Of a stretch of 64,000 nt of DNA, positions 1 through 64,000 are shown one piece after another; position 1 is the stretch's first letter, and every line of letters begins with the position of its first letter. This DNA is from an uncultured Roseobacter sp. GTDB taxonomy: Bacteria; Pseudomonadota; Alphaproteobacteria; Rhodobacterales; Rhodobacteraceae. A program made the position numbers and the translations under genes. The notes under the pieces were generated by a model. It worked only from the letters and a program-made list of their open reading frames with translations. It had not been told where the DNA came from and made no database searches. The stretch spans positions 1-64,000 of the forward strand of contig NZ_CANMDB010000001.1 of assembly GCF_947496515.1 (NCBI RefSeq), read 5' to 3'.

Positions 1-192
1 GAAACCATCGTCCAGATGGACCAAACGCCAATCATGCACTAACAATCAAATTGGACCACTCAGGTGGGGCTGATCACAGGCAGTGCTGACAATGAACCTA
101 CCGCATCCAACAAGGATGGTTTATGCTCAGATAAACCCAATAAAGATAATGATACCAATAGATTGCGACCGTGACGGCGATCTGGAGGCAGG
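1..192. other. non-coding left flank of the integrated element
   Basis: No complete gene is seen. Frame 1 is open from base 1 to a TAA at 40-42, which could be the last 13 residues of a gene starting left of the window, but nothing identifies it. The stretch is visibly more A+T rich than the chromosome from 1.9 kb onward. It ends in the ribosome binding site of the recombinase, GGAGG at 184-188. Confidence 0.4.
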
Positions 193-1824
<1,632 letters not shown>

Positions 1825-1827
<3 letters not shown>

Positions 1828-1853
1828 TTAGACGCAAACCAAAAGCGGCGCAA
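1825..1853 (-). promoter_or_regulatory. probable promoter of tRNA-Thr
   Basis: On the minus strand, TTGCGC (1848-1853) and TAATCA (1825-1830) are separated by exactly 17 bases. This puts transcription start about eight bases before the mature tRNA 5' end. The -10 element overlaps the stop codon of the recombinase. The matches are partial, so this rests mainly on spacing and position. Confidence 0.45.
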
Positions 1854-1896
1854 GCCCAATCTGGACCCTGCGGGTTGGCTGCGCTAGAGAAGCGCC

Positions 1897-2067
1897 ATGG
1901 TACCGAAGGCAGGGCCCGAAGCGGCGGAAAACAAACGGCAGGACCGGCTCAAGAACGCGCTCAAGCAGAACTTGGCCCGGCGCAAGCAGCAGGCCCGCGC
2001 GCGGTCGGCAGAGCAGAGCAAAGACGCAGGGCGGTCGGACCCAACCGAACCGGAAAAGGACGCATAA
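1897..2067 (+). CDS. small basic protein upstream of murA
   Basis: A 56-residue ORF ends five bases before murA. It is dominated by Lys, Arg, Gln and Ala. Residues about 14-37 form a strongly charged, probably helical stretch containing [17 protein letters not shown], and the tail is acidic. No membrane segment or signal peptide is present. The first ATG after the tRNA promoter region gives this frame, and its tight spacing suggests co-transcription with murA. I believe similar short Arg/Lys-rich proteins precede murA in other Rhodobacterales, but this is from memory. Function is unknown; binding to nucleic acid or ribosomes would fit the composition. Confidence 0.65.
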
Positions 2068-2071
2068 GCGC

Positions 2072-3340
2072 ATGGATTCCATTCTCGTCACGGGCGGCGG
2101 GCCGCTGAGCGGTCAGATACCGATTGCGGGGGCGAAAAACGCCTGTCTCACCCTGATGCCTGCGACGCTGCTCAGTGATGAGCCGCTGACCCTGATTAAT
2201 GCGCCGCGGCTGAGCGACATTCGCACGATGACGCAGCTGCTGCAGTCATTGGGGGCGGAGGTGACCTCACTGCAAGCGGGGCAGGTTCTCGCGCTGTCCA
2301 GCCATGACATTACCAATCACACCGCGCATTATGACATCGTGCGCAAGATGCGCGCCTCGATCCTGGTGCTGGGGCCAATGCTCGCGCGGTCGGGCCATGC
2401 GATCGTCTCGCTGCCGGGGGGGTGTGCCATCGGGGCGCGGCCCGTCGATCTGCACCTCAAGGCGCTGGAGGCGATGGGAGCCGAGCTGGAACTGCGCGAC
2501 GGCTACGTTCACGCCAGCGCCCCAAGTGGGCTACGGGGCGGGACGGTAGATTTCGATTTCGCCTCTGTGGGGGCGACGGAAAACGCGCTGATGGCCGCGA
2601 CGTTGGCCAAGGGGACGACGGTGCTGAACAATGCCGCGCGCGAGCCTGAGATCGTGGATCTGGCGCGCTGCCTGCGGGCGATGGGCGCGCGCATTGCGGG
2701 CGAGGGAACCTCGATCATCTCGATCGAAGGGGTCGAGCGGCTGGGCGGTGCGACGCACACGGTCGTCACCGACAGGATTGAGCTGGGGACCTATATGCTG
2801 GCACCGGCGATCTGTGGCGGCGAAGTCGAGCTTTTGGGCGGACGGATCAGCCTGCTGGAGGCCTTTTGCGAGAAGCTGGACGCAGCGGGCGTCGAGGTCT
2901 CGGAGACGGACGCCGGGCTCAAGGTCCGACGCCGCGCGGATGCAATCCACGCTGTGGACGTGACCACCGAACCTTTTCCGGGCTTTCCCACTGATCTGCA
3001 GGCGCAGATGATGGCGCTGCTGTGCACCGCCGAGGGCACCTCCGTGCTGGAGGAGAAGATCTTCGAGAACCGCTTCATGCATGCGCCCGAGTTGATGCGC
3101 ATGGGGGCCGACATCAACGTGCAGGGGGGGACGGCCCGCGTGACCGGGGTCAAGCAGCTGAAGGGCGCGCCGGTGATGGCGACAGATCTGCGGGCGTCCG
3201 TGTCGCTGATCCTGGCGGGGCTCGCAGCGGAGGGGGAGACGCGTGTGGGCCGGGTCTATCACCTGGATCGTGGCTACGAGCACGTGGTCGCCAAACTGTC
3301 AGGTGTTGGCGCGAACATCGAACGGATCTCCGACACATGA
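2072..3340 (+). CDS. murA: UDP-N-acetylglucosamine 1-carboxyvinyltransferase
   Basis: Cytoplasmic enzyme for the first committed step of peptidoglycan synthesis, transferring enolpyruvate from PEP to UDP-GlcNAc. At 422 residues it has the usual family length. The Lys22-Asn23 pair lies near the N-terminus, and [15 protein letters not shown] contains Cys118, the residue attacked by fosfomycin in the family. The two-domain EPSP-synthase-like fold is complete. Its stop codon overlaps the start of the DUF2948 gene (ATGA), so the two are translationally coupled. Confidence 0.97.
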
Positions 3341-3804
3341 GTGATGCGCGTTTTGAGGACGGGCGCAGCGCGCCGCTGAATATCGGGGCGCTGGATGCCG
3401 AAGACCTCTCTGTGATCTCATCGCTGACGCAAGATGCGGTCTTCCCGGCCTCCGAGATGCGGTGGGAAAGCGCCGGGCGGCGCTTTGCACTGCTGCTCAA
3501 CCGGTTTCGCTGGGAGGAGGGTGCGGCGCGCAGCGCAGCCCCCGAACGCGTGCAGTCGCTGCTGGTCTTCGACGGGGTTGCGGCGGTCGCCAGCAATGGC
3601 GTTACCCGCGGAGACGGTGATACTGTCCTGTCCCTGTTGTCGATGACTTTCGAGCCCGCCGACCCGCCCGGCGGTCACATCCTGCTCACCCTTGCGGGCG
3701 ACGGGGCCATCCGTCTGGCGGTCGAGGCGATCGAGGTGACGCTTCGGGACGTCACCCGGCCCTATCTTGCGCCCTCCCGGAAGACGCCGGATCATCCGAT
3801 CTGA
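3337..3804 (+). CDS. DUF2948 family protein
   Basis: A 155-residue cytoplasmic protein of unknown function that matches the DUF2948 family found next to murA and hisD in alphaproteobacteria. The start overlaps the murA stop by four bases. It opens with a segment on sensing or binding of unknown type (residues 8-40, [18 protein letters not shown]) and ends in a conserved-looking [15 protein letters not shown] motif. There is no signal peptide, membrane segment or catalytic motif I recognise. Coupling to murA hints at a housekeeping role. Confidence 0.8.
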
Positions 3805-3846
3805 TCCCTGCGCCTGTGCTGCCGCTTCTCACTCAAGGTTTCGATC

Positions 3847-5148
3847 ATGCCCGTTTTTCTAAGCTCCACCGAAGCCGGTTTCGAAACCGGCTTTACCGCG
3901 CTCTTGTCCGCCAAGCGCGAGGACAGCCCCGATGTGGACGAGGCCGTCGCCGCCATCATTGCCGACGTGCGGGCCCGGGGCGATGCGGCGGTCATCGAGC
4001 TGACAGAGCGGTTTGACCGGCTGAAGCTGACACCCGCTGGCCTGCGCATCACGCAAGACGAGATTGCGACGGCCGCGGCGGCTGTGCCGGCGGACCAGCG
4101 CGACGCGCTGGCGCTGGCGGCAGAGCGCATTCGCAGCTACCACGCGCGCCAGCGTCCCGAGGATGACAGCTGGACCGACGCTGCGGGGGCCACGCTCGGT
4201 TGGCGGTGGGGGCCGGTATCCGCGGCTGGGCTCTACGTGCCGGGCGGGCTTGCGTCCTACCCCTCCTCCGTGCTGATGAACGCGATCCCGGCCAAGGTGG
4301 CCGGGGTGCCGCGGCTGGCCATGGTTGTGCCGGCACCGGATGGGGTGCTGAACCCGCTGGTGCTGGCAGCGGCGGATCTGGCGGGCGTCGATGAGGTCTA
4401 CCGGATCGGGGGCGCACAGGCCGTTGCCGCCCTGGCCTACGGGACACAGACCATCGCGCCGGTGGACAAGATCACCGGACCCGGCAACGTCTATGTGGCC
4501 GCGGCCAAGCGCCGGGTCTTCGGCAAGGTGGGCATCGACATGATCGCCGGTCCGTCCGAGATCCTGGTGATTGCGGATGCTCAGAATGATCCCGAGTGGA
4601 TCGCGCTCGACCTGCTGAGCCAAGCGGAACACGACGAGAGCGCGCAATCGATCCTGATCACCACGGATGCCGCATTTGGCCGCGCCGTGGCGGAGGCGGT
4701 GGAGCGGCAGCTGCAGGTGCTGGAACGGCGCGCCATCGCGGGTGCCGCCTGGCGCGACTTTGGCGCGGTGATCACCGTGCCGGATCTGGAAACCGCTGCC
4801 GTGCTGTCCGACCGCATCGCACCGGAGCATCTGGAGCTGTGCGTGGCGGATCCGGACGCCTTGAGCGTGCGCATCACCCATGCTGGTGCGATCTTTCTGG
4901 GACAGTGGACCCCTGAGGCCATCGGCGACTATGTGGGCGGGCCGAACCACGTGCTGCCCACGGCGCGGTCGGCGCGCTTCTCCTCGGGCCTGTCGGTGCT
5001 GGATTTCATGAAGCGCACCACCCTTGCGCGGATGACGCCTGCCGCTCTGCGCGCCGTGGGACCCGCGGCGGAGACGCTGGCGCAAACCGAGAGCCTTCAG
5101 GCGCACGGGCTGTCGGTCACCGCGCGGCTGCGCAAGCTGAACGAGTGA
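3847..5148 (+). CDS. hisD: histidinol dehydrogenase
   Basis: Catalyses the last two steps of histidine synthesis, oxidising L-histidinol to histidine with two NAD+ and a bound zinc ion. The 433 residues cover the whole family. Visible motifs are IGGAQAVAALAYGT, GPGNVYVAAAKR, GPSEILVIAD, QAEHDESAQS (Gln and His zinc or catalytic region) and GGPNHVLPT. It lies 42 bases after the DUF2948 gene in the same direction. A second histidine gene, hisI, is at 59.4 kb, so the his genes are scattered here. Confidence 0.97.
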   Translation: MPVFLSSTEAGFETGFTALLSAKREDSPDVDEAVAAIIADVRARGDAAVIELTERFDRLKLTPAGLRITQDEIATAAAAVPADQRDALALAAERIRSYHARQRPEDDSWTDAAGATLGWRWGPVSAAGLYVPGGLASYPSSVLMNAIPAKVAGVPRLAMVVPAPDGVLNPLVLAAADLAGVDEVYRIGGAQAVAALAYGTQTIAPVDKITGPGNVYVAAAKRRVFGKVGIDMIAGPSEILVIADAQNDPEWIALDLLSQAEHDESAQSILITTDAAFGRAVAEAVERQLQVLERRAIAGAAWRDFGAVITVPDLETAAVLSDRIAPEHLELCVADPDALSVRITHAGAIFLGQWTPEAIGDYVGGPNHVLPTARSARFSSGLSVLDFMKRTTLARMTPAALRAVGPAAETLAQTESLQAHGLSVTARLRKLNE

Positions 5149-5257
5149 CGCGTCCGGGGCGCAGGGTTACCCATGGGTGACCGCGCCTTGCGTCATTGCG
5201 CTTGGCCGGTGACCTGCGCTAAGCACGTGCAGTTATTGCCCTTAAATCGTCTGACCC

Positions 5258-5737
5258 ATGTCCCGTATTTCCCACATTGTCCTAGATGACGCTGGCCTGC
5301 CGCCAGCCACGCCCGAGATCGAGCAGGAGCGCCGCGTGGCGGTGTTTGATCTGCTGGAGGAAAACTCCTTTGTCCTGCCGGGACGTGAGGGCAAAGCGGT
5401 GCCGGAGGGGCCCTATCACGTCGGTCTTGCCATCAGGGACAAACGGCTGGTCTTTGACGTGCACACCGAAGATGCTGAAAAAGCGGCGGAATTTCATTTG
5501 TCGCTGGGGCCGTTCCGGCAGGTGGTGAAGGATTATTTCCAGATCTGCGAGAGCTATTTCGACGCGGTCAAAACCCTGCCCCCGAGCCAGATCGAGACGA
5601 TCGACATGGCGCGCCGCGGCATCCACAACGAGGGCAGCCGGGTGCTGCAGGAGCGGTTGGATGGCAAGGTCGAGGTCGATACGGATACGGCCCGGCGTCT
5701 GTTTACGCTGATTTGCGTGCTGCACTTCGGAGGCTGA
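5258..5737 (+). CDS. UPF0262 family protein
   Basis: A 159-residue protein recognised as UPF0262, an alphaproteobacterial family of unknown function usually found beside hisD. There is no signal peptide or membrane span. The charged, mixed alpha/beta sequence includes GPYHVGLAIRDKRLVFDVHT and IDMARRGIHNEG as conserved-looking blocks. It ends one base before the next gene, so it is probably co-transcribed with the phosphatase. The 109 bases before it hold an imperfect palindrome at 5165-5182. Confidence 0.85.
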   Translation: MSRISHIVLDDAGLPPATPEIEQERRVAVFDLLEENSFVLPGREGKAVPEGPYHVGLAIRDKRLVFDVHTEDAEKAAEFHLSLGPFRQVVKDYFQICESYFDAVKTLPPSQIETIDMARRGIHNEGSRVLQERLDGKVEVDTDTARRLFTLICVLHFGG

Positions 5738-6199
5738 ATGGACCAGAGGCTGCCAGGGTCGGTTCTGTTTTGTTGCGATCACAACGCGGTCCGCTCCCCG
5801 ATGGCCGAAGGCATCATGAAAAAGTTCTATGGCACGGGGACCTACGTGCAGTCCGCCGGGGTCAGCAATGATATGGAGATCGACGGGTTTTCCATCGCGG
5901 TCTGTCAGGAGATGGATGTCGAGCTGTCGCGCCACCGCTCGCGCAGTTTCGATGAGATGGAGAACTGGGGCGACGATTTGGGCTCTTTTGATCTGGTGAT
6001 TGCGCTCAGCCCGGCATCGCAGCGCCGGGCGCTGGATCTGACGCAGCGCTACCATCTGGAGGTGGAATACTGGCCGATCCTCGATCCGACCGGGCTTGGC
6101 GAGACGCGCGAGGCCAAGCTGGCGAGCTACCGGCAGGCGCGTGATCAGATCATGGACCGGCTGCTGGCGCGGTTCGGTCCACGGCTGGAACTGACCTGA
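5738..6199 (+). CDS. low-molecular-weight protein tyrosine phosphatase-like protein
   Basis: A 153-residue phosphatase of the LMW-PTP/arsenate reductase fold. The N-terminal P-loop reads CDHNAVRS, which keeps the essential C-x5-R-S, with a following PMAEG that matches the family. The usual CxGNxCRS has changed to CDHNAVRS, so the Gly and the second Cys are missing. A possible general-acid Asp lies in PILDPTG near residue 113. The start codon directly follows the UPF0262 stop, and a GNAT gene follows after three bases. Substrate is unknown; dephosphorylation of protein tyrosine or a small phosphoester are both possible. Confidence 0.82.
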   Translation: MDQRLPGSVLFCCDHNAVRSPMAEGIMKKFYGTGTYVQSAGVSNDMEIDGFSIAVCQEMDVELSRHRSRSFDEMENWGDDLGSFDLVIALSPASQRRALDLTQRYHLEVEYWPILDPTGLGETREAKLASYRQARDQIMDRLLARFGPRLELT

Positions 6200-6202
6200 G
6201 AG

Positions 6203-6799
6203 ATGACGCTGGCGGTGCGACGGTTGACGGGACAGGCGCTGGCCGCAGCGCTGGAGGATATTGCGCGGCTGCGGATCACGGTGTTTCGGGACTGGCCTTA
6301 CCTATATGATGGGGATCTCGCCTATGAGCGCACCTATATGCAGCCCTATGTGGAGAGCGCGCAGGCCATTGTCGTCGGCGCGTTTGACGGCGACAGGCTG
6401 GTGGGCGCCTGCACCGGCACCCCGCTCAGCGATCACAAGGCGGATTTTGCGGCGGCTTACGCGGAGACGGGGATTGACCTCGATACGGTATTCTACTGCG
6501 CCGAGAGTGTGCTGTTGAGCGGCTATCGCGGGCGGGGTGCCGGCCACCGGTTCTTTGACGCCCGCGAGGCCCACGCGCGGGATCTGGGGTTCTCGGCCAC
6601 GTGTTTCTGCGCCGTGATGCGCGAGACATCGGACCCGCGGCGACCGGCGGACTATGCGCCCCTGGACCCATTCTGGCGCAAGCGCGGCTACGCGCCTCTG
6701 CCCGGGGTGACGGCGCGGTTTGACTGGCGCGAGGTGGGCGCCACTGAGGAGAGCGCGCACGATCTGCAATTCTGGATGAGATCGCTGCCGGGCGGGTAA
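6203..6799 (+). CDS. GNAT family N-acetyltransferase
   Basis: A 198-residue protein with the GNAT acetyl-CoA fold. The core segment is YCAESVLLSGYRGRGAGHRFFDARE (about residues 100-124), where RGRGAG is the pyrophosphate-binding loop. It begins three bases after the phosphatase stop, so the three genes from 5258 form a likely operon. The long insert before the core motif is typical of GNATs with small-molecule substrates, but the substrate cannot be read from sequence. Confidence 0.8.
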   Translation: MTLAVRRLTGQALAAALEDIARLRITVFRDWPYLYDGDLAYERTYMQPYVESAQAIVVGAFDGDRLVGACTGTPLSDHKADFAAAYAETGIDLDTVFYCAESVLLSGYRGRGAGHRFFDAREAHARDLGFSATCFCAVMRETSDPRRPADYAPLDPFWRKRGYAPLPGVTARFDWREVGATEESAHDLQFWMRSLPGG

Positions 6800-6833
6800 T
6801 TTAACTTAATATCAGGGGCTTGAAGGCCGCCGC

Positions 6834-7193
6834 TCAGGTCCGGCTGCAGACGGCGCGGGCGTGATCGGCAAAGCGGCTCCACGCCTCCCAGAAGCGTTCA
6901 TTGCCCCGGGCGTCGGACTGGCGCACCACCTGTAGTTTGCCCGGCTCGCGAAAGAACGGCACGCCGCGTTGCTGATCGGCCTGGCTGAGCGTCTGGTCGG
7001 CGGCGGCCTGGATGCAGCCGCAGCGCGCGCGGGTGGCGTCTCTGCGTCCTTCGGCAAGGCAGGCGTTGGCGATGGGGCCGCTGGCGAAGGGGATGGCGGC
7101 GGTCTGTGCCACCCCCGGCGTTCGGAGCTGAGGGCTGCCGCCGCAGGCGCACAGGGCTGTCGCGGCTGAGAGCAGGAGAGCGTAACGGAACAT
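6834..7193 (-). CDS. putative small lipoprotein
   Basis: A 119-residue exported protein. The N-terminus is a short hydrophobic stretch followed by a lipobox-like LCAC, with Cys17 as the probable lipidated residue, so it is likely anchored in a membrane facing the periplasm. The mature part contains four further Cys, including CGC at 58-60, which may form disulfides. The start at 7193 is chosen because AGAGG precedes it and the signal peptide begins there; longer upstream reading is not protein-like. It is convergent with the GNAT gene. Function unknown. Confidence 0.75.
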   Translation of the reverse strand: MFRYALLLSAATALCACGGSPQLRTPGVAQTAAIPFASGPIANACLAEGRRDATRARCGCIQAAADQTLSQADQQRGVPFFREPGKLQVVRQSDARGNERFWEAWSRFADHARAVCSRT

Positions 7194-7637
7194 CGGCAAC
7201 CTCTTTAACGGCTTTCGGCGTTCGTTATGCCGCAAGCGTGCCTGTGCCGCAATCGGGTCGAGGGGGAGCCTTTGGTCGAATGACCGCGCCCCCGGCGCGC
7301 CGGGGCGTCCGCTGCGCAGGCCTCCGTCGGCCAACGCGGCGGATGGCGGGGGTGCGAGGAAAGCGTGATGCATGGGGGGAGCAGCTGTTGGCGCTGCTTC
7401 GGTCGTTTTCGGGGCTCTGCCCCGCGCGACCCTCGGACTGTCCTGCCGGACAATCCGAGGATCGCGCCCCCCGGAGTTTATCCGGCAAGATGAGAGGAGC
7501 TTGGTTTCAATCGGGCTGAACAAGGGCGGGCAGGGCGGCGGAGAGTGGCTCTCACAGGGATTTTGATTGCCCGGTGTGACAGAAGTCCTATTCTGCTGGC
7601 AACGAGCGGAAAATACCTATGAGCAAGGGGATTGCAC
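7194..7637. other. intergenic region with a palindromic repeat
   Basis: No gene is supported in these 444 bases. ORFs in several frames have unlike composition and no ribosome binding sites. The region holds the palindromic repeat at 7419-7493 and the promoters of the divergently transcribed lipoprotein and DUF2059 genes, which I cannot place. Confidence 0.6.
7419..7493 (+). repeat. GC-hairpin repeat, copy 1
   Basis: A short hairpin GGGGCTCTGCCCC is followed by a long imperfect one: GCGCGA, CCTCGGA and TGTCC pair with GGACA, TCCGAGG and TCGCGC across two single mismatches. The element ends in a 27-base tail (7467-7493) beginning CCCCCCGGAGTTTATC and ending GGCAAGATGA. The tail recurs with one mismatch in the opposite orientation at 34768-34794, also next to two GC hairpins. 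It resembles REP-type intergenic repeats. Confidence 0.7.
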
Positions 7638-8477
7638 ATGACTGCCCTGACACAGATTTGCGCGGGCTTTTTGATGCTCGTGGGGACGATGGTGCCGACG
7701 CTGAGCCTTGCGCAGACGGCGGATCTGGACCGGCTGGAGGCATTCCTGGAGGTCACCGGGTTTGATGTTGCGCTGGAGAGCATCAAGCTGAGCGCCGAGA
7801 CAGCGCCTGGCATGATCGGGCTGGAGGCGGAGGATTTCGGCGCGGAGTGGACGCGGCTGGTCGACGATGTCTTTGAGGTGGACCAGATGCACGCCATGGC
7901 GCTGGATATCCTGAGCCAGACGCTGGAGCCGGATCTGCTGACCCATGCGGTCGATTTCTACGCCTCGGATCTGGGACAGCGGTTGGTGACGGCGGAGAAT
8001 GCCTCGCACATGAAAGAAGACGAGGCGCAGAAGACCGAAGCAGGCGAGGCGATCGTGGCGGGGCTGGTGCGGCTTGGCTCGCCCCGGTTGGAGGAGCTCA
8101 AACGTCTGATCGCCGCATCGGGGTCGGAGGATGCAGCGGTGCGCGCCATTCAGGAGGTGCAGGTGCGGTTTTTGATGGCGGCGGCGGGGGCTGGCGTGAT
8201 CGATTTGCAAATGGATGAGCCCGATCTGCGGGAAAACCTCGCGCGGCAGGAGCCCGATATGCGCGCGGCGATGCAGCGCTCGGCGCTGTCGGGCTCGGCC
8301 TATACCTATCAGGCGTTCTCCGACGATGAGCTCACAGCCTATGCGGACGCGCTGGAGCATCCGGACATGGTGCGTGTCTATGAGCTGATGAATGCGGTGC
8401 AGTTCGAGATCATGGCAAACCGCTATGAGGCGGTGGCCGAGCGGCTGCGCGATCTGCGCCCGGCGCAGGAGCTTTGA
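7638..8477 (+). CDS. exported DUF2059-like protein 1
   Basis: A 279-residue protein with an N-terminal signal peptide (hydrophobic core about residues 8-20, ending in LSLAQT). The rest is helical. A block around residues 80-120 has the DUF2059-type pattern of a long helix, then DFYASDLGQRL. The ATG at 7638 is preferred because AAGGGG lies seven bases upstream; a TTG two codons earlier would sit on top of that site. Residues 80-120 align with the next gene, so the pair looks like an old tandem duplication. Likely periplasmic; function unknown. Confidence 0.75.
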   Translation: MTALTQICAGFLMLVGTMVPTLSLAQTADLDRLEAFLEVTGFDVALESIKLSAETAPGMIGLEAEDFGAEWTRLVDDVFEVDQMHAMALDILSQTLEPDLLTHAVDFYASDLGQRLVTAENASHMKEDEAQKTEAGEAIVAGLVRLGSPRLEELKRLIAASGSEDAAVRAIQEVQVRFLMAAAGAGVIDLQMDEPDLRENLARQEPDMRAAMQRSALSGSAYTYQAFSDDELTAYADALEHPDMVRVYELMNAVQFEIMANRYEAVAERLRDLRPAQEL

Positions 8478-8481
8478 GCGC

Positions 8482-9288
8482 ATGCGGGCGGTGTTTGCCC
8501 TTTGTCTGTGGTCGCTGACCGCGGCACCGGTCTGGGCCAATGCGCAAGTAACCGTGCTGATGGAGGCGCTGCGTCTGCCGGAGCTGCTGGCAGCCCTGCG
8601 TGACGAGGGGCTGAGGGATGCGGAGGATCTGAACCGCGATATGCTGCGCGGGCAGGGCGGGGCGTTCTGGCAGGAACAGATCTCGACGCTTTATCAGACG
8701 CAGGCCATGGACGCGGCTTTCTACCAGGCGCTGACGGAGGGCATGGACGACGATGATCTGGCCGCGGCCGTGGCGTTCTTTGACAGCGACCGGGGCCAGC
8801 GGATCACGGGGCTGGAGATCGCGGCGCGGCAGGCCATGGCGGATCCGGCTGTCGAAGAGGCGGCTGCGGCGGCCTTTGCCGCGCTGCCCGAGGGTGATGC
8901 CCTGGGCGCGGTGGTGGCGGGGTTTGCCGAGGTCAATGACCTGCTGGAACTCAATGTCGCGCTGACCATGAGCACCAGTTACCGTTTTTCCAAGGGTCTG
9001 GCCGATGGAGACCTGCTGGAGATAGACGATGCCGCGATCCTCGCGCAGGTCTGGGAGAGTGAAGACGCGCTGCGCGCCAGTGCCGAGACCTGGCTGACGG
9101 GGTATCTGATGCTGGCGCAGCAACCCCTGCCGCTGGCGGATGCGGAGGCCTATCTCGCCTTTGCCCGGAGCGATGCGGGGCAGGCGCTGAATGCGGCGCT
9201 CTTTCAGGGCTATGAGACGGTGTTTCGCGACATCGCCTATGGTTTGGGGCGGGCGGTGGCGCTGAACGCCACAACTGACGATATCTGA
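8482..9288 (+). CDS. exported DUF2059-like protein 2
   Basis: A 268-residue protein starting four bases after the previous stop, with a short signal peptide (residues 1-18, ending in VWANA). AVAFFDSDRGQRI around residue 105 mirrors DFYASDLGQRL of its neighbour, and a further AYLAFARSDAGQAL near the C-terminus repeats the same theme. This suggests the domain itself is internally duplicated. Probably periplasmic and co-expressed with gene 7638; function unknown. Confidence 0.75.
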   Translation: MRAVFALCLWSLTAAPVWANAQVTVLMEALRLPELLAALRDEGLRDAEDLNRDMLRGQGGAFWQEQISTLYQTQAMDAAFYQALTEGMDDDDLAAAVAFFDSDRGQRITGLEIAARQAMADPAVEEAAAAAFAALPEGDALGAVVAGFAEVNDLLELNVALTMSTSYRFSKGLADGDLLEIDDAAILAQVWESEDALRASAETWLTGYLMLAQQPLPLADAEAYLAFARSDAGQALNAALFQGYETVFRDIAYGLGRAVALNATTDDI

Positions 9289-9312
9289 GCCGCCCCATCT
9301 GTGCGATGAGAC

Positions 9313-9341
9313 TTGACACGGAAGGCATGCTGGGGCATGTG
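9313..9341 (+). promoter_or_regulatory. possible promoter of rplU-rpmA
   Basis: A perfect TTGACA (9313-9318) lies 17 bases before CATGTG (9336-9341), a weak -10. It is about 150 bases upstream of rplU and just after the preceding stop codon, a sensible position for the ribosomal protein operon. Confidence 0.35.
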
Positions 9342-9489
9342 CGCGCTTCATGGCTTTGGTGACTGCGGTCGCGGAGCCGGGAATTCAACGATCATCCCTG
9401 ACGGGGTGCGCTGTTCGAGGTGGCCGGGTTGGCCAAAACGTCCGAAGGTTCGGGGACCACAGAACGCGGGTAAGACAAAGGAAGAGACG

Positions 9490-10146
9490 ATGTTTGCAGT
9501 CCTCAAGACTGGCGGCAAGCAGTACAAGGTTCAGGCGGGCGATACGCTGCGCGTCGAGAAACTGGCTGCGGATGCGGGTGAAACCGTTCAATTCAACGAT
9601 GTTCTGATGCTGGGGGGCGACAGCCCGGTGGTCGGCGCGCCCTTCGTCAAGGACGCAGGTGTGCAGGCCGAGGTGATCGACCAGATCAAGGGCGAGAAGG
9701 TCATCAACTTCGTCAAGCGGCGCCGGAAGCACTCTTCCAAGCGGACAAAGGGTCACCGGCAGAAGCTGACGCTGATCAAGGTGACGGACATTCTGGCCTC
9801 GGGTGCTGACAAGTCCGGCGTGAAGGCCGCGATGGGCGCAGGCTCGGTCTCTGCCACGGCGGTAGAAGCGGAAGCGCCCAAGAAGAAGGCAGCACCAAAG
9901 GCGGAGGCCAAGGCCGACGCACCGGCGGCGGCACCCGCTGCGGCAGGCGCGGATGATCTGAAAAAGCTCAGCGGCGTTGGCCCTGCGCTGGAGAAGAAAC
10001 TGATCGAAGGCGGCGTGACCTCCTTTGCCCAGATTGCGGCATGGACCGAAGAGGACGTTGCTGCTATGGACGAGAAACTGTCGTTCAAAGGCCGGATCGA
10101 GCGTGAAGGCTGGATCGAACAGGCCAAAGAACTGACCAAAGGCTAA
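9490..10146 (+). CDS. rplU: 50S ribosomal protein L21 with C-terminal HhH extension
   Basis: Residues 1-103 are a complete L21 ([15 protein letters not shown] at the start, [15 protein letters not shown] near its end), which binds 23S rRNA in the large subunit. The protein then continues through a Lys/Ala-rich linker (about 104-155) into a helix-hairpin-helix-like domain (about 156-218; [15 protein letters not shown]). Standard L21 is about 100 residues, so the tail doubles it. The internal ATG at 9490 after GGAAGAGACG is used, not the longer frame from 9313. rpmA follows after 11 bases. Confidence 0.95.
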
Positions 10147-10157
10147 GGAGAGACCAG

Positions 10158-10427
10158 ATGGCACATAAAAAAGCAGGTGGTTCATCCCGCAACGGCCGCG
10201 ATTCCGCGGGCCGTCGTCTTGGTGTGAAGCTCTATGGGGGCCAGGCCGCCATTCCGGGCAACATCATCGTGCGTCAGCGCGGTACCAAATTCTGGCCGGG
10301 CGAAGGCGTGGGCATGGGCAAGGATCACACGATCTTTGCCACTGTCGATGGCGCCGTGACCTTCCACAAGGGTCTGAAGAACCGTACGTTTATTTCCGTC
10401 CTGCCGGTGGCGGAGGCCGCTGAATAA
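10158..10427 (+). CDS. rpmA: 50S ribosomal protein L27
   Basis: An 89-residue L27, a late-assembling large-subunit protein whose N-terminus reaches the peptidyl transferase centre. [20 protein letters not shown] at the start and the GVKLYGGQ and [15 protein letters not shown] blocks are diagnostic. AAGGAGAG lies just before the ATG. It forms an operon with rplU and is followed by a clear terminator. Confidence 0.98.
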
Positions 10428-10456
10428 GCCCTTCCTCAGGGACGTGACACAGTCAG

Positions 10457-10493
10457 GGGGATCGGCAAACCGCCGGTCCCCTTTCTTATTTTT
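10457..10493 (+). terminator. Rho-independent terminator of rplU-rpmA
   Basis: GGGGATCGGC pairs with GCCGGTCCCC across a five-base loop, followed by TTTCTTATTTTT. The stem has one G-T pair. It ends the ribosomal protein operon. Confidence 0.85.
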
Positions 10494-10522
10494 GCCACAC
10501 GAGACGTGTTAGGCCATCCGCG

Positions 10523-11023
10523 ATGTCAAAGAGCATCCATACCGACCGCCTTGAGCTGCGCCCTTTCCGGGACGCGGATGCAGATGCAGTGACCGCGTTG
10601 ATCGGCAATCCGGAGGTTGCCCGCTGGCTGACGCGGGTACCCCATCCCTACACAGCGGAGGATGCCCGGCAGTTCTTTGCGCGCGATACTGAGGAGGCAC
10701 AGGTCTACGCCATAACGCTGTCAGATATGGCGATTGGTGGCTGTTCGATTGAGGATGAATTGGGCTATTGGCTGGGGATGCCCTATTGGGGCCAAGGCTA
10801 CGCCACTGAGGCGACACATGCGCTTTTAGTCCGACATTTCGAGGCAGGCGTCCCTGATCTGAAGTCCGGATATGTCTTGGGAAACTTCGGATCTAAGCGC
10901 GTTCTGGAAAAATTGGGGTTTGTCGACACCCGTGTCGAGAAAGTGCATTCCGTTCCGCTGAAGCAGTCTGTTCAGGTGCAGAAGATGGTCCTTTCAGCGC
11001 AGTATTGGGAGGCCCGGTCATGA
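10523..11023 (+). CDS. GNAT N-acetyltransferase (RimJ/RimL-like)
   Basis: A 166-residue acetyltransferase starting TDRLELRPFRDADADA, the typical opening of the RimJ/RimL subgroup. LGYWLGMPYWGQGYATEA (about residues 75-92) contains the acetyl-CoA loop. A GFGSKRVLEKLGF-like block follows, here NFGSKRVLEKLGF. The substrate may be a protein N-terminus or a small amine. Its stop overlaps the start of the LysE gene (ATGA), and a second GNAT of the same subgroup follows LysE. Confidence 0.85.
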   Translation: MSKSIHTDRLELRPFRDADADAVTALIGNPEVARWLTRVPHPYTAEDARQFFARDTEEAQVYAITLSDMAIGGCSIEDELGYWLGMPYWGQGYATEATHALLVRHFEAGVPDLKSGYVLGNFGSKRVLEKLGFVDTRVEKVHSVPLKQSVQVQKMVLSAQYWEARS

Positions 11024-11622
11024 GCGTCGCGGTCACGTCCTTCGCCATTTTCGCCGCCAGTCAGGTCGGTACACCGGGCCCCGCCAACATGGCGCTGATG
11101 GCCACCGGTGCGCGCTACGGCTTTCGCGCGGCGCTGCCTTTCGTGGCGGGCGTGGCGCTTGGCAAGCAGCTGGTGATCTGGCCAGTGGGCTTTGGTCTGA
11201 TGGAGCTTGCCGAGGCCGCGCCCTGGGCTTTTGAGGCGCTCAAATACGCCTCCGCCGCCTATATCATCTGGCTGGCGTGGCGGGTGGCGCATATGCGTCT
11301 GGGCACCGGCGCGGATGTGGCCGACGCGCCTGGTGTACTGGCCGGGCTCATCGTGCATCCGCTCAACCCAAAGGCTTGGGCGATGATCGTGGGCGGCTTT
11401 ACCGCCTTTGTGGCGCCCGGCACACCCACCATTGAGGCAACGGCAACCATTGCCGCCGTATTGCTCGCCTGCCAGATTCTGCTGCACCCGTTGTGGACAC
11501 TTGCCGGTGAGGCCACCGCGCGCACGGTCGCAGGAACGGCGGTGGAACCTTATCTTATGGGTACGCTCGCGGCCCTCACGGTCGCGTCAGTGATGTTTGT
11601 TTTGTTCGGAGGAGGGACATGA
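11020..11622 (+). CDS. LysE family amino-acid exporter
   Basis: A 200-residue inner-membrane protein with about five or six hydrophobic segments. The N-terminal QVGTPGPANMALMATGARYG is the family signature (PGP motif), and NPKAWAMIVG lies in the middle. LysE/RhtB proteins export amino acids or their derivatives; the substrate is not predictable. GGGAGG seven bases before the ATG supports the start. It overlaps the flanking acetyltransferase genes at both ends, so all three are translated together. Confidence 0.88.
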   Translation: MSVAVTSFAIFAASQVGTPGPANMALMATGARYGFRAALPFVAGVALGKQLVIWPVGFGLMELAEAAPWAFEALKYASAAYIIWLAWRVAHMRLGTGADVADAPGVLAGLIVHPLNPKAWAMIVGGFTAFVAPGTPTIEATATIAAVLLACQILLHPLWTLAGEATARTVAGTAVEPYLMGTLAALTVASVMFVLFGGGT

Positions 11623-12161
11623 CGATGGAAATGAAGAAGATAACGGTGCAACCCACCGTGGAGACCGACCGGCTGGTGCTGAGGCCCCTGCGTAAATCCG
11701 ACGCCGGTCTGATCGAGCTTTACGCAGGCGATGCGCGGGTGGCGAGGATGACCACGTCGATCCCGCATCCCGTGCCACCGGGGATGACAGAGGCGCTGAT
11801 TGCGCGGGCCATGGCCGATGAGCGGATCGAGGATATCTGGGCCATGGACGGCACCAAATCCGGCGGCACCGAGGTGATGGGCCTGATCTCGCTGGAGCGG
11901 ATGGAGCGGGACCAGACCGAAGTCGGCTATTGGGTGGGGCCACCCTACTGGAACACCGGGCTTGCCTCGGACGCGGTGCAGGCGCTGGTCGACGCGAACC
12001 CGCTGGGCAACAAGACCATGTTCGCCAGCGTCTTTCAGGACAACCCGGCATCGGCCCGCGTGCTGACCCATTGCGGGTTCGAGTATCTGGGCGATGCGGA
12101 AAGCTATTGTCTGGCGCGGGCTGGCAATGTGCCCACCTGGACGTATCTGCGAAAACTGTGA
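11619..12161 (+). CDS. GNAT N-acetyltransferase (RimJ/RimL-like)
   Basis: A 180-residue acetyltransferase resembling the gene at 10523 in plan. It has TDRLVLRPLRKSDAGLI near the N-terminus, VGYWVGPPYWNTGLASDA as the acetyl-CoA region and NPASARVLTHCGF near the end. The RGxGxA loop is replaced by NTGLAS, so the pyrophosphate loop is less canonical. GGAGGGAC precedes the ATG, which overlaps the LysE stop by four bases. obgE follows after 34 bases. Confidence 0.85.
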   Translation: MTMEMKKITVQPTVETDRLVLRPLRKSDAGLIELYAGDARVARMTTSIPHPVPPGMTEALIARAMADERIEDIWAMDGTKSGGTEVMGLISLERMERDQTEVGYWVGPPYWNTGLASDAVQALVDANPLGNKTMFASVFQDNPASARVLTHCGFEYLGDAESYCLARAGNVPTWTYLRKL

Positions 12162-12186
12162 CCGGGGGGCGGCTCTCCCGGGTTAG

Positions 12187-14380
<2,194 letters not shown>

Positions 14381-14384
<4 letters not shown>

Positions 14385-15646
14385 AAGACATGGACAATAT
14401 TCCCCATCTGATGGCAGATATTGGGGCGCGCGCGCGCGCGGCTGCGGCCACGCTGGCCTCTGCGTCAGCGGCCGCCAAGACCGCGGCGCTGGAGGCGGCG
14501 GCGCGCCATGTCTGGGAGGCGCGCGAGGAGATCCTGGCGGCGAATGCGCAGGATCTGGACTACGGCCGGGACAAAGGGCTCACGCCTGCGATGATGGATA
14601 GGCTTGCCCTTGATGAGGCGCGGTTGCGCGGGATCGCCGACGGGTTGCGGGCCATTGCCGCTCAACCCGACCCTGTGGGCGAGGTTATCGCAGCCTGGAC
14701 GCAGCCCTCCGGTTTAGAGATCGAACGGGTGCGGACGCCGCTGGGGGTGATCGGAGTGATTTACGAGAGCCGTCCGAATGTGACGGCGGATGCCGGTGCG
14801 CTTTGCCTCAAGGCGGGCAACGCGGTGATCCTGCGTGGTGGGTCGGAGAGCTTTCATTCCTCCACCGCCTTGCACGGGGCCTTGTTGCGCGGGTTGGCGG
14901 AGGCCGGGCTGCCCGGTGATGCGATCCAGCAGGTGCCAACGCGGGACCGGGCGGCAGTGTCGGAGATGCTGACGATGACCGATCATATTGACGTGATCGT
15001 GCCACGCGGCGGCAAGGGCCTCGTCGGGCTGGTGCAGCGCGAGGCGCGGGTACCGGTCTTTGCCCATCTGGAAGGGATCGTGCACATCTATGTGGACGCC
15101 CATGCGGATCCTGAAACAGTGCTGCGCGTGGTGCTCAACGCCAAGACGCGGCGAACGGGGATCTGTGGCGCGGCAGAGTGTCTGCTGATCCATGAGGCTG
15201 TGGCGGGGACAATCGGGCGCGGGCTGATCCGGGCGCTGATCGACGCTGGCGTGGAGGTGCGCGCGGATGAGGCGCTGGCCAGGATCGACGGAACTGTGCC
15301 CGCGACGGCGCAGGATTGGGGCTGCGAGTACCTTGATATGATCATCGCCGCGCGGGTGGTGCCGGATCTGGACGCGGCGATGGCGCATATCCGCGAGCAT
15401 GGCTCCCAACATACGGATTGCGTGCTCACGGAGGACGCGGACGTCGCGAACCGCTTCATGGCCGAACTGGATTCAGCCATTCTGATGCACAACGCCTCGA
15501 CCCAGTTTGCCGATGGCGGCGAGTTCGGCATGGGCGCGGAGATCGGGATCGCCACCGGCAAGATGCACGCGCGCGGCCCGGTGGGGGCAGAACAGTTGAC
15601 CAGCTTCAAATATCTGGTCCGTGGCAAGGGGACCGTGCGCGCCTGA
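14381..15646 (+). CDS. proA: glutamate-5-semialdehyde dehydrogenase
   Basis: Reduces gamma-glutamyl phosphate with NADPH to the semialdehyde that cyclises on the way to proline. The 421 residues match the family. Motifs include [27 protein letters not shown] and [14 protein letters not shown], the last holding the catalytic Cys in [23 protein letters not shown] lies near the C-terminus. It overlaps proB by four bases and ends the obgE-proB-proA unit. Confidence 0.97.
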
Positions 15647-16080
15647 AGTCTGCGGTGCCGACGGACCGGTGCTGTCGTCGAACGGCGATGCACGAGACGG
15701 GAAGGGGGGAAGCCCCCTCACCTCCATCGAGGAGGATCGGGGGCTGCCCGGCCCGAGGGCCGGGTCGGCTTGCGACACCCGCAGTGCTCCGCTGGCGTCG
15801 GAATTTTCTTTGAGATGGGATAATGAGGAGCTGAGTGGGGGTCAGCAATCTTTCCGTGTCATGGCAACGATATGGGTGAGACGGCGTTTCAGGACACAGC
15901 GACGCGCGGTGCAGACCCGTTCGGCCGTGTCGTGTGCTCTACACGCGGGTGATCGCTTGTTTTCAGGGATAGCGAGCCTTGCGGTGACTGGTCGGGCAAG
16001 GTCCCGGGGGCGGCTGACGCGGTGTTCTCGCAGTTGGCTTGGCGGATCCTTGTCGTCCGGGTAGTGTATTGCCCTTAGGG
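15647..16080. other. intergenic region with tandem hairpins
   Basis: No gene is supported in these 434 bases between proA and the convergent chpT. The first part carries three neighbouring hairpins: GGGG/CCCC around 15704-15716, CCTC/GAGG at 15721-15732 and CCCGGCCC/GGGCCGGG at 15747-15764. The remainder shows nothing I recognise. Confidence 0.6.
15747..15764. repeat. strong GC hairpin after proA
   Basis: A perfect 8-bp inverted repeat, CCCGGCCC then GA then GGGCCGGG, directly after two weaker hairpins. No T-tract follows on either strand, so it is not a classical intrinsic terminator. It may belong to a dispersed palindromic repeat family or end transcription in a factor-dependent way. Confidence 0.5.
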
Positions 16081-16677
16081 CTAGAACAGCACCTTAATCT
16101 GGGTCTCCGCGATCTCGGTGGTGATGCTGCGGCCTGCGTCGGCGGCGATGATCGGCAGCAGCGCAAACTGGACCTGAGCCGGGCGCAGATCGGCGGGCGC
16201 GTCAGGGCTGCCGAGGACCTCCCAGAGATCCTTGTCGATGTTGAGCTTGTCCGCGTGACCATGCAGCAGCCATTTGCCGTCTTCCTGGCTGATCTCGATC
16301 CGGCCACCGTAGGGCATGGCGTTCTCCAGACACTGCAGCGCCAGAAAGCTCATGCGCACCTCGCCGCGGGGCTGCGGGTCGATGGGCCCCCAGGCGACCG
16401 TCAGCCTGCCACCGCTCATCATGTCATCGAGGATCGACATCACTTCGGCCCGGCCCATCATTTGCTCGCCCGCGGCCCCGAAGGCGATGCGGAAAAACCG
16501 GATACGCGCGCTGGCGTTGCCGACGCTTTCCTGGATCAGATCCAGCTCCGGCCCGGCGGTACCGCCGGACATGCCCAGCAACTCCAACCCGTTGTTGATG
16601 GCGCCGATGGGGGAAATCAGATCGTGACAGATCCGGCTGCCGATTAGCGCGGCAAGGTTAACATTGCTGTGGCCCAT
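16081..16677 (-). CDS. chpT: histidine phosphotransferase ChpT
   Basis: A 198-residue phosphotransfer protein that in alphaproteobacteria passes phosphate from the CckA kinase to CtrA and CpdR. The N-terminal dimerisation helix carries SRICHDLISPIGAINNGLEL with His18 as the phosphorylation site, followed by a kinase-like domain that has lost ATP-binding motifs. The CtrA substrate and its inhibitor SciP are encoded at 53 kb. It is divergent from the DUF3553 gene with only 26 bases between starts. Confidence 0.88.
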   Translation of the reverse strand: MGHSNVNLAALIGSRICHDLISPIGAINNGLELLGMSGGTAGPELDLIQESVGNASARIRFFRIAFGAAGEQMMGRAEVMSILDDMMSGGRLTVAWGPIDPQPRGEVRMSFLALQCLENAMPYGGRIEISQEDGKWLLHGHADKLNIDKDLWEVLGSPDAPADLRPAQVQFALLPIIAADAGRSITTEIAETQIKVLF

Positions 16678-16703
16678 CGTGGTCTCCTGCGCGATAAGGG
16701 GTC

Positions 16704-16886
16704 ATGGAAGATTATAATGCGATCTTGTCACCGGGCATGCTGGTTCAGCATCCCGACCGGCCCGAGTGGGGCACGGGCCAGGTGCAGAGCAATGTAAATG
16801 CCCGTGTTACCGTCAATTTTCGCGACGAAGGAAAGATTGTCATTGATAGCACCCGTATCGCTCTGATCCCCGTATTTGATGGATGA
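16704..16886 (+). CDS. DUF3553 family small protein
   Basis: A 60-residue protein matching DUF3553, recognised by LSPGMLVQHPDRPEWGTGQVQS and NVNARVTVNFRDEGKIVID. The fold is probably a small beta barrel like that of CarD/SH3-type domains, from the pattern of short strands. In larger proteins a similar module sits at the end of UvrD-type helicases, which is known family background. It is divergent from chpT. Function unknown. Confidence 0.8.
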   Translation: MEDYNAILSPGMLVQHPDRPEWGTGQVQSNVNARVTVNFRDEGKIVIDSTRIALIPVFDG

Positions 16887-17012
16887 AGAACCTTGCCAAA
16901 AGGTTAACGTCACCTGCGCAATTGTAAAAGGCGCGTCTTTGGTCCGCGTTGCGCCGGGCCGTGCGATTCACTAAGACCGCACCAACTTGATATGACAAGG
17001 ACGCACCGCCCG

Positions 17013-17777
17013 ATGAACGCCCCGCCCAAGGTCCAGTTGTCGGTCAAGCTCGCCGAGACGGTGGCCGAACGCCGTGCCGCGCAGCGCCTCCGGTATGAGG
17101 TCTTTGTGGAGGAGTTGGGCGGTGGTGGCGCCATGGTGGATCATGACGCGCGGCTGGAGCAGGACCGGTTCGATCCCTTCTTTGACCATCTGTTGCTGAT
17201 AGACGGCGCCACGCAGGCGGTCGTCGGTGTCTACCGGGTGATGCGGCGCGATCAGGCGGCAGCGGCAGGGCAATTCTATTCCGCGGATGAATACGATCTG
17301 GAGCCGCTGCTGCGGTCTGATCGGCGGCTGCTGGAGCTGGGGCGCTCCTGCGTGCACCGGGACTACCGCGGCGGAATGGCGATGTATCATCTGTGGAACG
17401 GGCTGGCGGGCTACATCGCCGATCACGGTATCGAAGTGCTCTTTGGTGTGGCGAGCTTTCACGGCACCGATACCGCGGCACTGGCCGAGCCGCTGTCGCT
17501 GCTTCATCACCGGCATCTGGCGCCCGAGCCGCTGCGGGTGCGGGCGCAGCCGGGTGCGTTTCAGCGCATGGATCTGATCGCCGAGGACCAGCTGGATCTG
17601 CGCGCGGGCATGCTGGCGGTGCCTGCCCTGATCAAGGCTTACCTGCGTCTTGGCGGGTTCGTGGGCGAGGGGGCCTTTGTGGATCATGCGTTCAATACCA
17701 CGGATGTGTGCCTCATTCTGGACACGGCCCGCATGAACGAACGGCAGGCGCGGCTCTACCGCGACCGCGCGGGATGA
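17013..17777 (+). CDS. olsB: L-ornithine N-alpha-acyltransferase OlsB
   Basis: Transfers a 3-hydroxyacyl group from ACP to ornithine, giving lyso-ornithine lipid, a phosphorus-free membrane lipid. It belongs to the GNAT-like OlsB family: LRYEVFVEELGGGGAMVDHDARLEQDRFDPF and ELGRSCVHRDYRGG are visible blocks. About 254 residues. AAGGA lies 11 bases before the ATG at 17013; an alternative ATG at 16992 would add seven residues but has no ribosome binding site. The stop overlaps the start of olsA. Confidence 0.9.
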   Translation: MNAPPKVQLSVKLAETVAERRAAQRLRYEVFVEELGGGGAMVDHDARLEQDRFDPFFDHLLLIDGATQAVVGVYRVMRRDQAAAAGQFYSADEYDLEPLLRSDRRLLELGRSCVHRDYRGGMAMYHLWNGLAGYIADHGIEVLFGVASFHGTDTAALAEPLSLLHHRHLAPEPLRVRAQPGAFQRMDLIAEDQLDLRAGMLAVPALIKAYLRLGGFVGEGAFVDHAFNTTDVCLILDTARMNERQARLYRDRAG

Positions 17778-18619
17778 GCGCCACCTGGATGGGCGACCCG
17801 CCTCCCCGGGCGCCCCGCCTGGGCGCGGGCGGCGTGCTGCGGGTGCTGATGCGAGGCCTGCCGCTGGCGCTGCTGGTCTTCGGCGGGCTGGCGCTGACGC
17901 TGCTCGTGCGGCTGATCGAGCGGCCGGTCTGGGGGGTGAACCGGCCCCTGACGCCCGCGATCACGGTGGCGGTCTGTCGCGGTGCCTTGCGGATCATCGG
18001 GCTGTCGGTCGAAACCCAGGGTACACCCATGGCGACACCGGGGGCGGTGGTCGCGAATCATGCAAGCTGGCTTGATATCTTTGTGCTGAACGCGCCGCAG
18101 AGGGTCTATTTCGTCTCAAAGGCGGAGGTGGCGGGCTGGCCCGGTATCGGCTGGCTGGCCAGGGCAACCGGCACGGTTTTCATCGCGCGCGACCGGGCGC
18201 AGGCGGCGGCGCAGGCGGCGCTTTTTCAGTCGCGGCTGAGGGCGGGACATCGGCTGCTCTTCTTTCCCGAAGGCACCAGCAGTGACGGGCAGCGGGTGCT
18301 GCCATTCAAAAGCACGCTCTTTGCAGCATTTTTTGCACCTGGATTGCGCGAGCGGCTGGCCGTTCAGCCGGTATCGGTGCGGTACCGGGCGCCGGAGGGT
18401 TGTGGCGCGCGGTTCTACGGCTGGTGGGGCGACATGGAGTTCGGCCCGCACCTGCTGCGGGTCCTGGCCGCGCCGCGGCAGGGCCGCGTGACCGTGGTCT
18501 ATCACGCCCCGCTGGCGGTGGCGGCAGCGGGCGATCGCAAGACGCTCGCCGCCGCGTGTGAAACCCGTGTGAGAACGGGTTTCGGCGCCCCGCGGCCGGG
18601 GTCAGTGAAAGAAGGCTGA
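17774..18619 (+). CDS. olsA: lyso-ornithine lipid O-acyltransferase OlsA (PlsC family)
   Basis: A 281-residue membrane-bound acyltransferase that adds the second acyl chain to lyso-ornithine lipid; some homologues also make phosphatidic acid. A hydrophobic helix spans about residues 25-50. The catalytic NHASWLD (H-x4-D) is near residue 95, and FPEGTSS is near 165. Coupling to olsB by a four-base overlap supports the ornithine-lipid role over a general PlsC. The last 18 bases overlap the convergent PA14-like gene. Confidence 0.9.
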   Translation: MSATWMGDPPPRAPRLGAGGVLRVLMRGLPLALLVFGGLALTLLVRLIERPVWGVNRPLTPAITVAVCRGALRIIGLSVETQGTPMATPGAVVANHASWLDIFVLNAPQRVYFVSKAEVAGWPGIGWLARATGTVFIARDRAQAAAQAALFQSRLRAGHRLLFFPEGTSSDGQRVLPFKSTLFAAFFAPGLRERLAVQPVSVRYRAPEGCGARFYGWWGDMEFGPHLLRVLAAPRQGRVTVVYHAPLAVAAAGDRKTLAAACETRVRTGFGAPRPGSVKEG

Positions 18620-19177
18620 ATCAGGGACTGGCGCCAGCCCGTCGCTGTCGGGGCCCCATTCCATCATGAGGCATGAGGTGCCCTTGCGCTGAAAGAACGT
18701 GGCCTCCAGCGAATAATAGCCGGCCTGCGGTACCTCCACGTCGATCTCGCCCGCGTAGCCGCAGGCGTGCACCCCATCATAGAGCGCCACCTGCTCACCA
18801 CCGATGGAGAGCGCAAGCCCGTCGTTGTTCAGAAAATCCAGCGTGTAGGTGCCAGCGGCGTCGAAATGGATGTAGCCGGAGATGTCGGCGGCAACCTTTT
18901 CGGCCATGCCGGAGGTCAGGGTGGCGGTATCGGTATCGTCATAGGAAAGCCCGATGAGCGGCGCGCCGGGCGCGGCCTTACGCTCCAGTGCGTCCTGAGC
19001 GCCCGCAAGATCCCGCACGGAGCTGGGGATGCTGGCGTAGCTGACGGCCAGCCCCGGGGTCAGCGCGCCGGGGTCAGGCTGCGGGTCGGCGGGGGTGAGG
19101 GCAAGTGGTGCAGCAAACCCCGCAGCAGGCACGGTAAGCGCCAGCGCCAGGGCGGCGGTTCTGAAACGGATGGTCAT
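18602..19177 (-). CDS. exported PA14-like domain protein
   Basis: A 191-residue protein with a clear signal peptide (residues 1-22, ending in AAGFAAP). The C-terminal half resembles a PA14 beta-barrel: ISGYIHFDAAGTYTLDF, NNDGLALSIGG and a final AGYYSLEATFFQ. PA14 domains often bind carbohydrates. Two Cys near residues 139 and 169 could pair. GGGGA upstream of the ATG at 19177 decides the start. Probably periplasmic or surface-exposed; the ligand is unknown. Confidence 0.75.
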   Translation of the reverse strand: MTIRFRTAALALALTVPAAGFAAPLALTPADPQPDPGALTPGLAVSYASIPSSVRDLAGAQDALERKAAPGAPLIGLSYDDTDTATLTSGMAEKVAADISGYIHFDAAGTYTLDFLNNDGLALSIGGEQVALYDGVHACGYAGEIDVEVPQAGYYSLEATFFQRKGTSCLMMEWGPDSDGLAPVPDSAFFH

Positions 19178-19318
19178 ATCTATCCCCATTGGTCGGTTGT
19201 TGGTGTTGTGGCCGTCTGCTGCGGCCTCTGGCGTCACAATAAAGGGCAGAAGATCGGGGAGACAAGCGCCCGGGTCCGAATTGGTCCGGTTCCGGCGGGA
19301 AAGCAGGCAATTGCGCCC

Positions 19319-19347
19319 TTGCGGCGGGCGCGCGGCTGTCCTATACG
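19319..19347 (+). promoter_or_regulatory. probable promoter of rpsB-tsf
   Basis: TTGCGG (19319-19324) and TATACG (19342-19347) are separated by exactly 17 bases, giving a leader of about 120 bases before rpsB. The leader contains a small hairpin, CGGGG/CCCCG, near 19384-19398. No known ribosomal-protein leader motif was recognised. Confidence 0.45.
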
Positions 19348-19472
19348 CGCGCATCGAAACCCGCAGGCGGGGTTTGGGCCGATCGGGGGAGACATCCCCG
19401 AGGGTCCGCCGGTTGGCACTGAACCCCAGTGTCATGCCCCCGCCGAGGATAAAACCGGAAAGGTAGACTGAC

Positions 19473-20342
19473 ATGGCTCTTCCAGAGTTCTCCATGCGCC
19501 AACTGCTTGAAGCAGGCGTACACTTCGGCCACCAGACGCAGCGCTGGAACCCGCGTATGGGTCCCTTCATATACGGCGCGCGCAACGGCATCCACATCAT
19601 GGATCTGACGCAGACCGTCCCGATGCTGGACCAGGCGCTCAACGTGATCCGCGAAACCGTCGCCAAGGGCGGCAGCATCCTCTTTGTCGGTACCAAGCGG
19701 CAGGCGCAGCAGCCCATCGCAGAGGCGGCGGAGAAATGCGCTCAATACTACATGAACCACCGCTGGCTGGGCGGCACGCTGACCAACTGGCAGACCGTGT
19801 CCCAGTCGATCAACCGCCTGAAAGCGATTGATGAGCAGTCCGAGCAGGGCTTTGCGGGCCTCACCAAGAAAGAGCGTCTGGGCATGGAGCGCGATCAGGG
19901 CAAGCTGCAGGCGAGCCTTGGCGGGATCCGTGAGATGGGCGGCCGCCCCGATCTGATCTTTGTCATCGACGTGAAGAAAGAGGCGCTGGCCGTGGCCGAG
20001 GCCAACAAGCTGGGCATTCCGGTTGTGGCCGTCGTGGACACCAACTGCCCACCGGATGGCATCGACTATATTATCCCCGGCAACGATGATGCGGCCCGCG
20101 CGATCTCTCTCTATTGCGATCTTGCAGCCCGCGCAGCACTCGATGGGATGAGCGCACAGCTGGGGGCCGCCGGCGTGGACATCGGTGCCATGGAAGAGGC
20201 GCCTGTCGAAGAAGCCGTGGCCGAGCCTGCAGGCGGTGTCGAAGTGGGCGCTGCCTCCTCCGAGACGGTGTCCAACGACGCGATTGCCGCGGACGGCCCG
20301 CTCGATCTGGAGAGCAAGCAGGAGACAGAGGCCAAGGCGTAA
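19473..20342 (+). CDS. rpsB: 30S ribosomal protein S2
   Basis: A small-subunit ribosomal protein needed for late 30S assembly and for recruiting S1. The 289 residues start [20 protein letters not shown], with [19 protein letters not shown], and [19 protein letters not shown] later on. The final 50 residues are an acidic Ala/Glu/Val tail, longer than the E. coli protein and common in alphaproteobacteria. tsf follows after 80 bases, the usual arrangement. Confidence 0.98.
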
Positions 20343-20422
20343 GCCCGCGCCCTGTCATCTGAATGACATGCGGGGCAGGGATGACCTGCCCCATGATACC
20401 CTGTTCAAGAGGAGAACCTGAG

Positions 20423-21298
20423 ATGGCGATCACAGCATCTATGGTCAAGGAACTGCGCGACACCACCGGTGCGGGCATGATGGACGCGAAAAAGGCGCTG
20501 ACCGAGTCGGACGGCGACATGGAGGCGGCCATCGACTGGCTGCGCACCAAGGGTCTGGCGAAGGCCGCCAAGAAATCGGGCCGTACCGCGGCAGAAGGTC
20601 TGGTGGCCGTCAAGGTCGACGGCGGGCACGGTGTCGCGGTCGAGGTGAACTCCGAGACCGATTTCGTCGGCAAGAACGCCGAATTCCAGGAGATGGTCGC
20701 GGGCATCGCCGATGTGGCGCTGACAGTCTCCGATGTGGCGGCGCTGCAGGAGGCGGACATGGGCGGCAAGACCGTCGCCACCGTGGTCACCGACAAGATC
20801 GCCACCATCGGCGAGAACATGTCCGTGCGCCGCATGTCGGCCATCGACGGCGAAACGGTCGTCTCCTACGTGCACAACGCTGCTGCCCCCGGTATGGGCA
20901 AGATCGGCGTGCTGGTCGCTCTGACGGGTGGTGACGAAGGGTTTGGCAAACAGGTGGCGATGCACATCGCCGCGGTGAACCCGGCGTCCCTCTCTGAGGC
21001 GGATCTGGATCCGGCAGTGGTCGAGAAGGAAAAACAGGTGCAGATGGACATCGCCCGCGAGAGCGGCAAGCCCGAAGCGGTCATCGAAAAGATGATCGTG
21101 GGCCGTATGAAGAAATATATGTCCGAGGTAACGTTGCTCAACCAGTCCTTTGTGGTCAACCCCGACCACACCGTGGGCGAGGCCGCCGAGGCCGCGGGTG
21201 CTACCATCACCGGGTTTGTCCGGCTGGAAGTGGGCGAGGGCATCGAGGTGGTCAAGGAAGACTTCGCCGCCGAGGTGGCCAAGGCCGCCAAGGGCTGA
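20423..21298 (+). CDS. tsf: translation elongation factor Ts
   Basis: Guanine nucleotide exchange factor for EF-Tu. The 291-residue protein begins with a UBA-like domain ([20 protein letters not shown]). [10 protein letters not shown] marks the core. GAGGAGAACCTGAG before 20423 shows this ATG is the start, not the upstream one in the same frame. The expected intrinsic terminator follows directly. Confidence 0.98.
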
Positions 21299-21320
21299 GC
21301 ATCACGACGGATGATAGGAA

Positions 21321-21344
21321 AGGGCGCAGCGATGCGCCCTTTTT
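21321..21344 (+). terminator. Rho-independent terminator of rpsB-tsf
   Basis: AGGGCGCA pairs perfectly with TGCGCCCT across a GCGA tetraloop, followed by TTTT. It starts 23 bases after the tsf stop. Confidence 0.9.
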
Positions 21345-21561
21345 CGTTGGTCATATGGTCTTAGGATGCTGTCGTGCCATCAGGCGTGGTTCCAGCCGCA
21401 GCGCGCAAAAAAGGGGTCAGCCACGAATGTCACAGCATGTCCCCAAGCTGAGACGAAAAAGTAACTGAAGGCCCGCTTATTTTCGACCGGGACAAAAAGC
21501 GCATCGTCCGCTCATATCTGTGATATGGGGTAGACAGGTGGGACGGCGGGCAGACGCAGCC

Positions 21562-22590
21562 ATGAAATACTTTGACCACACCAACAGCGAAGTTGCCGCG
21601 ATCAGGGATGCAGATGAGCGACGGCTGGTTGCAGCACTCCGCGCGTCGCAGATCGGTGTGTTCGAGTTCGAGCCGGAAACCAATACCGCCTTTTGGGATG
21701 ACCGGGTCCGTGAACTATGGGGAATACAGAGCACCGACCCGATAACCTATGAAGCTATCGTGGCCCAGGTGCATGAGGATGACCGCGCCCTGCACGACGC
21801 CGAGACGGCCAAGGCACTGGATCCCGACGGGGACGGTCATATGGATATGATGTATCGCCTCTATCCCAAAGATGGGCGCCCGATGCGGTGGCTCAGAGCA
21901 AAAGCGGATTGTTTTTTCCAGAACGGAAAGGCGATTCGACTGGTGGGAACGGTCCAGGACATCACCGAAGAGCAGACCGCTAGGCTACACAACAAGATGC
22001 TGCTGAACGAGTTGCAGCACCGGGTGAAAAACACGCTGGCGACCGCCATCGCCGTTGTCAGCCTATCCAGACGTGGTGCGACGGATATCCAGAGCTACTT
22101 CGACGCGGTGGACGAACGGTTGCGCAACCTGAGCCTGTCCCATGATCTGTTGCGTCAATCGGACTGGTCTCCGGTTCAGTTCACGGAGCTTTTCTCAAAT
22201 GCCGCGCAGAGCTTTCTGGGTCCTCGCTGGGCGACAGACCGCATCCGACTTGATGCGGATGCCTTTGAAATCCCCGCGTGGCACGTGATGACGGTGAGCA
22301 TGGCGCTCCATGAGCTGATGACCAATGCGGCCAAATACGGTGCCCTGTCCACCGGATCCGGCAGGATCGAGGCGGGTATTCGCAACAAGGACCGCAGCCC
22401 TGCGTTCTACTGGCGTGAAACGGGGGGGCCAAAACCGCCGCCTCGCCCGCCGAAAGCCGAAGGATTTGGCCGAGTTCTGCTCAACGATATCCTGCCCGGC
22501 GAGTTGGCGGGCACCTCAGAGCTCGTTTTTTCGGAGGGCGGCTTGTACTACGAAGTTACAATGCGTCCGTTCAAGGAAGCAAAGACATGA
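21562..22590 (+). CDS. HWE-family sensor histidine kinase with PAS domain
   Basis: A soluble 342-residue kinase. A PAS domain lies at about residues 25-145 (IGVFEFEPETNTAFWDDRV; ending in RLVGTVQDITEEQ). The HWE dimerisation block is NELQHRVKNTLATA near 153-166, with His157 as likely phosphosite. The ATP-binding part is shortened: ALHELMTNAAKYGAL (N box) and WRETGGP (HWE G region). No membrane segment, so the signal is cytoplasmic. A GTG at 21520 is an alternative start. The stop overlaps the response regulator gene. Confidence 0.88.
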   Translation: MKYFDHTNSEVAAIRDADERRLVAALRASQIGVFEFEPETNTAFWDDRVRELWGIQSTDPITYEAIVAQVHEDDRALHDAETAKALDPDGDGHMDMMYRLYPKDGRPMRWLRAKADCFFQNGKAIRLVGTVQDITEEQTARLHNKMLLNELQHRVKNTLATAIAVVSLSRRGATDIQSYFDAVDERLRNLSLSHDLLRQSDWSPVQFTELFSNAAQSFLGPRWATDRIRLDADAFEIPAWHVMTVSMALHELMTNAAKYGALSTGSGRIEAGIRNKDRSPAFYWRETGGPKPPPRPPKAEGFGRVLLNDILPGELAGTSELVFSEGGLYYEVTMRPFKEAKT

Positions 22591-22940
22591 CACTTGCAAA
22601 ACGCGTATTGGTTGTCGAAGACCAGATGATGATTGCCTTTGCTCTCAAGGACATGCTGACATCGATGGGCCTGGAATGCGTCGGCCCCTTCCGCAGCGCC
22701 GCCGATGCGCTCAACGTGCTGGATCACGGTGCATGTGACTTCGCCCTGCTGGACATCAACCTCGGTGACACCGATACAAGCGAGCCCGTGGCGCAGGCGC
22801 TTGTGGAGTTGGACATCCCCTTCGTTTTCGTCACCGGTTACGGAAGCGCCGCGCCCATAGACGAAAAATTCAACCATGTGGACAGGTATCTAAAGCCGAT
22901 CCGGGCGCAGGACATTCGTGCGGCAATTCAGGTAACGTGA
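22587..22940 (+). CDS. single-domain response regulator
   Basis: A 117-residue receiver domain without output domain. VVEDQMMIAF holds the acidic pocket (Glu11, Asp12), Asp56 in LLDINLG is the phosphorylation site, and FVTGYGS and YLKPI contain the conserved Thr and Lys. It overlaps the HWE kinase by four bases and is its evident partner. With no DNA-binding part it probably acts by protein contact or as a phosphate sink. Confidence 0.9.
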   Translation: MTLAKRVLVVEDQMMIAFALKDMLTSMGLECVGPFRSAADALNVLDHGACDFALLDINLGDTDTSEPVAQALVELDIPFVFVTGYGSAAPIDEKFNHVDRYLKPIRAQDIRAAIQVT

Positions 22941-23036
22941 GCACCGCATCCGGTGAGGATCGCGCGGGTTCTGGCCTTTGGGCTTGCCTGTAAACGCGGG
23001 CTAAATGGGGGCTGCGCGCTACAATCTGAGCAATGC

Positions 23037-23474
23037 TTAGCCGTCCAGCCGGTTCAACAGCGCGTCCATGGCCAGCGTGTAGCCGTGCGCGCCAAAGCCG
23101 CAGATCACCCCGACCGCCACCTTGGCAATGTAGGAACGATGGCGAAACGCCTCGCGGGCGTGGACGTTGCTGAGGTGAAGCTCGATCGTCGGGATGTTGA
23201 CGGACGCAATCGCATCCATCAGCGCCACGGACGTGTGGGTGTAGGCGCCTGCGTTCAGGATCAGCCCTTGATGGACGCCGCGGGCCGCGTGAATGGTGTC
23301 GATCAGCGCGCCTTCGTGATTGGATTGGGCGAACACCACCGCGCAGCCGCGGGTTTGCGCATGATCCGTGCAGAGCGTTTCGATATCGGCCAGGGTCGTG
23401 TGACCGTAGACCTCGGGCTGGCGGGTGCCCAGCAGGTTCAGATTGGGCCCGTTCAGGATCAAGAGAGAGGTCAT
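23037..23474 (-). CDS. aroQ: 3-dehydroquinate dehydratase type II
   Basis: Converts 3-dehydroquinate to 3-dehydroshikimate in the shikimate pathway, forming a dodecamer in this family. The 145 residues include NGPNLNLLGTRQPEVYG with the catalytic Arg and Tyr, SNHEG, LNAGAYTHTSVAL and IELHLSNVHAREAFRH. The ATG at 23474 is the family start; the frame is open further upstream but not protein-like. aroK-aroB are at 28.6-30.3 kb. Confidence 0.97.
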   Translation of the reverse strand: MTSLLILNGPNLNLLGTRQPEVYGHTTLADIETLCTDHAQTRGCAVVFAQSNHEGALIDTIHAARGVHQGLILNAGAYTHTSVALMDAIASVNIPTIELHLSNVHAREAFRHRSYIAKVAVGVICGFGAHGYTLAMDALLNRLDG

Positions 23475-23800
23475 GGCGATATCCTGCGTTGATGGTTGCC
23501 GTGATGTAGCGCACTCCGCCCGAAATCTGAACCGCCTTTCGCGCCGCGGCATCACGGTCGGGAAACGGGGCTGACGCATCGGACCTTCAATCTGAAACAT
23601 ACTGCTTCGCTCAGAGCACCCGTGCAACAGGCGCCGTTCCGCCAACGTCAGACCGGAGGTTTGGCTCTGGCAAAACGGGCTGCGCGATTGCGCCACCCCT
23701 TGGGCCGGCGCTTCAGTATGAACGTTGGGCGTCTCAGATCGAAGATCCGATGCGTCAGCGGCTCGGGTCGGCGAGACCGGTGCCGCGGTGGATGCCAGGG
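23475..23800. other. intergenic region without recognised features
   Basis: These 326 bases lie between the start of aroQ and the end of the CNNM-type gene, both on the minus strand. Overlapping ORFs on both strands lack ribosome binding sites and family resemblance. I see no hairpin with a T-tract. Confidence 0.5.
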
Positions 23801-25108
23801 CTACAGAGGGCGGATCTTCAGCCCGGTGATCCGATTGCCGTCGCGGGTGACCACTTCGAACCGGAAACCGTGAAAGGAAAAGACCTGACCCGGTGTGGGG
23901 ATCATCTGTGCTTCGTGAATGACCAGACCCGCGACCGTGTTGGCCTCTTCATCGGGCAGGTTCCAGTCGGTCGCGCGGTTCAGATCGCGGATGGTCATGC
24001 CGCCGTCCACCACGAACTGGCCATCCTTGTCGCGGGTTACACCGCTGTCATTGCCACCATCGAATTCATCGGTGATCTCGCCGACGATTTCCTCCAGAAT
24101 ATCCTCCAGCGTGATCAACCCCTGCAGCGAGCCATATTCATCCACCACCAGGGCAAAATGCGTGTGCCGCCGCAGGAACTGGCGCATCTGCTCGTCCAGC
24201 GTGGAGGTTTCGGGCACGAAATAGGGCTGCATCGCCACATCCGTGATCTTGAAATCGCGCAGCTTGCTGGCGTCGCCGTCGGGGCCGCCGATGATCTTGT
24301 ACATGGCGCGCAACAGGTCCTTGGCGTGGATCACGCCGATGATGTTTTCGGGATCGTCCAGATAGAGCGGCAGGCGCGTATGGGGCGATGTGAGGCATTG
24401 CTCTAGAATGGCCTCGGGCGCGTCTTCGGCGTTGATCATCTCGATGCCGGAGCGGTGCAGCATGATCTCCTCCACCACCCTCTCGCCCAGATCGAGCGCG
24501 CCGAGGATACGGTCCCGGTCTTCCTTCTCCACAACGCCTTCGGAGTGGCCCAGATGCAGCGCGCCCGCGATCTCCTCGCGGACGGCGAGGATGTTGCTGT
24601 CGGGGTCAATCCGCACCCCGAAGATCCGCAGCACCCCGCGCACCAGCAGCCGCACCACGGCCACAATGGGCGAGAAGATCTTGACGATCAGCGAAATGGG
24701 ACCGGAGACGAGCGAGGCGGCGGTCTCGGAGTTGGTGATGGCGTAGGTCTTGGGCAGCACCTCCGCAAAGATCAGCACCAGCAGCGTCATGACCAGCGTG
24801 GCCAGCGCCACGCCGCTTTCACCGAAGGCGCGCGTAAAGATGAGCGTGGCGAGAGAGGCCGCGAGGATGTTGACGAGGTTGTTGCCCAGCAGCACCGAGC
24901 CGATCAGCCGTTCATTATCCTCGGTAATCCGCAGCGCGCGTTGCGCCCCTTTGGAGCCCTTGTCGGCCTGCGCGCGCAGCTTGCCGCGCGAGGCGGCGGT
25001 CAACGCGGTTTCCGAGCCCGAAAAGAAGCCCGACAGCACCAGCAGAAACAAGATCACCGCGGAGGTGAGCCAGAAGGTGCCGTCAAGCGTTGCAGTCGCC
25101 GTGTCCAT
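23801..25108 (-). CDS. CNNM/HlyC-CorC family membrane transporter
   Basis: A 435-residue inner-membrane protein of the DUF21/CNNM family, linked to Mg2+ or Co2+ efflux. The DUF21 domain has four hydrophobic segments (about 10-180) with FSGSETALTAAS and LGNNLVNILAASL. A pair of CBS domains (about 205-335; RTRLPLYLDD-like and VVDEYGSLQGLITLEDILEEIVGEI) follows, and then a CorC/HlyC C-terminal domain. The ATG at 25108 follows AAGGG; an ATG ten codons earlier is possible. Despite the old HlyC name it is not a haemolysin. Confidence 0.92.
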   Translation of the reverse strand: MDTATATLDGTFWLTSAVILFLLVLSGFFSGSETALTAASRGKLRAQADKGSKGAQRALRITEDNERLIGSVLLGNNLVNILAASLATLIFTRAFGESGVALATLVMTLLVLIFAEVLPKTYAITNSETAASLVSGPISLIVKIFSPIVAVVRLLVRGVLRIFGVRIDPDSNILAVREEIAGALHLGHSEGVVEKEDRDRILGALDLGERVVEEIMLHRSGIEMINAEDAPEAILEQCLTSPHTRLPLYLDDPENIIGVIHAKDLLRAMYKIIGGPDGDASKLRDFKITDVAMQPYFVPETSTLDEQMRQFLRRHTHFALVVDEYGSLQGLITLEDILEEIVGEITDEFDGGNDSGVTRDKDGQFVVDGGMTIRDLNRATDWNLPDEEANTVAGLVIHEAQMIPTPGQVFSFHGFRFEVVTRDGNRITGLKIRPL

Positions 25109-25182
25109 GTGGATTGTTACCCTTATGCTCAATGGCATATGTATGGGCGCAGGGCAGTCTGCATTCAAGGGAAGAGCGTGTG

Positions 25183-25998
25183 ATGCTGCGGGATCTGGGA
25201 GTGATCAACGGGCCGGTGCTGCTGTTTGGCGGGCCGTATTCCAACGCGCAGGCCACGCGCGCGCTGCTGGCGGAGGCGGCGGCCCGCGGCTTGGGCGGTG
25301 CGCAGATGATCTGCACCGGCGATGTGGTGGCTTACGGCGCGGCGGTCCGCACCACGGTGGAGCTCATTCGCACCAGTGGTGCGGCGGTGGTCGCAGGCAA
25401 CTGCGAGCAGCAGCTGGGTGCGGCCGCAGAGGAGTGCGGGTGCGGCTTCGAGCCGGGCAGCACCTGTGATTTGCTGAGCGCGGGCTGGTATGCTCACGCG
25501 CGGGATCAGGCAGATGCCGCCGCAAAAGCGTGGATGCTGGCCTGCCCGGACATGATCGTCTTTCGCCATCAGGGCGCGCGCTACGCGGTGATCCACGGTG
25601 GGGTGACGGATGTGGCCCGTTTTGTCTGGCCGAGCGATGCGGATGCGGTGTTCGAAGCGGAGTGGCAGGAGGTAGAGGCCGCAGCCGGGCCGGTGGACCA
25701 TGTGATCGCCGGGCATTGCGGGCTGGCTTTTATCCGCGAGACACCACAGGGGCGTTGGATCAACCCCGGGGTGATCGGCATGCCGCCCAACGACGGGCGG
25801 CAGCAGACGCGCTATGGTATCCTCGATGGCGGAGAGGTGACGATCCACCGGCTGCGCTATGACGCGGATGGCGCCGCTGCAGAGATGCGCCGCGCGGCGC
25901 TGACACAAGGATATGACGGGGCTTTGCTGAGCGGCTACTGGCCGTCGGAGGATATCTTGCCCGAGGACTTGCGCGGTCCGTCCTTGGCCAGCGGGTGA
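25183..25998 (+). CDS. metallophosphoesterase-like protein with altered metal motifs
   Basis: A 271-residue protein of the YfcE/MJ0936-like phosphodiesterase fold. GDVVAYG, GNCE, a conserved His in IHGG and GHCG appear in the right order. The N-terminal D-x-H that binds the first metal is replaced by FGGPYSN (residues 15-21), and the last His of GHxH is a Gly. Activity may therefore be lost or the metal site rearranged. The start follows AAGGGAAG; GTG one codon earlier is possible. The end overlaps the convergent xerD by 64 bases. Confidence 0.75.
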   Translation: MLRDLGVINGPVLLFGGPYSNAQATRALLAEAAARGLGGAQMICTGDVVAYGAAVRTTVELIRTSGAAVVAGNCEQQLGAAAEECGCGFEPGSTCDLLSAGWYAHARDQADAAAKAWMLACPDMIVFRHQGARYAVIHGGVTDVARFVWPSDADAVFEAEWQEVEAAAGPVDHVIAGHCGLAFIRETPQGRWINPGVIGMPPNDGRQQTRYGILDGGEVTIHRLRYDADGAAAEMRRAALTQGYDGALLSGYWPSEDILPEDLRGPSLASG

Positions 25999-26903
25999 TG
26001 GGTCAGGACCAGTTCCTGTAGCCGTGCCTCCAGCACATGGGTGTAAATCTCGGTGGTCGCCACGTCCGCGTGGCCCAGCAGCGTCTGGATGGAGCGCAGG
26101 TCCGCGCCGTTGGCCAGCAGGTGGGTGGCAAAGGCGTGGCGTAGCGTATGGGGCGTGACCTTGGCGGGGGAAACGCCCGCGGTCACCGCCATCTCCTTGA
26201 TCAGCAGATAGAACCGGTGGCGCGTCAGATGCCCCGCCGCGCTGCGCGACACGAACAGATAGCGTGAAGGCGTCTTGCCTGCCGCTCGCCGTTCCGCCTC
26301 CATCCGGTCACGTATGGCAAGCCAGCGGGCCAGCGCCTCCCGCGCGGGCGGGGAGAGCGGTACCATGCGTTCCTTGCCGCCCTTGCCCTGAATGAGCAGC
26401 ATCCGCGGATCGCCCCGCGCGGCACTGGCGGGCAGGGTGACAAGCTCGCTGACGCGCATACCGGTGGCGTAGAGCAGCTCCATGAGGCAGCTGTTGCGCG
26501 CTCGGTCGCGGTCTGACCGACCGGTGGTGCGCGCGGCCTCCAGCAGCCGGTCCACCTCGGTCTCCGACAGGGTCTGGGGCAGGCGCTTGTCGCGCCCGGG
26601 GCCACTGATCTGGATGGCGGGGTTGTCACTGCGCCAGCCTTCCTCAAAGGCAAAGCGGTAAAGCTGCTTGATCGCCGAAAGACGCCGGGCCCGGGTGGCG
26701 CGCGCGAGGCCCTGGGTGTCGCAGTGGATCAGGTAAGCTTCGACAGTGTCCTGTTGTGCCGTGTCGAACCCGTGGCCCGCGCCCGCAAGCCAGCCTTGGA
26801 AATCCTGCAGATCGCGCCCGTAGGCCAACAGCGTGTTGCGCGCAGCGCCAAGCTCCGCCGCCTGTGCCTCCAGAAAGGCGGAAATCCAGTGCGCGGCACT
26901 CAT
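25935..26903 (-). CDS. xerD: tyrosine recombinase XerD
   Basis: A 322-residue recombinase of the XerC/XerD type that resolves chromosome dimers at dif together with XerC and FtsK. An N-terminal SAM-like core-binding domain (about 1-90) precedes the catalytic domain. GMRVSELVTL, HTLRHAFATHLLANGADLRS, LLGHADVATTEIYTH carry the Arg, His, Arg, His and Tyr catalytic set. No island genes flank it, so it is a housekeeping gene. It overlaps the downstream end of the 505-residue unknown by four bases. Confidence 0.92.
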   Translation of the reverse strand: MSAAHWISAFLEAQAAELGAARNTLLAYGRDLQDFQGWLAGAGHGFDTAQQDTVEAYLIHCDTQGLARATRARRLSAIKQLYRFAFEEGWRSDNPAIQISGPGRDKRLPQTLSETEVDRLLEAARTTGRSDRDRARNSCLMELLYATGMRVSELVTLPASAARGDPRMLLIQGKGGKERMVPLSPPAREALARWLAIRDRMEAERRAAGKTPSRYLFVSRSAAGHLTRHRFYLLIKEMAVTAGVSPAKVTPHTLRHAFATHLLANGADLRSIQTLLGHADVATTEIYTHVLEARLQELVLTHHPLAKDGPRKSSGKISSDGQ

Positions 26904-28417
26904 CCGAACCGCTCCAGCAGAAGGATCTGCAGCGCAGCCTGGCGAGCGGAATCCTCCAGTCCGAGCGCGCGCAGGGCGCTGAGCGCGCGGGTCAGGGATG
27001 GCAGATCACCGCTGGCGCCGGTTTCCAGCGTGACGAGCGCGCGCAGGATCGCGGACCCTTGAGCAGAGGCCGGGACCGGTGCTGACGTGTCGCTCCGGAA
27101 GGCCTCAAGGATCGCGGCCTCCAGGCTGTCGCGTGCGCGCAGATCCCCCGGCTGGCCCGCGGCGAGCGCGCGGGTCAGCGGGTCCGGTGCTCGGGCGGCT
27201 GCCTGCGCATAGCCGGGGGACAGAAGCGCGATGCGTGCGGCCAGATCGGACGTGCGCCCCGTGAGCGGGACAGCGTGCAGCCGGTCGGCAAAAAGCGTAG
27301 CAAAGACGATTTCCAGACTTGCGTCCTGCATCGCGGCCCAGGCAGCGGGCAGCGTTTTTGCCACGGCCTCCGCCGATCCGGCGCTGAGGGCTGTGTCGAT
27401 CTGCTGGATGGCGCGGACGCGGTCCCAGACGCCACCGGAGGCCGCAGGCTGCCGCTCCGAAAAAAGACCCAGCAATCGGTTAGCGGGCAACGCGCCGGTT
27501 TGCGCCAGCCGCTCCGCCGCCTCGATCTGCGACTTCCAACCGGCCAGATCGCGCAAATCCGCCACCGCAAAGGCGCGCGGCAGGCTGCGGGTCGGTTGCG
27601 GCTCGCCGATGGCCTCCAGCAACCGGAAGATCAGTGGCGTCATCGCGCGGGGCGGGCGCAGGGGGCGCGCGCCTTCGAATAGCTCGGGGTGTAAAAAGCG
27701 GTCCAGTACCGCGATCTCCACCGGATCCATCACCCCAATGTTGCGCCCGCTTTCAAAGAGCACGGCGGCAAGGGACCAGTCCCCGAGCCGCGCCGCGCAA
27801 AAGATCCGCTCGGGCAGGCCCGGCGACAGATGCGGCGCGTTGTCCAGAATATCGCAGGCGATCCGTTCCTGACCCGTCAGCAGGGCAAGATCCATGAAGA
27901 CCTCGAAATCTGCCGGATCGCGGCGGACCCCGGCCTGCTCCATCAAGGCCAGCGCGGGATCGAGCGCCCCGAACCGCCGCAGCGCGGCGACGCGCGCCCG
28001 GGTGAGCGCGCCTGCATCCCGCGGCGGCGGCAGTGCTTCGGTCAGCAGCAGCGTAAAGAGCAGCGCCTGTGCTGCGGGCAGGCGAAGCTCCGGCAGATCG
28101 CCAAGTGCGGCGCTCAACTCCGCCGCATTGCCGTGCAGCCACAACTCGGCGGGTAGGCCCGTGACGCGGGCGGGCACGAGGCCGATGCTGCGCGTGGCCT
28201 CCGCGCTCAGCGGTTTGACATCGACCGCGGGGCGGCTGCCGGAGCCTGCCACCGGCGGCTCCTCCGCGGGCAACGCGACGGAGGTTGCGCCGGGCTGATC
28301 GGGGTTCTGACTGAGCCAGTCAATGACCGACAGCGGCGCCTCCTGCGCGCCGGCGCCGGGCACGATCAGGGCCACTGCAGCCACTGCGGCGAGGTATGGG
28401 CGACGCCTAACTGGCAT
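26900..28417 (-). CDS. exported alpha-helical protein of unknown function
   Basis: A 505-residue protein with a signal peptide (residues about 1-25, VAAVALIVPGAGA). The rest is Ala/Leu/Arg rich, almost all helix, with many repeated helix pairs like LALLTGQERIACDILDNAP that suggest a TPR-like solenoid, though no repeat unit is exact. It is likely periplasmic. Its start overlaps the end of the 49-residue membrane protein upstream, and its stop overlaps the xerD start (ATGA). The three are one translational unit. No family was recognised. Confidence 0.75.
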   Translation of the reverse strand: MPVRRRPYLAAVAAVALIVPGAGAQEAPLSVIDWLSQNPDQPGATSVALPAEEPPVAGSGSRPAVDVKPLSAEATRSIGLVPARVTGLPAELWLHGNAAELSAALGDLPELRLPAAQALLFTLLLTEALPPPRDAGALTRARVAALRRFGALDPALALMEQAGVRRDPADFEVFMDLALLTGQERIACDILDNAPHLSPGLPERIFCAARLGDWSLAAVLFESGRNIGVMDPVEIAVLDRFLHPELFEGARPLRPPRAMTPLIFRLLEAIGEPQPTRSLPRAFAVADLRDLAGWKSQIEAAERLAQTGALPANRLLGLFSERQPAASGGVWDRVRAIQQIDTALSAGSAEAVAKTLPAAWAAMQDASLEIVFATLFADRLHAVPLTGRTSDLAARIALLSPGYAQAAARAPDPLTRALAAGQPGDLRARDSLEAAILEAFRSDTSAPVPASAQGSAILRALVTLETGASGDLPSLTRALSALRALGLEDSARQAALQILLLERFG

Positions 28418-28556
28418 CCAGCGTGACGGGGAGGCGTATCTCTTCTTGCGGGGCGGAGAAATCAGCGCCGAAAAACGGGCCCACATAGGCGTAGCCCACA
28501 AGACCGATGCCCCCCACAATGAGGAGAAAGAACAATAGCTTGAGTATCCGCATCAT
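28407..28556 (-). CDS. 49-residue single-span membrane protein
   Basis: A short ORF starting MMRILKLLFFLLIVGGIGLV, giving one transmembrane segment (about residues 5-24), then YAYVGPFFGADF and an acidic tail. It overlaps the downstream exported protein by 11 bases, which argues strongly for real translation. It probably sits in the inner membrane with its C-terminus in the periplasm and could be a partner of that protein. aroK diverges from it 82 bases away. Confidence 0.7.
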   Translation of the reverse strand: MMRILKLLFFLLIVGGIGLVGYAYVGPFFGADFSAPQEEIRLPVTLDAS

Positions 28557-28638
28557 GTCTGTACTGCCTTGAATGCCTGCCTGTTTTTACCGAACTTATA
28601 TATGGCCTTTTGAGCAATATCACGTCATTCAGAGAATT

Positions 28639-29232
28639 ATGAGCGATTTTCAGCATCCTGGCGCAGACGCGCCTCAGTCGGCCGCACTGGCGCTGAAAAA
28701 GACCGTTGTGATGGTGGGGATGATGGGCGCGGGCAAGACTGCCGTGGGCCGGGCGCTGGCGCAGTTTCTGGGCGTGCCGTTCCTCGATTCGGATCAGGAA
28801 ATCGAGACCGCCGCCAACATGAGTGTGCCCGAGATTTTCGCCCGCGATGGCGAGGCTTTTTTCCGCGCGCGCGAGACGGAGGTGATCTCGCGGCTGCTGG
28901 GGGGTGCGGCTTGTGTGCTCTCGACCGGTGGTGGCGCGTTCCTTTCGCCTGAAAACCGCGCCAATATCTCTGCGCGCGGGGTATCGGTGTGGCTGGATGC
29001 GGATCTGGATCTGCTGTGGAGCCGGGTGCGCCACCGCGACACGCGGCCCTTGCTGCGCACCGTGGATCCGCGGGCGACGCTGGGTGCCATCTATGAGGCG
29101 CGGGTGCCGGAATACGGAAAGGCGGATCTGCGCGTGCCCTGTGCGCCGCCCGTGTCGATCGAGCGGATGGCGCGCCGGGTGGCAGACGTGCTGGCGACGC
29201 GCGCCGACGTGTTGGGCGCGCCCCATGCGTGA
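28639..29232 (+). CDS. aroK: shikimate kinase
   Basis: Phosphorylates shikimate at O3 in aromatic amino-acid synthesis. The 197 residues contain the P-loop GMMGAGKTAVGRALA (about 24-38), the shikimate-binding FLDSDQEIE, and STGGGAFLSPENR. The ATG at 28639 gives the usual length; codons upstream are not conserved in composition. The end overlaps aroB by eight bases. Confidence 0.95.
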   Translation: MSDFQHPGADAPQSAALALKKTVVMVGMMGAGKTAVGRALAQFLGVPFLDSDQEIETAANMSVPEIFARDGEAFFRARETEVISRLLGGAACVLSTGGGAFLSPENRANISARGVSVWLDADLDLLWSRVRHRDTRPLLRTVDPRATLGAIYEARVPEYGKADLRVPCAPPVSIERMARRVADVLATRADVLGAPHA

Positions 29233-30334
29233 GACGGTCACGGTCGATCTGCCGGGGCGGGCCTATGAGGTGCGGATCGGCCCGGGATTGATCAGGCATG
29301 CAGGCGCCGAGATTGCGCCGCTGTTGAAGCGCCCACGCGTCGCCATCATCACTGATGAGACCGTGGCGGCGCTGCATCTTGGTACCTTGCGGGACGGGTT
29401 GGCTGCGGCCGGGGTCGCCTCGGATGCACTGAGCCTGCCACCCGGCGAGGCCACGAAATCATGGGGTCCGCTGGAGCAATGCGTGGATTGGCTGCTCGAA
29501 GCGCAGGTGGAGCGCGGCGATGTGGTTGTGGCTTTTGGTGGCGGCGTCATCGGCGATCTGGTGGGCTTTGCCGCCGCGATCCTGCGGCGCGGCGTGCGCT
29601 TTGTGCAGATCCCCACGTCGCTGCTGGCGCAGGTGGACAGCTCGGTCGGTGGCAAGACCGGGATCAACGCGGCGCAGGGCAAGAACCTGATCGGCGCATT
29701 TCATCAACCCAGCCTCGTGCTGGCCGATACGGAGGTGCTGGGCACGCTTACCCCGCGTGATTTTCTGGCGGGCTATGGCGAGGTGGTGAAATACGGGCTG
29801 CTGGGGGACGCGGAGTTCTTCGGGTGGCTGGAGCGGCAGGGGCCCGCGCTGGCCGCGGGCGACCAGGCCGCGCGCATCGAGGCGGTGCACCGGTCCGTGC
29901 AGATGAAAGCCGATATCGTCACCCGCGACGAGACCGAACAAGGCGACCGCGCGCTCCTGAACCTCGGGCACACCTTTGGCCATGCGCTGGAGGCTGCGAC
30001 GGGCTATTCCGACCGCCTGCTGCATGGCGAGGGTGTGGCCGTTGGCTGCGCGCTGGCCTTCGAGCTATCGGCGCGGATGGGACTGTGCAGCCAGGAAGAC
30101 CCCAGCCGCGTGCGCGCGCATCTCAAGGATATGGGGATGAAGACCGATCTGACCGACATCCCAGGCGATCTGCCGGGGCCTGACGCGCTGATGGATCTGA
30201 TGGCGCAGGACAAGAAGGTCGTGCAAGGGCAACTGCGGTTCATTCTCGCGCGCGGCATCGGGGAGGCGTTCATCACCTCTGACGTGCCGCGAGACATGGT
30301 CCGCCGCGTGCTTGCGGACGGGCTTGAGGTCTAG
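29225..30334 (+). CDS. aroB: 3-dehydroquinate synthase
   Basis: Forms 3-dehydroquinate from DAHP using NAD+ and a divalent metal. The 369 residues show GGGVIGDLVGFAAAILRRG (NAD-binding), PTSLLAQVDSSVGGKTGIN, and NLGHTFGHALEAATGY with metal-binding His. It starts inside the end of aroK, the common alphaproteobacterial aroK-aroB unit, and the DUF523 gene follows after three bases. Confidence 0.97.
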   Translation: MRETVTVDLPGRAYEVRIGPGLIRHAGAEIAPLLKRPRVAIITDETVAALHLGTLRDGLAAAGVASDALSLPPGEATKSWGPLEQCVDWLLEAQVERGDVVVAFGGGVIGDLVGFAAAILRRGVRFVQIPTSLLAQVDSSVGGKTGINAAQGKNLIGAFHQPSLVLADTEVLGTLTPRDFLAGYGEVVKYGLLGDAEFFGWLERQGPALAAGDQAARIEAVHRSVQMKADIVTRDETEQGDRALLNLGHTFGHALEAATGYSDRLLHGEGVAVGCALAFELSARMGLCSQEDPSRVRAHLKDMGMKTDLTDIPGDLPGPDALMDLMAQDKKVVQGQLRFILARGIGEAFITSDVPRDMVRRVLADGLEV

Positions 30335-30337
30335 CAG

Positions 30338-30820
30338 ATGCAGCGCATTCTGGTGAGCGCCTGTCTGCTGGGACAGCCCGTTCGCTACGATGGCAGCGCA
30401 AAGACAGTGACCGACGCACTGCTGGAGCGCTGGCGGCAGGAGGGTCGGCTGGTGCCGCTCTGCCCCGAAGTCGGCGCAGGGTTTCCGACACCGCGACCAC
30501 CCGCCGAGATTGAAACAGCGGGCGGTGGGGCGGCGGTTTTGGCCGGGGAGGCGCGCATTCTCGAGAATACTGGCAGAGATGTAACCGGAACTTTTGTGCG
30601 AGGGGCCGAGCTGGCCGTGCGCCATGCAAGGCAGGCGGGCTGCGCCTTCGCACTTCTCACCGATGGCAGCCCATCCTGTGGCAGTACCTTCATCTACAGC
30701 GGTGCGCTCGATGGCGTCCGTCGCGCGGGGCAGGGGGTCGTGACCGCCGCGCTGGAAGCGGCGGGCATCCGCGTGTTCGCGCCCGCGCAGATCGCCGATC
30801 TGGCGGAAGCGCTGGCCTGA
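30338..30820 (+). CDS. DUF523 family protein
   Basis: A 160-residue protein matching DUF523: it opens ILVSACLLGQPVRYDG and later has LCPEVGAGFPTPRPP and LLTDGSPSCGS. The conserved Cys residues in SACLLG and PSCGS suggest a metal or cluster site, but function is not established. It starts three bases after the aroB stop and is the last gene of that unit. Confidence 0.85.
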   Translation: MQRILVSACLLGQPVRYDGSAKTVTDALLERWRQEGRLVPLCPEVGAGFPTPRPPAEIETAGGGAAVLAGEARILENTGRDVTGTFVRGAELAVRHARQAGCAFALLTDGSPSCGSTFIYSGALDGVRRAGQGVVTAALEAAGIRVFAPAQIADLAEALA

Positions 30821-30895
30821 CACACCGCAGGGCCAGCCACAAGGCGAAGAGGCCGGATCGTTACCCCGAGGGTTCAGCGGGTTAAGGCGGCGCCG

Positions 30896-30917
30896 GAAAG
30901 GCCTTCGAAGGCCTTTC
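30896..30917. repeat. perfect 22-base palindrome
   Basis: GAAAGGCCTTCG and its continuation form a sequence identical to its own reverse complement over 22 bases. It lies between the convergent DUF523 and ssb genes, 95 bases past the ssb stop. Neither side has a T-tract, so it may be a bidirectional, non-canonical transcription end or a protein site. Confidence 0.7.
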
Positions 30918-31011
30918 GCCAGCGGCGACCGCCTCGCCTGTCAGAAACCTTCACCGAGCGCAACCGCTCGGGCACGTCACGACATCAGGATTGCCGCAAA
31001 GCAGATCCGGA

Positions 31012-31518
31012 TCAGAACGGGATCTCATCATCCAGATCGCGCGACGGGGCCGGGCTGCCACCCCCGCTACCGCCACCGCCGTAGCTGTCCCCGCCACCGC
31101 GGTCGTCATAGCCCATCTGGCCGCCCCCGCCGCCGCCGTAGCCGCCACCCCCGCCGCCGCCACTGTCACGCCCGTCGAGCATGGTCAGCTCCGACCGGTA
31201 GGGGCGCAGCACGACCTCGGTCGAATAGCGATCCTGACCGGACTGGTCCTGCCACTTGCGCGTCTCCAGCTGGCCTTCGATGTAGACCTTGGAGCCCTTG
31301 CGCAGGTATTGCTCGGCCACCCGGGCCAATGGTTCGGAAAAGATCGCAACGGAATGCCACTCGGTCCGCTCCTTGCGCTCGCCGGTGGTGCGGTCCTTCC
31401 AGGTCTCGGAGGTGGCGATGCGCAGGTTGCACACCTTGCCGCCGTTCTGAAAGCTGCGCACTTCGGGGTCGCGCCCGAGATTGCCGATGATGATTACCTT
31501 GTTCACTGAGCCGGCCAT
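31012..31518 (-). CDS. ssb: single-stranded DNA-binding protein
   Basis: A 168-residue SSB with an OB fold at residues 1-110 ([40 protein letters not shown]). A glycine-rich flexible linker follows at about 115-155, then the acidic tip DDEIPF that recruits repair and replication proteins. It is essential for replication, recombination and repair. No SOS box was seen in the bases just upstream. Confidence 0.97.
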
Positions 31519-31958
31519 CGCGTCCCTCTTCGATCATGTGGTGGCAGGCGGGCTCTGTACCCGAATCCCGCCGTTGGATTTTGCCGAGCCTACCGCGTGC
31601 GCGTGCGGGTTTCCACGGGCTTGAGGCTGTTATCCCGGCACGCGTCCCGAATTCAGGACCCCGCGGCGGACGCCTGGCCGAGAACGGACGCTCGGGGCTT
31701 ACGCGCCACTGGTTTTCAACCGTCGTGTGCGCGGCTCAGGGCCCGCGCCGGTCCGCGTCAGATCCGCCGGAACACGGTCCGTCCGTCTTGAACCAGAGAC
31801 GCCCTGTCAGACCGAAATCTGACACGCTGTGCGCCAGAGGGTCGAGGCGCTCAACCCCCAGCCGCCCCCGTTTTCAAAACCCAGGGTTGAAGCTGCTGCG
31901 GGCGCGATGCTTAGGGCTGGATCGGTCCGCGATTAGCGGGTATGCGGAGGGTATGAGG
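31519..31958. other. intergenic region between ssb and the lytic transglycosylase
   Basis: These 440 bases separate two divergent genes. The frame ahead of the transglycosylase is open but its composition is not protein-like and no ribosome binding site precedes its first codons. The only structure I see is the inverted repeat at 31805-31824. Confidence 0.55.
31805..31824. repeat. inverted repeat upstream of the lytic transglycosylase
   Basis: TGTCAGA and TCTGACA are perfect 7-bp inverted arms around CCGAAA. It lies 134 bases before the start of the transglycosylase and could be an operator or a leader hairpin; no T-tract follows. Confidence 0.5.
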
Positions 31959-32564
31959 ATGTGGCGGCAAATCAGATCAAAGCTGTCTGGCGGGGTGACG
32001 CTCTGCCTGATGCTGGGCATCGGTGGTGCCGTGGCAGAGGCGCAGACCCTGTCGAGCAAGAGCCGCAACAAGCTCTTTTCCGCGCAGACCAAGATCCTCG
32101 ATAGCCGGGCGGCAAGTCAATACAACAACTCTGTTCGGCTGCAGCCGCCGAAGGTTCAGGTGCCCACAAAGTGGGGCATACCGGCCTACGAAGGCGCTTA
32201 CAGCGGGCCATTTCTGGAGATGGCACGGGCCGCGGCCCGGCGTCACGGCGTGCCTGAGAACCTCTTTGTGCGGCTGGTACAACAGGAATCCAACTGGAAC
32301 CCCAAGGCAAAGTCACACAAGGGCGCTTTGGGCCTTGCGCAGCTGATGCCGCAAACCGCCCGCGGGCTGAGGGTCGATCCGCTCGATCCTGAACAGAACC
32401 TCGACGGCGGGGCCCGCTACCTGATGGCGCAGTACCGTACCTTTGGCAGCTGGAAGCTGGCGCTCGCGGCCTATAACGCAGGGCCCGGTGCCGTGAAGAA
32501 ACACGGCGGCATTCCACCCTTTCGCGAAACCCGCAACTACGTGAAGATCATCAGCGGCAGCTGA
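31959..32564 (+). CDS. lytic transglycosylase (SLT domain)
   Basis: A 201-residue exported enzyme that cleaves the glycan strands of peptidoglycan. A signal peptide covers about residues 1-27. The SLT domain (about 80-200) has [20 protein letters not shown] with the catalytic Glu, [13 protein letters not shown] and AYNAGPGAV, all family signatures. GGAGG lies eight bases before 31959, so this ATG is preferred to the one two codons earlier. Periplasmic. Confidence 0.9.
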
Positions 32565-32653
32565 TCCGGCCGGTGTCGGGTCGCTGTGGCGCTCGTGAAA
32601 GCGTTGGTCCAACCACCTGACAGATGACGTGAGACAGGCTGATCCGCCCGGGA

Positions 32654-34744
32654 TCATTCCGCCGCCATGTCAACTTCGATCACCGGCGTCATCCTCGCCA
32701 GTTTGTCTTCGTCCAGATGACATTTGATCTGGTGAGCACCGGGCAGGCTGCGCAGCGGTGGCACCTCCCGTTCGCAGAGATCCCCAGGGACCTCCGTTTT
32801 CCAGCGACAGCGTGTGTGAAACGGGCAGCCGGACGGCGGGTTCATGGCCGAGGGCACATCCCCCTCCAGCACGATGTGTTTCTTGCGCACTTTCGTATCG
32901 GCGATGGGCACCGCCGACAGCAGTGCCTCGGTATAGGGGTGGTAAGGCGGGGCAAAGACCTGATCGGTCGTGCCCAGCTCCACCACATGGCCCAGATACA
33001 TGACCAGCACCCGGTCGCTCAGATAGCGCACGATGGACAGATCGTGGCTGATGAAAATGAGCGTGGTCTTATGGGCGCGCTGGATCTCCATCAACAGATC
33101 GGTGACCGCCGCCTGCACCGACACATCCAGCGCAGAGACAGGCTCATCCGCGACCACGACCCGCGCATCGCCCGCAAAGGCACGCGCGATGCCCACGCGC
33201 TGCTTCTGCCCGCCGGACAGCTGCCGCGGCATCCGGTCCGCAAAACTGCGCGGCAGCTTGACCAGATCCAAAAGCGCCAGCATCCGCGCGCGCCGGTCGG
33301 CACCGGTGGCGCCAACACCGAAGACCTCCAGCGCCCGGATAATCTGCCGCCCCACGGTCATGGCGGGGTTGAGCGTATCGAACGGGTTCTGGAACACCAT
33401 CTGGACATCCGCCACCGTGCCTGCATCGCGCGCCTCTATGGGCACATCCTGCAGCGCGCGGTTGCCCAACAGGATCTCGCCGTCGGTGGCGGTCTCCAGT
33501 CCCATCAACAGCTTGGCAAAGGTGGATTTGCCACACCCGGATTCGCCCACGATGGCCAGCGTCTCGCTCTCGCGCGCCTCGAAGCTGAGGCTCTCATTGG
33601 CCTTGACCAACCGCCTCTTGCCGCCGCCGAAGAGCGCACCACTCACCACCTCGTAGTACTTCTTCAAGCTGTCGATCTTGAGGATCACATCGCCCACGGC
33701 GCTCTGTTGCTTGACGCCAGAGACTTGGGGCGGCGCGGCCCAGTCGATCTCCTGCCACCTCACGCAGCGCGTCTCGTGCCGGATCGCAGGATCAACCGAC
33801 ACGATGGGGATCGTCTCGCGATCACAGACCCCGCGCACAAAATAGTCACAACGCGGCCCGAAATTGCATCCCTCGGGCCGTTCGTGGGGCAGGGGGAAAT
33901 TGCCCGGGATCGCGACCAGAGGCCGCGCCGTCTTGTCCGCCCCGGGCAGCGGGATCGACCGAAAGAGCGCTTGCGTATAGGGGTGCCGCATCCGGTCAAA
34001 GACCTCCGCTGTCGGGCCCCGCTCGACCGCCTCGCCAGAGTACATCACACAGATGCGGTCACAGGTCTCCAGCACCAGCCCGAGATTATGACTGATGAAC
34101 AGCATCGAGGTGCCGTATTTCTTGCCAAGATCCTTCACCAGGTCGAGCACCGCCGCCTCTACCGTCACGTCGAGCGCGGTTGTCGGCTCATCCAGGATCA
34201 GCAGCGCAGGCTCCGACATCAGCGCCATGGCGATGACGATGCGCTGTTGCTGCCCGCCGGACAGCTGATGCGGATAGGCCTCCAGAATGCGCGCGGGGTC
34301 CGGCAGCTTCACATCCCGCACCATCTGAAGTGCCCGTTCACGCGCCGCCGCCTCACCCATCCCCTGATGGATCATCGGCACCTCCATCAGCTGTCGGCCC
34401 ACCCGCATCGCGGGGTTCAGCGAGGCCATGGGCTCCTGATAGATCATCGCAATCTCGGCCCCGCGAATGGCGCGCAACTCCGCGGCATCCATGGCGCCGA
34501 GATCTCTGCCCTTGAAGCGGATCGACCCGCCGACAACCCGCCCGTTCTGCCCCAGATCCTGCATCACACCAAGCGCCACGGTGGACTTGCCACAGCCCGA
34601 TTCCCCCACCAGCCCCACGGCCTCACCCGGCCTGACCTTGACGGAGAAATCCATCACCGCCGGGATCTCCCGGGCCCGCGTGAAAAAGGAAATGGACAGG
34701 GTGTCAATCTCCAGGATCGGCGCCTGATCTGTCTGCGGTTTCAT
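32654..34744 (-). CDS. oligopeptide-type ABC transporter ATP-binding protein (two fused ATPases)
   Basis: A 696-residue fusion of the two nucleotide-binding proteins (OppD/OppF or DppD/DppF type). The first half has GESGCGKST, LSGGQQQRI and LDEPTTALD; the second repeats GESGCGKST, LSGGQKQRVGIARAF and ADEPVSALD. Each half ends in an oligopeptide-transporter C-terminal module with Cys residues (FGPRCDYFVRGVC; CPFHTRCRW). It powers the permeases encoded upstream. GGGAG six bases before the ATG at 34744 decides the start. No substrate-binding protein is in the cluster. Confidence 0.92.
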   Translation of the reverse strand: MKPQTDQAPILEIDTLSISFFTRAREIPAVMDFSVKVRPGEAVGLVGESGCGKSTVALGVMQDLGQNGRVVGGSIRFKGRDLGAMDAAELRAIRGAEIAMIYQEPMASLNPAMRVGRQLMEVPMIHQGMGEAAARERALQMVRDVKLPDPARILEAYPHQLSGGQQQRIVIAMALMSEPALLILDEPTTALDVTVEAAVLDLVKDLGKKYGTSMLFISHNLGLVLETCDRICVMYSGEAVERGPTAEVFDRMRHPYTQALFRSIPLPGADKTARPLVAIPGNFPLPHERPEGCNFGPRCDYFVRGVCDRETIPIVSVDPAIRHETRCVRWQEIDWAAPPQVSGVKQQSAVGDVILKIDSLKKYYEVVSGALFGGGKRRLVKANESLSFEARESETLAIVGESGCGKSTFAKLLMGLETATDGEILLGNRALQDVPIEARDAGTVADVQMVFQNPFDTLNPAMTVGRQIIRALEVFGVGATGADRRARMLALLDLVKLPRSFADRMPRQLSGGQKQRVGIARAFAGDARVVVADEPVSALDVSVQAAVTDLLMEIQRAHKTTLIFISHDLSIVRYLSDRVLVMYLGHVVELGTTDQVFAPPYHPYTEALLSAVPIADTKVRKKHIVLEGDVPSAMNPPSGCPFHTRCRWKTEVPGDLCEREVPPLRSLPGAHQIKCHLDEDKLARMTPVIEVDMAAE

Positions 34745-34767
34745 CCTCATCTCCCTGACTGGCTCTT

Positions 34768-34826
34768 TCATCTTGCCAGATAAACTCCGGGGGGCCGCGC
34801 TTTGCGCGGTGGGGGCTGGCCCCCAT
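34768..34826 (-). repeat. GC-hairpin repeat, copy 2
   Basis: Read on the minus strand this consists of hairpins GGGGGCCAGCCCCC and CCGCGCAAAGCGCGG, then the 27-base tail at 34768-34794 (CCCCCCGGAGTTTATC to GGCAAGATGA). The tail matches copy 1 at 7467-7493 with a single C/T difference. It fills most of the gap between the permease gene and the ATPase gene of the ABC operon. Confidence 0.75.
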
Positions 34827-34834
34827 ATTTCTTT

Positions 34835-36052
34835 TTAATCCCGCAAACTCTCCTCGCGCAGACCATCGGCCAGCAGATTGAGCCCCAGCACCAGCGTCAG
34901 CAGCGCCACCGCCGGCACCACCGCCGGATGCACATAGGCGCGTAACAGCTGACGACCTGAGTTGATGGTGGTCCCCCAGTCCGGGCTCTCCGATGCGAGC
35001 CCCAGACCAAAGAACCCAAGGGTCCCCAGCAAGATCGTGGTATAGCCGATCCGCAAGCAGAAATCGACGATCAGCGGCCCGCGCGCGTTGGGCAGGATCT
35101 CCCAGAGCATGATGTACCACGGTCCCTCGCCACGGGTCTGGGCCGCTGCCACATAGTCGCGCGTCTTGATATCCATCGCCAGCCCGCGCACGATCCGAAA
35201 GACCGTCGGCGCATTGACAAAAACCACCGAGACAAAGACCACCAGGATCCCGGGATCAATGTCGAAAAGATCGATCGCGGCCGGCAATCCCGGGATCCGG
35301 TACTCAGGCGTCGCCACCACCGCACCGCCGGTAGAGACCAGCGACAGATAGAGCCAGCCAAGACCCAGGATCACCACCGCCAGCAAGGGCGTACGCACCG
35401 CCTTTCGGGTCCAGTAACGCGCGTTCAGCAACACCACCACAAAGACCAGCGGAAAGGCAAAGAGCACCAGTGCCATGTAATTCGGGATGCCAGTCTGCAC
35501 GATCTCGGGGGTGACCAGCAGGTAGAACAGCAAGATCACCGGAAAGGCGAGGATCAGATTGGCCAGAAAAGACAGCCCGGTATCCAGCGCCCCGCCGAAA
35601 TATCCCGCAGGCAGCCCCAGCGTGATCCCCACCATGAAGGCAAAGAGCGTGGCCAGGGGCGCGATCTGCACCACGATCCAGGCGCCCTTGATGACCCGGC
35701 TGAACACATCCCGCGCCAGGTTGTCACCGCCCAGCAAAAAGTAGGGGTAGTCGCCCTCGGCGGGGCTGCGCAGCGCCGTGCCGGGCGGCTCGTTCTTCAT
35801 GCCGGACACCTGGCTGAGCGGATCATGTGTCACGATCAGATCGAATGGACCGCCCAGAACCCCCGCCAGCACCCAGAACATGACCAACCCAAAGCCGATC
35901 ATGCCGATGGTACTGTCGAACAGCTTGCCGTAAAGCCCCAGCCGACCCTTGAAGGTGACCGATAGCGCAAAGATCGCCACCAGCGCGATCCACACCGGTG
36001 TCAGCTGCACCATGACCGCCACAAAAATCTCGCCCCAGCTCAGCGGTTCCAT
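34835..36052 (-). CDS. oligopeptide-type ABC transporter permease (DppC-like)
   Basis: A 405-residue inner-membrane permease. Hydrophobic segments lie at about 15-35, 48-70, 125-150, 155-175, 195-215, 220-245 and toward the C-terminus. The BPD-transport EAA-like loop is YVAAAQTRGEGPWYIMLWEILPNARGPL, which contacts the ATPase. It is longer than typical DppC (about 300) because of inserts between helices. Starts nine bases after the DppB-like gene. Confidence 0.9.
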   Translation of the reverse strand: MEPLSWGEIFVAVMVQLTPVWIALVAIFALSVTFKGRLGLYGKLFDSTIGMIGFGLVMFWVLAGVLGGPFDLIVTHDPLSQVSGMKNEPPGTALRSPAEGDYPYFLLGGDNLARDVFSRVIKGAWIVVQIAPLATLFAFMVGITLGLPAGYFGGALDTGLSFLANLILAFPVILLFYLLVTPEIVQTGIPNYMALVLFAFPLVFVVVLLNARYWTRKAVRTPLLAVVILGLGWLYLSLVSTGGAVVATPEYRIPGLPAAIDLFDIDPGILVVFVSVVFVNAPTVFRIVRGLAMDIKTRDYVAAAQTRGEGPWYIMLWEILPNARGPLIVDFCLRIGYTTILLGTLGFFGLGLASESPDWGTTINSGRQLLRAYVHPAVVPAVALLTLVLGLNLLADGLREESLRD

Positions 36053-36061
36053 GCTTCTCCC

Positions 36062-37102
36062 TCAGGCAACGCGGATGCGCGGGTTGAGATAGACATAACC
36101 GATATCGGAGATGAGCTGCGTCAGCAGCACCACGATCACCGACACCACCGACACCGCCAGCAGCAACTCGATGTCATTGTTGCCTGCTGCCTGCACCAGC
36201 ACCCAGCCGAAACCCTTGTAGTTGAAGAGTGTCTCGACGATCACCACCCCGTTCAGCAACCAGGGAAACTGCAGCATGATCACCGTGAAGGGCGCGATCA
36301 GCGCGTTGCGCAGCGCGTGTTTCAACACGATGTTGCCAAAGCTTACGCCCTTCAGCCGCGCCGTCCGAATGTACTGCGCCGTCATCACTTCGCTCATGCT
36401 CGCCCGGGTCATCCGTGCGATATAGCCCATGCCAAAGAGCGCAATGGTGACCACCGGCAGGGTGAAATTCTCGAAGGTCGCGTCGTCCATGGCCGATGTG
36501 GCCGACCCGTTGAAGATCTTGAACCCGGCGGAGGACGCAAAGACCGCAATGAAGATCACCCCGGATACATACTCGGGCGTGGCGGTCGACAGGATCGACA
36601 CCGTCGACAGCGACCGGTCGAGCTTGGAGCCTTCGCGCATGCCCGCAAGCACACCGATGAGCAGGGCCATGGGCACCATCAGCAGCATCACAAAGAACAT
36701 CAGCTTGCCCGTAAGCCCCAGCCGCTCGGCCACGATCCCGCCTACATCCGCCTTGAACACGGTCGACCGGCCCCAGTCGCCTTGCAACACGCCACAGTAG
36801 CTGCGCCGCGCCTCCTCGGGCGTGCCTGCGTCAAAGCATTTGCCTGCAACGGTGCCGTCCGTCTCGATCACCCAACCCGGCACGACGCCCAACCATTGAC
36901 CGAACTTGATCGGCAGCGGCTGAAGATAGCCGTTCCTGCCCAGATAGCTCTCCACCGCCTCGTCGGACATCCGGAAGTTTCCTTGAGTCTTGGCCAGTTT
37001 CTCAAGGTTCGGATAGAGGTTTGTCAGCCAGAAAACGACGAACGTCAGGCAGAGCGCGGTCAGTACCATGACACCAAGGCGTTTGAGTATGAAAAGTCCC
37101 AT
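36062..37102 (-). CDS. oligopeptide-type ABC transporter permease (DppB-like)
   Basis: A 346-residue permease opening with LFILKRLGVMVLTALCLTFVVF, a membrane helix typical of DppB/OppB. A long periplasmic segment follows (about 32-135), then about five helices. The EAA-like loop is TARLKGVSFGNIVLKHALRNALI. First gene of the ABC operon. A gap of 189 bases with no clear gene separates it from the AraC-type gene upstream. Confidence 0.9.
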   Translation of the reverse strand: MGLFILKRLGVMVLTALCLTFVVFWLTNLYPNLEKLAKTQGNFRMSDEAVESYLGRNGYLQPLPIKFGQWLGVVPGWVIETDGTVAGKCFDAGTPEEARRSYCGVLQGDWGRSTVFKADVGGIVAERLGLTGKLMFFVMLLMVPMALLIGVLAGMREGSKLDRSLSTVSILSTATPEYVSGVIFIAVFASSAGFKIFNGSATSAMDDATFENFTLPVVTIALFGMGYIARMTRASMSEVMTAQYIRTARLKGVSFGNIVLKHALRNALIAPFTVIMLQFPWLLNGVVIVETLFNYKGFGWVLVQAAGNNDIELLLAVSVVSVIVVLLTQLISDIGYVYLNPRIRVA

Positions 37103-37291
37103 CCCATGCCCCTGTTGTCAGACCGTGGCGTCTTGCTGCGGCGCGCGACCGGCTGTTGCGTCCGACCGCCGCTCATTTTGCGCCATGAGGCCCGAGTTTG
37201 GCGGGCGCGTCAATGCCATCTTGCGGGGTTGGCGCGTTCGTTCGCGACATCTCGCATGTCGTAAATCGGCGCGGTCGCTGGCGTCAGGCGC

Positions 37292-38098
37292 TCAGGCAGC
37301 CTTGAGAGCGAGGGCCGATGCCTTGCGCAGTGCTGTCGGTGACGATTTGGTGTGGTGCTGCATGAACCGGGTGAAATAGGCGGCGCTGCCAAACCCGAGG
37401 TGCCGCGCGATGTCCTGTGCCGGCACGTCGGTCGAGGTCAGCAGGCAGCGCGCCTCATAGAGCACGCGCTCGGTCAGCAGTTCGGCCGCGGTCTTGCCGG
37501 TCGCGGCCTTGCAGGCGCGTGTCAGATGGGTGGGGGTCACCCCCAGATAGGCCGCGTGATCGGCCATGGTCATGGGGGTCGCGAACTGTTCATTGAGATG
37601 CGCGCAATAGGCCGCGCTCAGCCGTGCGGCGGCATTGCGCCGGGGGGAGGCATGTTCTTCGAGCCCGATTTGCCGTTGCACCCAGACGGAGATCAGCGCG
37701 CCGTAGGCATCCATTGCCTGCTCCTGAAGCGGCCTGCCGCTCTCCTGTTCGCGGATCCCGGCCTCGATCAGCCCGGTCAGTTCTTTCATCGAGAGCGCAT
37801 CGCGGATGCGCAAAAGCCGCGGGATCTGCGGCATCAGCAGGTCCGTCTCCCGCGGGATCACCACCGCCTGGGCCATGGCCTGCGGGCCCAGCTGCAGCGA
37901 AAAGAGCTGACCCGCCGGGATCACCAGCGCGTTGTGCGTGCCCACCCCGCGCCGCCGCCCGTCCAGCAGCGCGCGCCCCTGACCGCGGGTCACCCAGATT
38001 AGCAGATGGTCGGGCCGGTCGTGCACCAGCGCCAGACGCCATTCCTGACCCTCGCACAGCTGCGGCAACGACATGATTTCCGGTCGGTTCGAGGACAT
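37292..38098 (-). CDS. AraC family transcriptional regulator
   Basis: A 268-residue regulator. The N-terminal cupin-like sensing domain (about 1-140) contains GQGRALLDGRRRGVG and ALVIPAGQLFSLQLG. The two-helix-turn-helix AraC domain is at about 170-265, with MADHAAYLGVTPTHLTRACKAATG and DIARHLGFGSAAYFTRFMQHH. AAGGAG precedes the ATG. Upstream, at 38135-38155, two direct TTAAC repeats 16 bases apart could be its own operator. It may control the ABC genes downstream, but there is no direct evidence. Confidence 0.9.
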   Translation of the reverse strand: MSSNRPEIMSLPQLCEGQEWRLALVHDRPDHLLIWVTRGQGRALLDGRRRGVGTHNALVIPAGQLFSLQLGPQAMAQAVVIPRETDLLMPQIPRLLRIRDALSMKELTGLIEAGIREQESGRPLQEQAMDAYGALISVWVQRQIGLEEHASPRRNAAARLSAAYCAHLNEQFATPMTMADHAAYLGVTPTHLTRACKAATGKTAAELLTERVLYEARCLLTSTDVPAQDIARHLGFGSAAYFTRFMQHHTKSSPTALRKASALALKAA

Positions 38099-38212
38099 CG
38101 AGGGAACTCCTTTGCCCGATGAGTCGTATTTTAGTTAACTTACCGGAAGATTAACGCAACCGGGACGGGGCGCCAGTGCCCCCCACGCTGGCGGTGGAGG
38201 CCGGTCCTCCGA

Positions 38213-39106
38213 TCAGCCCGCGGGCGCAAATGCCTGCCAGTCGCGCATTTTGGACCTGAACCAGGTGCGCTGGCGCTTGGCGAACTGCCGGGTGGCGATG
38301 ATGGCCCGTCCCGCGGCCTGCTGCCGCGTCAGCTCCCCCTTCAGATGCGCGATCAGCTCCGGCGCGCCGATGGCGCGATGCGCGGGCAGCGCAGGGTCAT
38401 AGGAGGGCAGGACCGCGCGGGCTTCCTCCAGCGCGCCTGCGCTGAGCATCGCCTCGAACCGCCGGGCGATCCGCGCGTTCAGCACCTCCTTGGGTGTGGT
38501 GAAGACGACGCAGTCCGCCGCCCGCTCGGGCAGAAGCGGCGCGCCGGTGTCGCGCTGCCAGTCGCGCAGGCCGCGCCCGGTGGTCTCCTGCACCTCCCAC
38601 GCGCGCTGCACCCGCGCGCGGTTGGCCGTGTCGATGGCGTCCCGGGTGGCCGGGTCCAGGGCGGCCAGCATATCCGCCAGCGCCATGGCATCCCCGCGCG
38701 CCCGCACCTGGGCGGGTGTCGCGGGGATCTCCGCCAGCCCGCGCGTCAGTGCGGCAAAGTAAAGCCCGGTACCGCCCACGATGATCGGGCGCGCATCGCC
38801 CGCCAGCACAGCCGCGACCTCGCGCAGCCAATGGCCCGCCGAATAGCTGCTCGTTGCCGCGTGGTGGCCGTAGAGCAGATGCGTTGCCGCGGCCTCTTCC
38901 TCCACCGACGGTCGTGCGGTCAGCACGCGCCAGCAGTCATAGACCTGGCTTGCATCCGCATTCACGATCACGCCGCCGTGCCGTGCTGCCACCTCCAGCG
39001 CCACCGCCGATTTGCCGGACGCCGTCGGCCCCGCGATCAACAGCGGTTTTTCGCGCGAGAGCCCGGCGATGAGCGATGCTGTGGCAGTGATTTCAGGCAG
39101 GGTCAT
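38213..39106 (-). CDS. miaA: tRNA dimethylallyltransferase
   Basis: Adds a dimethylallyl group to A37 of tRNAs reading codons that begin with U. The 297 residues include [19 protein letters not shown] (P-loop near residue 25), NADASQVY and [10 protein letters not shown]. The ATG at 39106 gives the family length; an in-frame ATG at 39160 would add 18 residues of unlikely Pro-rich sequence. It is divergent from pyrH. Confidence 0.93.
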
Positions 39107-39201
39107 TTTCTGCGGCTCGGGGGCTTGGGGTGCATTGCAGTCCGGGGGCTTTTCGGACATTTTGCCGCCGAACAAAACCCCACGCGCCAGGAGCTTGCCC
39201 G

Positions 39202-39933
39202 ATGACCCACCCAGACCCTCAGGCCAAGTTCAAACGGGTGATGCTCAAGATCTCCGGCGAAGCACTGATGGGAGACCAGAGTTTCGGGTTGAACCCGCCA
39301 ACGGTGGAACGCATCGCCCGCGAGGTTCATTCCGTGCATGAGATGGGCGTCGAGATCTGCATGGTGATCGGCGGCGGGAACATCTTTCGCGGGCTGCAGG
39401 GCTCCGCACAGGGGATGGAGCGGACGACGGCAGACTACATGGGCATGCTGGCCACGGTGATGAATGCTCTTGGCATGCAGTCGGCGCTGGAGGGTCTGGG
39501 CATCCACACGCGGGTGATCTCTGCCATCACCATGAACGAAGTGGCGGAACCCTATATCCGCCGCCGCGCCGTGCGCCACCTGGAGAAAAAACGCGTCTGC
39601 ATCTTTGCCGCCGGGACGGGCAACCCCTACTTCACCACCGATACTGCCGCGGCCCTGCGCGCCAACGAGATGTCCTGCGAGGCGATCTTCATGGGCAAGA
39701 ACGGGGTCGACGGCGTCTATGACAAGGATCCCAAAACCAACTCCGACGCCACCCGCTACGAGACCGTCACCTACAATGAAGTGCTGCAAAAGAACCTCAA
39801 GGTCATGGATGCCTCCGCGATCGCGCTGGCACGCGACAACAACCTGCCCCTGATCGTTTTCCCGCTGGACACACCCGGCGGGTTCAAGTCGATCCTGGAA
39901 GGCCGCGGCACCTTTACCCGGGTGCAGGGCTGA
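39202..39933 (+). CDS. pyrH: UMP kinase
   Basis: Phosphorylates UMP to UDP, a hexameric enzyme of the amino-acid kinase fold. The 243 residues have [24 protein letters not shown], and [22 protein letters not shown] lies nine bases before the ATG, so the longer upstream frame is not used. It leads the run pyrH-frr-uppS-cdsA-dxr-rseP that is conserved in many proteobacteria. Confidence 0.97.
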
Positions 39934-40036
39934 AGCCTGTGTAACTCCCGCTGGCCTTTCGCAACAAACCTGATCTATACACGGGCGCACCAACCGCGCG
40001 CACCCGCGCGCCGCGTACACTTTGGCAGGAAGACCG

Positions 40037-40600
40037 ATGTCAGACGATTTTATGCTGGACACAGATGATCTTGAGCGCCGCATGGACGGTGCCATGGCCA
40101 ATCTGCGGACGGAATTTGCCTCTCTCAGAACGGGCCGTGCCTCGGCCTCCATGCTGGAGCCGGTGATGGTGGATGCCTATGGCTCCCTGACACCGATCAA
40201 TCAGGTGGGCACCGTCAACGTGCCCGAACCGCGCATGGTCACGATCAATGTCTGGGACAAGAGCATGGTGGGCAAGGTGGAGAAGGCCATCCGTGAGAGC
40301 GGGCTGGGCATCAACCCGCAGCTCAACGGCACGATCATCATGCTGCCGATCCCAGAGCTGAACGAAGAACGCCGCCGCGAGCTGACCAAGGTCGCGGGCC
40401 AATATGCCGAACACGCCCGCGTCTCGATCCGCAACGTGCGCCGCGACGGCATGGACCAGATCAAGAAGGCCAAGAACGACGGGCTTTCCGAGGACGACCA
40501 GAAGATCTGGGAGACCGAAGTCCAGGAAATGACCGACCGCCACATCAAAGCGATTGACGCGGCGCTGGAGACCAAACAAGGCGAGATCATGCAGGTCTGA
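40037..40600 (+). CDS. frr: ribosome recycling factor
   Basis: Splits post-termination ribosomes together with EF-G. The 187 residues contain [19 protein letters not shown] and [22 protein letters not shown], both family signatures. GCAGGAAG precedes the ATG at 40037. It lies 103 bases after pyrH in the usual order. Confidence 0.97.
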
Positions 40601-40686
40601 GGCCGCGGTGGGCCGCGGTGCAACTGCTCTGCCGGCACGCCAAGAAAGAGAGCGGGTGCGGCGTTGCCCGTTGGTAGGAGACTGAC

Positions 40687-41427
<741 letters not shown>

Positions 41428-41434
41428 CGCGGCG

Positions 41435-42229
41435 ATGGGGGAGCCGGCTGAGAAATGGTCCGATCTGGCGACGCGTCTCGGCTCGGGGGCGGCGCTGGTG
41501 GTGCTGGGCATGGCCGGTGTCTGGGCCGGAGGCCATGTGTTCCACGTGATGGTGGCGCTGATCTGCGGCGCGATGATCTGGGAACTGGCGCATATGATCG
41601 GGGCCGCGCGCCCGGTACCCCGGATCATGGGTGTGCTGACCGGAACGGCGCTGCTGGCGGCGAGCTACCTGCCTGCGGGCTTTGCGCTGCCGGTGCTCTT
41701 GGCCTCGGCGCTGGTTGGCTTCGGTCAGCTGGAACGGTTTCGCACCATCTACATGGTTTTCACGGTGATGGTGCTGCTGGCCGGGTTTGGCATGATGTCG
41801 GTGCGCGACACCATGGGTTTCAACTGGATGCTCTGGATGGTTCTCGTGGTGGTGGTGACGGATGTGGTCGGCTACTTTGCCGGGCGTCTCATCGGCGGGC
41901 CCAAGTTCTGGCCCCGTGTGAGCCCGAAAAAAACCTGGGCCGGTACAGGTTTTGGCTGGATCGGGGCGGCGGCGGTCGGTGCTTTCTTCATGGCCAATAC
42001 CGGCGCGGGGCCGCAACTGATAGGCATCTCGGTCGCGGTGTCAATGGCCAGCCAGATGGGCGACATCGCCGAAAGTGCGATCAAACGGCGGGTGGGCGTC
42101 AAGGACAGCTCCAACCTCATTCCCGGTCACGGTGGCTTGCTCGACCGCTTTGACGGGATGCTGGGGGCGGCGATCTTTCTGCTGATCATCGGCGGGCCGC
42201 TCATTGGCTCCACCGTGATGCTGCGCTGA
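41435..42229 (+). CDS. cdsA: phosphatidate cytidylyltransferase
   Basis: An inner-membrane enzyme that makes CDP-diacylglycerol, the precursor of all phospholipids. The 264 residues have about seven or eight hydrophobic segments. The CDS signature VSPKKTWAG is at about residue 165, and DSSNLIPGHGGLLDRFDG near the end contains the conserved Asp residues. It sits between uppS and dxr with only a few bases on each side. Confidence 0.95.
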   Translation: MGEPAEKWSDLATRLGSGAALVVLGMAGVWAGGHVFHVMVALICGAMIWELAHMIGAARPVPRIMGVLTGTALLAASYLPAGFALPVLLASALVGFGQLERFRTIYMVFTVMVLLAGFGMMSVRDTMGFNWMLWMVLVVVVTDVVGYFAGRLIGGPKFWPRVSPKKTWAGTGFGWIGAAAVGAFFMANTGAGPQLIGISVAVSMASQMGDIAESAIKRRVGVKDSSNLIPGHGGLLDRFDGMLGAAIFLLIIGGPLIGSTVMLR

Positions 42230-42232
42230 GCG

Positions 42233-43402
42233 ATGCGGCGCGTCAGCATCCTGGGGGCCACCGGCTCCATCGGACAAAACACGCTGGACCTCATTGCCCG
42301 CGCGCCAGATGACTACAGCGTCGTGGCGTTGACCGGCGCGGGCAACATCCCGCAACTGGCAGCGGACGCGCGGCGGCTGCGGGCCGAGATCGCCGTCACG
42401 GCCTACGAGGACCGTCTGGAGGATCTGCGCGCGGCCCTCGCTGGCAGCGGGGTCGAGGCCGCGGCAGGCCCGCAGGCAGTGATCGAGGCCGCATCGCGCC
42501 CTGCCGATTGGGTGATGTCCGCGATTGTGGGCGCCGCAGGTCTGGCACCGGGGCTGGCGGCACTGCAACAGGGTGGTACGCTGGCGCTGGCCAATAAGGA
42601 ATCGCTCGTCTGCGCTGGCCCGCTGATGCTGCGCACAGCGCGGCAGCACGGTGCGCGCATCCTGCCGGTGGACAGCGAGCATTCCGCCATTTTCCAGGCG
42701 TTGGTGGGCGAGGACACGGCAGCGGTCGAACGCATCGTGATCACCGCCAGTGGTGGTGCCTTTCGGGACTGGCCGATCGAGGATCTGGGCCATGCGACGC
42801 TGGATCAGGCCTCCAGCCATCCCAACTGGGACATGGGGCAGCGCATCACCATCGATTCCGCGTCCATGTTCAACAAGGCGATGGAGATCATCGAGACGTG
42901 GGAATTCTTCGGCATTGACCCTGCGCGGATCGAGGTGATCGTGCACCCGGAATCGCTCATCCACGCGCTGGTAGGGTTTCGGGACGGCGCCCTGATGGCC
43001 CATGTGGGGCCACCGGACATGCGCCACGCCATCGGCTACGCGCTGCACTGGCCCGAGCGGCGCAGCCTGCCGGTGGCGCGGCTGGATCTGGCGCAGATCG
43101 GCGGTCTGACCTTTCGCGCGCCCTGCGATGCGCGCTGGCCCGCCCTGCGGCTCGCGCGGGAGGTGATGATGGCGGGAGGCCTCTCGGGCGCGGTATTCAA
43201 CGCGGCCAAGGAGACAGCGCTCGACGGGTTCATCGCGGGCCGGGTCGGGTTCACCCAGATGGCGCCGGTAGTCGAGGAGGTGCTGACGCGGCTCTCGGAC
43301 ACGGCGCGCGGTGCGACAGAGATCACCCTTGATAATGTCGCCCGCGTGGACCATCTCAGCCGGGAGACGGCCAGCGCCGTCATCGCAGAAAAAGCAGGGT
43401 AG
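42233..43402 (+). CDS. dxr: 1-deoxy-D-xylulose 5-phosphate reductoisomerase
   Basis: Makes 2-C-methyl-D-erythritol 4-phosphate in the MEP isoprenoid pathway with NADPH. The 389 residues begin with the nucleotide-binding SILGATGSIGQNTLDLI. NKESLVCAG, PVDSEHSAIFQAL and HPNWDMGQRITIDSASMFNK mark substrate and metal sites. It starts four bases after cdsA and supplies precursors for uppS. Confidence 0.97.
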   Translation: MRRVSILGATGSIGQNTLDLIARAPDDYSVVALTGAGNIPQLAADARRLRAEIAVTAYEDRLEDLRAALAGSGVEAAAGPQAVIEAASRPADWVMSAIVGAAGLAPGLAALQQGGTLALANKESLVCAGPLMLRTARQHGARILPVDSEHSAIFQALVGEDTAAVERIVITASGGAFRDWPIEDLGHATLDQASSHPNWDMGQRITIDSASMFNKAMEIIETWEFFGIDPARIEVIVHPESLIHALVGFRDGALMAHVGPPDMRHAIGYALHWPERRSLPVARLDLAQIGGLTFRAPCDARWPALRLAREVMMAGGLSGAVFNAAKETALDGFIAGRVGFTQMAPVVEEVLTRLSDTARGATEITLDNVARVDHLSRETASAVIAEKAG

Positions 43403-43405
43403 ATT

Positions 43406-44755
43406 TTGGATATTTTCGCGCTGATCCCGCAGTTTGGCGGCTTCGTCTGGACAATTGCGGCTTTCGTGCTGGCGCTCTCGGTGATCGTGGCGATCCACGA
43501 ATACGGTCATTACATCGTGGGGCGATGGTCGGGGATCCACGCGGATGTGTTCTCCGTCGGGTTTGGGCCGGTCTTGGCCTCGCGCGTGGACAGGCGCGGC
43601 ACCCGCTGGCAGATCGCCGCCCTGCCGTTCGGCGGCTACGTGAAATTTGCGGGCGATGCCAACGCTGCTTCCGGCAAGGATGCGGATGCGATGGCCGCGG
43701 CGGAAAGCGACCCCGCCCGATTGCGCGCCACCATGCACGGCGCTCCCCTCTGGGCGCGCACGGCAACGGTGGCGGCGGGACCGATCTTCAACTTCATCCT
43801 GTCGATCCTCGTCTTTACGGTGATCATCATGACCACCGGCGTGGCGCGCGACCCGCTCACCGTGGGTGAGTTGCGCCCCATGCCGGGGGCAGAGCGCGGG
43901 CTGCAACCGGGTGATGCGCTTGTCTCCATAGAGGGAACGACGGTGCCCAGCACCGAGGATCCCGCCTACAGCGATCTGATTGGGTCGCTGCCATTGCAGC
44001 CGCAACTCGAATATGTGGTCACCCGAGGTGGGCGGGAGCGGGTGGTCACGGACGTCCATCTGCTGCCACCGGTTGTGGCCGCCGTCAGCCCGCAGAGCGC
44101 CGCCATGGACGCGGGGCTTGAGGCCGGGGATGTGATCATCGGCGTGAACGGCACCTCCGTCTTTGCCTTTGAGCAGCTCAAAGAAGTGGTGGAGGGCGGC
44201 AATGGCGCGACGCTGGAGATGCGGATCTGGCGCGACGGGGCGGAACGCGACGTCATGCTGACCCCGCGCCGGGTGGATGAGCCGCAGCCGGAGGGTGGCT
44301 TTGCCACCCAATGGCGGATCGGCGTTGTCGGCGGCATGGCTTTTGAACCGGCTGTGGAGACGCCGGGTCTGACCGGGTCTTTCACGGGTGCGGTGGCTCA
44401 GACAGGCCGCATCATCGAAGGATCTCTCAGTGGCCTTGCTCATATGATCACCGGCGCGATCAGCACCTGCAACCTCAGCGGCCCGATTGGCATCGCCCAG
44501 ACATCCGGTGCCATGGCCAGCCAGGGCGCGGAATCCTTCATTTGGTTCATCGCGGTGCTCAGCACGGCGGTGGGTTTGCTGAACCTCTTTCCCATCCCCG
44601 CGCTCGATGGTGGCCACCTGGTCTTTTACGCCTACGAGGCCGTGCGCGGGAAACCGCCCAGTGACCGGGCACTGCAGGTCCTGATGGCTGCTGGGCTGGC
44701 GATGGTGTTGACGCTGATGCTCTTTGCCCTGGGCAACGATATTTTCTGCCCCTGA
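43406..44755 (+). CDS. rseP: site-2 zinc metalloprotease RseP
   Basis: An intramembrane protease that cleaves anti-sigma factors and leftover signal peptides. The 449 residues have HEYGH (31-35) in the first membrane helix, a PDZ region (about 120-290, apparently two copies), and NLFPIPALDGGHLV with the third zinc ligand near residue 395. The start appears to be TTG at 43406, three bases after dxr, with GCAGGG eight bases upstream; no ATG precedes the HEYGH helix. Confidence 0.95.
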   Translation: MDIFALIPQFGGFVWTIAAFVLALSVIVAIHEYGHYIVGRWSGIHADVFSVGFGPVLASRVDRRGTRWQIAALPFGGYVKFAGDANAASGKDADAMAAAESDPARLRATMHGAPLWARTATVAAGPIFNFILSILVFTVIIMTTGVARDPLTVGELRPMPGAERGLQPGDALVSIEGTTVPSTEDPAYSDLIGSLPLQPQLEYVVTRGGRERVVTDVHLLPPVVAAVSPQSAAMDAGLEAGDVIIGVNGTSVFAFEQLKEVVEGGNGATLEMRIWRDGAERDVMLTPRRVDEPQPEGGFATQWRIGVVGGMAFEPAVETPGLTGSFTGAVAQTGRIIEGSLSGLAHMITGAISTCNLSGPIGIAQTSGAMASQGAESFIWFIAVLSTAVGLLNLFPIPALDGGHLVFYAYEAVRGKPPSDRALQVLMAAGLAMVLTLMLFALGNDIFCP

Positions 44756-44824
44756 TCTCTGCACGAAGCGTCTGACCAGATCTTGTCTTTTTGCTGCCCA
44801 GCTTGTGCCACAATTCGCCTTTAG

Positions 44825-44838
44825 CTGATCTGCATCAA
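44825..44838. promoter_or_regulatory. FNR/CRP-like box (one mismatch)
   Basis: CTGAT-CTGC-ATCAA differs at one position from the FNR consensus TTGAT-N4-ATCAA. It ends only 14 bases before the start of the small membrane ORF, which is too close for normal class II activation of that ORF. A one-mismatch site is expected about twice by chance in 64 kb. Confidence 0.25.
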
Positions 44839-44852
44839 GTAAGGAAAACGCC

Positions 44853-44981
44853 ATGTCACATCGCAAGACGGTTCAGAAGTTCGTACTTTTGACATCTCTT
44901 CATGCCGGTCACCTTTTGACCGCAGGCGCCGTTTTCATCGCACTTGGTGCCAGCGCGTGGCTGCATATGTTGCTGGCCTGA
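44853..44981 (+). CDS. 42-residue small membrane protein
   Basis: A short ORF with a good ribosome binding site, AAGGA seven bases before the ATG. The sequence starts MSHRKTVQKFVLLTSL and continues into one hydrophobic segment (about residues 21-42, LLTAGAVFIALGASAW), so it is probably a single-span inner-membrane peptide with a basic cytoplasmic N-terminus. It lies between rseP and bamA. An FNR-like CTGAT-N4-ATCAA sits 15 bases before the start. No family known to me. Confidence 0.5.
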   Translation: MSHRKTVQKFVLLTSLHAGHLLTAGAVFIALGASAWLHMLLA

Positions 44982-45165
44982 CGTTGCCGCATGGCAACCG
45001 GTCGCCGGCCTCCTGCCGCCGCCTTCCGGGTACCGCCAACGGATAAATCCTGCGCGACCCAGAGGGTCTTCAGCGGCTTCGCGGGATGGCAACGCCGGTG
45101 CGCATGTAGTTGACCCTCACTTTTTGACCACATGGTTTTGACAAGGGCGGCCTTTGCCGATACTC

Positions 45166-45181
45166 AGAATTTCATAATTCT
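45166..45181. promoter_or_regulatory. inverted repeat upstream of bamA
   Basis: AGAATT and AATTCT are perfect arms around TCAT, within a longer imperfect dyad CTCAGAATT...AATTCTCTGAG. It ends 19 bases before the bamA start codon. A perfect TTGACA (45138-45143) lies a little upstream, so the dyad may overlap the bamA transcription start and act as an operator. Confidence 0.4.
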
Positions 45182-45200
45182 CTGAGGATCGGGGCAGGTC

Positions 45201-47558
45201 ATGACGTGGGGAAACGACGGCGCGGACAGACGCGCAGGCGGGCAGTGGACATCTTTCAAACCCGCCATACTGGGCGCGGGCGTATGTCTTTTTCTATCGG
45301 CAGCGTGGATCGCACCGCCGACACCGGCACTCGCACAGCAATTCGCACTCAGCAGCATCAGCGTTGATGGCAACCTGCGCATCGGCGATGCGGCAATCCT
45401 GACCCGGGCGGGGCTCGCGCCCGGCCAGACCGTCAGCGCGGGAGAGCTGAACGCGGCCTACCAGCGGCTGATCGATTCCGGCCTTTTCGAGACTGTCACC
45501 TTCGATCCTGCGGGCAATACGCTGCGCATCACGGTGGTCGAGTTTCCCACCATCAACCGCATCAGTTTCGAGGGCAATCAGCGCATCAACGATGAAGCGT
45601 TGGCCGCCGCCATCCAGTCGAATGAGCGGCGCGTCTTCAACCCCGCACAGGCCGAACGCGACGCGACCCTGATTTCGCAGGCCTATTCGACCGAAGGCAG
45701 GCTTGCCGCGCGCGTCACACCGCGCATCATCCGCCGGTCGGACAACCGCGTGGATCTGGTCTTTGAGATCTTCGAGGGCGACAACATCGAGATCGAGCGG
45801 CTCAGCTTTGTCGGCAACCGGGCCTATTCCGACCGCCGCCTGCGCCGCGTGCTGGAGACCAAGCAGGCGGGCCTTTTGCGCGCGCTCGTGCGCTCGGATT
45901 CGCTGGTCGAGGACCGGATTGATTTTGACCGCCAGCTGCTCACCGATTTCTACCAGTCGCGCGGCTACGTGGATTTCCGGATCAACTCCGTCAATGCCCA
46001 GCTGACCGAGGAACGCGACGGCTATTTCCTGGTCTTCAACGTGCAGGAAGGCCAGCGGTTCAAATTCGGCGAGATCACCGTCACCAGCGATGTGCCCGGC
46101 GTCGATCCGGAGGTCTACCGCGAGGCCGCCAATATCAAGACGGGGGCGATCTATTCGCCCACGCTGCTGGAAAATGACATCGCCCGCATGGAACGGCAGG
46201 CCATCCGCGACGGGGTGGATTTCCTGCGGGTAGAGCCCCGGGTCAGCCGGAATGACCGTGATCTGACACTGGACGTGGAATACAACCTGACCCGCGGTCC
46301 CCGCATCTTCGTGGAGCGGATTGACGTGGAGGGCAACACCACCACGCTCGATCAGGTGATCCGCCGCCAGTTCCGCAGTGTCGAAGGCGATCCCTTCAAC
46401 CCGCGCGAGATCCGCGAAGCCGCCGAACGGATCCGCGCCCTGGGCTATTTCGAGAATGCCGAAGTGAATGCCCGCGAGGGCAGCTCGCCCGATCAGGTTG
46501 TGGTTGATGTGGACGTGGTCGAGGCCCCGACAGGCTCCTTCGGGTTCGGGGCGTCTTTCTCCAACAACGATGGTATCGGCTTTGCCATCCAGTTCTCGGA
46601 GCGGAACTTTCTGGGCCGGGGACAGCGGCTCAACCTGAACATCGCCACCGCCGAGGAATCGCGCCGCTACTCGGTGAACTTTCAGGAACCCGCCTTTCTG
46701 GGCCGCGATGTGACCTTCGGGCTGCGTCTGGCGCTGGATGAGACCGACAGCTCTTTTACCACTTTCGACAGTGAGCGCGTGATCTTCGAGCCCTCGCTGA
46801 CCTTCCCCTTCGGAGAAAGCTCCACCCTGCAGCTGCGCTACCGCTTTGACGATTCGGAGATGCTGGAGCGGAGCGATCCCGAAAACGGCCCGGTCATCGG
46901 CAATGAGATCGACGCAGGTTCGCAGATCAGCAGCAGCCTCGGCTACGAATTTACCTATGATTCGCGGATCAACGGTCTCGATCCCAACGCAGGCTATGTG
47001 CTGCGCTTTGGTCAGGACTTTGCCGGTCTGGGCGGGGATACACAGTTCATCAAGACGACCGCGTCCGCCGTGGGCGAGATGAAGGTGCTGAGCGAAGAGG
47101 TCACCCTGCGCGCCACCATCGAAGGCGGCGCGCTGTCCTGGAGCGGCGGTACCAACCGCGCGGTGGACCGGTTCATCAACAACACCAACATCATTCGCGG
47201 GTTCGAGCCAGGTGGCATCGGGCCGCGCGACCTGTCGGTCAGTGACGAAGACCCGCTTGGCGGCAACCTCTTTGTGGCGGCACGGTTCGAGGCGGAGTTC
47301 CCCCTCGGTCTGCCCGAGGAATACGGTATCACCGGCGGCCTTTTCTACGATGTGGGTAACTTCTGGGACCTCAGCGATGTGGACACCACCGGTGGTACCA
47401 TCGTTGGCGAGGGCGGCTCCTTCCGCCATGTGATCGGCTTTGCGATCCTCTGGGACACACCCGTCGGCCCCTTGCGGTTCAACTTCACGGATGCGATCCG
47501 CAAGGAAGACTTCGACCGGGACCAGTCCTTTGAGCTGACGCTGAGCACGACGTTCTGA
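45201..47558 (+). CDS. bamA: outer membrane protein assembly factor BamA
   Basis: A 785-residue outer-membrane insertase for beta-barrel proteins. The signal peptide ends near residue 45 (PALAQQ). Five POTRA domains (about 47-420) start with FALSSISVDGNLRIGD and lead to the 16-strand Omp85 barrel. NIIRGFEPGGIGPRD is the conserved loop-6 motif and the chain ends in Phe. It is followed by the Skp-like chaperone and the fabZ-lpx genes, the standard envelope cluster. Confidence 0.97.
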   Translation: MTWGNDGADRRAGGQWTSFKPAILGAGVCLFLSAAWIAPPTPALAQQFALSSISVDGNLRIGDAAILTRAGLAPGQTVSAGELNAAYQRLIDSGLFETVTFDPAGNTLRITVVEFPTINRISFEGNQRINDEALAAAIQSNERRVFNPAQAERDATLISQAYSTEGRLAARVTPRIIRRSDNRVDLVFEIFEGDNIEIERLSFVGNRAYSDRRLRRVLETKQAGLLRALVRSDSLVEDRIDFDRQLLTDFYQSRGYVDFRINSVNAQLTEERDGYFLVFNVQEGQRFKFGEITVTSDVPGVDPEVYREAANIKTGAIYSPTLLENDIARMERQAIRDGVDFLRVEPRVSRNDRDLTLDVEYNLTRGPRIFVERIDVEGNTTTLDQVIRRQFRSVEGDPFNPREIREAAERIRALGYFENAEVNAREGSSPDQVVVDVDVVEAPTGSFGFGASFSNNDGIGFAIQFSERNFLGRGQRLNLNIATAEESRRYSVNFQEPAFLGRDVTFGLRLALDETDSSFTTFDSERVIFEPSLTFPFGESSTLQLRYRFDDSEMLERSDPENGPVIGNEIDAGSQISSSLGYEFTYDSRINGLDPNAGYVLRFGQDFAGLGGDTQFIKTTASAVGEMKVLSEEVTLRATIEGGALSWSGGTNRAVDRFINNTNIIRGFEPGGIGPRDLSVSDEDPLGGNLFVAARFEAEFPLGLPEEYGITGGLFYDVGNFWDLSDVDTTGGTIVGEGGSFRHVIGFAILWDTPVGPLRFNFTDAIRKEDFDRDQSFELTLSTTF

Positions 47559-47563
47559 TCCCG

Positions 47564-48109
47564 GTGTTGCGGGCTGCGGGCATCGCCGTTTTGCTTGCTG
47601 TCGCGTGGATGAGCCTCGCGGCGGCACAGACCCAGAGCCCGGTGCCGACACCGATACTGACCATCGATTCCGACAGGCTCTTTACCGACAGCGCCTATGG
47701 CCGCCAGACGGTCGCCGCCTTCGAGGCGCGGGGCGCGGCGCTGGCGGCAGAGAACAGCCAGATCCAGGCAGAGCTTGAAGCCGAGGAGCAGCGCCTGACC
47801 GAGCAGCGCGGCACCATGACGCCCGAAGAGTTCCGCGTGCTGGCCGATGCCTTTGACGAAAAAGTGCAGACCACCCGGCGCACGCAGGACGCCAAGACCC
47901 GCGAGATCAATCAGGATTTCGAGGACAGCCGGGGGGTGTTTCTCAACGCAGCAGCCCCCGTCCTCGAGGGTCTCATGCGCGAGACCGGGGCGGCCGTCAT
48001 TCTTGAAAAGCGCTCGGTTTTTCTCAGCGCCAATGCCATTGATGTGACCCGCCGCGCCATTGCCCGGATCGATGCGGTGCTGGGCGATGGAACATCGCTC
48101 AACGAGTAG
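47564..48109 (+). CDS. OmpH/Skp-like periplasmic chaperone
   Basis: A 181-residue protein with a signal peptide (about 1-21, ending in LAAAQ). It then has a beta strand ILTIDSDRLF and a long coiled coil (about 50-130, rich in Glu, Ala, Arg), the plan of Skp tentacles. Skp holds unfolded outer-membrane proteins for delivery to BamA. The start is GTG at 47564, five bases after the bamA stop; a TTG follows directly, so the start is uncertain by one codon. Confidence 0.88.
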   Translation: MLRAAGIAVLLAVAWMSLAAAQTQSPVPTPILTIDSDRLFTDSAYGRQTVAAFEARGAALAAENSQIQAELEAEEQRLTEQRGTMTPEEFRVLADAFDEKVQTTRRTQDAKTREINQDFEDSRGVFLNAAAPVLEGLMRETGAAVILEKRSVFLSANAIDVTRRAIARIDAVLGDGTSLNE

Positions 48110-48179
48110 GATGCTTGCGGGGCCGCGGCGGAGTTGCTAGGCAAGGTGCCAAGCCCTTGAAGACAAAAGGACAGCGGAT

Positions 48180-48650
48180 ATGACGAGCCCTGAGACCAGC
48201 CCCCCGACCAGCGCCGACATCCAGCTGATCCAGCGCATCCTGCCGCATCGCTACCCGTTCCTGCTGGTGGACAAGGTGATCGACATCGATGGCATCGCGA
48301 CCGCCACCGGCATCAAGAACGTCACCATGAACGAGCCCCATTTTCAGGGCCATTTCCCCGGTCTGCCGATCATGCCGGGCGTCACAATTGTCGAGGCGAT
48401 GGCCCAGACCGCAGCCGTGATGGTGGGGGTGTCGCTCGGCATGGCCGACAAGGAGATGAAGGTCTATTTCATGGCCATCGAGAAGGCCAAGTTTCGCCGC
48501 AAGGTCGTGCCCGGCGACGTGCTGGAGATGCGGCTGAGCACGCTGCGCGGCAAGCCGGGTGGCAAGGTCTGGCGCTTTGGCGGGGTGGCCTCCGTCGAGG
48601 GCGAGATGGCGGCGGAATGCGAATTCACCGCCATGATGGATCTGGGATAG
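48180..48650 (+). CDS. fabZ: 3-hydroxyacyl-ACP dehydratase FabZ
   Basis: Dehydrates 3-hydroxyacyl-ACP in fatty acid elongation. The 156-residue hotdog enzyme shows [14 protein letters not shown] with the catalytic His, [26 protein letters not shown] with the catalytic Glu, and [10 protein letters not shown]. Its position before lpxA lets the cell balance 3-hydroxyacyl chains between phospholipid and lipid A. Confidence 0.97.
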
Positions 48651-48655
48651 CGCGC

Positions 48656-49438
48656 ATGGCGGGTATTCATCCCAGTGCGGTGATCGAGGACGGCGCGCAG
48701 ATTGACCCCTCCGCACGCGTGGGTCCGTTCTGTGTCGTGGGTCCCAATGTCTCTCTGGCGGCAGATGTGGAGCTGAAAAGCCACGTGGTCGTCACCGGTC
48801 AGACGCAGGTTGGTGCCGGCACGGTGATCTTTCCTTTCGCGGTCATCGGCGAGATCCCGCAGGACCTGAAGTTCAAGGGCGAGGCAACGCAGCTGATCAT
48901 CGGCGCGCGCAACCGCATCCGCGAGCATGTAACCATGAACTGCGGCACCGAAGGTGGCGGCGGCGTGACGCGCATCGGGGATGACAATCTCTTTATGGCG
49001 GGCTGCCACATCGCGCATGATGCGGTGATCGGCAACCGCTGTGTAATCGTGAATTCCGTGGCGATCGCCGGGCATTGCATTCTGGAGGACGAGGTGATCG
49101 TCGGCGGTCTGTCCGGCGTACACCAGTTCGTCCGCATCGGACGGGGGGCCATCATCGGGGCGGTGACGATGGTCACCAACGATGTGATCCCCCACGGGCT
49201 TGTTCAGGCCCCGCGGGGAGAGCTCGACGGTCTGAACCTCGTGGGCCTCAAGCGGCGCGGCGTGGCCCGTTCCGACATCACCGCGCTGCGGGCGGCCTTT
49301 CAGATGCTGGCCCAGGGCGAGGGCACCTTTCAGAGCCGCGCGCGCAGGCTCGCGGACGAAACCACCAGCGATTACGTGCGCGAGATCGTTGATTTCGTCA
49401 TCGCCGACAGTGATCGCCATTTCCTGACTCCGCGCTGA
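48656..49438 (+). CDS. lpxA: UDP-N-acetylglucosamine O-acyltransferase
   Basis: First step of lipid A synthesis, transferring a 3-hydroxyacyl chain to UDP-GlcNAc. The 260 residues begin IHPSAVIEDGAQIDPSARVG and run through hexapeptide repeats of a left-handed beta helix. CHIAHDAVIGNRCVIVN contains the catalytic His. Its last base is the first base of the lpxI start codon. Confidence 0.97.
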   Translation: MAGIHPSAVIEDGAQIDPSARVGPFCVVGPNVSLAADVELKSHVVVTGQTQVGAGTVIFPFAVIGEIPQDLKFKGEATQLIIGARNRIREHVTMNCGTEGGGGVTRIGDDNLFMAGCHIAHDAVIGNRCVIVNSVAIAGHCILEDEVIVGGLSGVHQFVRIGRGAIIGAVTMVTNDVIPHGLVQAPRGELDGLNLVGLKRRGVARSDITALRAAFQMLAQGEGTFQSRARRLADETTSDYVREIVDFVIADSDRHFLTPR

Positions 49439-50223
49439 TGCTGGCGCTGGTCTGTGGCCGGGGCGGCTTGCCCGAGCGTGTCGCGGCCGCACTGCCCGAG
49501 ATGCCGCTCATATGTGTGCTGGAGGGCTTCGCACCCGAGCGGCTTGCGGCGGATCTCGTCTTTCGTCTCGAACATCTGGGCAGTTTTCTGGAAACCCTCA
49601 AGGCGCGCGGTGTGCGTCAGGTCTGCTTTTGCGGCGCGATTGAGCGGCCTGCCGTGGATCCCGCGATGATTGATGCGGCGACACTGCCGTTGGTGCCGCA
49701 GATGATGGCCGCGATGGCAGGTGGGGATGACGCGGCCCTGCGGGCCGTCATGGGCATTTTCGAGGACAAGGGATTCGAGATCGTGGCAGCCCATGGTCTG
49801 GCACCGGATCTGCTGGTTGAAGAAGGCGTGCTCAGCACCGCTCAGCCTGATGCGCAAATGCGCGCGGATCTGGTACGTGGCCGCACGCTCCTGGCAGCAC
49901 TGGCACCGCTCGACGTAGGGCAGGGGTGTGTCGTGGGCTGCGGGCTGATCTGGGGGATCGAGAGCATTGGTGGCACCGATCACATGCTTGCCACGCTGCC
50001 TGCGGGCGTGGCGCAGGCGCGCGCGCTCTTGATCAAATCGGCCAAGGCAGGCCAGGACCGGCGCGTCGATCTGCCCACCATCGGGCCGGACACGCTGCGC
50101 GCCGTGGCGGAGGCGGGCCTCGCCGGTCTGGTGATCGAGGCAGGCTCCGTGATCGTGCTGGACCGACAGGCCGTTGTTGCAGCGGCGGATGCGGCGGGGC
50201 TGGTGCTCTGGGCTGAGGGCTGA
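49438..50223 (+). CDS. lpxI: UDP-2,3-diacylglucosamine pyrophosphatase LpxI
   Basis: Hydrolyses UDP-2,3-diacylglucosamine to lipid X, the alphaproteobacterial substitute for LpxH. The 261 residues have the LpxI N-terminal domain (LALVCGRGGLPERVA; VRQVCFCGAIERP) and C-terminal domain with GGTDHMLATLP and KAGQDRRVDLPTIGPDTL. It overlaps lpxA and lpxB by one base each, so the three are tightly coupled. Confidence 0.92.
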   Translation: MLALVCGRGGLPERVAAALPEMPLICVLEGFAPERLAADLVFRLEHLGSFLETLKARGVRQVCFCGAIERPAVDPAMIDAATLPLVPQMMAAMAGGDDAALRAVMGIFEDKGFEIVAAHGLAPDLLVEEGVLSTAQPDAQMRADLVRGRTLLAALAPLDVGQGCVVGCGLIWGIESIGGTDHMLATLPAGVAQARALLIKSAKAGQDRRVDLPTIGPDTLRAVAEAGLAGLVIEAGSVIVLDRQAVVAAADAAGLVLWAEG

Positions 50224-51374
50224 TGCGCGTCTTTATCATCGCGGGCGAGCCATCCGGCGACCGTTTGGGGGCGGCACTTATGGCCGGGTTGCGGCAGTTG
50301 GTGCCGGAGATCAGCTTTGACGGGATCGGCGGGACGGAGATGCAGGCCCAAGGGCTCGTCAGCCGCTTTCCCATGGCGGAGCTCAGCGTCATGGGCATCG
50401 CCGAGATCCTGCCCAAGTACCGGGCCCTGATGGCGCGGATCAACCAGACGGCGGTGGATGTGATAGAGGCACAGCCTGACCTGCTGATCACCATCGACAG
50501 CCCGGATTTCAGCCTGCGCGTGGCAAAGAGGGTTAAGGCCAGCAGCGACGTGCGCACGGTTCACTACGTGGCACCGACGGTCTGGGCCTGGCGGCCGGGT
50601 CGCGCGCGCAAGATGGCGCGGATGATCGACCATGTCCTGGCGCTTTTTCCGTTCGAGCCGCCGCTGATGACCGTCGACGGGATGGTCTGTGATTTCGTGG
50701 GCCACCCGGTGGTGGCGGAGCCGCAGGCCACCGCCGACGAGGCCCGGGCCTTCCGCGCGCGGCACGGGATTGGCACGGCACCGCTGTTGCTGGTGCTGCC
50801 CGGCTCGCGTCGCGGCGAGGTCAGCCGTCTCGGTGCGATCTTCGGCGAGGCGATTGCGCCGGTGCTGGCCCGGCATCCGGATCTGCGTGTGGTGGTCCCG
50901 GCAGCGGCCCCGGTGGCTGATCTGGTGCAGCAGGCGGTTGCGGGTTGGCCCGTCAAGGCACAGGTTCTGGATCCGCGCGCGCAGGAGGCAGAACCCGCCG
51001 CGCTGGAAAAGCGGGCGGCGTTTTCTGCCGCGGATGTGGCACTGGCGGCCTCCGGCACCGTCTCGTTGGAACTGGCGGCGGCCCGGACGCCGATGGTGGT
51101 GGCCTACCGGATGCATTGGCTGAGCTTTCGGATCATCCGTGCCATGGCGCTGATCGATACGGTCACGCTGGTCAATCTGGTGTCGGAGACACGTGTGGTG
51201 CCGGAATTTCTGGGACCGGCCTGTCAGCCCCGGGCCATCGGCGCGGGGCTGTTGAAGGTGATGGCCGAGCCGCAGGCTCAACGCGCGGCGATGGAGCTGA
51301 CCATGCAGCGCCTTGGCGAGGGTGGTGAGGCACCGGGTTTGCGCGCCGCCCGTGCCGTGCTCGCCCGCCTGTAA
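50223..51374 (+). CDS. lpxB: lipid-A-disaccharide synthase
   Basis: Glycosyltransferase that joins lipid X and UDP-2,3-diacylglucosamine. The 383 residues include FIIAGEPSGDRLGAALM, HYVAPTVWAWRPGRARKM and LPGSRRGEVSR, all GT19 signatures, with the C-terminal AASGTVSLELA. It ends the fabZ-lpxA-lpxI-lpxB run and is convergent with mnmA. Confidence 0.97.
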   Translation: MRVFIIAGEPSGDRLGAALMAGLRQLVPEISFDGIGGTEMQAQGLVSRFPMAELSVMGIAEILPKYRALMARINQTAVDVIEAQPDLLITIDSPDFSLRVAKRVKASSDVRTVHYVAPTVWAWRPGRARKMARMIDHVLALFPFEPPLMTVDGMVCDFVGHPVVAEPQATADEARAFRARHGIGTAPLLLVLPGSRRGEVSRLGAIFGEAIAPVLARHPDLRVVVPAAAPVADLVQQAVAGWPVKAQVLDPRAQEAEPAALEKRAAFSAADVALAASGTVSLELAAARTPMVVAYRMHWLSFRIIRAMALIDTVTLVNLVSETRVVPEFLGPACQPRAIGAGLLKVMAEPQAQRAAMELTMQRLGEGGEAPGLRAARAVLARL

Positions 51375-51444
51375 CGCGGGCTTTTTTGACAAGGCCAGGC
51401 TGCGCCTGACGCCATGGAGGGCGGGTCCCTGACGGGCCCCGCCG

Positions 51445-51466
51445 CGGTTGACCTTGTGGTCAACCG
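51445..51466. terminator. hairpin between convergent lpxB and mnmA
   Basis: CGGTTGACC pairs perfectly with GGTCAACCG across TTGT, a 9-bp stem. It lies 71 bases after lpxB and 8 bases past the mnmA stop, where both transcripts end. No T-tract follows on either strand, so it is at best a non-canonical bidirectional terminator. Confidence 0.5.
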
Positions 51467-51473
51467 GCCCGGC

Positions 51474-52616
51474 TCAGCCCTTGTGGATCCAGCCGCCGCC
51501 GAAAATCCGGCTGCCCTCGGGTGCGTAGAACACACAGGCCTGACCGGGGGAGACACCTTCTTCCGGGGTGATGAGTTCGACCGTGGCTTCGGTCTCGCTC
51601 AGCGGTCGGAGGATGGCCTCGGTCGGTGGGCGGGTGGAGCGAACCTTGACCGCGAGCGACCAGCTGTCCTGCGAGGTAAAGGGCGCGTCCCCCAGCCAGT
51701 TGATCTCGCGCACCGGAACGGTCCGTGTGGCCAGCATCTCCTTGGGCCCGACGATGACCGTTTTTGTCGCCGGATCGAGGCGGACCACGTAAAGCGGCTC
51801 TGCCAGCCCCCCGATGCCAAGGCCGCGGCGCTGGCCGATGGTATAGTGAATGAGCCCGTCGTGGCGCCCCAGCACGCGGCCGTCCGCATGCACGATGTCA
51901 CCGGGATCGGCTGCTTCGGGGCGCAGTTTGCGGATCACCGCCGCATAATCGCCATTGGGGACAAAGCAGATATCCTGACTGTCGGGCTTGTCCGCCACGG
52001 CAAGATCATACCGCGCCGCCAGCGCACGTGTCTCCGCCTTGGAGGTCAGATGCCCGAGCGGGAAGCGCAGAAAATCAAGCTGTTGCGGTGTCGTGGAGAA
52101 CAGAAAATAGCTTTGGTCGCGCGCGGGATCGCCTGCCGTGTGCAGTTCCGGCCCAAGCGGCCCGGTCTTGCGCTGGATATAGTGACCGGTGGCCATGCAA
52201 TCGGCGTCCAGATCCTTGGCCATCGCCAGCAGATCCTTGAACTTGACCCGCTCGTTGCAGCGAATGCACGGCACGGGCGTCGCCCCACCCAGATAGCTGT
52301 CGGCGAACTCATCAATGACCGCATCCTTGAAAATGTTTTCGTAATCAAGGACGTAGTGCGGAAATCCCATCGCCTCTGCGACCCGGCGGGCGTCGTGAAT
52401 ATCGCGTCCGGCACAGCAGGCGCCTTTCTTGGCCAGCGCGGCGCCATGGTCATAAAGCTGCAGCGTGACACCCACCACGTCATAGCCTTCATCCGCCAGC
52501 ATCGCCGCGACCACCGAGCTGTCGACTCCGCCCGACATCGCCACAACGACCCGCGTTTGCGCCGGTAATTTTGCGATCCCGAGGGAGTTCAGCTGTGGTT
52601 TGTCGTCAAGGGGCAT
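51474..52616 (-). CDS. mnmA: tRNA 2-thiouridylase MnmA
   Basis: Thiolates U34 of tRNA Lys, Glu and Gln using sulfur passed through cysteine relays. The 380 residues start near [20 protein letters not shown] (PP-loop SGGVDSS). [11 protein letters not shown] contains the first catalytic Cys, and [20 protein letters not shown] near the end fits the family. The ATG at 52616 gives the usual N-terminus; another ATG at 52631 would add five residues. Confidence 0.95.
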
Positions 52617-52739
52617 GGGGTGGCTCAGCATAATCTACGGAAATATAGGAAAATCCTAAATACTCTCAAGCGCGCGCTTCATGGCTCTTTAAGAGGCAGA
52701 GGTCAAGGTAAGCCTACCAAGCAAGTACGGGTATGAGTG

Positions 52740-53018
52740 ATGTATCTTAAGAAAGTGGATGGGCCGAGGTCGGTGACGCTGGCCGATGGCAGCGTGATGA
52801 CGCAAGCCGATCTTCCGCCAGCGAAAACAAGACGTTGGGTCGCGTCGCGCAAGGCGGCGGTGGTGCGGGGCGTGGCGTATGGTCTGATCAGTCAGAGCGA
52901 TGCATTAAAAAGATATCAGATCAGTGAAGACGAATTTCACGAATGGGTGAAGGCTGTGTCGGAGCACGGCGAGGATGCTCTCAAGGCCACAGCGTTACAA
53001 AAATATAGACAACCCTAA
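52740..53018 (+). CDS. sciP: CtrA inhibitor SciP (DUF1153)
   Basis: A 92-residue DUF1153 protein. In Caulobacter SciP binds CtrA on DNA and blocks activation of its promoters. Recognised by GPRSVTLADGSVMTQADLPP, TRRWVASRKAAVVRGVAYGL and HGEDALKATALQKYRQ; the centre is a Trp-containing helix-turn-helix. The ATG at 52740 is used; a GTG directly before it is possible. It lies just upstream of ctrA, as in other alphaproteobacteria. Confidence 0.88.
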   Translation: MYLKKVDGPRSVTLADGSVMTQADLPPAKTRRWVASRKAAVVRGVAYGLISQSDALKRYQISEDEFHEWVKAVSEHGEDALKATALQKYRQP

Positions 53019-53056
53019 GTTGTTCACGTAAGAATCTCCTCGATAGTAACGTGTGA

Positions 53057-53080
53057 TTAACCTTTTTTGTCCACGGTTAA
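53057..53080. promoter_or_regulatory. TTAACC-N12-GGTTAA dyad upstream of ctrA
   Basis: Two inverted TTAACC arms, 53057-53062 and 53075-53080, lie 37 bases before the ctrA start. TTAACC resembles a CtrA half-site, and CtrA regulates its own gene in Caulobacter. The spacing differs from the classical direct repeat TTAA-N7-TTAA, so the assignment is tentative. Confidence 0.4.
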
Positions 53081-53116
53081 CGAGACAGAGCACACTCACC
53101 CGATGCGGAGATAATC

Positions 53117-53836
53117 ATGCGCGTACTGCTTGTGGAAGACGATCCCACGACCTCTAAAAGCATCGAACTGATGCTGACACACGCCAACCTGAACGTTTAT
53201 GCGACAGATCTTGGTGAAGAAGGGATCGATCTGGCCAAGCTATACGATTATGATCTTATCCTGCTGGACCTCGATTTGCCGGACATGAATGGGCATGAGG
53301 TGCTGCGGCAGTTGCGGCTGTCACGGATCGAAACACCGATCCTGATCCTGTCGGGTGCCGATGATACGGAGAACAAGATCAAGGGTTTCGGTTTCGGGGC
53401 CGATGATTATCTGACCAAGCCGTTCCACCGCGAAGAACTGGTCGCACGTATCCATGCGATCATTCGCCGGTCCAAGGGGCATTCTCAGTCGGTGATCAAC
53501 ACTGGCCTGATCTCGGTCAATCTCGATGCCAAGACGGTCAGCGCGGACAACAAGCCCGTGCATCTGACCGGTAAGGAATATCAGATGCTGGAACTGCTCT
53601 CTCTGCGCAAGGGCACGACCCTGACAAAGGAGATGTTTCTCAACCATCTCTACGGCGGCATGGATGAGCCCGAACTCAAGATCATCGACGTCTTCATCTG
53701 CAAGCTGCGCAAGAAACTGAGCACTGCAACAGGCGGCGAAAACTATATTGAGACAGTCTGGGGCCGTGGCTACGTGCTGCGCGATCCCGAACCCAACCAC
53801 GCGGACGATCCACAGCGGTTGGCCGTCGGCGCCTGA
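53117..53836 (+). CDS. ctrA: cell-cycle response regulator CtrA
   Basis: A 239-residue OmpR-type regulator. The receiver domain (1-115) has Asp51 as phosphosite, the same position as in Caulobacter, and [20 protein letters not shown]. The winged-helix domain (about 125-232) includes [17 protein letters not shown] and [14 protein letters not shown], near-identical to known CtrA. In Rhodobacterales CtrA controls motility, gene transfer agents and cell-division traits. Phosphate should arrive via ChpT, encoded at 16 kb. Confidence 0.96.
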
Positions 53837-53943
53837 TCGGCGCGGTCGCAGTCGGGGCCTAGGCTCCCGTGTTGGAAAGGCGAACGATCTTTCTGGTGAG
53901 TGTGCACCAGAGCGGCAGGATAAACATACAGGTCACAAACAGG

Positions 53944-53975
53944 AAAATCCGTCAGCTGATGCTGGCGGATTTTTT
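53944..53975. terminator. intrinsic terminator between ctrA and a convergent unknown gene
   Basis: AAAATCCGTCAG pairs with CTGGCGGATTTT across a short loop, with one G-T pair and TTTTTT at the end on the plus strand. It is 108 bases past ctrA. On the minus strand it lies right after the stop of the unknown gene and is followed by TTTT, so it may serve both. Confidence 0.8.
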
Positions 53976-54208
53976 CATGACAGCACTCCCCGAATGCGCC
54001 GGTAGCAAAAAGCCTTTGGGCCATTGTCCCTCTCGTCCTGCAGATCGCCGGAATGGAGAAACGCGCTCGCGACGGAAAATCCGTTGGACTTGCCCTCGTA
54101 TGAGGTCACCTGTCGTTCGTTCAAAGGCTCGGGCCAATCCTCACCCGATCCCACCAGCCCATATACGCTTCGCGGCAAATCAACTGGACCTCGCAGGACC
54201 GCAGGCAT
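53975..54208 (-). CDS. hypothetical protein (77 residues)
   Basis: An ORF that ends exactly at an intrinsic terminator and is convergent with ctrA. The product is soluble, with LVGSGEDWPEPLNERQVTS and DERDNGPKAFCYRRIRG as its most protein-like stretches. Codon third positions are less GC rich than in neighbours and no strong ribosome binding site precedes the ATG. The start of ligA is 35 bases away on the other strand. No family recognised; it could be spurious. Confidence 0.4.
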   Translation of the reverse strand: MPAVLRGPVDLPRSVYGLVGSGEDWPEPLNERQVTSYEGKSNGFSVASAFLHSGDLQDERDNGPKAFCYRRIRGVLS

Positions 54209-54222
54209 ATCTAACCGGTTAA

Positions 54223-58451
<4,229 letters not shown>

Positions 58452-58481
58452 CTCCGCACCGATACCCCCTCGACCCCGAAT

Positions 58482-58496
58482 GTTCTTAATAAGTTC
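58482..58496 (+). promoter_or_regulatory. LexA (SOS) box of the alphaproteobacterial type
   Basis: A perfect GTTC-TTAATAA-GTTC, matching the direct-repeat GTTC-N7-GTTC bound by LexA in Rhodobacter and relatives. It lies 54 bases before the ATG of the small membrane ORF, a position that would overlap the -35 region of its promoter. A further GAAC occurs at 58520. About two such matches are expected by chance in 64 kb, so position in the short intergenic gap is the main support. Confidence 0.6.
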
Positions 58497-58550
58497 TTTA
58501 CGAATCGCTTTCGATATGAGAACAAAGTAGCAACATACAGGAGGGTGATC

Positions 58551-58679
58551 ATGGATGTTCTTGCACAGATCAAATCAGCGGCCACACGGGCCCAGCCGAC
58601 CTTGCTCCAGGACATCGCCGGTGCTGCCGCGCTCGTCCTGATGTTGCTGATCGCCCTGAACGTCAGCGCCATCGTCTGA
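58551..58679 (+). CDS. 42-residue membrane peptide, probably SOS-controlled
   Basis: A small ORF with an excellent ribosome binding site, CAGGAGGG, seven bases before the ATG. Residues 1-19 are polar and helical (MDVLAQIKSAATRAQPTLL); residues about 21-42 form one membrane span (IAGAAALVLMLLIALNVSAI). It follows an SOS box and is separated from recG by 99 bases. Small LexA-controlled membrane peptides such as SidA of Caulobacter stop cell division; by analogy this could be a division inhibitor or a toxin, but no sequence match to SidA is claimed. Confidence 0.65.
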   Translation: MDVLAQIKSAATRAQPTLLQDIAGAAALVLMLLIALNVSAIV

Positions 58680-58710
58680 TTTCTGCCTGCGCCGTCGCGG
58701 CCCGTAACCT

Positions 58711-58861
58711 TGCCGGGATCTTCCACCCGGCATCGGAGACGCACACTGCCTGTGCCCGGTCTCCTCAGGGGTTTCCCCTGCGGTTGCTCACAAACGGGAT
58801 CCCCACGCGACAGACGCATACCTCACGCCGCCGTCTCTCATGGGACGTGCGGCGTTTTTTT
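58711..58861 (+). ncRNA. candidate structured RNA or 3' UTR with three hairpins
   Basis: Three consecutive stems follow the small ORF. TGCCGGG/CCCGGCA is at 58711-58732. GGAGAC-GCACA pairs with TGTGC...GTCTCC at 58735-58764. CAGGGG/CCCCTG is at 58766-58780. A canonical terminator closes the stretch. So much local pairing in a gap with no ORF suggests a small RNA or a structured 3' UTR of the peptide mRNA. No known RNA family was recognised. Confidence 0.4.
58825..58861 (+). terminator. Rho-independent terminator
   Basis: ACGCCGC and GTC pair with GAC and GCGGCGT around a TCTCATGG loop, followed by seven T residues. It ends transcription from the small-peptide promoter, 24 bases before the convergent scaffold gene ends. 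Confidence 0.88.
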
Positions 58862-58884
58862 GTCCGGTCGGAAAAGGCGGGCGC

Positions 58885-59337
58885 TCAGGCGCAGTCGGCC
58901 TGAAGGGCCTGTGTCATCGCCTCGCAGCTGGCTTCGATGCTCAGCAGGATGGAGGCATGGCGGTTCTTGTAGCCGCGCGCGGGCTCCAGCACCTCGAACC
59001 CGTCAAAGGGCGCGGGGGGAACCGGCCCGTCCGCCTTCAGCATCTCGCGCAGCTGGTCCCGGGCCTCTTCCAGTTCCGCCAGGCTGCGTCCGATGACGGC
59101 ACCGCCGGTCACGGCAGCCGCCGCCTGACCCAGAGCGCAGGCCTTGACGTCCTGACCAAAGGCACTGACCCGCCCGTCCTCGACGCTCAGATCCACCGTC
59201 ACCGCCGAGCCGCACAGGGGCGAGCGTTTCTTGACCGTGGCCATCGGCGCCGCCAGCCGTGCGTGATGCGGCACATCCGCCGCCAACGCGAGGATCCGCG
59301 CGGAGTAAAGCTTGATCAGATCGGTTTCGCCAGACAT
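58885..59337 (-). CDS. NifU/SufU-like iron-sulfur scaffold protein
   Basis: A 150-residue protein of the IscU/SufU N-terminal fold, which assembles Fe-S clusters before delivery. Cys42 ([12 protein letters not shown]) and Cys67 ([15 protein letters not shown]) match the first two cluster ligands. The third, normally in a Cys-containing HCS-type motif, is replaced by Ala128 in NRHASILL. It may bind clusters differently or serve another role. GGGAGGGTGCC precedes the ATG. Confidence 0.82.
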
Positions 59338-59414
59338 GGCACCCTCCCGGCCTTTCGTTTGTCCCGGTTTCAATACATAAGTCCGCTTGTCCCAGATGCA
59401 AAAGGGTTTTTGCC

Positions 59415-59786
59415 ATGTCCACAGCGCCCAGCCCCTTCGATCCGCAGAGCTTGCGCTACAATGACGCAGGGCTGCTGCCCGCCATCGCCCAGGATGCCGA
59501 GACCGGCGAGGTGCTGATGCTGGCCTGGATGAACGCGGCCTCCTTGGAACAAACACTCGCTTCGGGCAATGTCACCTACTGGAGCCGCTCGCGGCAGCAG
59601 TTCTGGGTCAAGGGAGAGACCAGCGGCCACCGTCAGACACTGGTGGAGATGCGGCTCGACTGTGACCGAGATTGCCTTTTGATGCTGGTCCGTCAGGTCG
59701 GTCCTGCCTGTCACACCGGGCGGCGCAGCTGCTTTTACACGGAAGTGACCGCGGATCAGGAACGGGTGATCGCAGAGCCGATGTGA
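59415..59786 (+). CDS. hisI: phosphoribosyl-AMP cyclohydrolase
   Basis: Third step of histidine synthesis, opening the purine ring of PR-AMP with Zn2+ and Mg2+. The 123 residues have [33 protein letters not shown], and [12 protein letters not shown]...[11 protein letters not shown] carrying the zinc Cys ligands. It is a free-standing HisI without a fused HisE. Its end overlaps gluQRS by 31 bases. Confidence 0.97.
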
Positions 59787-60637
59787 TCCGCGGAGGGCGC
59801 GAGCCCCACCATCGCGCGAATGTCGGCGGGCGTGGCCCCTTCCGTTCGAAACGCTGCGATGGCGCGGGCATCGTCCCGCTTGGCCAGCCGCTTGCCGGCC
59901 TCATCCCGGATCAGCCCGTGGTGGTGATAGGCGGGTGTCGGCAGCCCCAGCAAGCGCTGCAGCACCACATGGATTTGCGTCGCCTCGAACAGATCCTCCC
60001 CGCGGACCACATGGGTGATCCCTTGCGCGGCGTCGTCCACCACCACGCTCAGATGGTAGGAGGTGCCCATGTCCCGCCGGGCCAGCACCACATCACCAAC
60101 CGTGTCGATCAGCGCCTGCGCCGGCACCCGGATGCGTCCTCGGTGTGCGGGGCCTTCCTCGTCAAAGGCGATCTCCAGCCCCGCCACCGCCGCCGCCATG
60201 TTCAGCCGCAGCGCGGCATCGCGGGGCCTTGGACCGGTGGGTCGCCGCCGACAGGTGCCCGGATAGACCGGACCATCGGGGCCGAACGTCACCCCCTCCT
60301 GCGGCGCGCTCGCGGCGGCCAGAATGTCGCGCCGCTTGCACGTGCAGGGATAGAGCAGCCCGCACGCCCAGAGCGTCTCCAGCGCCGCCTCGTATCGCGC
60401 CATCTGCTCGGACTGCCTCAGCACCGGCGCAGGCCAACGGACCCCCAGCCAGTGCAGATCATCGGTGATCTGTGCCTCCCACTGCGCGCGCGCCCGGCTC
60501 CGGTCGATATCCTCGATCCGCAGCAGAAAGACGCCACCCGACCGCACCGCCATGTCATGGGCCAGCAAGGCCGAATAGGCATGCCCCAGATGCAGCGGCC
60601 CTGTGGGAGATGGTGCAAAGCGTGTACGGAAAGTCAC
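59756..60637 (-). CDS. gluQ: tRNA glutamyl-Q(34) synthetase GluQRS
   Basis: A 293-residue truncated relative of glutamyl-tRNA synthetase that attaches glutamate to queuosine at position 34 of tRNA-Asp. [20 protein letters not shown] is the HIGH region, KRLAKRDD stands for KMSKS, and the anticodon-binding domain is absent. YPCTCKRRD and YPGTC are zinc-binding remnants. It overlaps the methyltransferase gene by four bases. Confidence 0.92.
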
Positions 60638-61245
60638 ATCTTCTCAAGGACGTAGACGGTAGACTTCAGGTTGATCCCGGGCAGGTGCGGCCCGTGTTCC
60701 CGGAACAGCAACCGCGCCGCGCCGCAGTCGGTCCACTCGCAGATGCGCGCCTCGTTACAGCGGTCGGCCAGGGCGTGATCGTTCAGGGACAGCACCAGAA
60801 ATCCGCCCTTGCGCAGCCCGCGCATCAGATCATCGAAAACCGACATGGGTGCCGCCCCCGCGCCAATCACGCCGATGGCCGCGACCGCCGCGTAGCCGGT
60901 CAGATCCGGCACCCCGTCTCCGGGCGCCCGCAGCGCCAGCGCGCGGTAGAGCCGCTTGGCCCGCGCCTTGGCCAGCATCTCTTCGGAGATATCGACGCCG
61001 TCCAATGCGGCAAAGCCCGCCAGTTTCAGCGCCAGCCCCGACAGCCCCGTGCCGCAGCCGAAATCCAGCACCGGTGCGGTCAGATCGGGGACATGTTTGG
61101 CCAGCGCTTCGGCACAGCGGCCCGGTGTCACATAGCCGTTTTCGCGCACCTCGGCCTCGTAGCCATCGGACCAATCGTCGTAAAGCGCGCGGGTGTCGTC
61201 TGGGTGTCGGGATCCGTAGACCCGGGTCAAGTAAGGTTCCGCCAT
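60634..61245 (-). CDS. class I SAM-dependent methyltransferase
   Basis: A 203-residue methyltransferase. VLDFGCGTGLSGLALKLAGF (about 70-89) is motif I for S-adenosylmethionine, followed by LDGVDISEEMLAKAR. The N-terminal YDDWSDGYEAEVRENGY resembles small-molecule methyltransferases. The substrate is unknown. Its place between trmFO and gluQRS hints at a tRNA-related role, but this is only by context. Confidence 0.85.
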   Translation of the reverse strand: MAEPYLTRVYGSRHPDDTRALYDDWSDGYEAEVRENGYVTPGRCAEALAKHVPDLTAPVLDFGCGTGLSGLALKLAGFAALDGVDISEEMLAKARAKRLYRALALRAPGDGVPDLTGYAAVAAIGVIGAGAAPMSVFDDLMRGLRKGGFLVLSLNDHALADRCNEARICEWTDCGAARLLFREHGPHLPGINLKSTVYVLEKM

Positions 61246-61267
61246 CCCGGTAAGATAGCCAGTTTGC

Positions 61268-62623
61268 CTAGGCCGCGTCCAGTACCGCGCCCTGCAGCCA
61301 GGTCTGCCAGGCCGCCTTGGCCCGGTCCGTGTAGGCTTTGTAGCGGTCCTTGCGACCACGTCTGCCGCCTCTAAGCCCTTCTACAGGCGGGAAAAGTCCG
61401 AAGTTCACGTTCATCGGCTGAAAGGTCTTTGCCTCCGCGCCGCCGGTGATATGGGTGATCAGCGCGCCGGTGGCGGTACACGCGGGCGGTGTGTCCAGCG
61501 ACTGCCCCAGCATCTCGGAGGCGGCCAGACGTCCCGCCAAAAGACCCATGGCAGCAGATTCCACATATCCCTCCACGCCGGTGATCTGCCCGGCAAAGCG
61601 GATGTTGGGCCGGGCGCGCAACCGCATCCGCGCGTCCAGCACCGTGGGCGAATTCAGGAACGTATTGCGATGAATGCCACCCAGCCGGGCAAAGCGCGCA
61701 TCCTCAAGCCCGGGAATAGATTTGAAAACATCGGCTTGCGCGCCGTACTTCATCTTGGTCTGGAAGCCCACGATGTTGTAGAGCGTGCCCAGCTTGTTGT
61801 CGCGCCGCAGTTGCACCACCGCATGCGGCTTCACATCCGGCGCATGGGGGTTCGTGAGCCCCACGGGCTTCATCGGGCCAAAGCGCAGCGTCTCGCGCCC
61901 GCGCTCCGCCATCACTTCGATGGGCAGGCAACCGTCAAAGTAGTTCGCGGTCTCGCCCTCGTGAAACTCCGTCTTGTCGGCACCCAGCAGCGCGTCGATG
62001 AACGCCTCGTACTGGTCGCGGTCCATGGGGCAGTTGAGGTAGGCCGTGCGCTCCTCCTCCGTCTCGCCCTTGTCATACCGCGACTGCATCCAGGCCTTGG
62101 ACATATCGATGCTGTCGAAATAGACGATGGGGGCGATGGCGTCGAAAAATGCCAGCGCCTCCGCCCCCGTTTCCGCCGCAATAGCCTGACCGAGCGCGGA
62201 GGATGTCAGCGGCCCCGTCGCGATGATCCACTGACCCTCGCGGGGCAGCTCGGTGATCTCGCCATATTCGACCCGCACGTTCGGGTGCGCCATCAGCGCA
62301 TCGGTCACCGATTGCGCAAAAGGGTCCCGGTCCACCGCCAGCGCGCCGCCCGCGGGCAGCCGGTGCCGATCCGCCGTGCGCATGATCAGACCGTCCGCCG
62401 CGCGCATCTCCCAATGCAAAAGCCCCACGGCGTTCTGCTCGTCATCATCGGAGCGGAAGGAGTTGGAGCAGACCATTTCCCCCAAAAGGCCCGTCTGATG
62501 CGCAAAGGTGCCGACCTCGGGCCGCATCTCGTGGATCACCACCCGCACGCCCATGTGTGCCGCCTGCCAGGCGGCCTCGGACCCGGCCATGCCGCCGCCC
62601 ACGATGTGCAATTCTTCTGTCAT
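61268..62623 (-). CDS. trmFO: tRNA (uracil-54-C5)-methyltransferase TrmFO
   Basis: A flavoprotein that methylates U54 of tRNA with methylenetetrahydrofolate and FADH2. The 451 residues begin [18 protein letters not shown] (FAD site). [20 protein letters not shown] contains the catalytic Cys near residue 51, and [12 protein letters not shown] is near the C-terminus. The ATG at 62623 is the family start; upstream codons are not conserved in type. Confidence 0.95.
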
Positions 62624-62729
62624 GCCCCTGCATCTAAGCCAGCGCGCGGCGCCGCGCAACCGATGCCCGCTTGCTCGTCCGGGCGAATTACCGCAGGTTC
62701 CGGGGCATCACCGGGGGAAGGGGGGGACG

Positions 62730-63164
62730 ATGGATCTCAAGATGGATGTGCCGGCGCTCAACGCGTTTTTGCAAGGTGTGTTCGAGCAGGTCGCCGATGA
62801 CTTCATCGTCGAGACCGTCTCGCCCTATCGCCTGACGGTGCGGCTGACCATCGGCGACAAGCATCTGCGTCCCGGTGGCACCATTTCGGGGCCGTCGATG
62901 TTCGCGCTGGCGGATGTTGCGGCCTATCTGGTGACGCTGGCCCATATCGGGCCGCAGGCGCTGGCGGTGACCACGAATTGCGCCATCGACTTCATGCGCA
63001 AACCCCCCGCTGGTGTTGATCTGATCGGCGAGGCGCGGCTCTTGAAACTGGGCAAGCAGTTGTCGGTCAGCGATGTGATGATAACCTCCCACGGCATGGT
63101 GGAGCCGGTGGCCCGCGCCAGCCTCACCTACGCCATTCCGCCTGCGCCCAGAGGGAGAGGATAA
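62730..63164 (+). CDS. PaaI-type hotdog thioesterase
   Basis: A 144-residue hotdog-fold protein. LRPGGTISGPSMFALADVAAYLV resembles the catalytic helix region of PaaI thioesterases, and TNCAIDFMRKPPAG follows. It probably hydrolyses an acyl-CoA or aryl-CoA; the substrate is not evident. GGGGGGGACG precedes the ATG. It is convergent with DUF1127, and a terminator of that gene overlaps its stop codon. Confidence 0.85.
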   Translation: MDLKMDVPALNAFLQGVFEQVADDFIVETVSPYRLTVRLTIGDKHLRPGGTISGPSMFALADVAAYLVTLAHIGPQALAVTTNCAIDFMRKPPAGVDLIGEARLLKLGKQLSVSDVMITSHGMVEPVARASLTYAIPPAPRGRG

Positions 63165-63190
63165 AAAAACGGCCGGGACATGCCCGGCCG
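63163..63190 (-). terminator. Rho-independent terminator of the DUF1127 gene
   Basis: On the minus strand CGGCCGGG pairs with CCCGGCCG around a five-base loop and is followed by seven T residues. It lies 34 bases past the DUF1127 stop and touches the stop codon of the thioesterase on the other strand. Confidence 0.88.
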
Positions 63191-63223
63191 CAAGGAAGAG
63201 GTCTGATGCGTGCACCGGGGAGG

Positions 63224-63457
63224 TTACACGCGCCAGAACACCTTGGACGCCTCGGTCCGAGCCACCCGCGGTGTCAGCCCCACATCATCCAGCTGCCAAT
63301 TTTCCAGCTGGCTCAGCGCACGTCTGGTACGGCGCCGCGTGGCCCATTTCGACACAATGACCGCAAACTCCAGCGCCAGCAGCGCAACCGTCGGAATGTC
63401 CTTTGCCGTGTTCAGATAGGCGATGGTCCGGTGGGAGGGGGTCATAAGATGTGTCAT
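63224..63457 (-). CDS. DUF1127 family protein
   Basis: A 77-residue protein with a C-terminal DUF1127 motif, LSQLENWQLDDVGLTPRVAR (about 48-67). A hydrophobic stretch lies at about 22-36 and a basic patch RRRTRRAL precedes the motif. DUF1127 proteins of alphaproteobacteria include small stress or RNA-linked Arg-rich proteins, so that kind of role is possible. AGGAGA seven bases before the ATG decides the start. It diverges from the MocR gene across 93 bases rich in dyads. Confidence 0.88.
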   Translation of the reverse strand: MTHLMTPSHRTIAYLNTAKDIPTVALLALEFAVIVSKWATRRRTRRALSQLENWQLDDVGLTPRVARTEASKVFWRV

Positions 63458-63470
63458 GGGAATCTCCTGA

Positions 63471-63561
63471 ATTGTATTGACACAATGTAGCGTGATAGCT
63501 ACGGGTTATTGATACGATGACAGATACAATCGCGCTAGGAAAACATTGTAATGAGTACAAT
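63471..63561. promoter_or_regulatory. array of ATTGT/ACAAT dyads between DUF1127 and MocR genes
   Basis: Four elements share a short gap. ATTGT-N6-ACAAT is at 63471-63486. GTAGC-N6-GCTAC is at 63487-63502. Direct GATAC repeats 12 bases apart are at 63511-63527. ATTGTA-N5-TACAAT at 63545-63561 is centred on the MocR start codon. Such repeats suit binding by the MocR-type regulator itself, which would then control both genes. Confidence 0.55.
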
Positions 63562-64000
63562 TTGGCAACCTGAGATCACCCAGGGGCAGGGCCCCAAGTA
63601 TCAGGCCGTTGCCCACAGCATTCGCCAGGGCATTGACGCAGGCGCCCTGCAGCCAGGGGACAAGCTGCCACCGGTGCGGGATCTGGCCTGGCAACTGCAG
63701 ATCACGCCGGGCACCGTTGCCCGCGCCTACACGATCCTCACCGATGAGGGCACGCTCAACGCCGAGGTGGGCCGCGGTACCTTCGTCGCCCCGCCGCAGC
63801 CCGCCCGTGTTCCCGATACACCCATCGAAATCGACGTGATCCGCCACCGGGTGGGGGAGGACCCGGACCCTTACGCGGTCAACCTCTTCTCCCCGCATCT
63901 TCCCTGCGTCGGTCAGGACAAGCTGATCCGCCAGCTCTTTGCCGACGTGGCGCAGGAGCCGCCCTCGGGCATCATGCACTACCCCAGCCGCGAAAACTCA
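63551..64000 (+). CDS. GntR/MocR-type transcriptional regulator (partial)
   Basis: The first 150 residues of a longer gene cut by the window edge. A GntR winged helix-turn-helix is at about 15-80 (YQAVAHSIRQGIDAGALQPG, LPPVRDLAWQLQITPGTVARAY, VGRGTFV). The next part, with PYAVNLFSPHLPCVGQDKLI and MHYPSRE, looks like the start of the aminotransferase-like PLP domain of MocR proteins. AGGA lies 11 bases before the ATG, which is inside a palindrome. The PLP lysine lies beyond the window. Confidence 0.82.
   Translation, partial: MSTIWQPEITQGQGPKYQAVAHSIRQGIDAGALQPGDKLPPVRDLAWQLQITPGTVARAYTILTDEGTLNAEVGRGTFVAPPQPARVPDTPIEIDVIRHRVGEDPDPYAVNLFSPHLPCVGQDKLIRQLFADVAQEPPSGIMHYPSRENS

What the first reader, a model, noticed from the sequence alone, without database searches (positions are those of the whole stretch)
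58680..58861. Multi-hairpin RNA region behind the SOS peptide
Three separate stems of 6 to 11 bp, then a strong terminator, fill the 180 bases after the peptide. A toxin-like peptide with a highly structured 3' region recalls RNA-controlled small toxins, or the region may yield its own small RNA.
Basis: partly seen in the sequence, partly recalled or inferred. Interest (0 to 1): 0.6.

Follow-up and report, generated by a model that had tools for sequence, protein, structure and literature searches.

The report
DNA-damage peptide gene with conserved RNA
Behind a tiny membrane peptide gene with a DNA-damage switch lies a new structured RNA found across a whole bacterial family, and its exposed loops match the translation start of the main cell-division gene, which suggests one transcript that halts division when DNA is damaged.

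Summary
Window 58680-58861 folds into one multi-branched RNA: a closing stem around three hairpins, then a terminator (z -4.7). It is the 3' part of a predicted LexA (SOS) transcript whose 42-residue ORF encodes a single-pass membrane peptide, directly behind recG. A covariance model finds the RNA in 175 of 196 Rhodobacteraceae genomes; 48 of 53 pairs show double changes, 91% of cells pair against 35-49% in slid controls. All 90 RNA-first loci examined carry the peptide and an SOS box. No Rfam, Pfam or NCBIfam family matches. Antisense toxin control and fold-back onto the own ribosome site lack family-wide support. The loops repeat CUGCC/GCCUG, complementary to an unusual ribosome site, ACAGGCGG, before ftsZ: 38 of 47 family genomes (44 with near variants), 0 of 28 other alphaproteobacteria read, 2 of 662 other family leaders. 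GCCUG is in 96 of 103 named RNAs, GCCUGU only in 60. Swapping RNAs and ftsZ leaders between genomes did not weaken pairing significantly, so ftsZ is a lead, not shown. Best reading: a bifunctional SOS locus, a SidA-like peptide plus an RNA that blocks ftsZ translation.

The parts
58482..58496 (+). SOS (LexA) box GTTCTTAATAAGTTC
   Evidence: Exact GTTCN7GTTC (1.3 such sites expected by chance in the window). Such a box lies 68-107 nt before the chosen ATG in 49 of the first 50 loci (two places were fetched twice; the exception L002 is a chance hit).
58497..58527 (+). promoter: TTTACG (-35-like) and conserved TATGAGAACAAAG with a further GAAC half-site
   Evidence: Conserved in the printed upstream regions; start of transcription inferred, not mapped.
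58540..58545 (+). Shine-Dalgarno GGAGGG of the peptide
   Evidence: Sequence.
58551..58679 (+). 42-aa single-pass membrane peptide ORF (ATG to TGA)
   Evidence: 133 of 295 family genomes at E<=0.01; hydrophobic C-terminal half, dN/dS 0.16; no Pfam or NCBIfam match for it.
58682..58689 (+). 5' copy of the conserved motif, UCUGCCUG, right after the stop codon
   Evidence: CTGCCTG invariant in the 18-sequence alignment; word enrichment.
58688..58818 (+). closing stem P1 (58688-58699/58806-58818) and inner stem (58704-58709/58782-58787) of the multi-branched RNA
   Evidence: Fold; helices 1-3 are 94.7-98.6% paired, with a double change at each of their 13 pairs, in 74 sequences.
58711..58732 (+). 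hairpin H1
58735..58764 (+). hairpin H2; loop CUGCC (58746-58750) within CUGCCUGU (58746-58753)
   Evidence: CTGCCTG invariant in the 18-sequence alignment; pairs with own ftsZ leader at -20.1 kcal/mol.
58766..58780 (+). hairpin H3
   Evidence: absent in some relatives.
58825..58861 (+). intrinsic terminator, 13-bp stem and T run
   Evidence: conserved CGCCGCC stem (helix 11).
56361..58451 (+). recG, fixed upstream neighbour (not part of the predicted SOS transcript)
   Evidence: recG directly upstream in 98 of 100 eligible named stretches.

Best explanation
This is a bifunctional SOS locus. DNA damage takes LexA off the promoter behind recG (inferred from the box). One transcript of about 330 nt is made (length predicted). 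Its ORF gives a 42-residue membrane peptide (translation inferred from codon evolution, location from hydropathy), which most likely slows division in the manner of Caulobacter SidA (inferred). Its 3' part folds into a multi-branched RNA (shown by covariation) that displays CUGCC/GCCUG in the single-stranded start and loops (shown). As the full mRNA or a processed 3' sRNA, it most likely pairs with the ACAGGCGG ribosome site of ftsZ and blocks FtsZ synthesis (inferred). Peptide and RNA would hit division at two levels.
For: Structure: z -4.7; 90.9% standard pairs, 48 of 53 pairs with double changes, 0 of 500 shuffles as high on any of five measures. Distribution: 188 of 295 (model R1) and 175 of 196 (model R2) genomes. 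Coupling: 90 of 90 RNA-first loci examined carry peptide and SOS box; 110 of 117 promoter-first stretches carry the peptide. Loops: CUGYC 3.55 per core against 0.88 shuffled, 73% of its bases unpaired against 43% overall; CUGCC in 101 and GCCUG in 96 of 103 named RNAs. Target: ftsZ leader has ACAGGCGG in 38 of 47 family genomes, plus 3 ACAGGTGG and 3 CAGGCGG; CAGGCGG in 0 of 28 outgroup leaders read; CAGGYRG in 15 and ACAGGYGG in 2 of 662 other family leaders. The window's H2 pairs its own ftsZ leader at -20.1, as good in 4 of 662 leaders of named relatives; CUGCCUGU alone 8, UCUGCCUG 1 of 662. All 14 short RNAs of one set keep GCCUG (35% of shuffles). Precedents: DinR, a LexA-controlled 3'-end sRNA on ftsZ (PMC10907235, passages); SidA (PMC4211646, passages).
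Against: Cognate-versus-swapped pairing was not significant: p 0.20 (20 genomes) and 0.45, 0.19, 0.62 (36 in all, 14 short, 22 long). With all C-rich segments allowed, 12% of 241 leaders pair as well as the ftsZ median; the longer 5' segment UUUCUGCCUGCG is matched by 26 of 662; against shuffled leaders the mean z was only -0.8. GCCUGU, needed for the full 8-bp match, is in only 60 of 103 named RNAs, and 7 lack GCCUG, three of them among the 16 short ones. ACAGGCGG and the RNA may each have arisen once in the family, so their match is about one independent event. Only ftsZ was tested. In H2 the UGU of the motif lies in the upper stem, so pairing would have to open it. Three family genomes have other ftsZ sites (G319, G366, G380). 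No transcript, peptide or phenotype was measured.
Confidence: 0.38

Rival explanations
1. The RNA acts in trans by its CUGCC/CUGUCC loops, but on other or many mRNAs, or it titrates a protein that binds this repeated motif, as CsrB titrates CsrA (recalled).
For: Several copies of short motifs in unpaired positions. C-rich loops suit G-rich ribosome sites in general (12% of 241 leaders as good as ftsZ). CUGUC, the second conserved word (89 of 103 named RNAs), is not explained by the core ftsZ site.
Against: GCCUGU matches few leaders as well as it matches ftsZ (12 of 662). I know of no protein that binds this motif; none was searched for.
Confidence: 0.29
2. The 3' structure works only in cis, as a stabiliser, localiser or processing signal of the peptide mRNA.
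For: It goes with the peptide (90 of 90), and the window's genome has one strong match.
Against: A stabiliser needs no loop words kept in most RNAs down to about 100 nt. One locus has the peptide and box but no RNA match beside it (L015).
Confidence: 0.2
3. Type I toxin-antitoxin: the 3' region is the target of an antisense RNA, or folds back on the ribosome site.
For: Small membrane peptide with an SOS box, as TisB and DinQ (starts of abstracts in the listing). In the window's own predicted transcript the ribosome site is 57% paired with the 3' part.
Against: Sense-strand wobble bias. Over 103 transcripts the site pairs less with the true 3' part than with shuffled tails, 0.11 against 0.41; a self-contained fold would also give this. 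Antisense promoters were not searched beyond, which also missed the sense promoter.
Confidence: 0.09
4. Only a strong terminator with GC-rich sequence folding by chance.
For: GC-rich region; terminator-like partial matches occur elsewhere.
Against: Covariation through the junction stems; strong full-length matches only in this family among the genomes searched.
Confidence: 0.02

Closest known systems
[quoted passage not shown]
   Same: LexA-controlled small-protein mRNA (348 nt) whose 3' part acts on the ftsZ ribosome site.
   Different: Different protein; the DinR stretch that pairs with ftsZ is said to be Klebsiella-specific, while this RNA is family-wide with a covarying multi-branched fold. 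Here the sRNA action is predicted only.
SidA, Caulobacter crescentus (PMC4211646, passages read)
   Same: LexA-controlled tiny inner-membrane protein in an alphaproteobacterium.
   Different: 29 aa against 42 aa; sequences not compared; no structured 3' RNA mentioned in the passages read.
Pos19 coding sRNA, Rhodobacter sphaeroides (PMC5036791, abstract and outline read)
   Same: Same family of bacteria; one stress-induced transcript that is both translated and a regulatory RNA.
   Different: RpoE-controlled, 219 nt, sulfur-metabolism targets; sequences not compared.
EcpR1, Sinorhizobium meliloti (PMC4414408, abstract and outline read)
   Same: Stress-induced RNA whose conserved loop represses cell-cycle mRNAs (dnaA, gcrA).
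   Different: Non-coding, two stem-loops, stringent-response control.
DicF, Escherichia coli (named in PMC9438474, passages read)
   Same: Processed sRNA that blocks ftsZ translation.
   Different: Prophage operon product, not family-wide; sequences not compared.
TisB and DinQ (starts of abstracts in the listing)
   Same: SOS-controlled small membrane peptides.
   Different: Controlled by antisense RNAs; no sign of one here.

Membership tests
LexA (SOS) regulon of alphaproteobacteria | GTTCN7GTTC box in the promoter (motif as in PMC12700426, passages) | tested here: met
   Window 58482-58496; all 90 RNA-first loci examined have one within 330 nt before the stop codon.
LexA (SOS) regulon of alphaproteobacteria | Induction by DNA damage through LexA | not testable with these tools
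   No expression data.
Type I toxin-antitoxin | Antisense RNA to the toxin mRNA | tested here: inconclusive
   Wobble bias points to the sense strand; the promoter scan found none on either strand but also missed the SOS promoter.
Type I toxin-antitoxin | Toxic small hydrophobic peptide | not testable with these tools
   Hydrophobic C-terminal half, toxicity unknown.
3'UTR-derived sRNA (DinR-like) | Structured 3' end with own terminator and conserved unpaired words | tested here: met
3'UTR-derived sRNA (DinR-like) | Stable processed transcript that represses a target in trans | not testable with these tools
   Needs Northern blot and reporters.
SidA-like division inhibitor | Small SOS-induced inner-membrane protein | tested here: inconclusive
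   SOS box met, one hydrophobic segment; location and induction not tested.
SidA-like division inhibitor | Binds FtsW/FtsN and blocks division | not tested
   No experiment and no complex prediction.
Rfam BcKCsr2 (RF02883) and sX13 (RF02232) | Score at or above the gathering threshold | tested here: not met
   15.4 of 40 and 13.3 of 50 bits; 20 related loci gave no match to any Rfam family.

The most novel reading that the evidence does not exclude
A family-wide, two-armed SOS checkpoint on one transcript: a membrane peptide that stops division and a LexA-controlled multi-branched RNA that shuts ftsZ translation, with the ftsZ ribosome site of the whole family held at ACAGGCGG to keep it addressable.
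Probability: 0.32. Interest if true: 0.88.

Novelty: new variant of a known kind. Interest (0 to 1): 0.75.

Why it matters
A conserved RNA with an SOS promoter across Rhodobacteraceae would be a new RNA family, and it would make the question of how these bacteria halt division after DNA damage directly testable. It would also show that mRNA-plus-sRNA control of ftsZ in SOS, described for Klebsiella DinR, exists as a family-wide system in another class of bacteria.

Tried and rejected
Rejected or disfavoured: chance folding; antisense-strand function; fold-back onto the own ribosome site as a family-wide mechanism; a multi-copy RNA (own genome: one match at E 2.6e-31, then E 0.02 and weaker; the next two were looked at and have neither peptide nor SOS box); spread beyond the family (8 genomes outside it at 23-30 bits, no peptide better than E 7 and no SOS box). 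The second GTTCN7GTTC in the window (11534, minus strand) lies inside an ORF.

Led nowhere or went against the reading: pairing z-scores against shuffled leaders (mean -0.8) and cognate-pair permutations. In one search some ftsZ start codons were misplaced; one search shows the true leaders. In one search two ftsZ sites (G204, G297) were taken from inside the ORF by the script's last-match rule; one search sets the site by the start codon. Family genomes with weak or no model match were not RNA-free: 16 of 25 gave exactly one SOS promoter, each with a small ORF and a 3' region of 99-192 nt that folds, so absence of the RNA could not be used as a contrast. Background leaders (662, or 241 with ATG and a ribosome site) come from mechanical ORF calls in 110 named stretches, include some false starts and are not from the window's genome.

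Literature: ten searches; none of the passages or abstracts that I saw names this peptide or RNA. Supplements were not readable, so a motif listed only there (for example in PMC8632094) cannot be excluded.

Full report
What is in the window. Behind recG (56361-58451) lies an SOS box, GTTCTTAATAAGTTC at 58482-58496, a conserved promoter stretch, a short leader, a 42-codon ORF at 58551-58679, and 182 nt ending in a run of seven T. The 3' region folds at -86.4 kcal/mol, z -4.7, with none of 200 shuffles as low.

The peptide. A single-sequence search found it in 133 of 295 family genomes at E<=0.01. A DNA search of the genus found the locus in 18 of 19 genomes, the window's own included. Twenty aligned peptides share five invariant positions; the window peptide has one hydrophobic stretch in its C-terminal half, and median dN/dS in 14 genus sequences is 0.16 in the 69 of 91 pairs where it is defined. 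Pfam and NCBIfam give no match above their cut-offs (one sub-threshold ComX hit at E 0.14 for a relative).

The RNA is real, and the sense strand folds. A covariance model from 11 sequences aligned 74 relatives. 90.9% of 3596 cells form standard pairs against 71.3% in shuffles; 48 of 53 pairs show a change on both sides; slid versions give 35-49%. The alignment was fitted to the model, which leans towards it. But minimum-energy folds of 45 sequences made without any model give a closing stem with three hairpins in 34, two in 10 (the window among them, by the script's way of reading its inner stem) and none in L006. G-U exceeds A-C at paired columns, 196 to 96 in the core and 79 to 6 in the terminator, as expected if the plus strand is the functional RNA.

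Where it occurs. Model R1 matches 188 of 295 family genomes at E<=0.01. Model R2 matches 175 of 196 genomes drawn from the order at E<=0.001; the 195 listed are all of the window's family. In 190 genomes of the class 11 have a match: 3 of the family, and 8 others at 23-30 bits without peptide or SOS box. I examined 90 RNA-first loci, L051-L140: the best 30, plus 60 chosen from the rest of its list down to E 4e-10. Genomes already held were mostly left out, and about ten others in that range were not fetched. All 90 carry the peptide (E<=2e-7) and a GTTCN7GTTC box upstream. Of the seven without, two are cut at the end of the stretch, four are from other phyla and one is an alphaproteobacterial MAG. 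Of the first 80 stretches, 70 have the RNA at E<=0.001; the other 37 were not searched with the model. recG lies directly upstream in 98 of 100 eligible stretches. Peptide hosts include Roseobacter, Ruegeria, Sulfitobacter, Roseovarius, Rhodobacter, Gemmobacter and Paracoccus (titles).

Reduced forms. In the unnamed genus g24 the 3' region is 99-142 nt in nine genomes: a closing stem, often one hairpin, and a terminator. Falsirhodobacter has 66 nt (L272). In L015 the peptide and box are there but no RNA match lies beside them; its genome (G174) gives one weak R2 match at E 3e-4 at a place not listed.

What the loops say. In 134 sequences longer than 140 nt (some species twice), CUGCC, GCCUG, CUGUC and GUCCC are among the most enriched five-letter words. 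CUGYC occurs 3.55 times per core against 0.88 in shuffles, and 1744 of 2380 of its bases are unpaired, against 8086 of 18972 overall. In 103 named 3' regions with a T-run end, CUGCC is present in 101, GCCUG in 96, CUGUC in 89 and GCCUGU in 60. Folding 103 predicted transcripts shows that the own ribosome site pairs with the 3' part at 0.11 on average, less than with one mononucleotide-shuffled tail each (0.41); the window's own value is 0.57. So a family-wide cis fold-back is unlikely and a trans role is favoured.

The ftsZ lead. Because DinR of Klebsiella, a LexA-controlled 3'-end sRNA, blocks ftsZ (PMC10907235, passages), I tested ftsZ and no other gene. In all 20 family genomes first taken, ACAGGCGG (19) or ACAGGTGG (1) precedes the start codon. 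With 27 more family genomes the count is 38 ACAGGCGG, 3 ACAGGTGG, 3 CAGGCGG and 3 other of 47. CAGGCGG is absent from the 28 outgroup leaders read; these are 28 of the 54 outgroup genomes with a match, since only the best-scoring came as loci. In other family leaders ACAGGCGG is found in 2 of 662. As a bare pattern, CAGGCGG-N3-9-ATG is common: 150-272 per genome in six genomes, against 16-41 for the reversed pattern. I infer that most lie inside coding sequence; so the pattern alone is not specific. 5'-CUGCCUGU-3' pairs with 5'-ACAGGCGG-3' over 8 bp with one U-G. In the window's genome H2 pairs with the ftsZ leader at -20.1 kcal/mol, matched by 4 of 662 leaders of named relatives; CUGCCUGU alone is matched by 8, UCUGCCUG by 1, GCCUGU by 12 and the longer UUUCUGCCUGCG by 26 of 662. 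In 14 short RNAs from g24 and kin all keep GCCUG against 35% of shuffles (two of the 14 are alike); in the 16 short named ones 13 do.

Results against. Swapping RNAs and ftsZ leaders between genomes does not weaken pairing significantly: p 0.20 (20 genomes); 0.45 overall, 0.19 short, 0.62 long (36, 14 and 22 genomes). When all C-rich segments are allowed, 12% of 241 leaders pair as well as the ftsZ median, and shuffled leaders pair nearly as well (mean z -0.8). Both sides are almost invariant, so co-variation between them can hardly be seen, and both may be single ancestral traits. The ftsZ target is therefore inferred.

Relation to the known. It would work like DinR plus SidA on one transcript, and like Pos19 (PMC5036791, abstract) as a coding RNA. 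It matches no Rfam family at the curated thresholds, in the window or in 20 related loci; the best sub-threshold hits are. Two candidate-RNA surveys that I searched by word show no such motif in the passages seen (PMC2864571, PMC8632094). The word recG is absent from the D. shibae LexA paper (PMC6473078), and recG and SOS from the R. pomeroyi sRNA paper (PMC4809877). Supplements were not read. Induction, processing, toxicity and target are all untested.

Noticed in passing
window 36307-36485 (+): Rfam match to Cis52_sRNA (Ruegeria), 96 bits against a threshold of 56.
   Followed up: no
window 63224-63457 (-): Small ORF that looks like a DUF1127 protein (recalled, not searched); in Rhodobacter such a gene precedes the C-rich CcsR sRNAs (recalled).
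   Followed up: no
window 58515-58527: A GAGAAC half-site follows the SOS box in nearly all relatives printed, perhaps a second LexA contact or part of the -10.
   Followed up: no
ftsZ leaders, L276-L295, L302, L325-L350: The ftsZ ribosome site is an unusual, family-specific ACAGGCGG, whatever its cause.
   Followed up: partly
L272, L209, L255, L385-L393: Strongly reduced versions of the RNA in Falsirhodobacter, Paracoccus and the unnamed genus g24.
   Followed up: partly
L015, L228, L229: SOS peptide present but no RNA match beside it.
   Followed up: no
window 11534-11548 (-): Second exact GTTCN7GTTC, inside an ORF that looks like a LysE-type transporter (recalled); 1.3 such sites are expected by chance.
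   Followed up: yes
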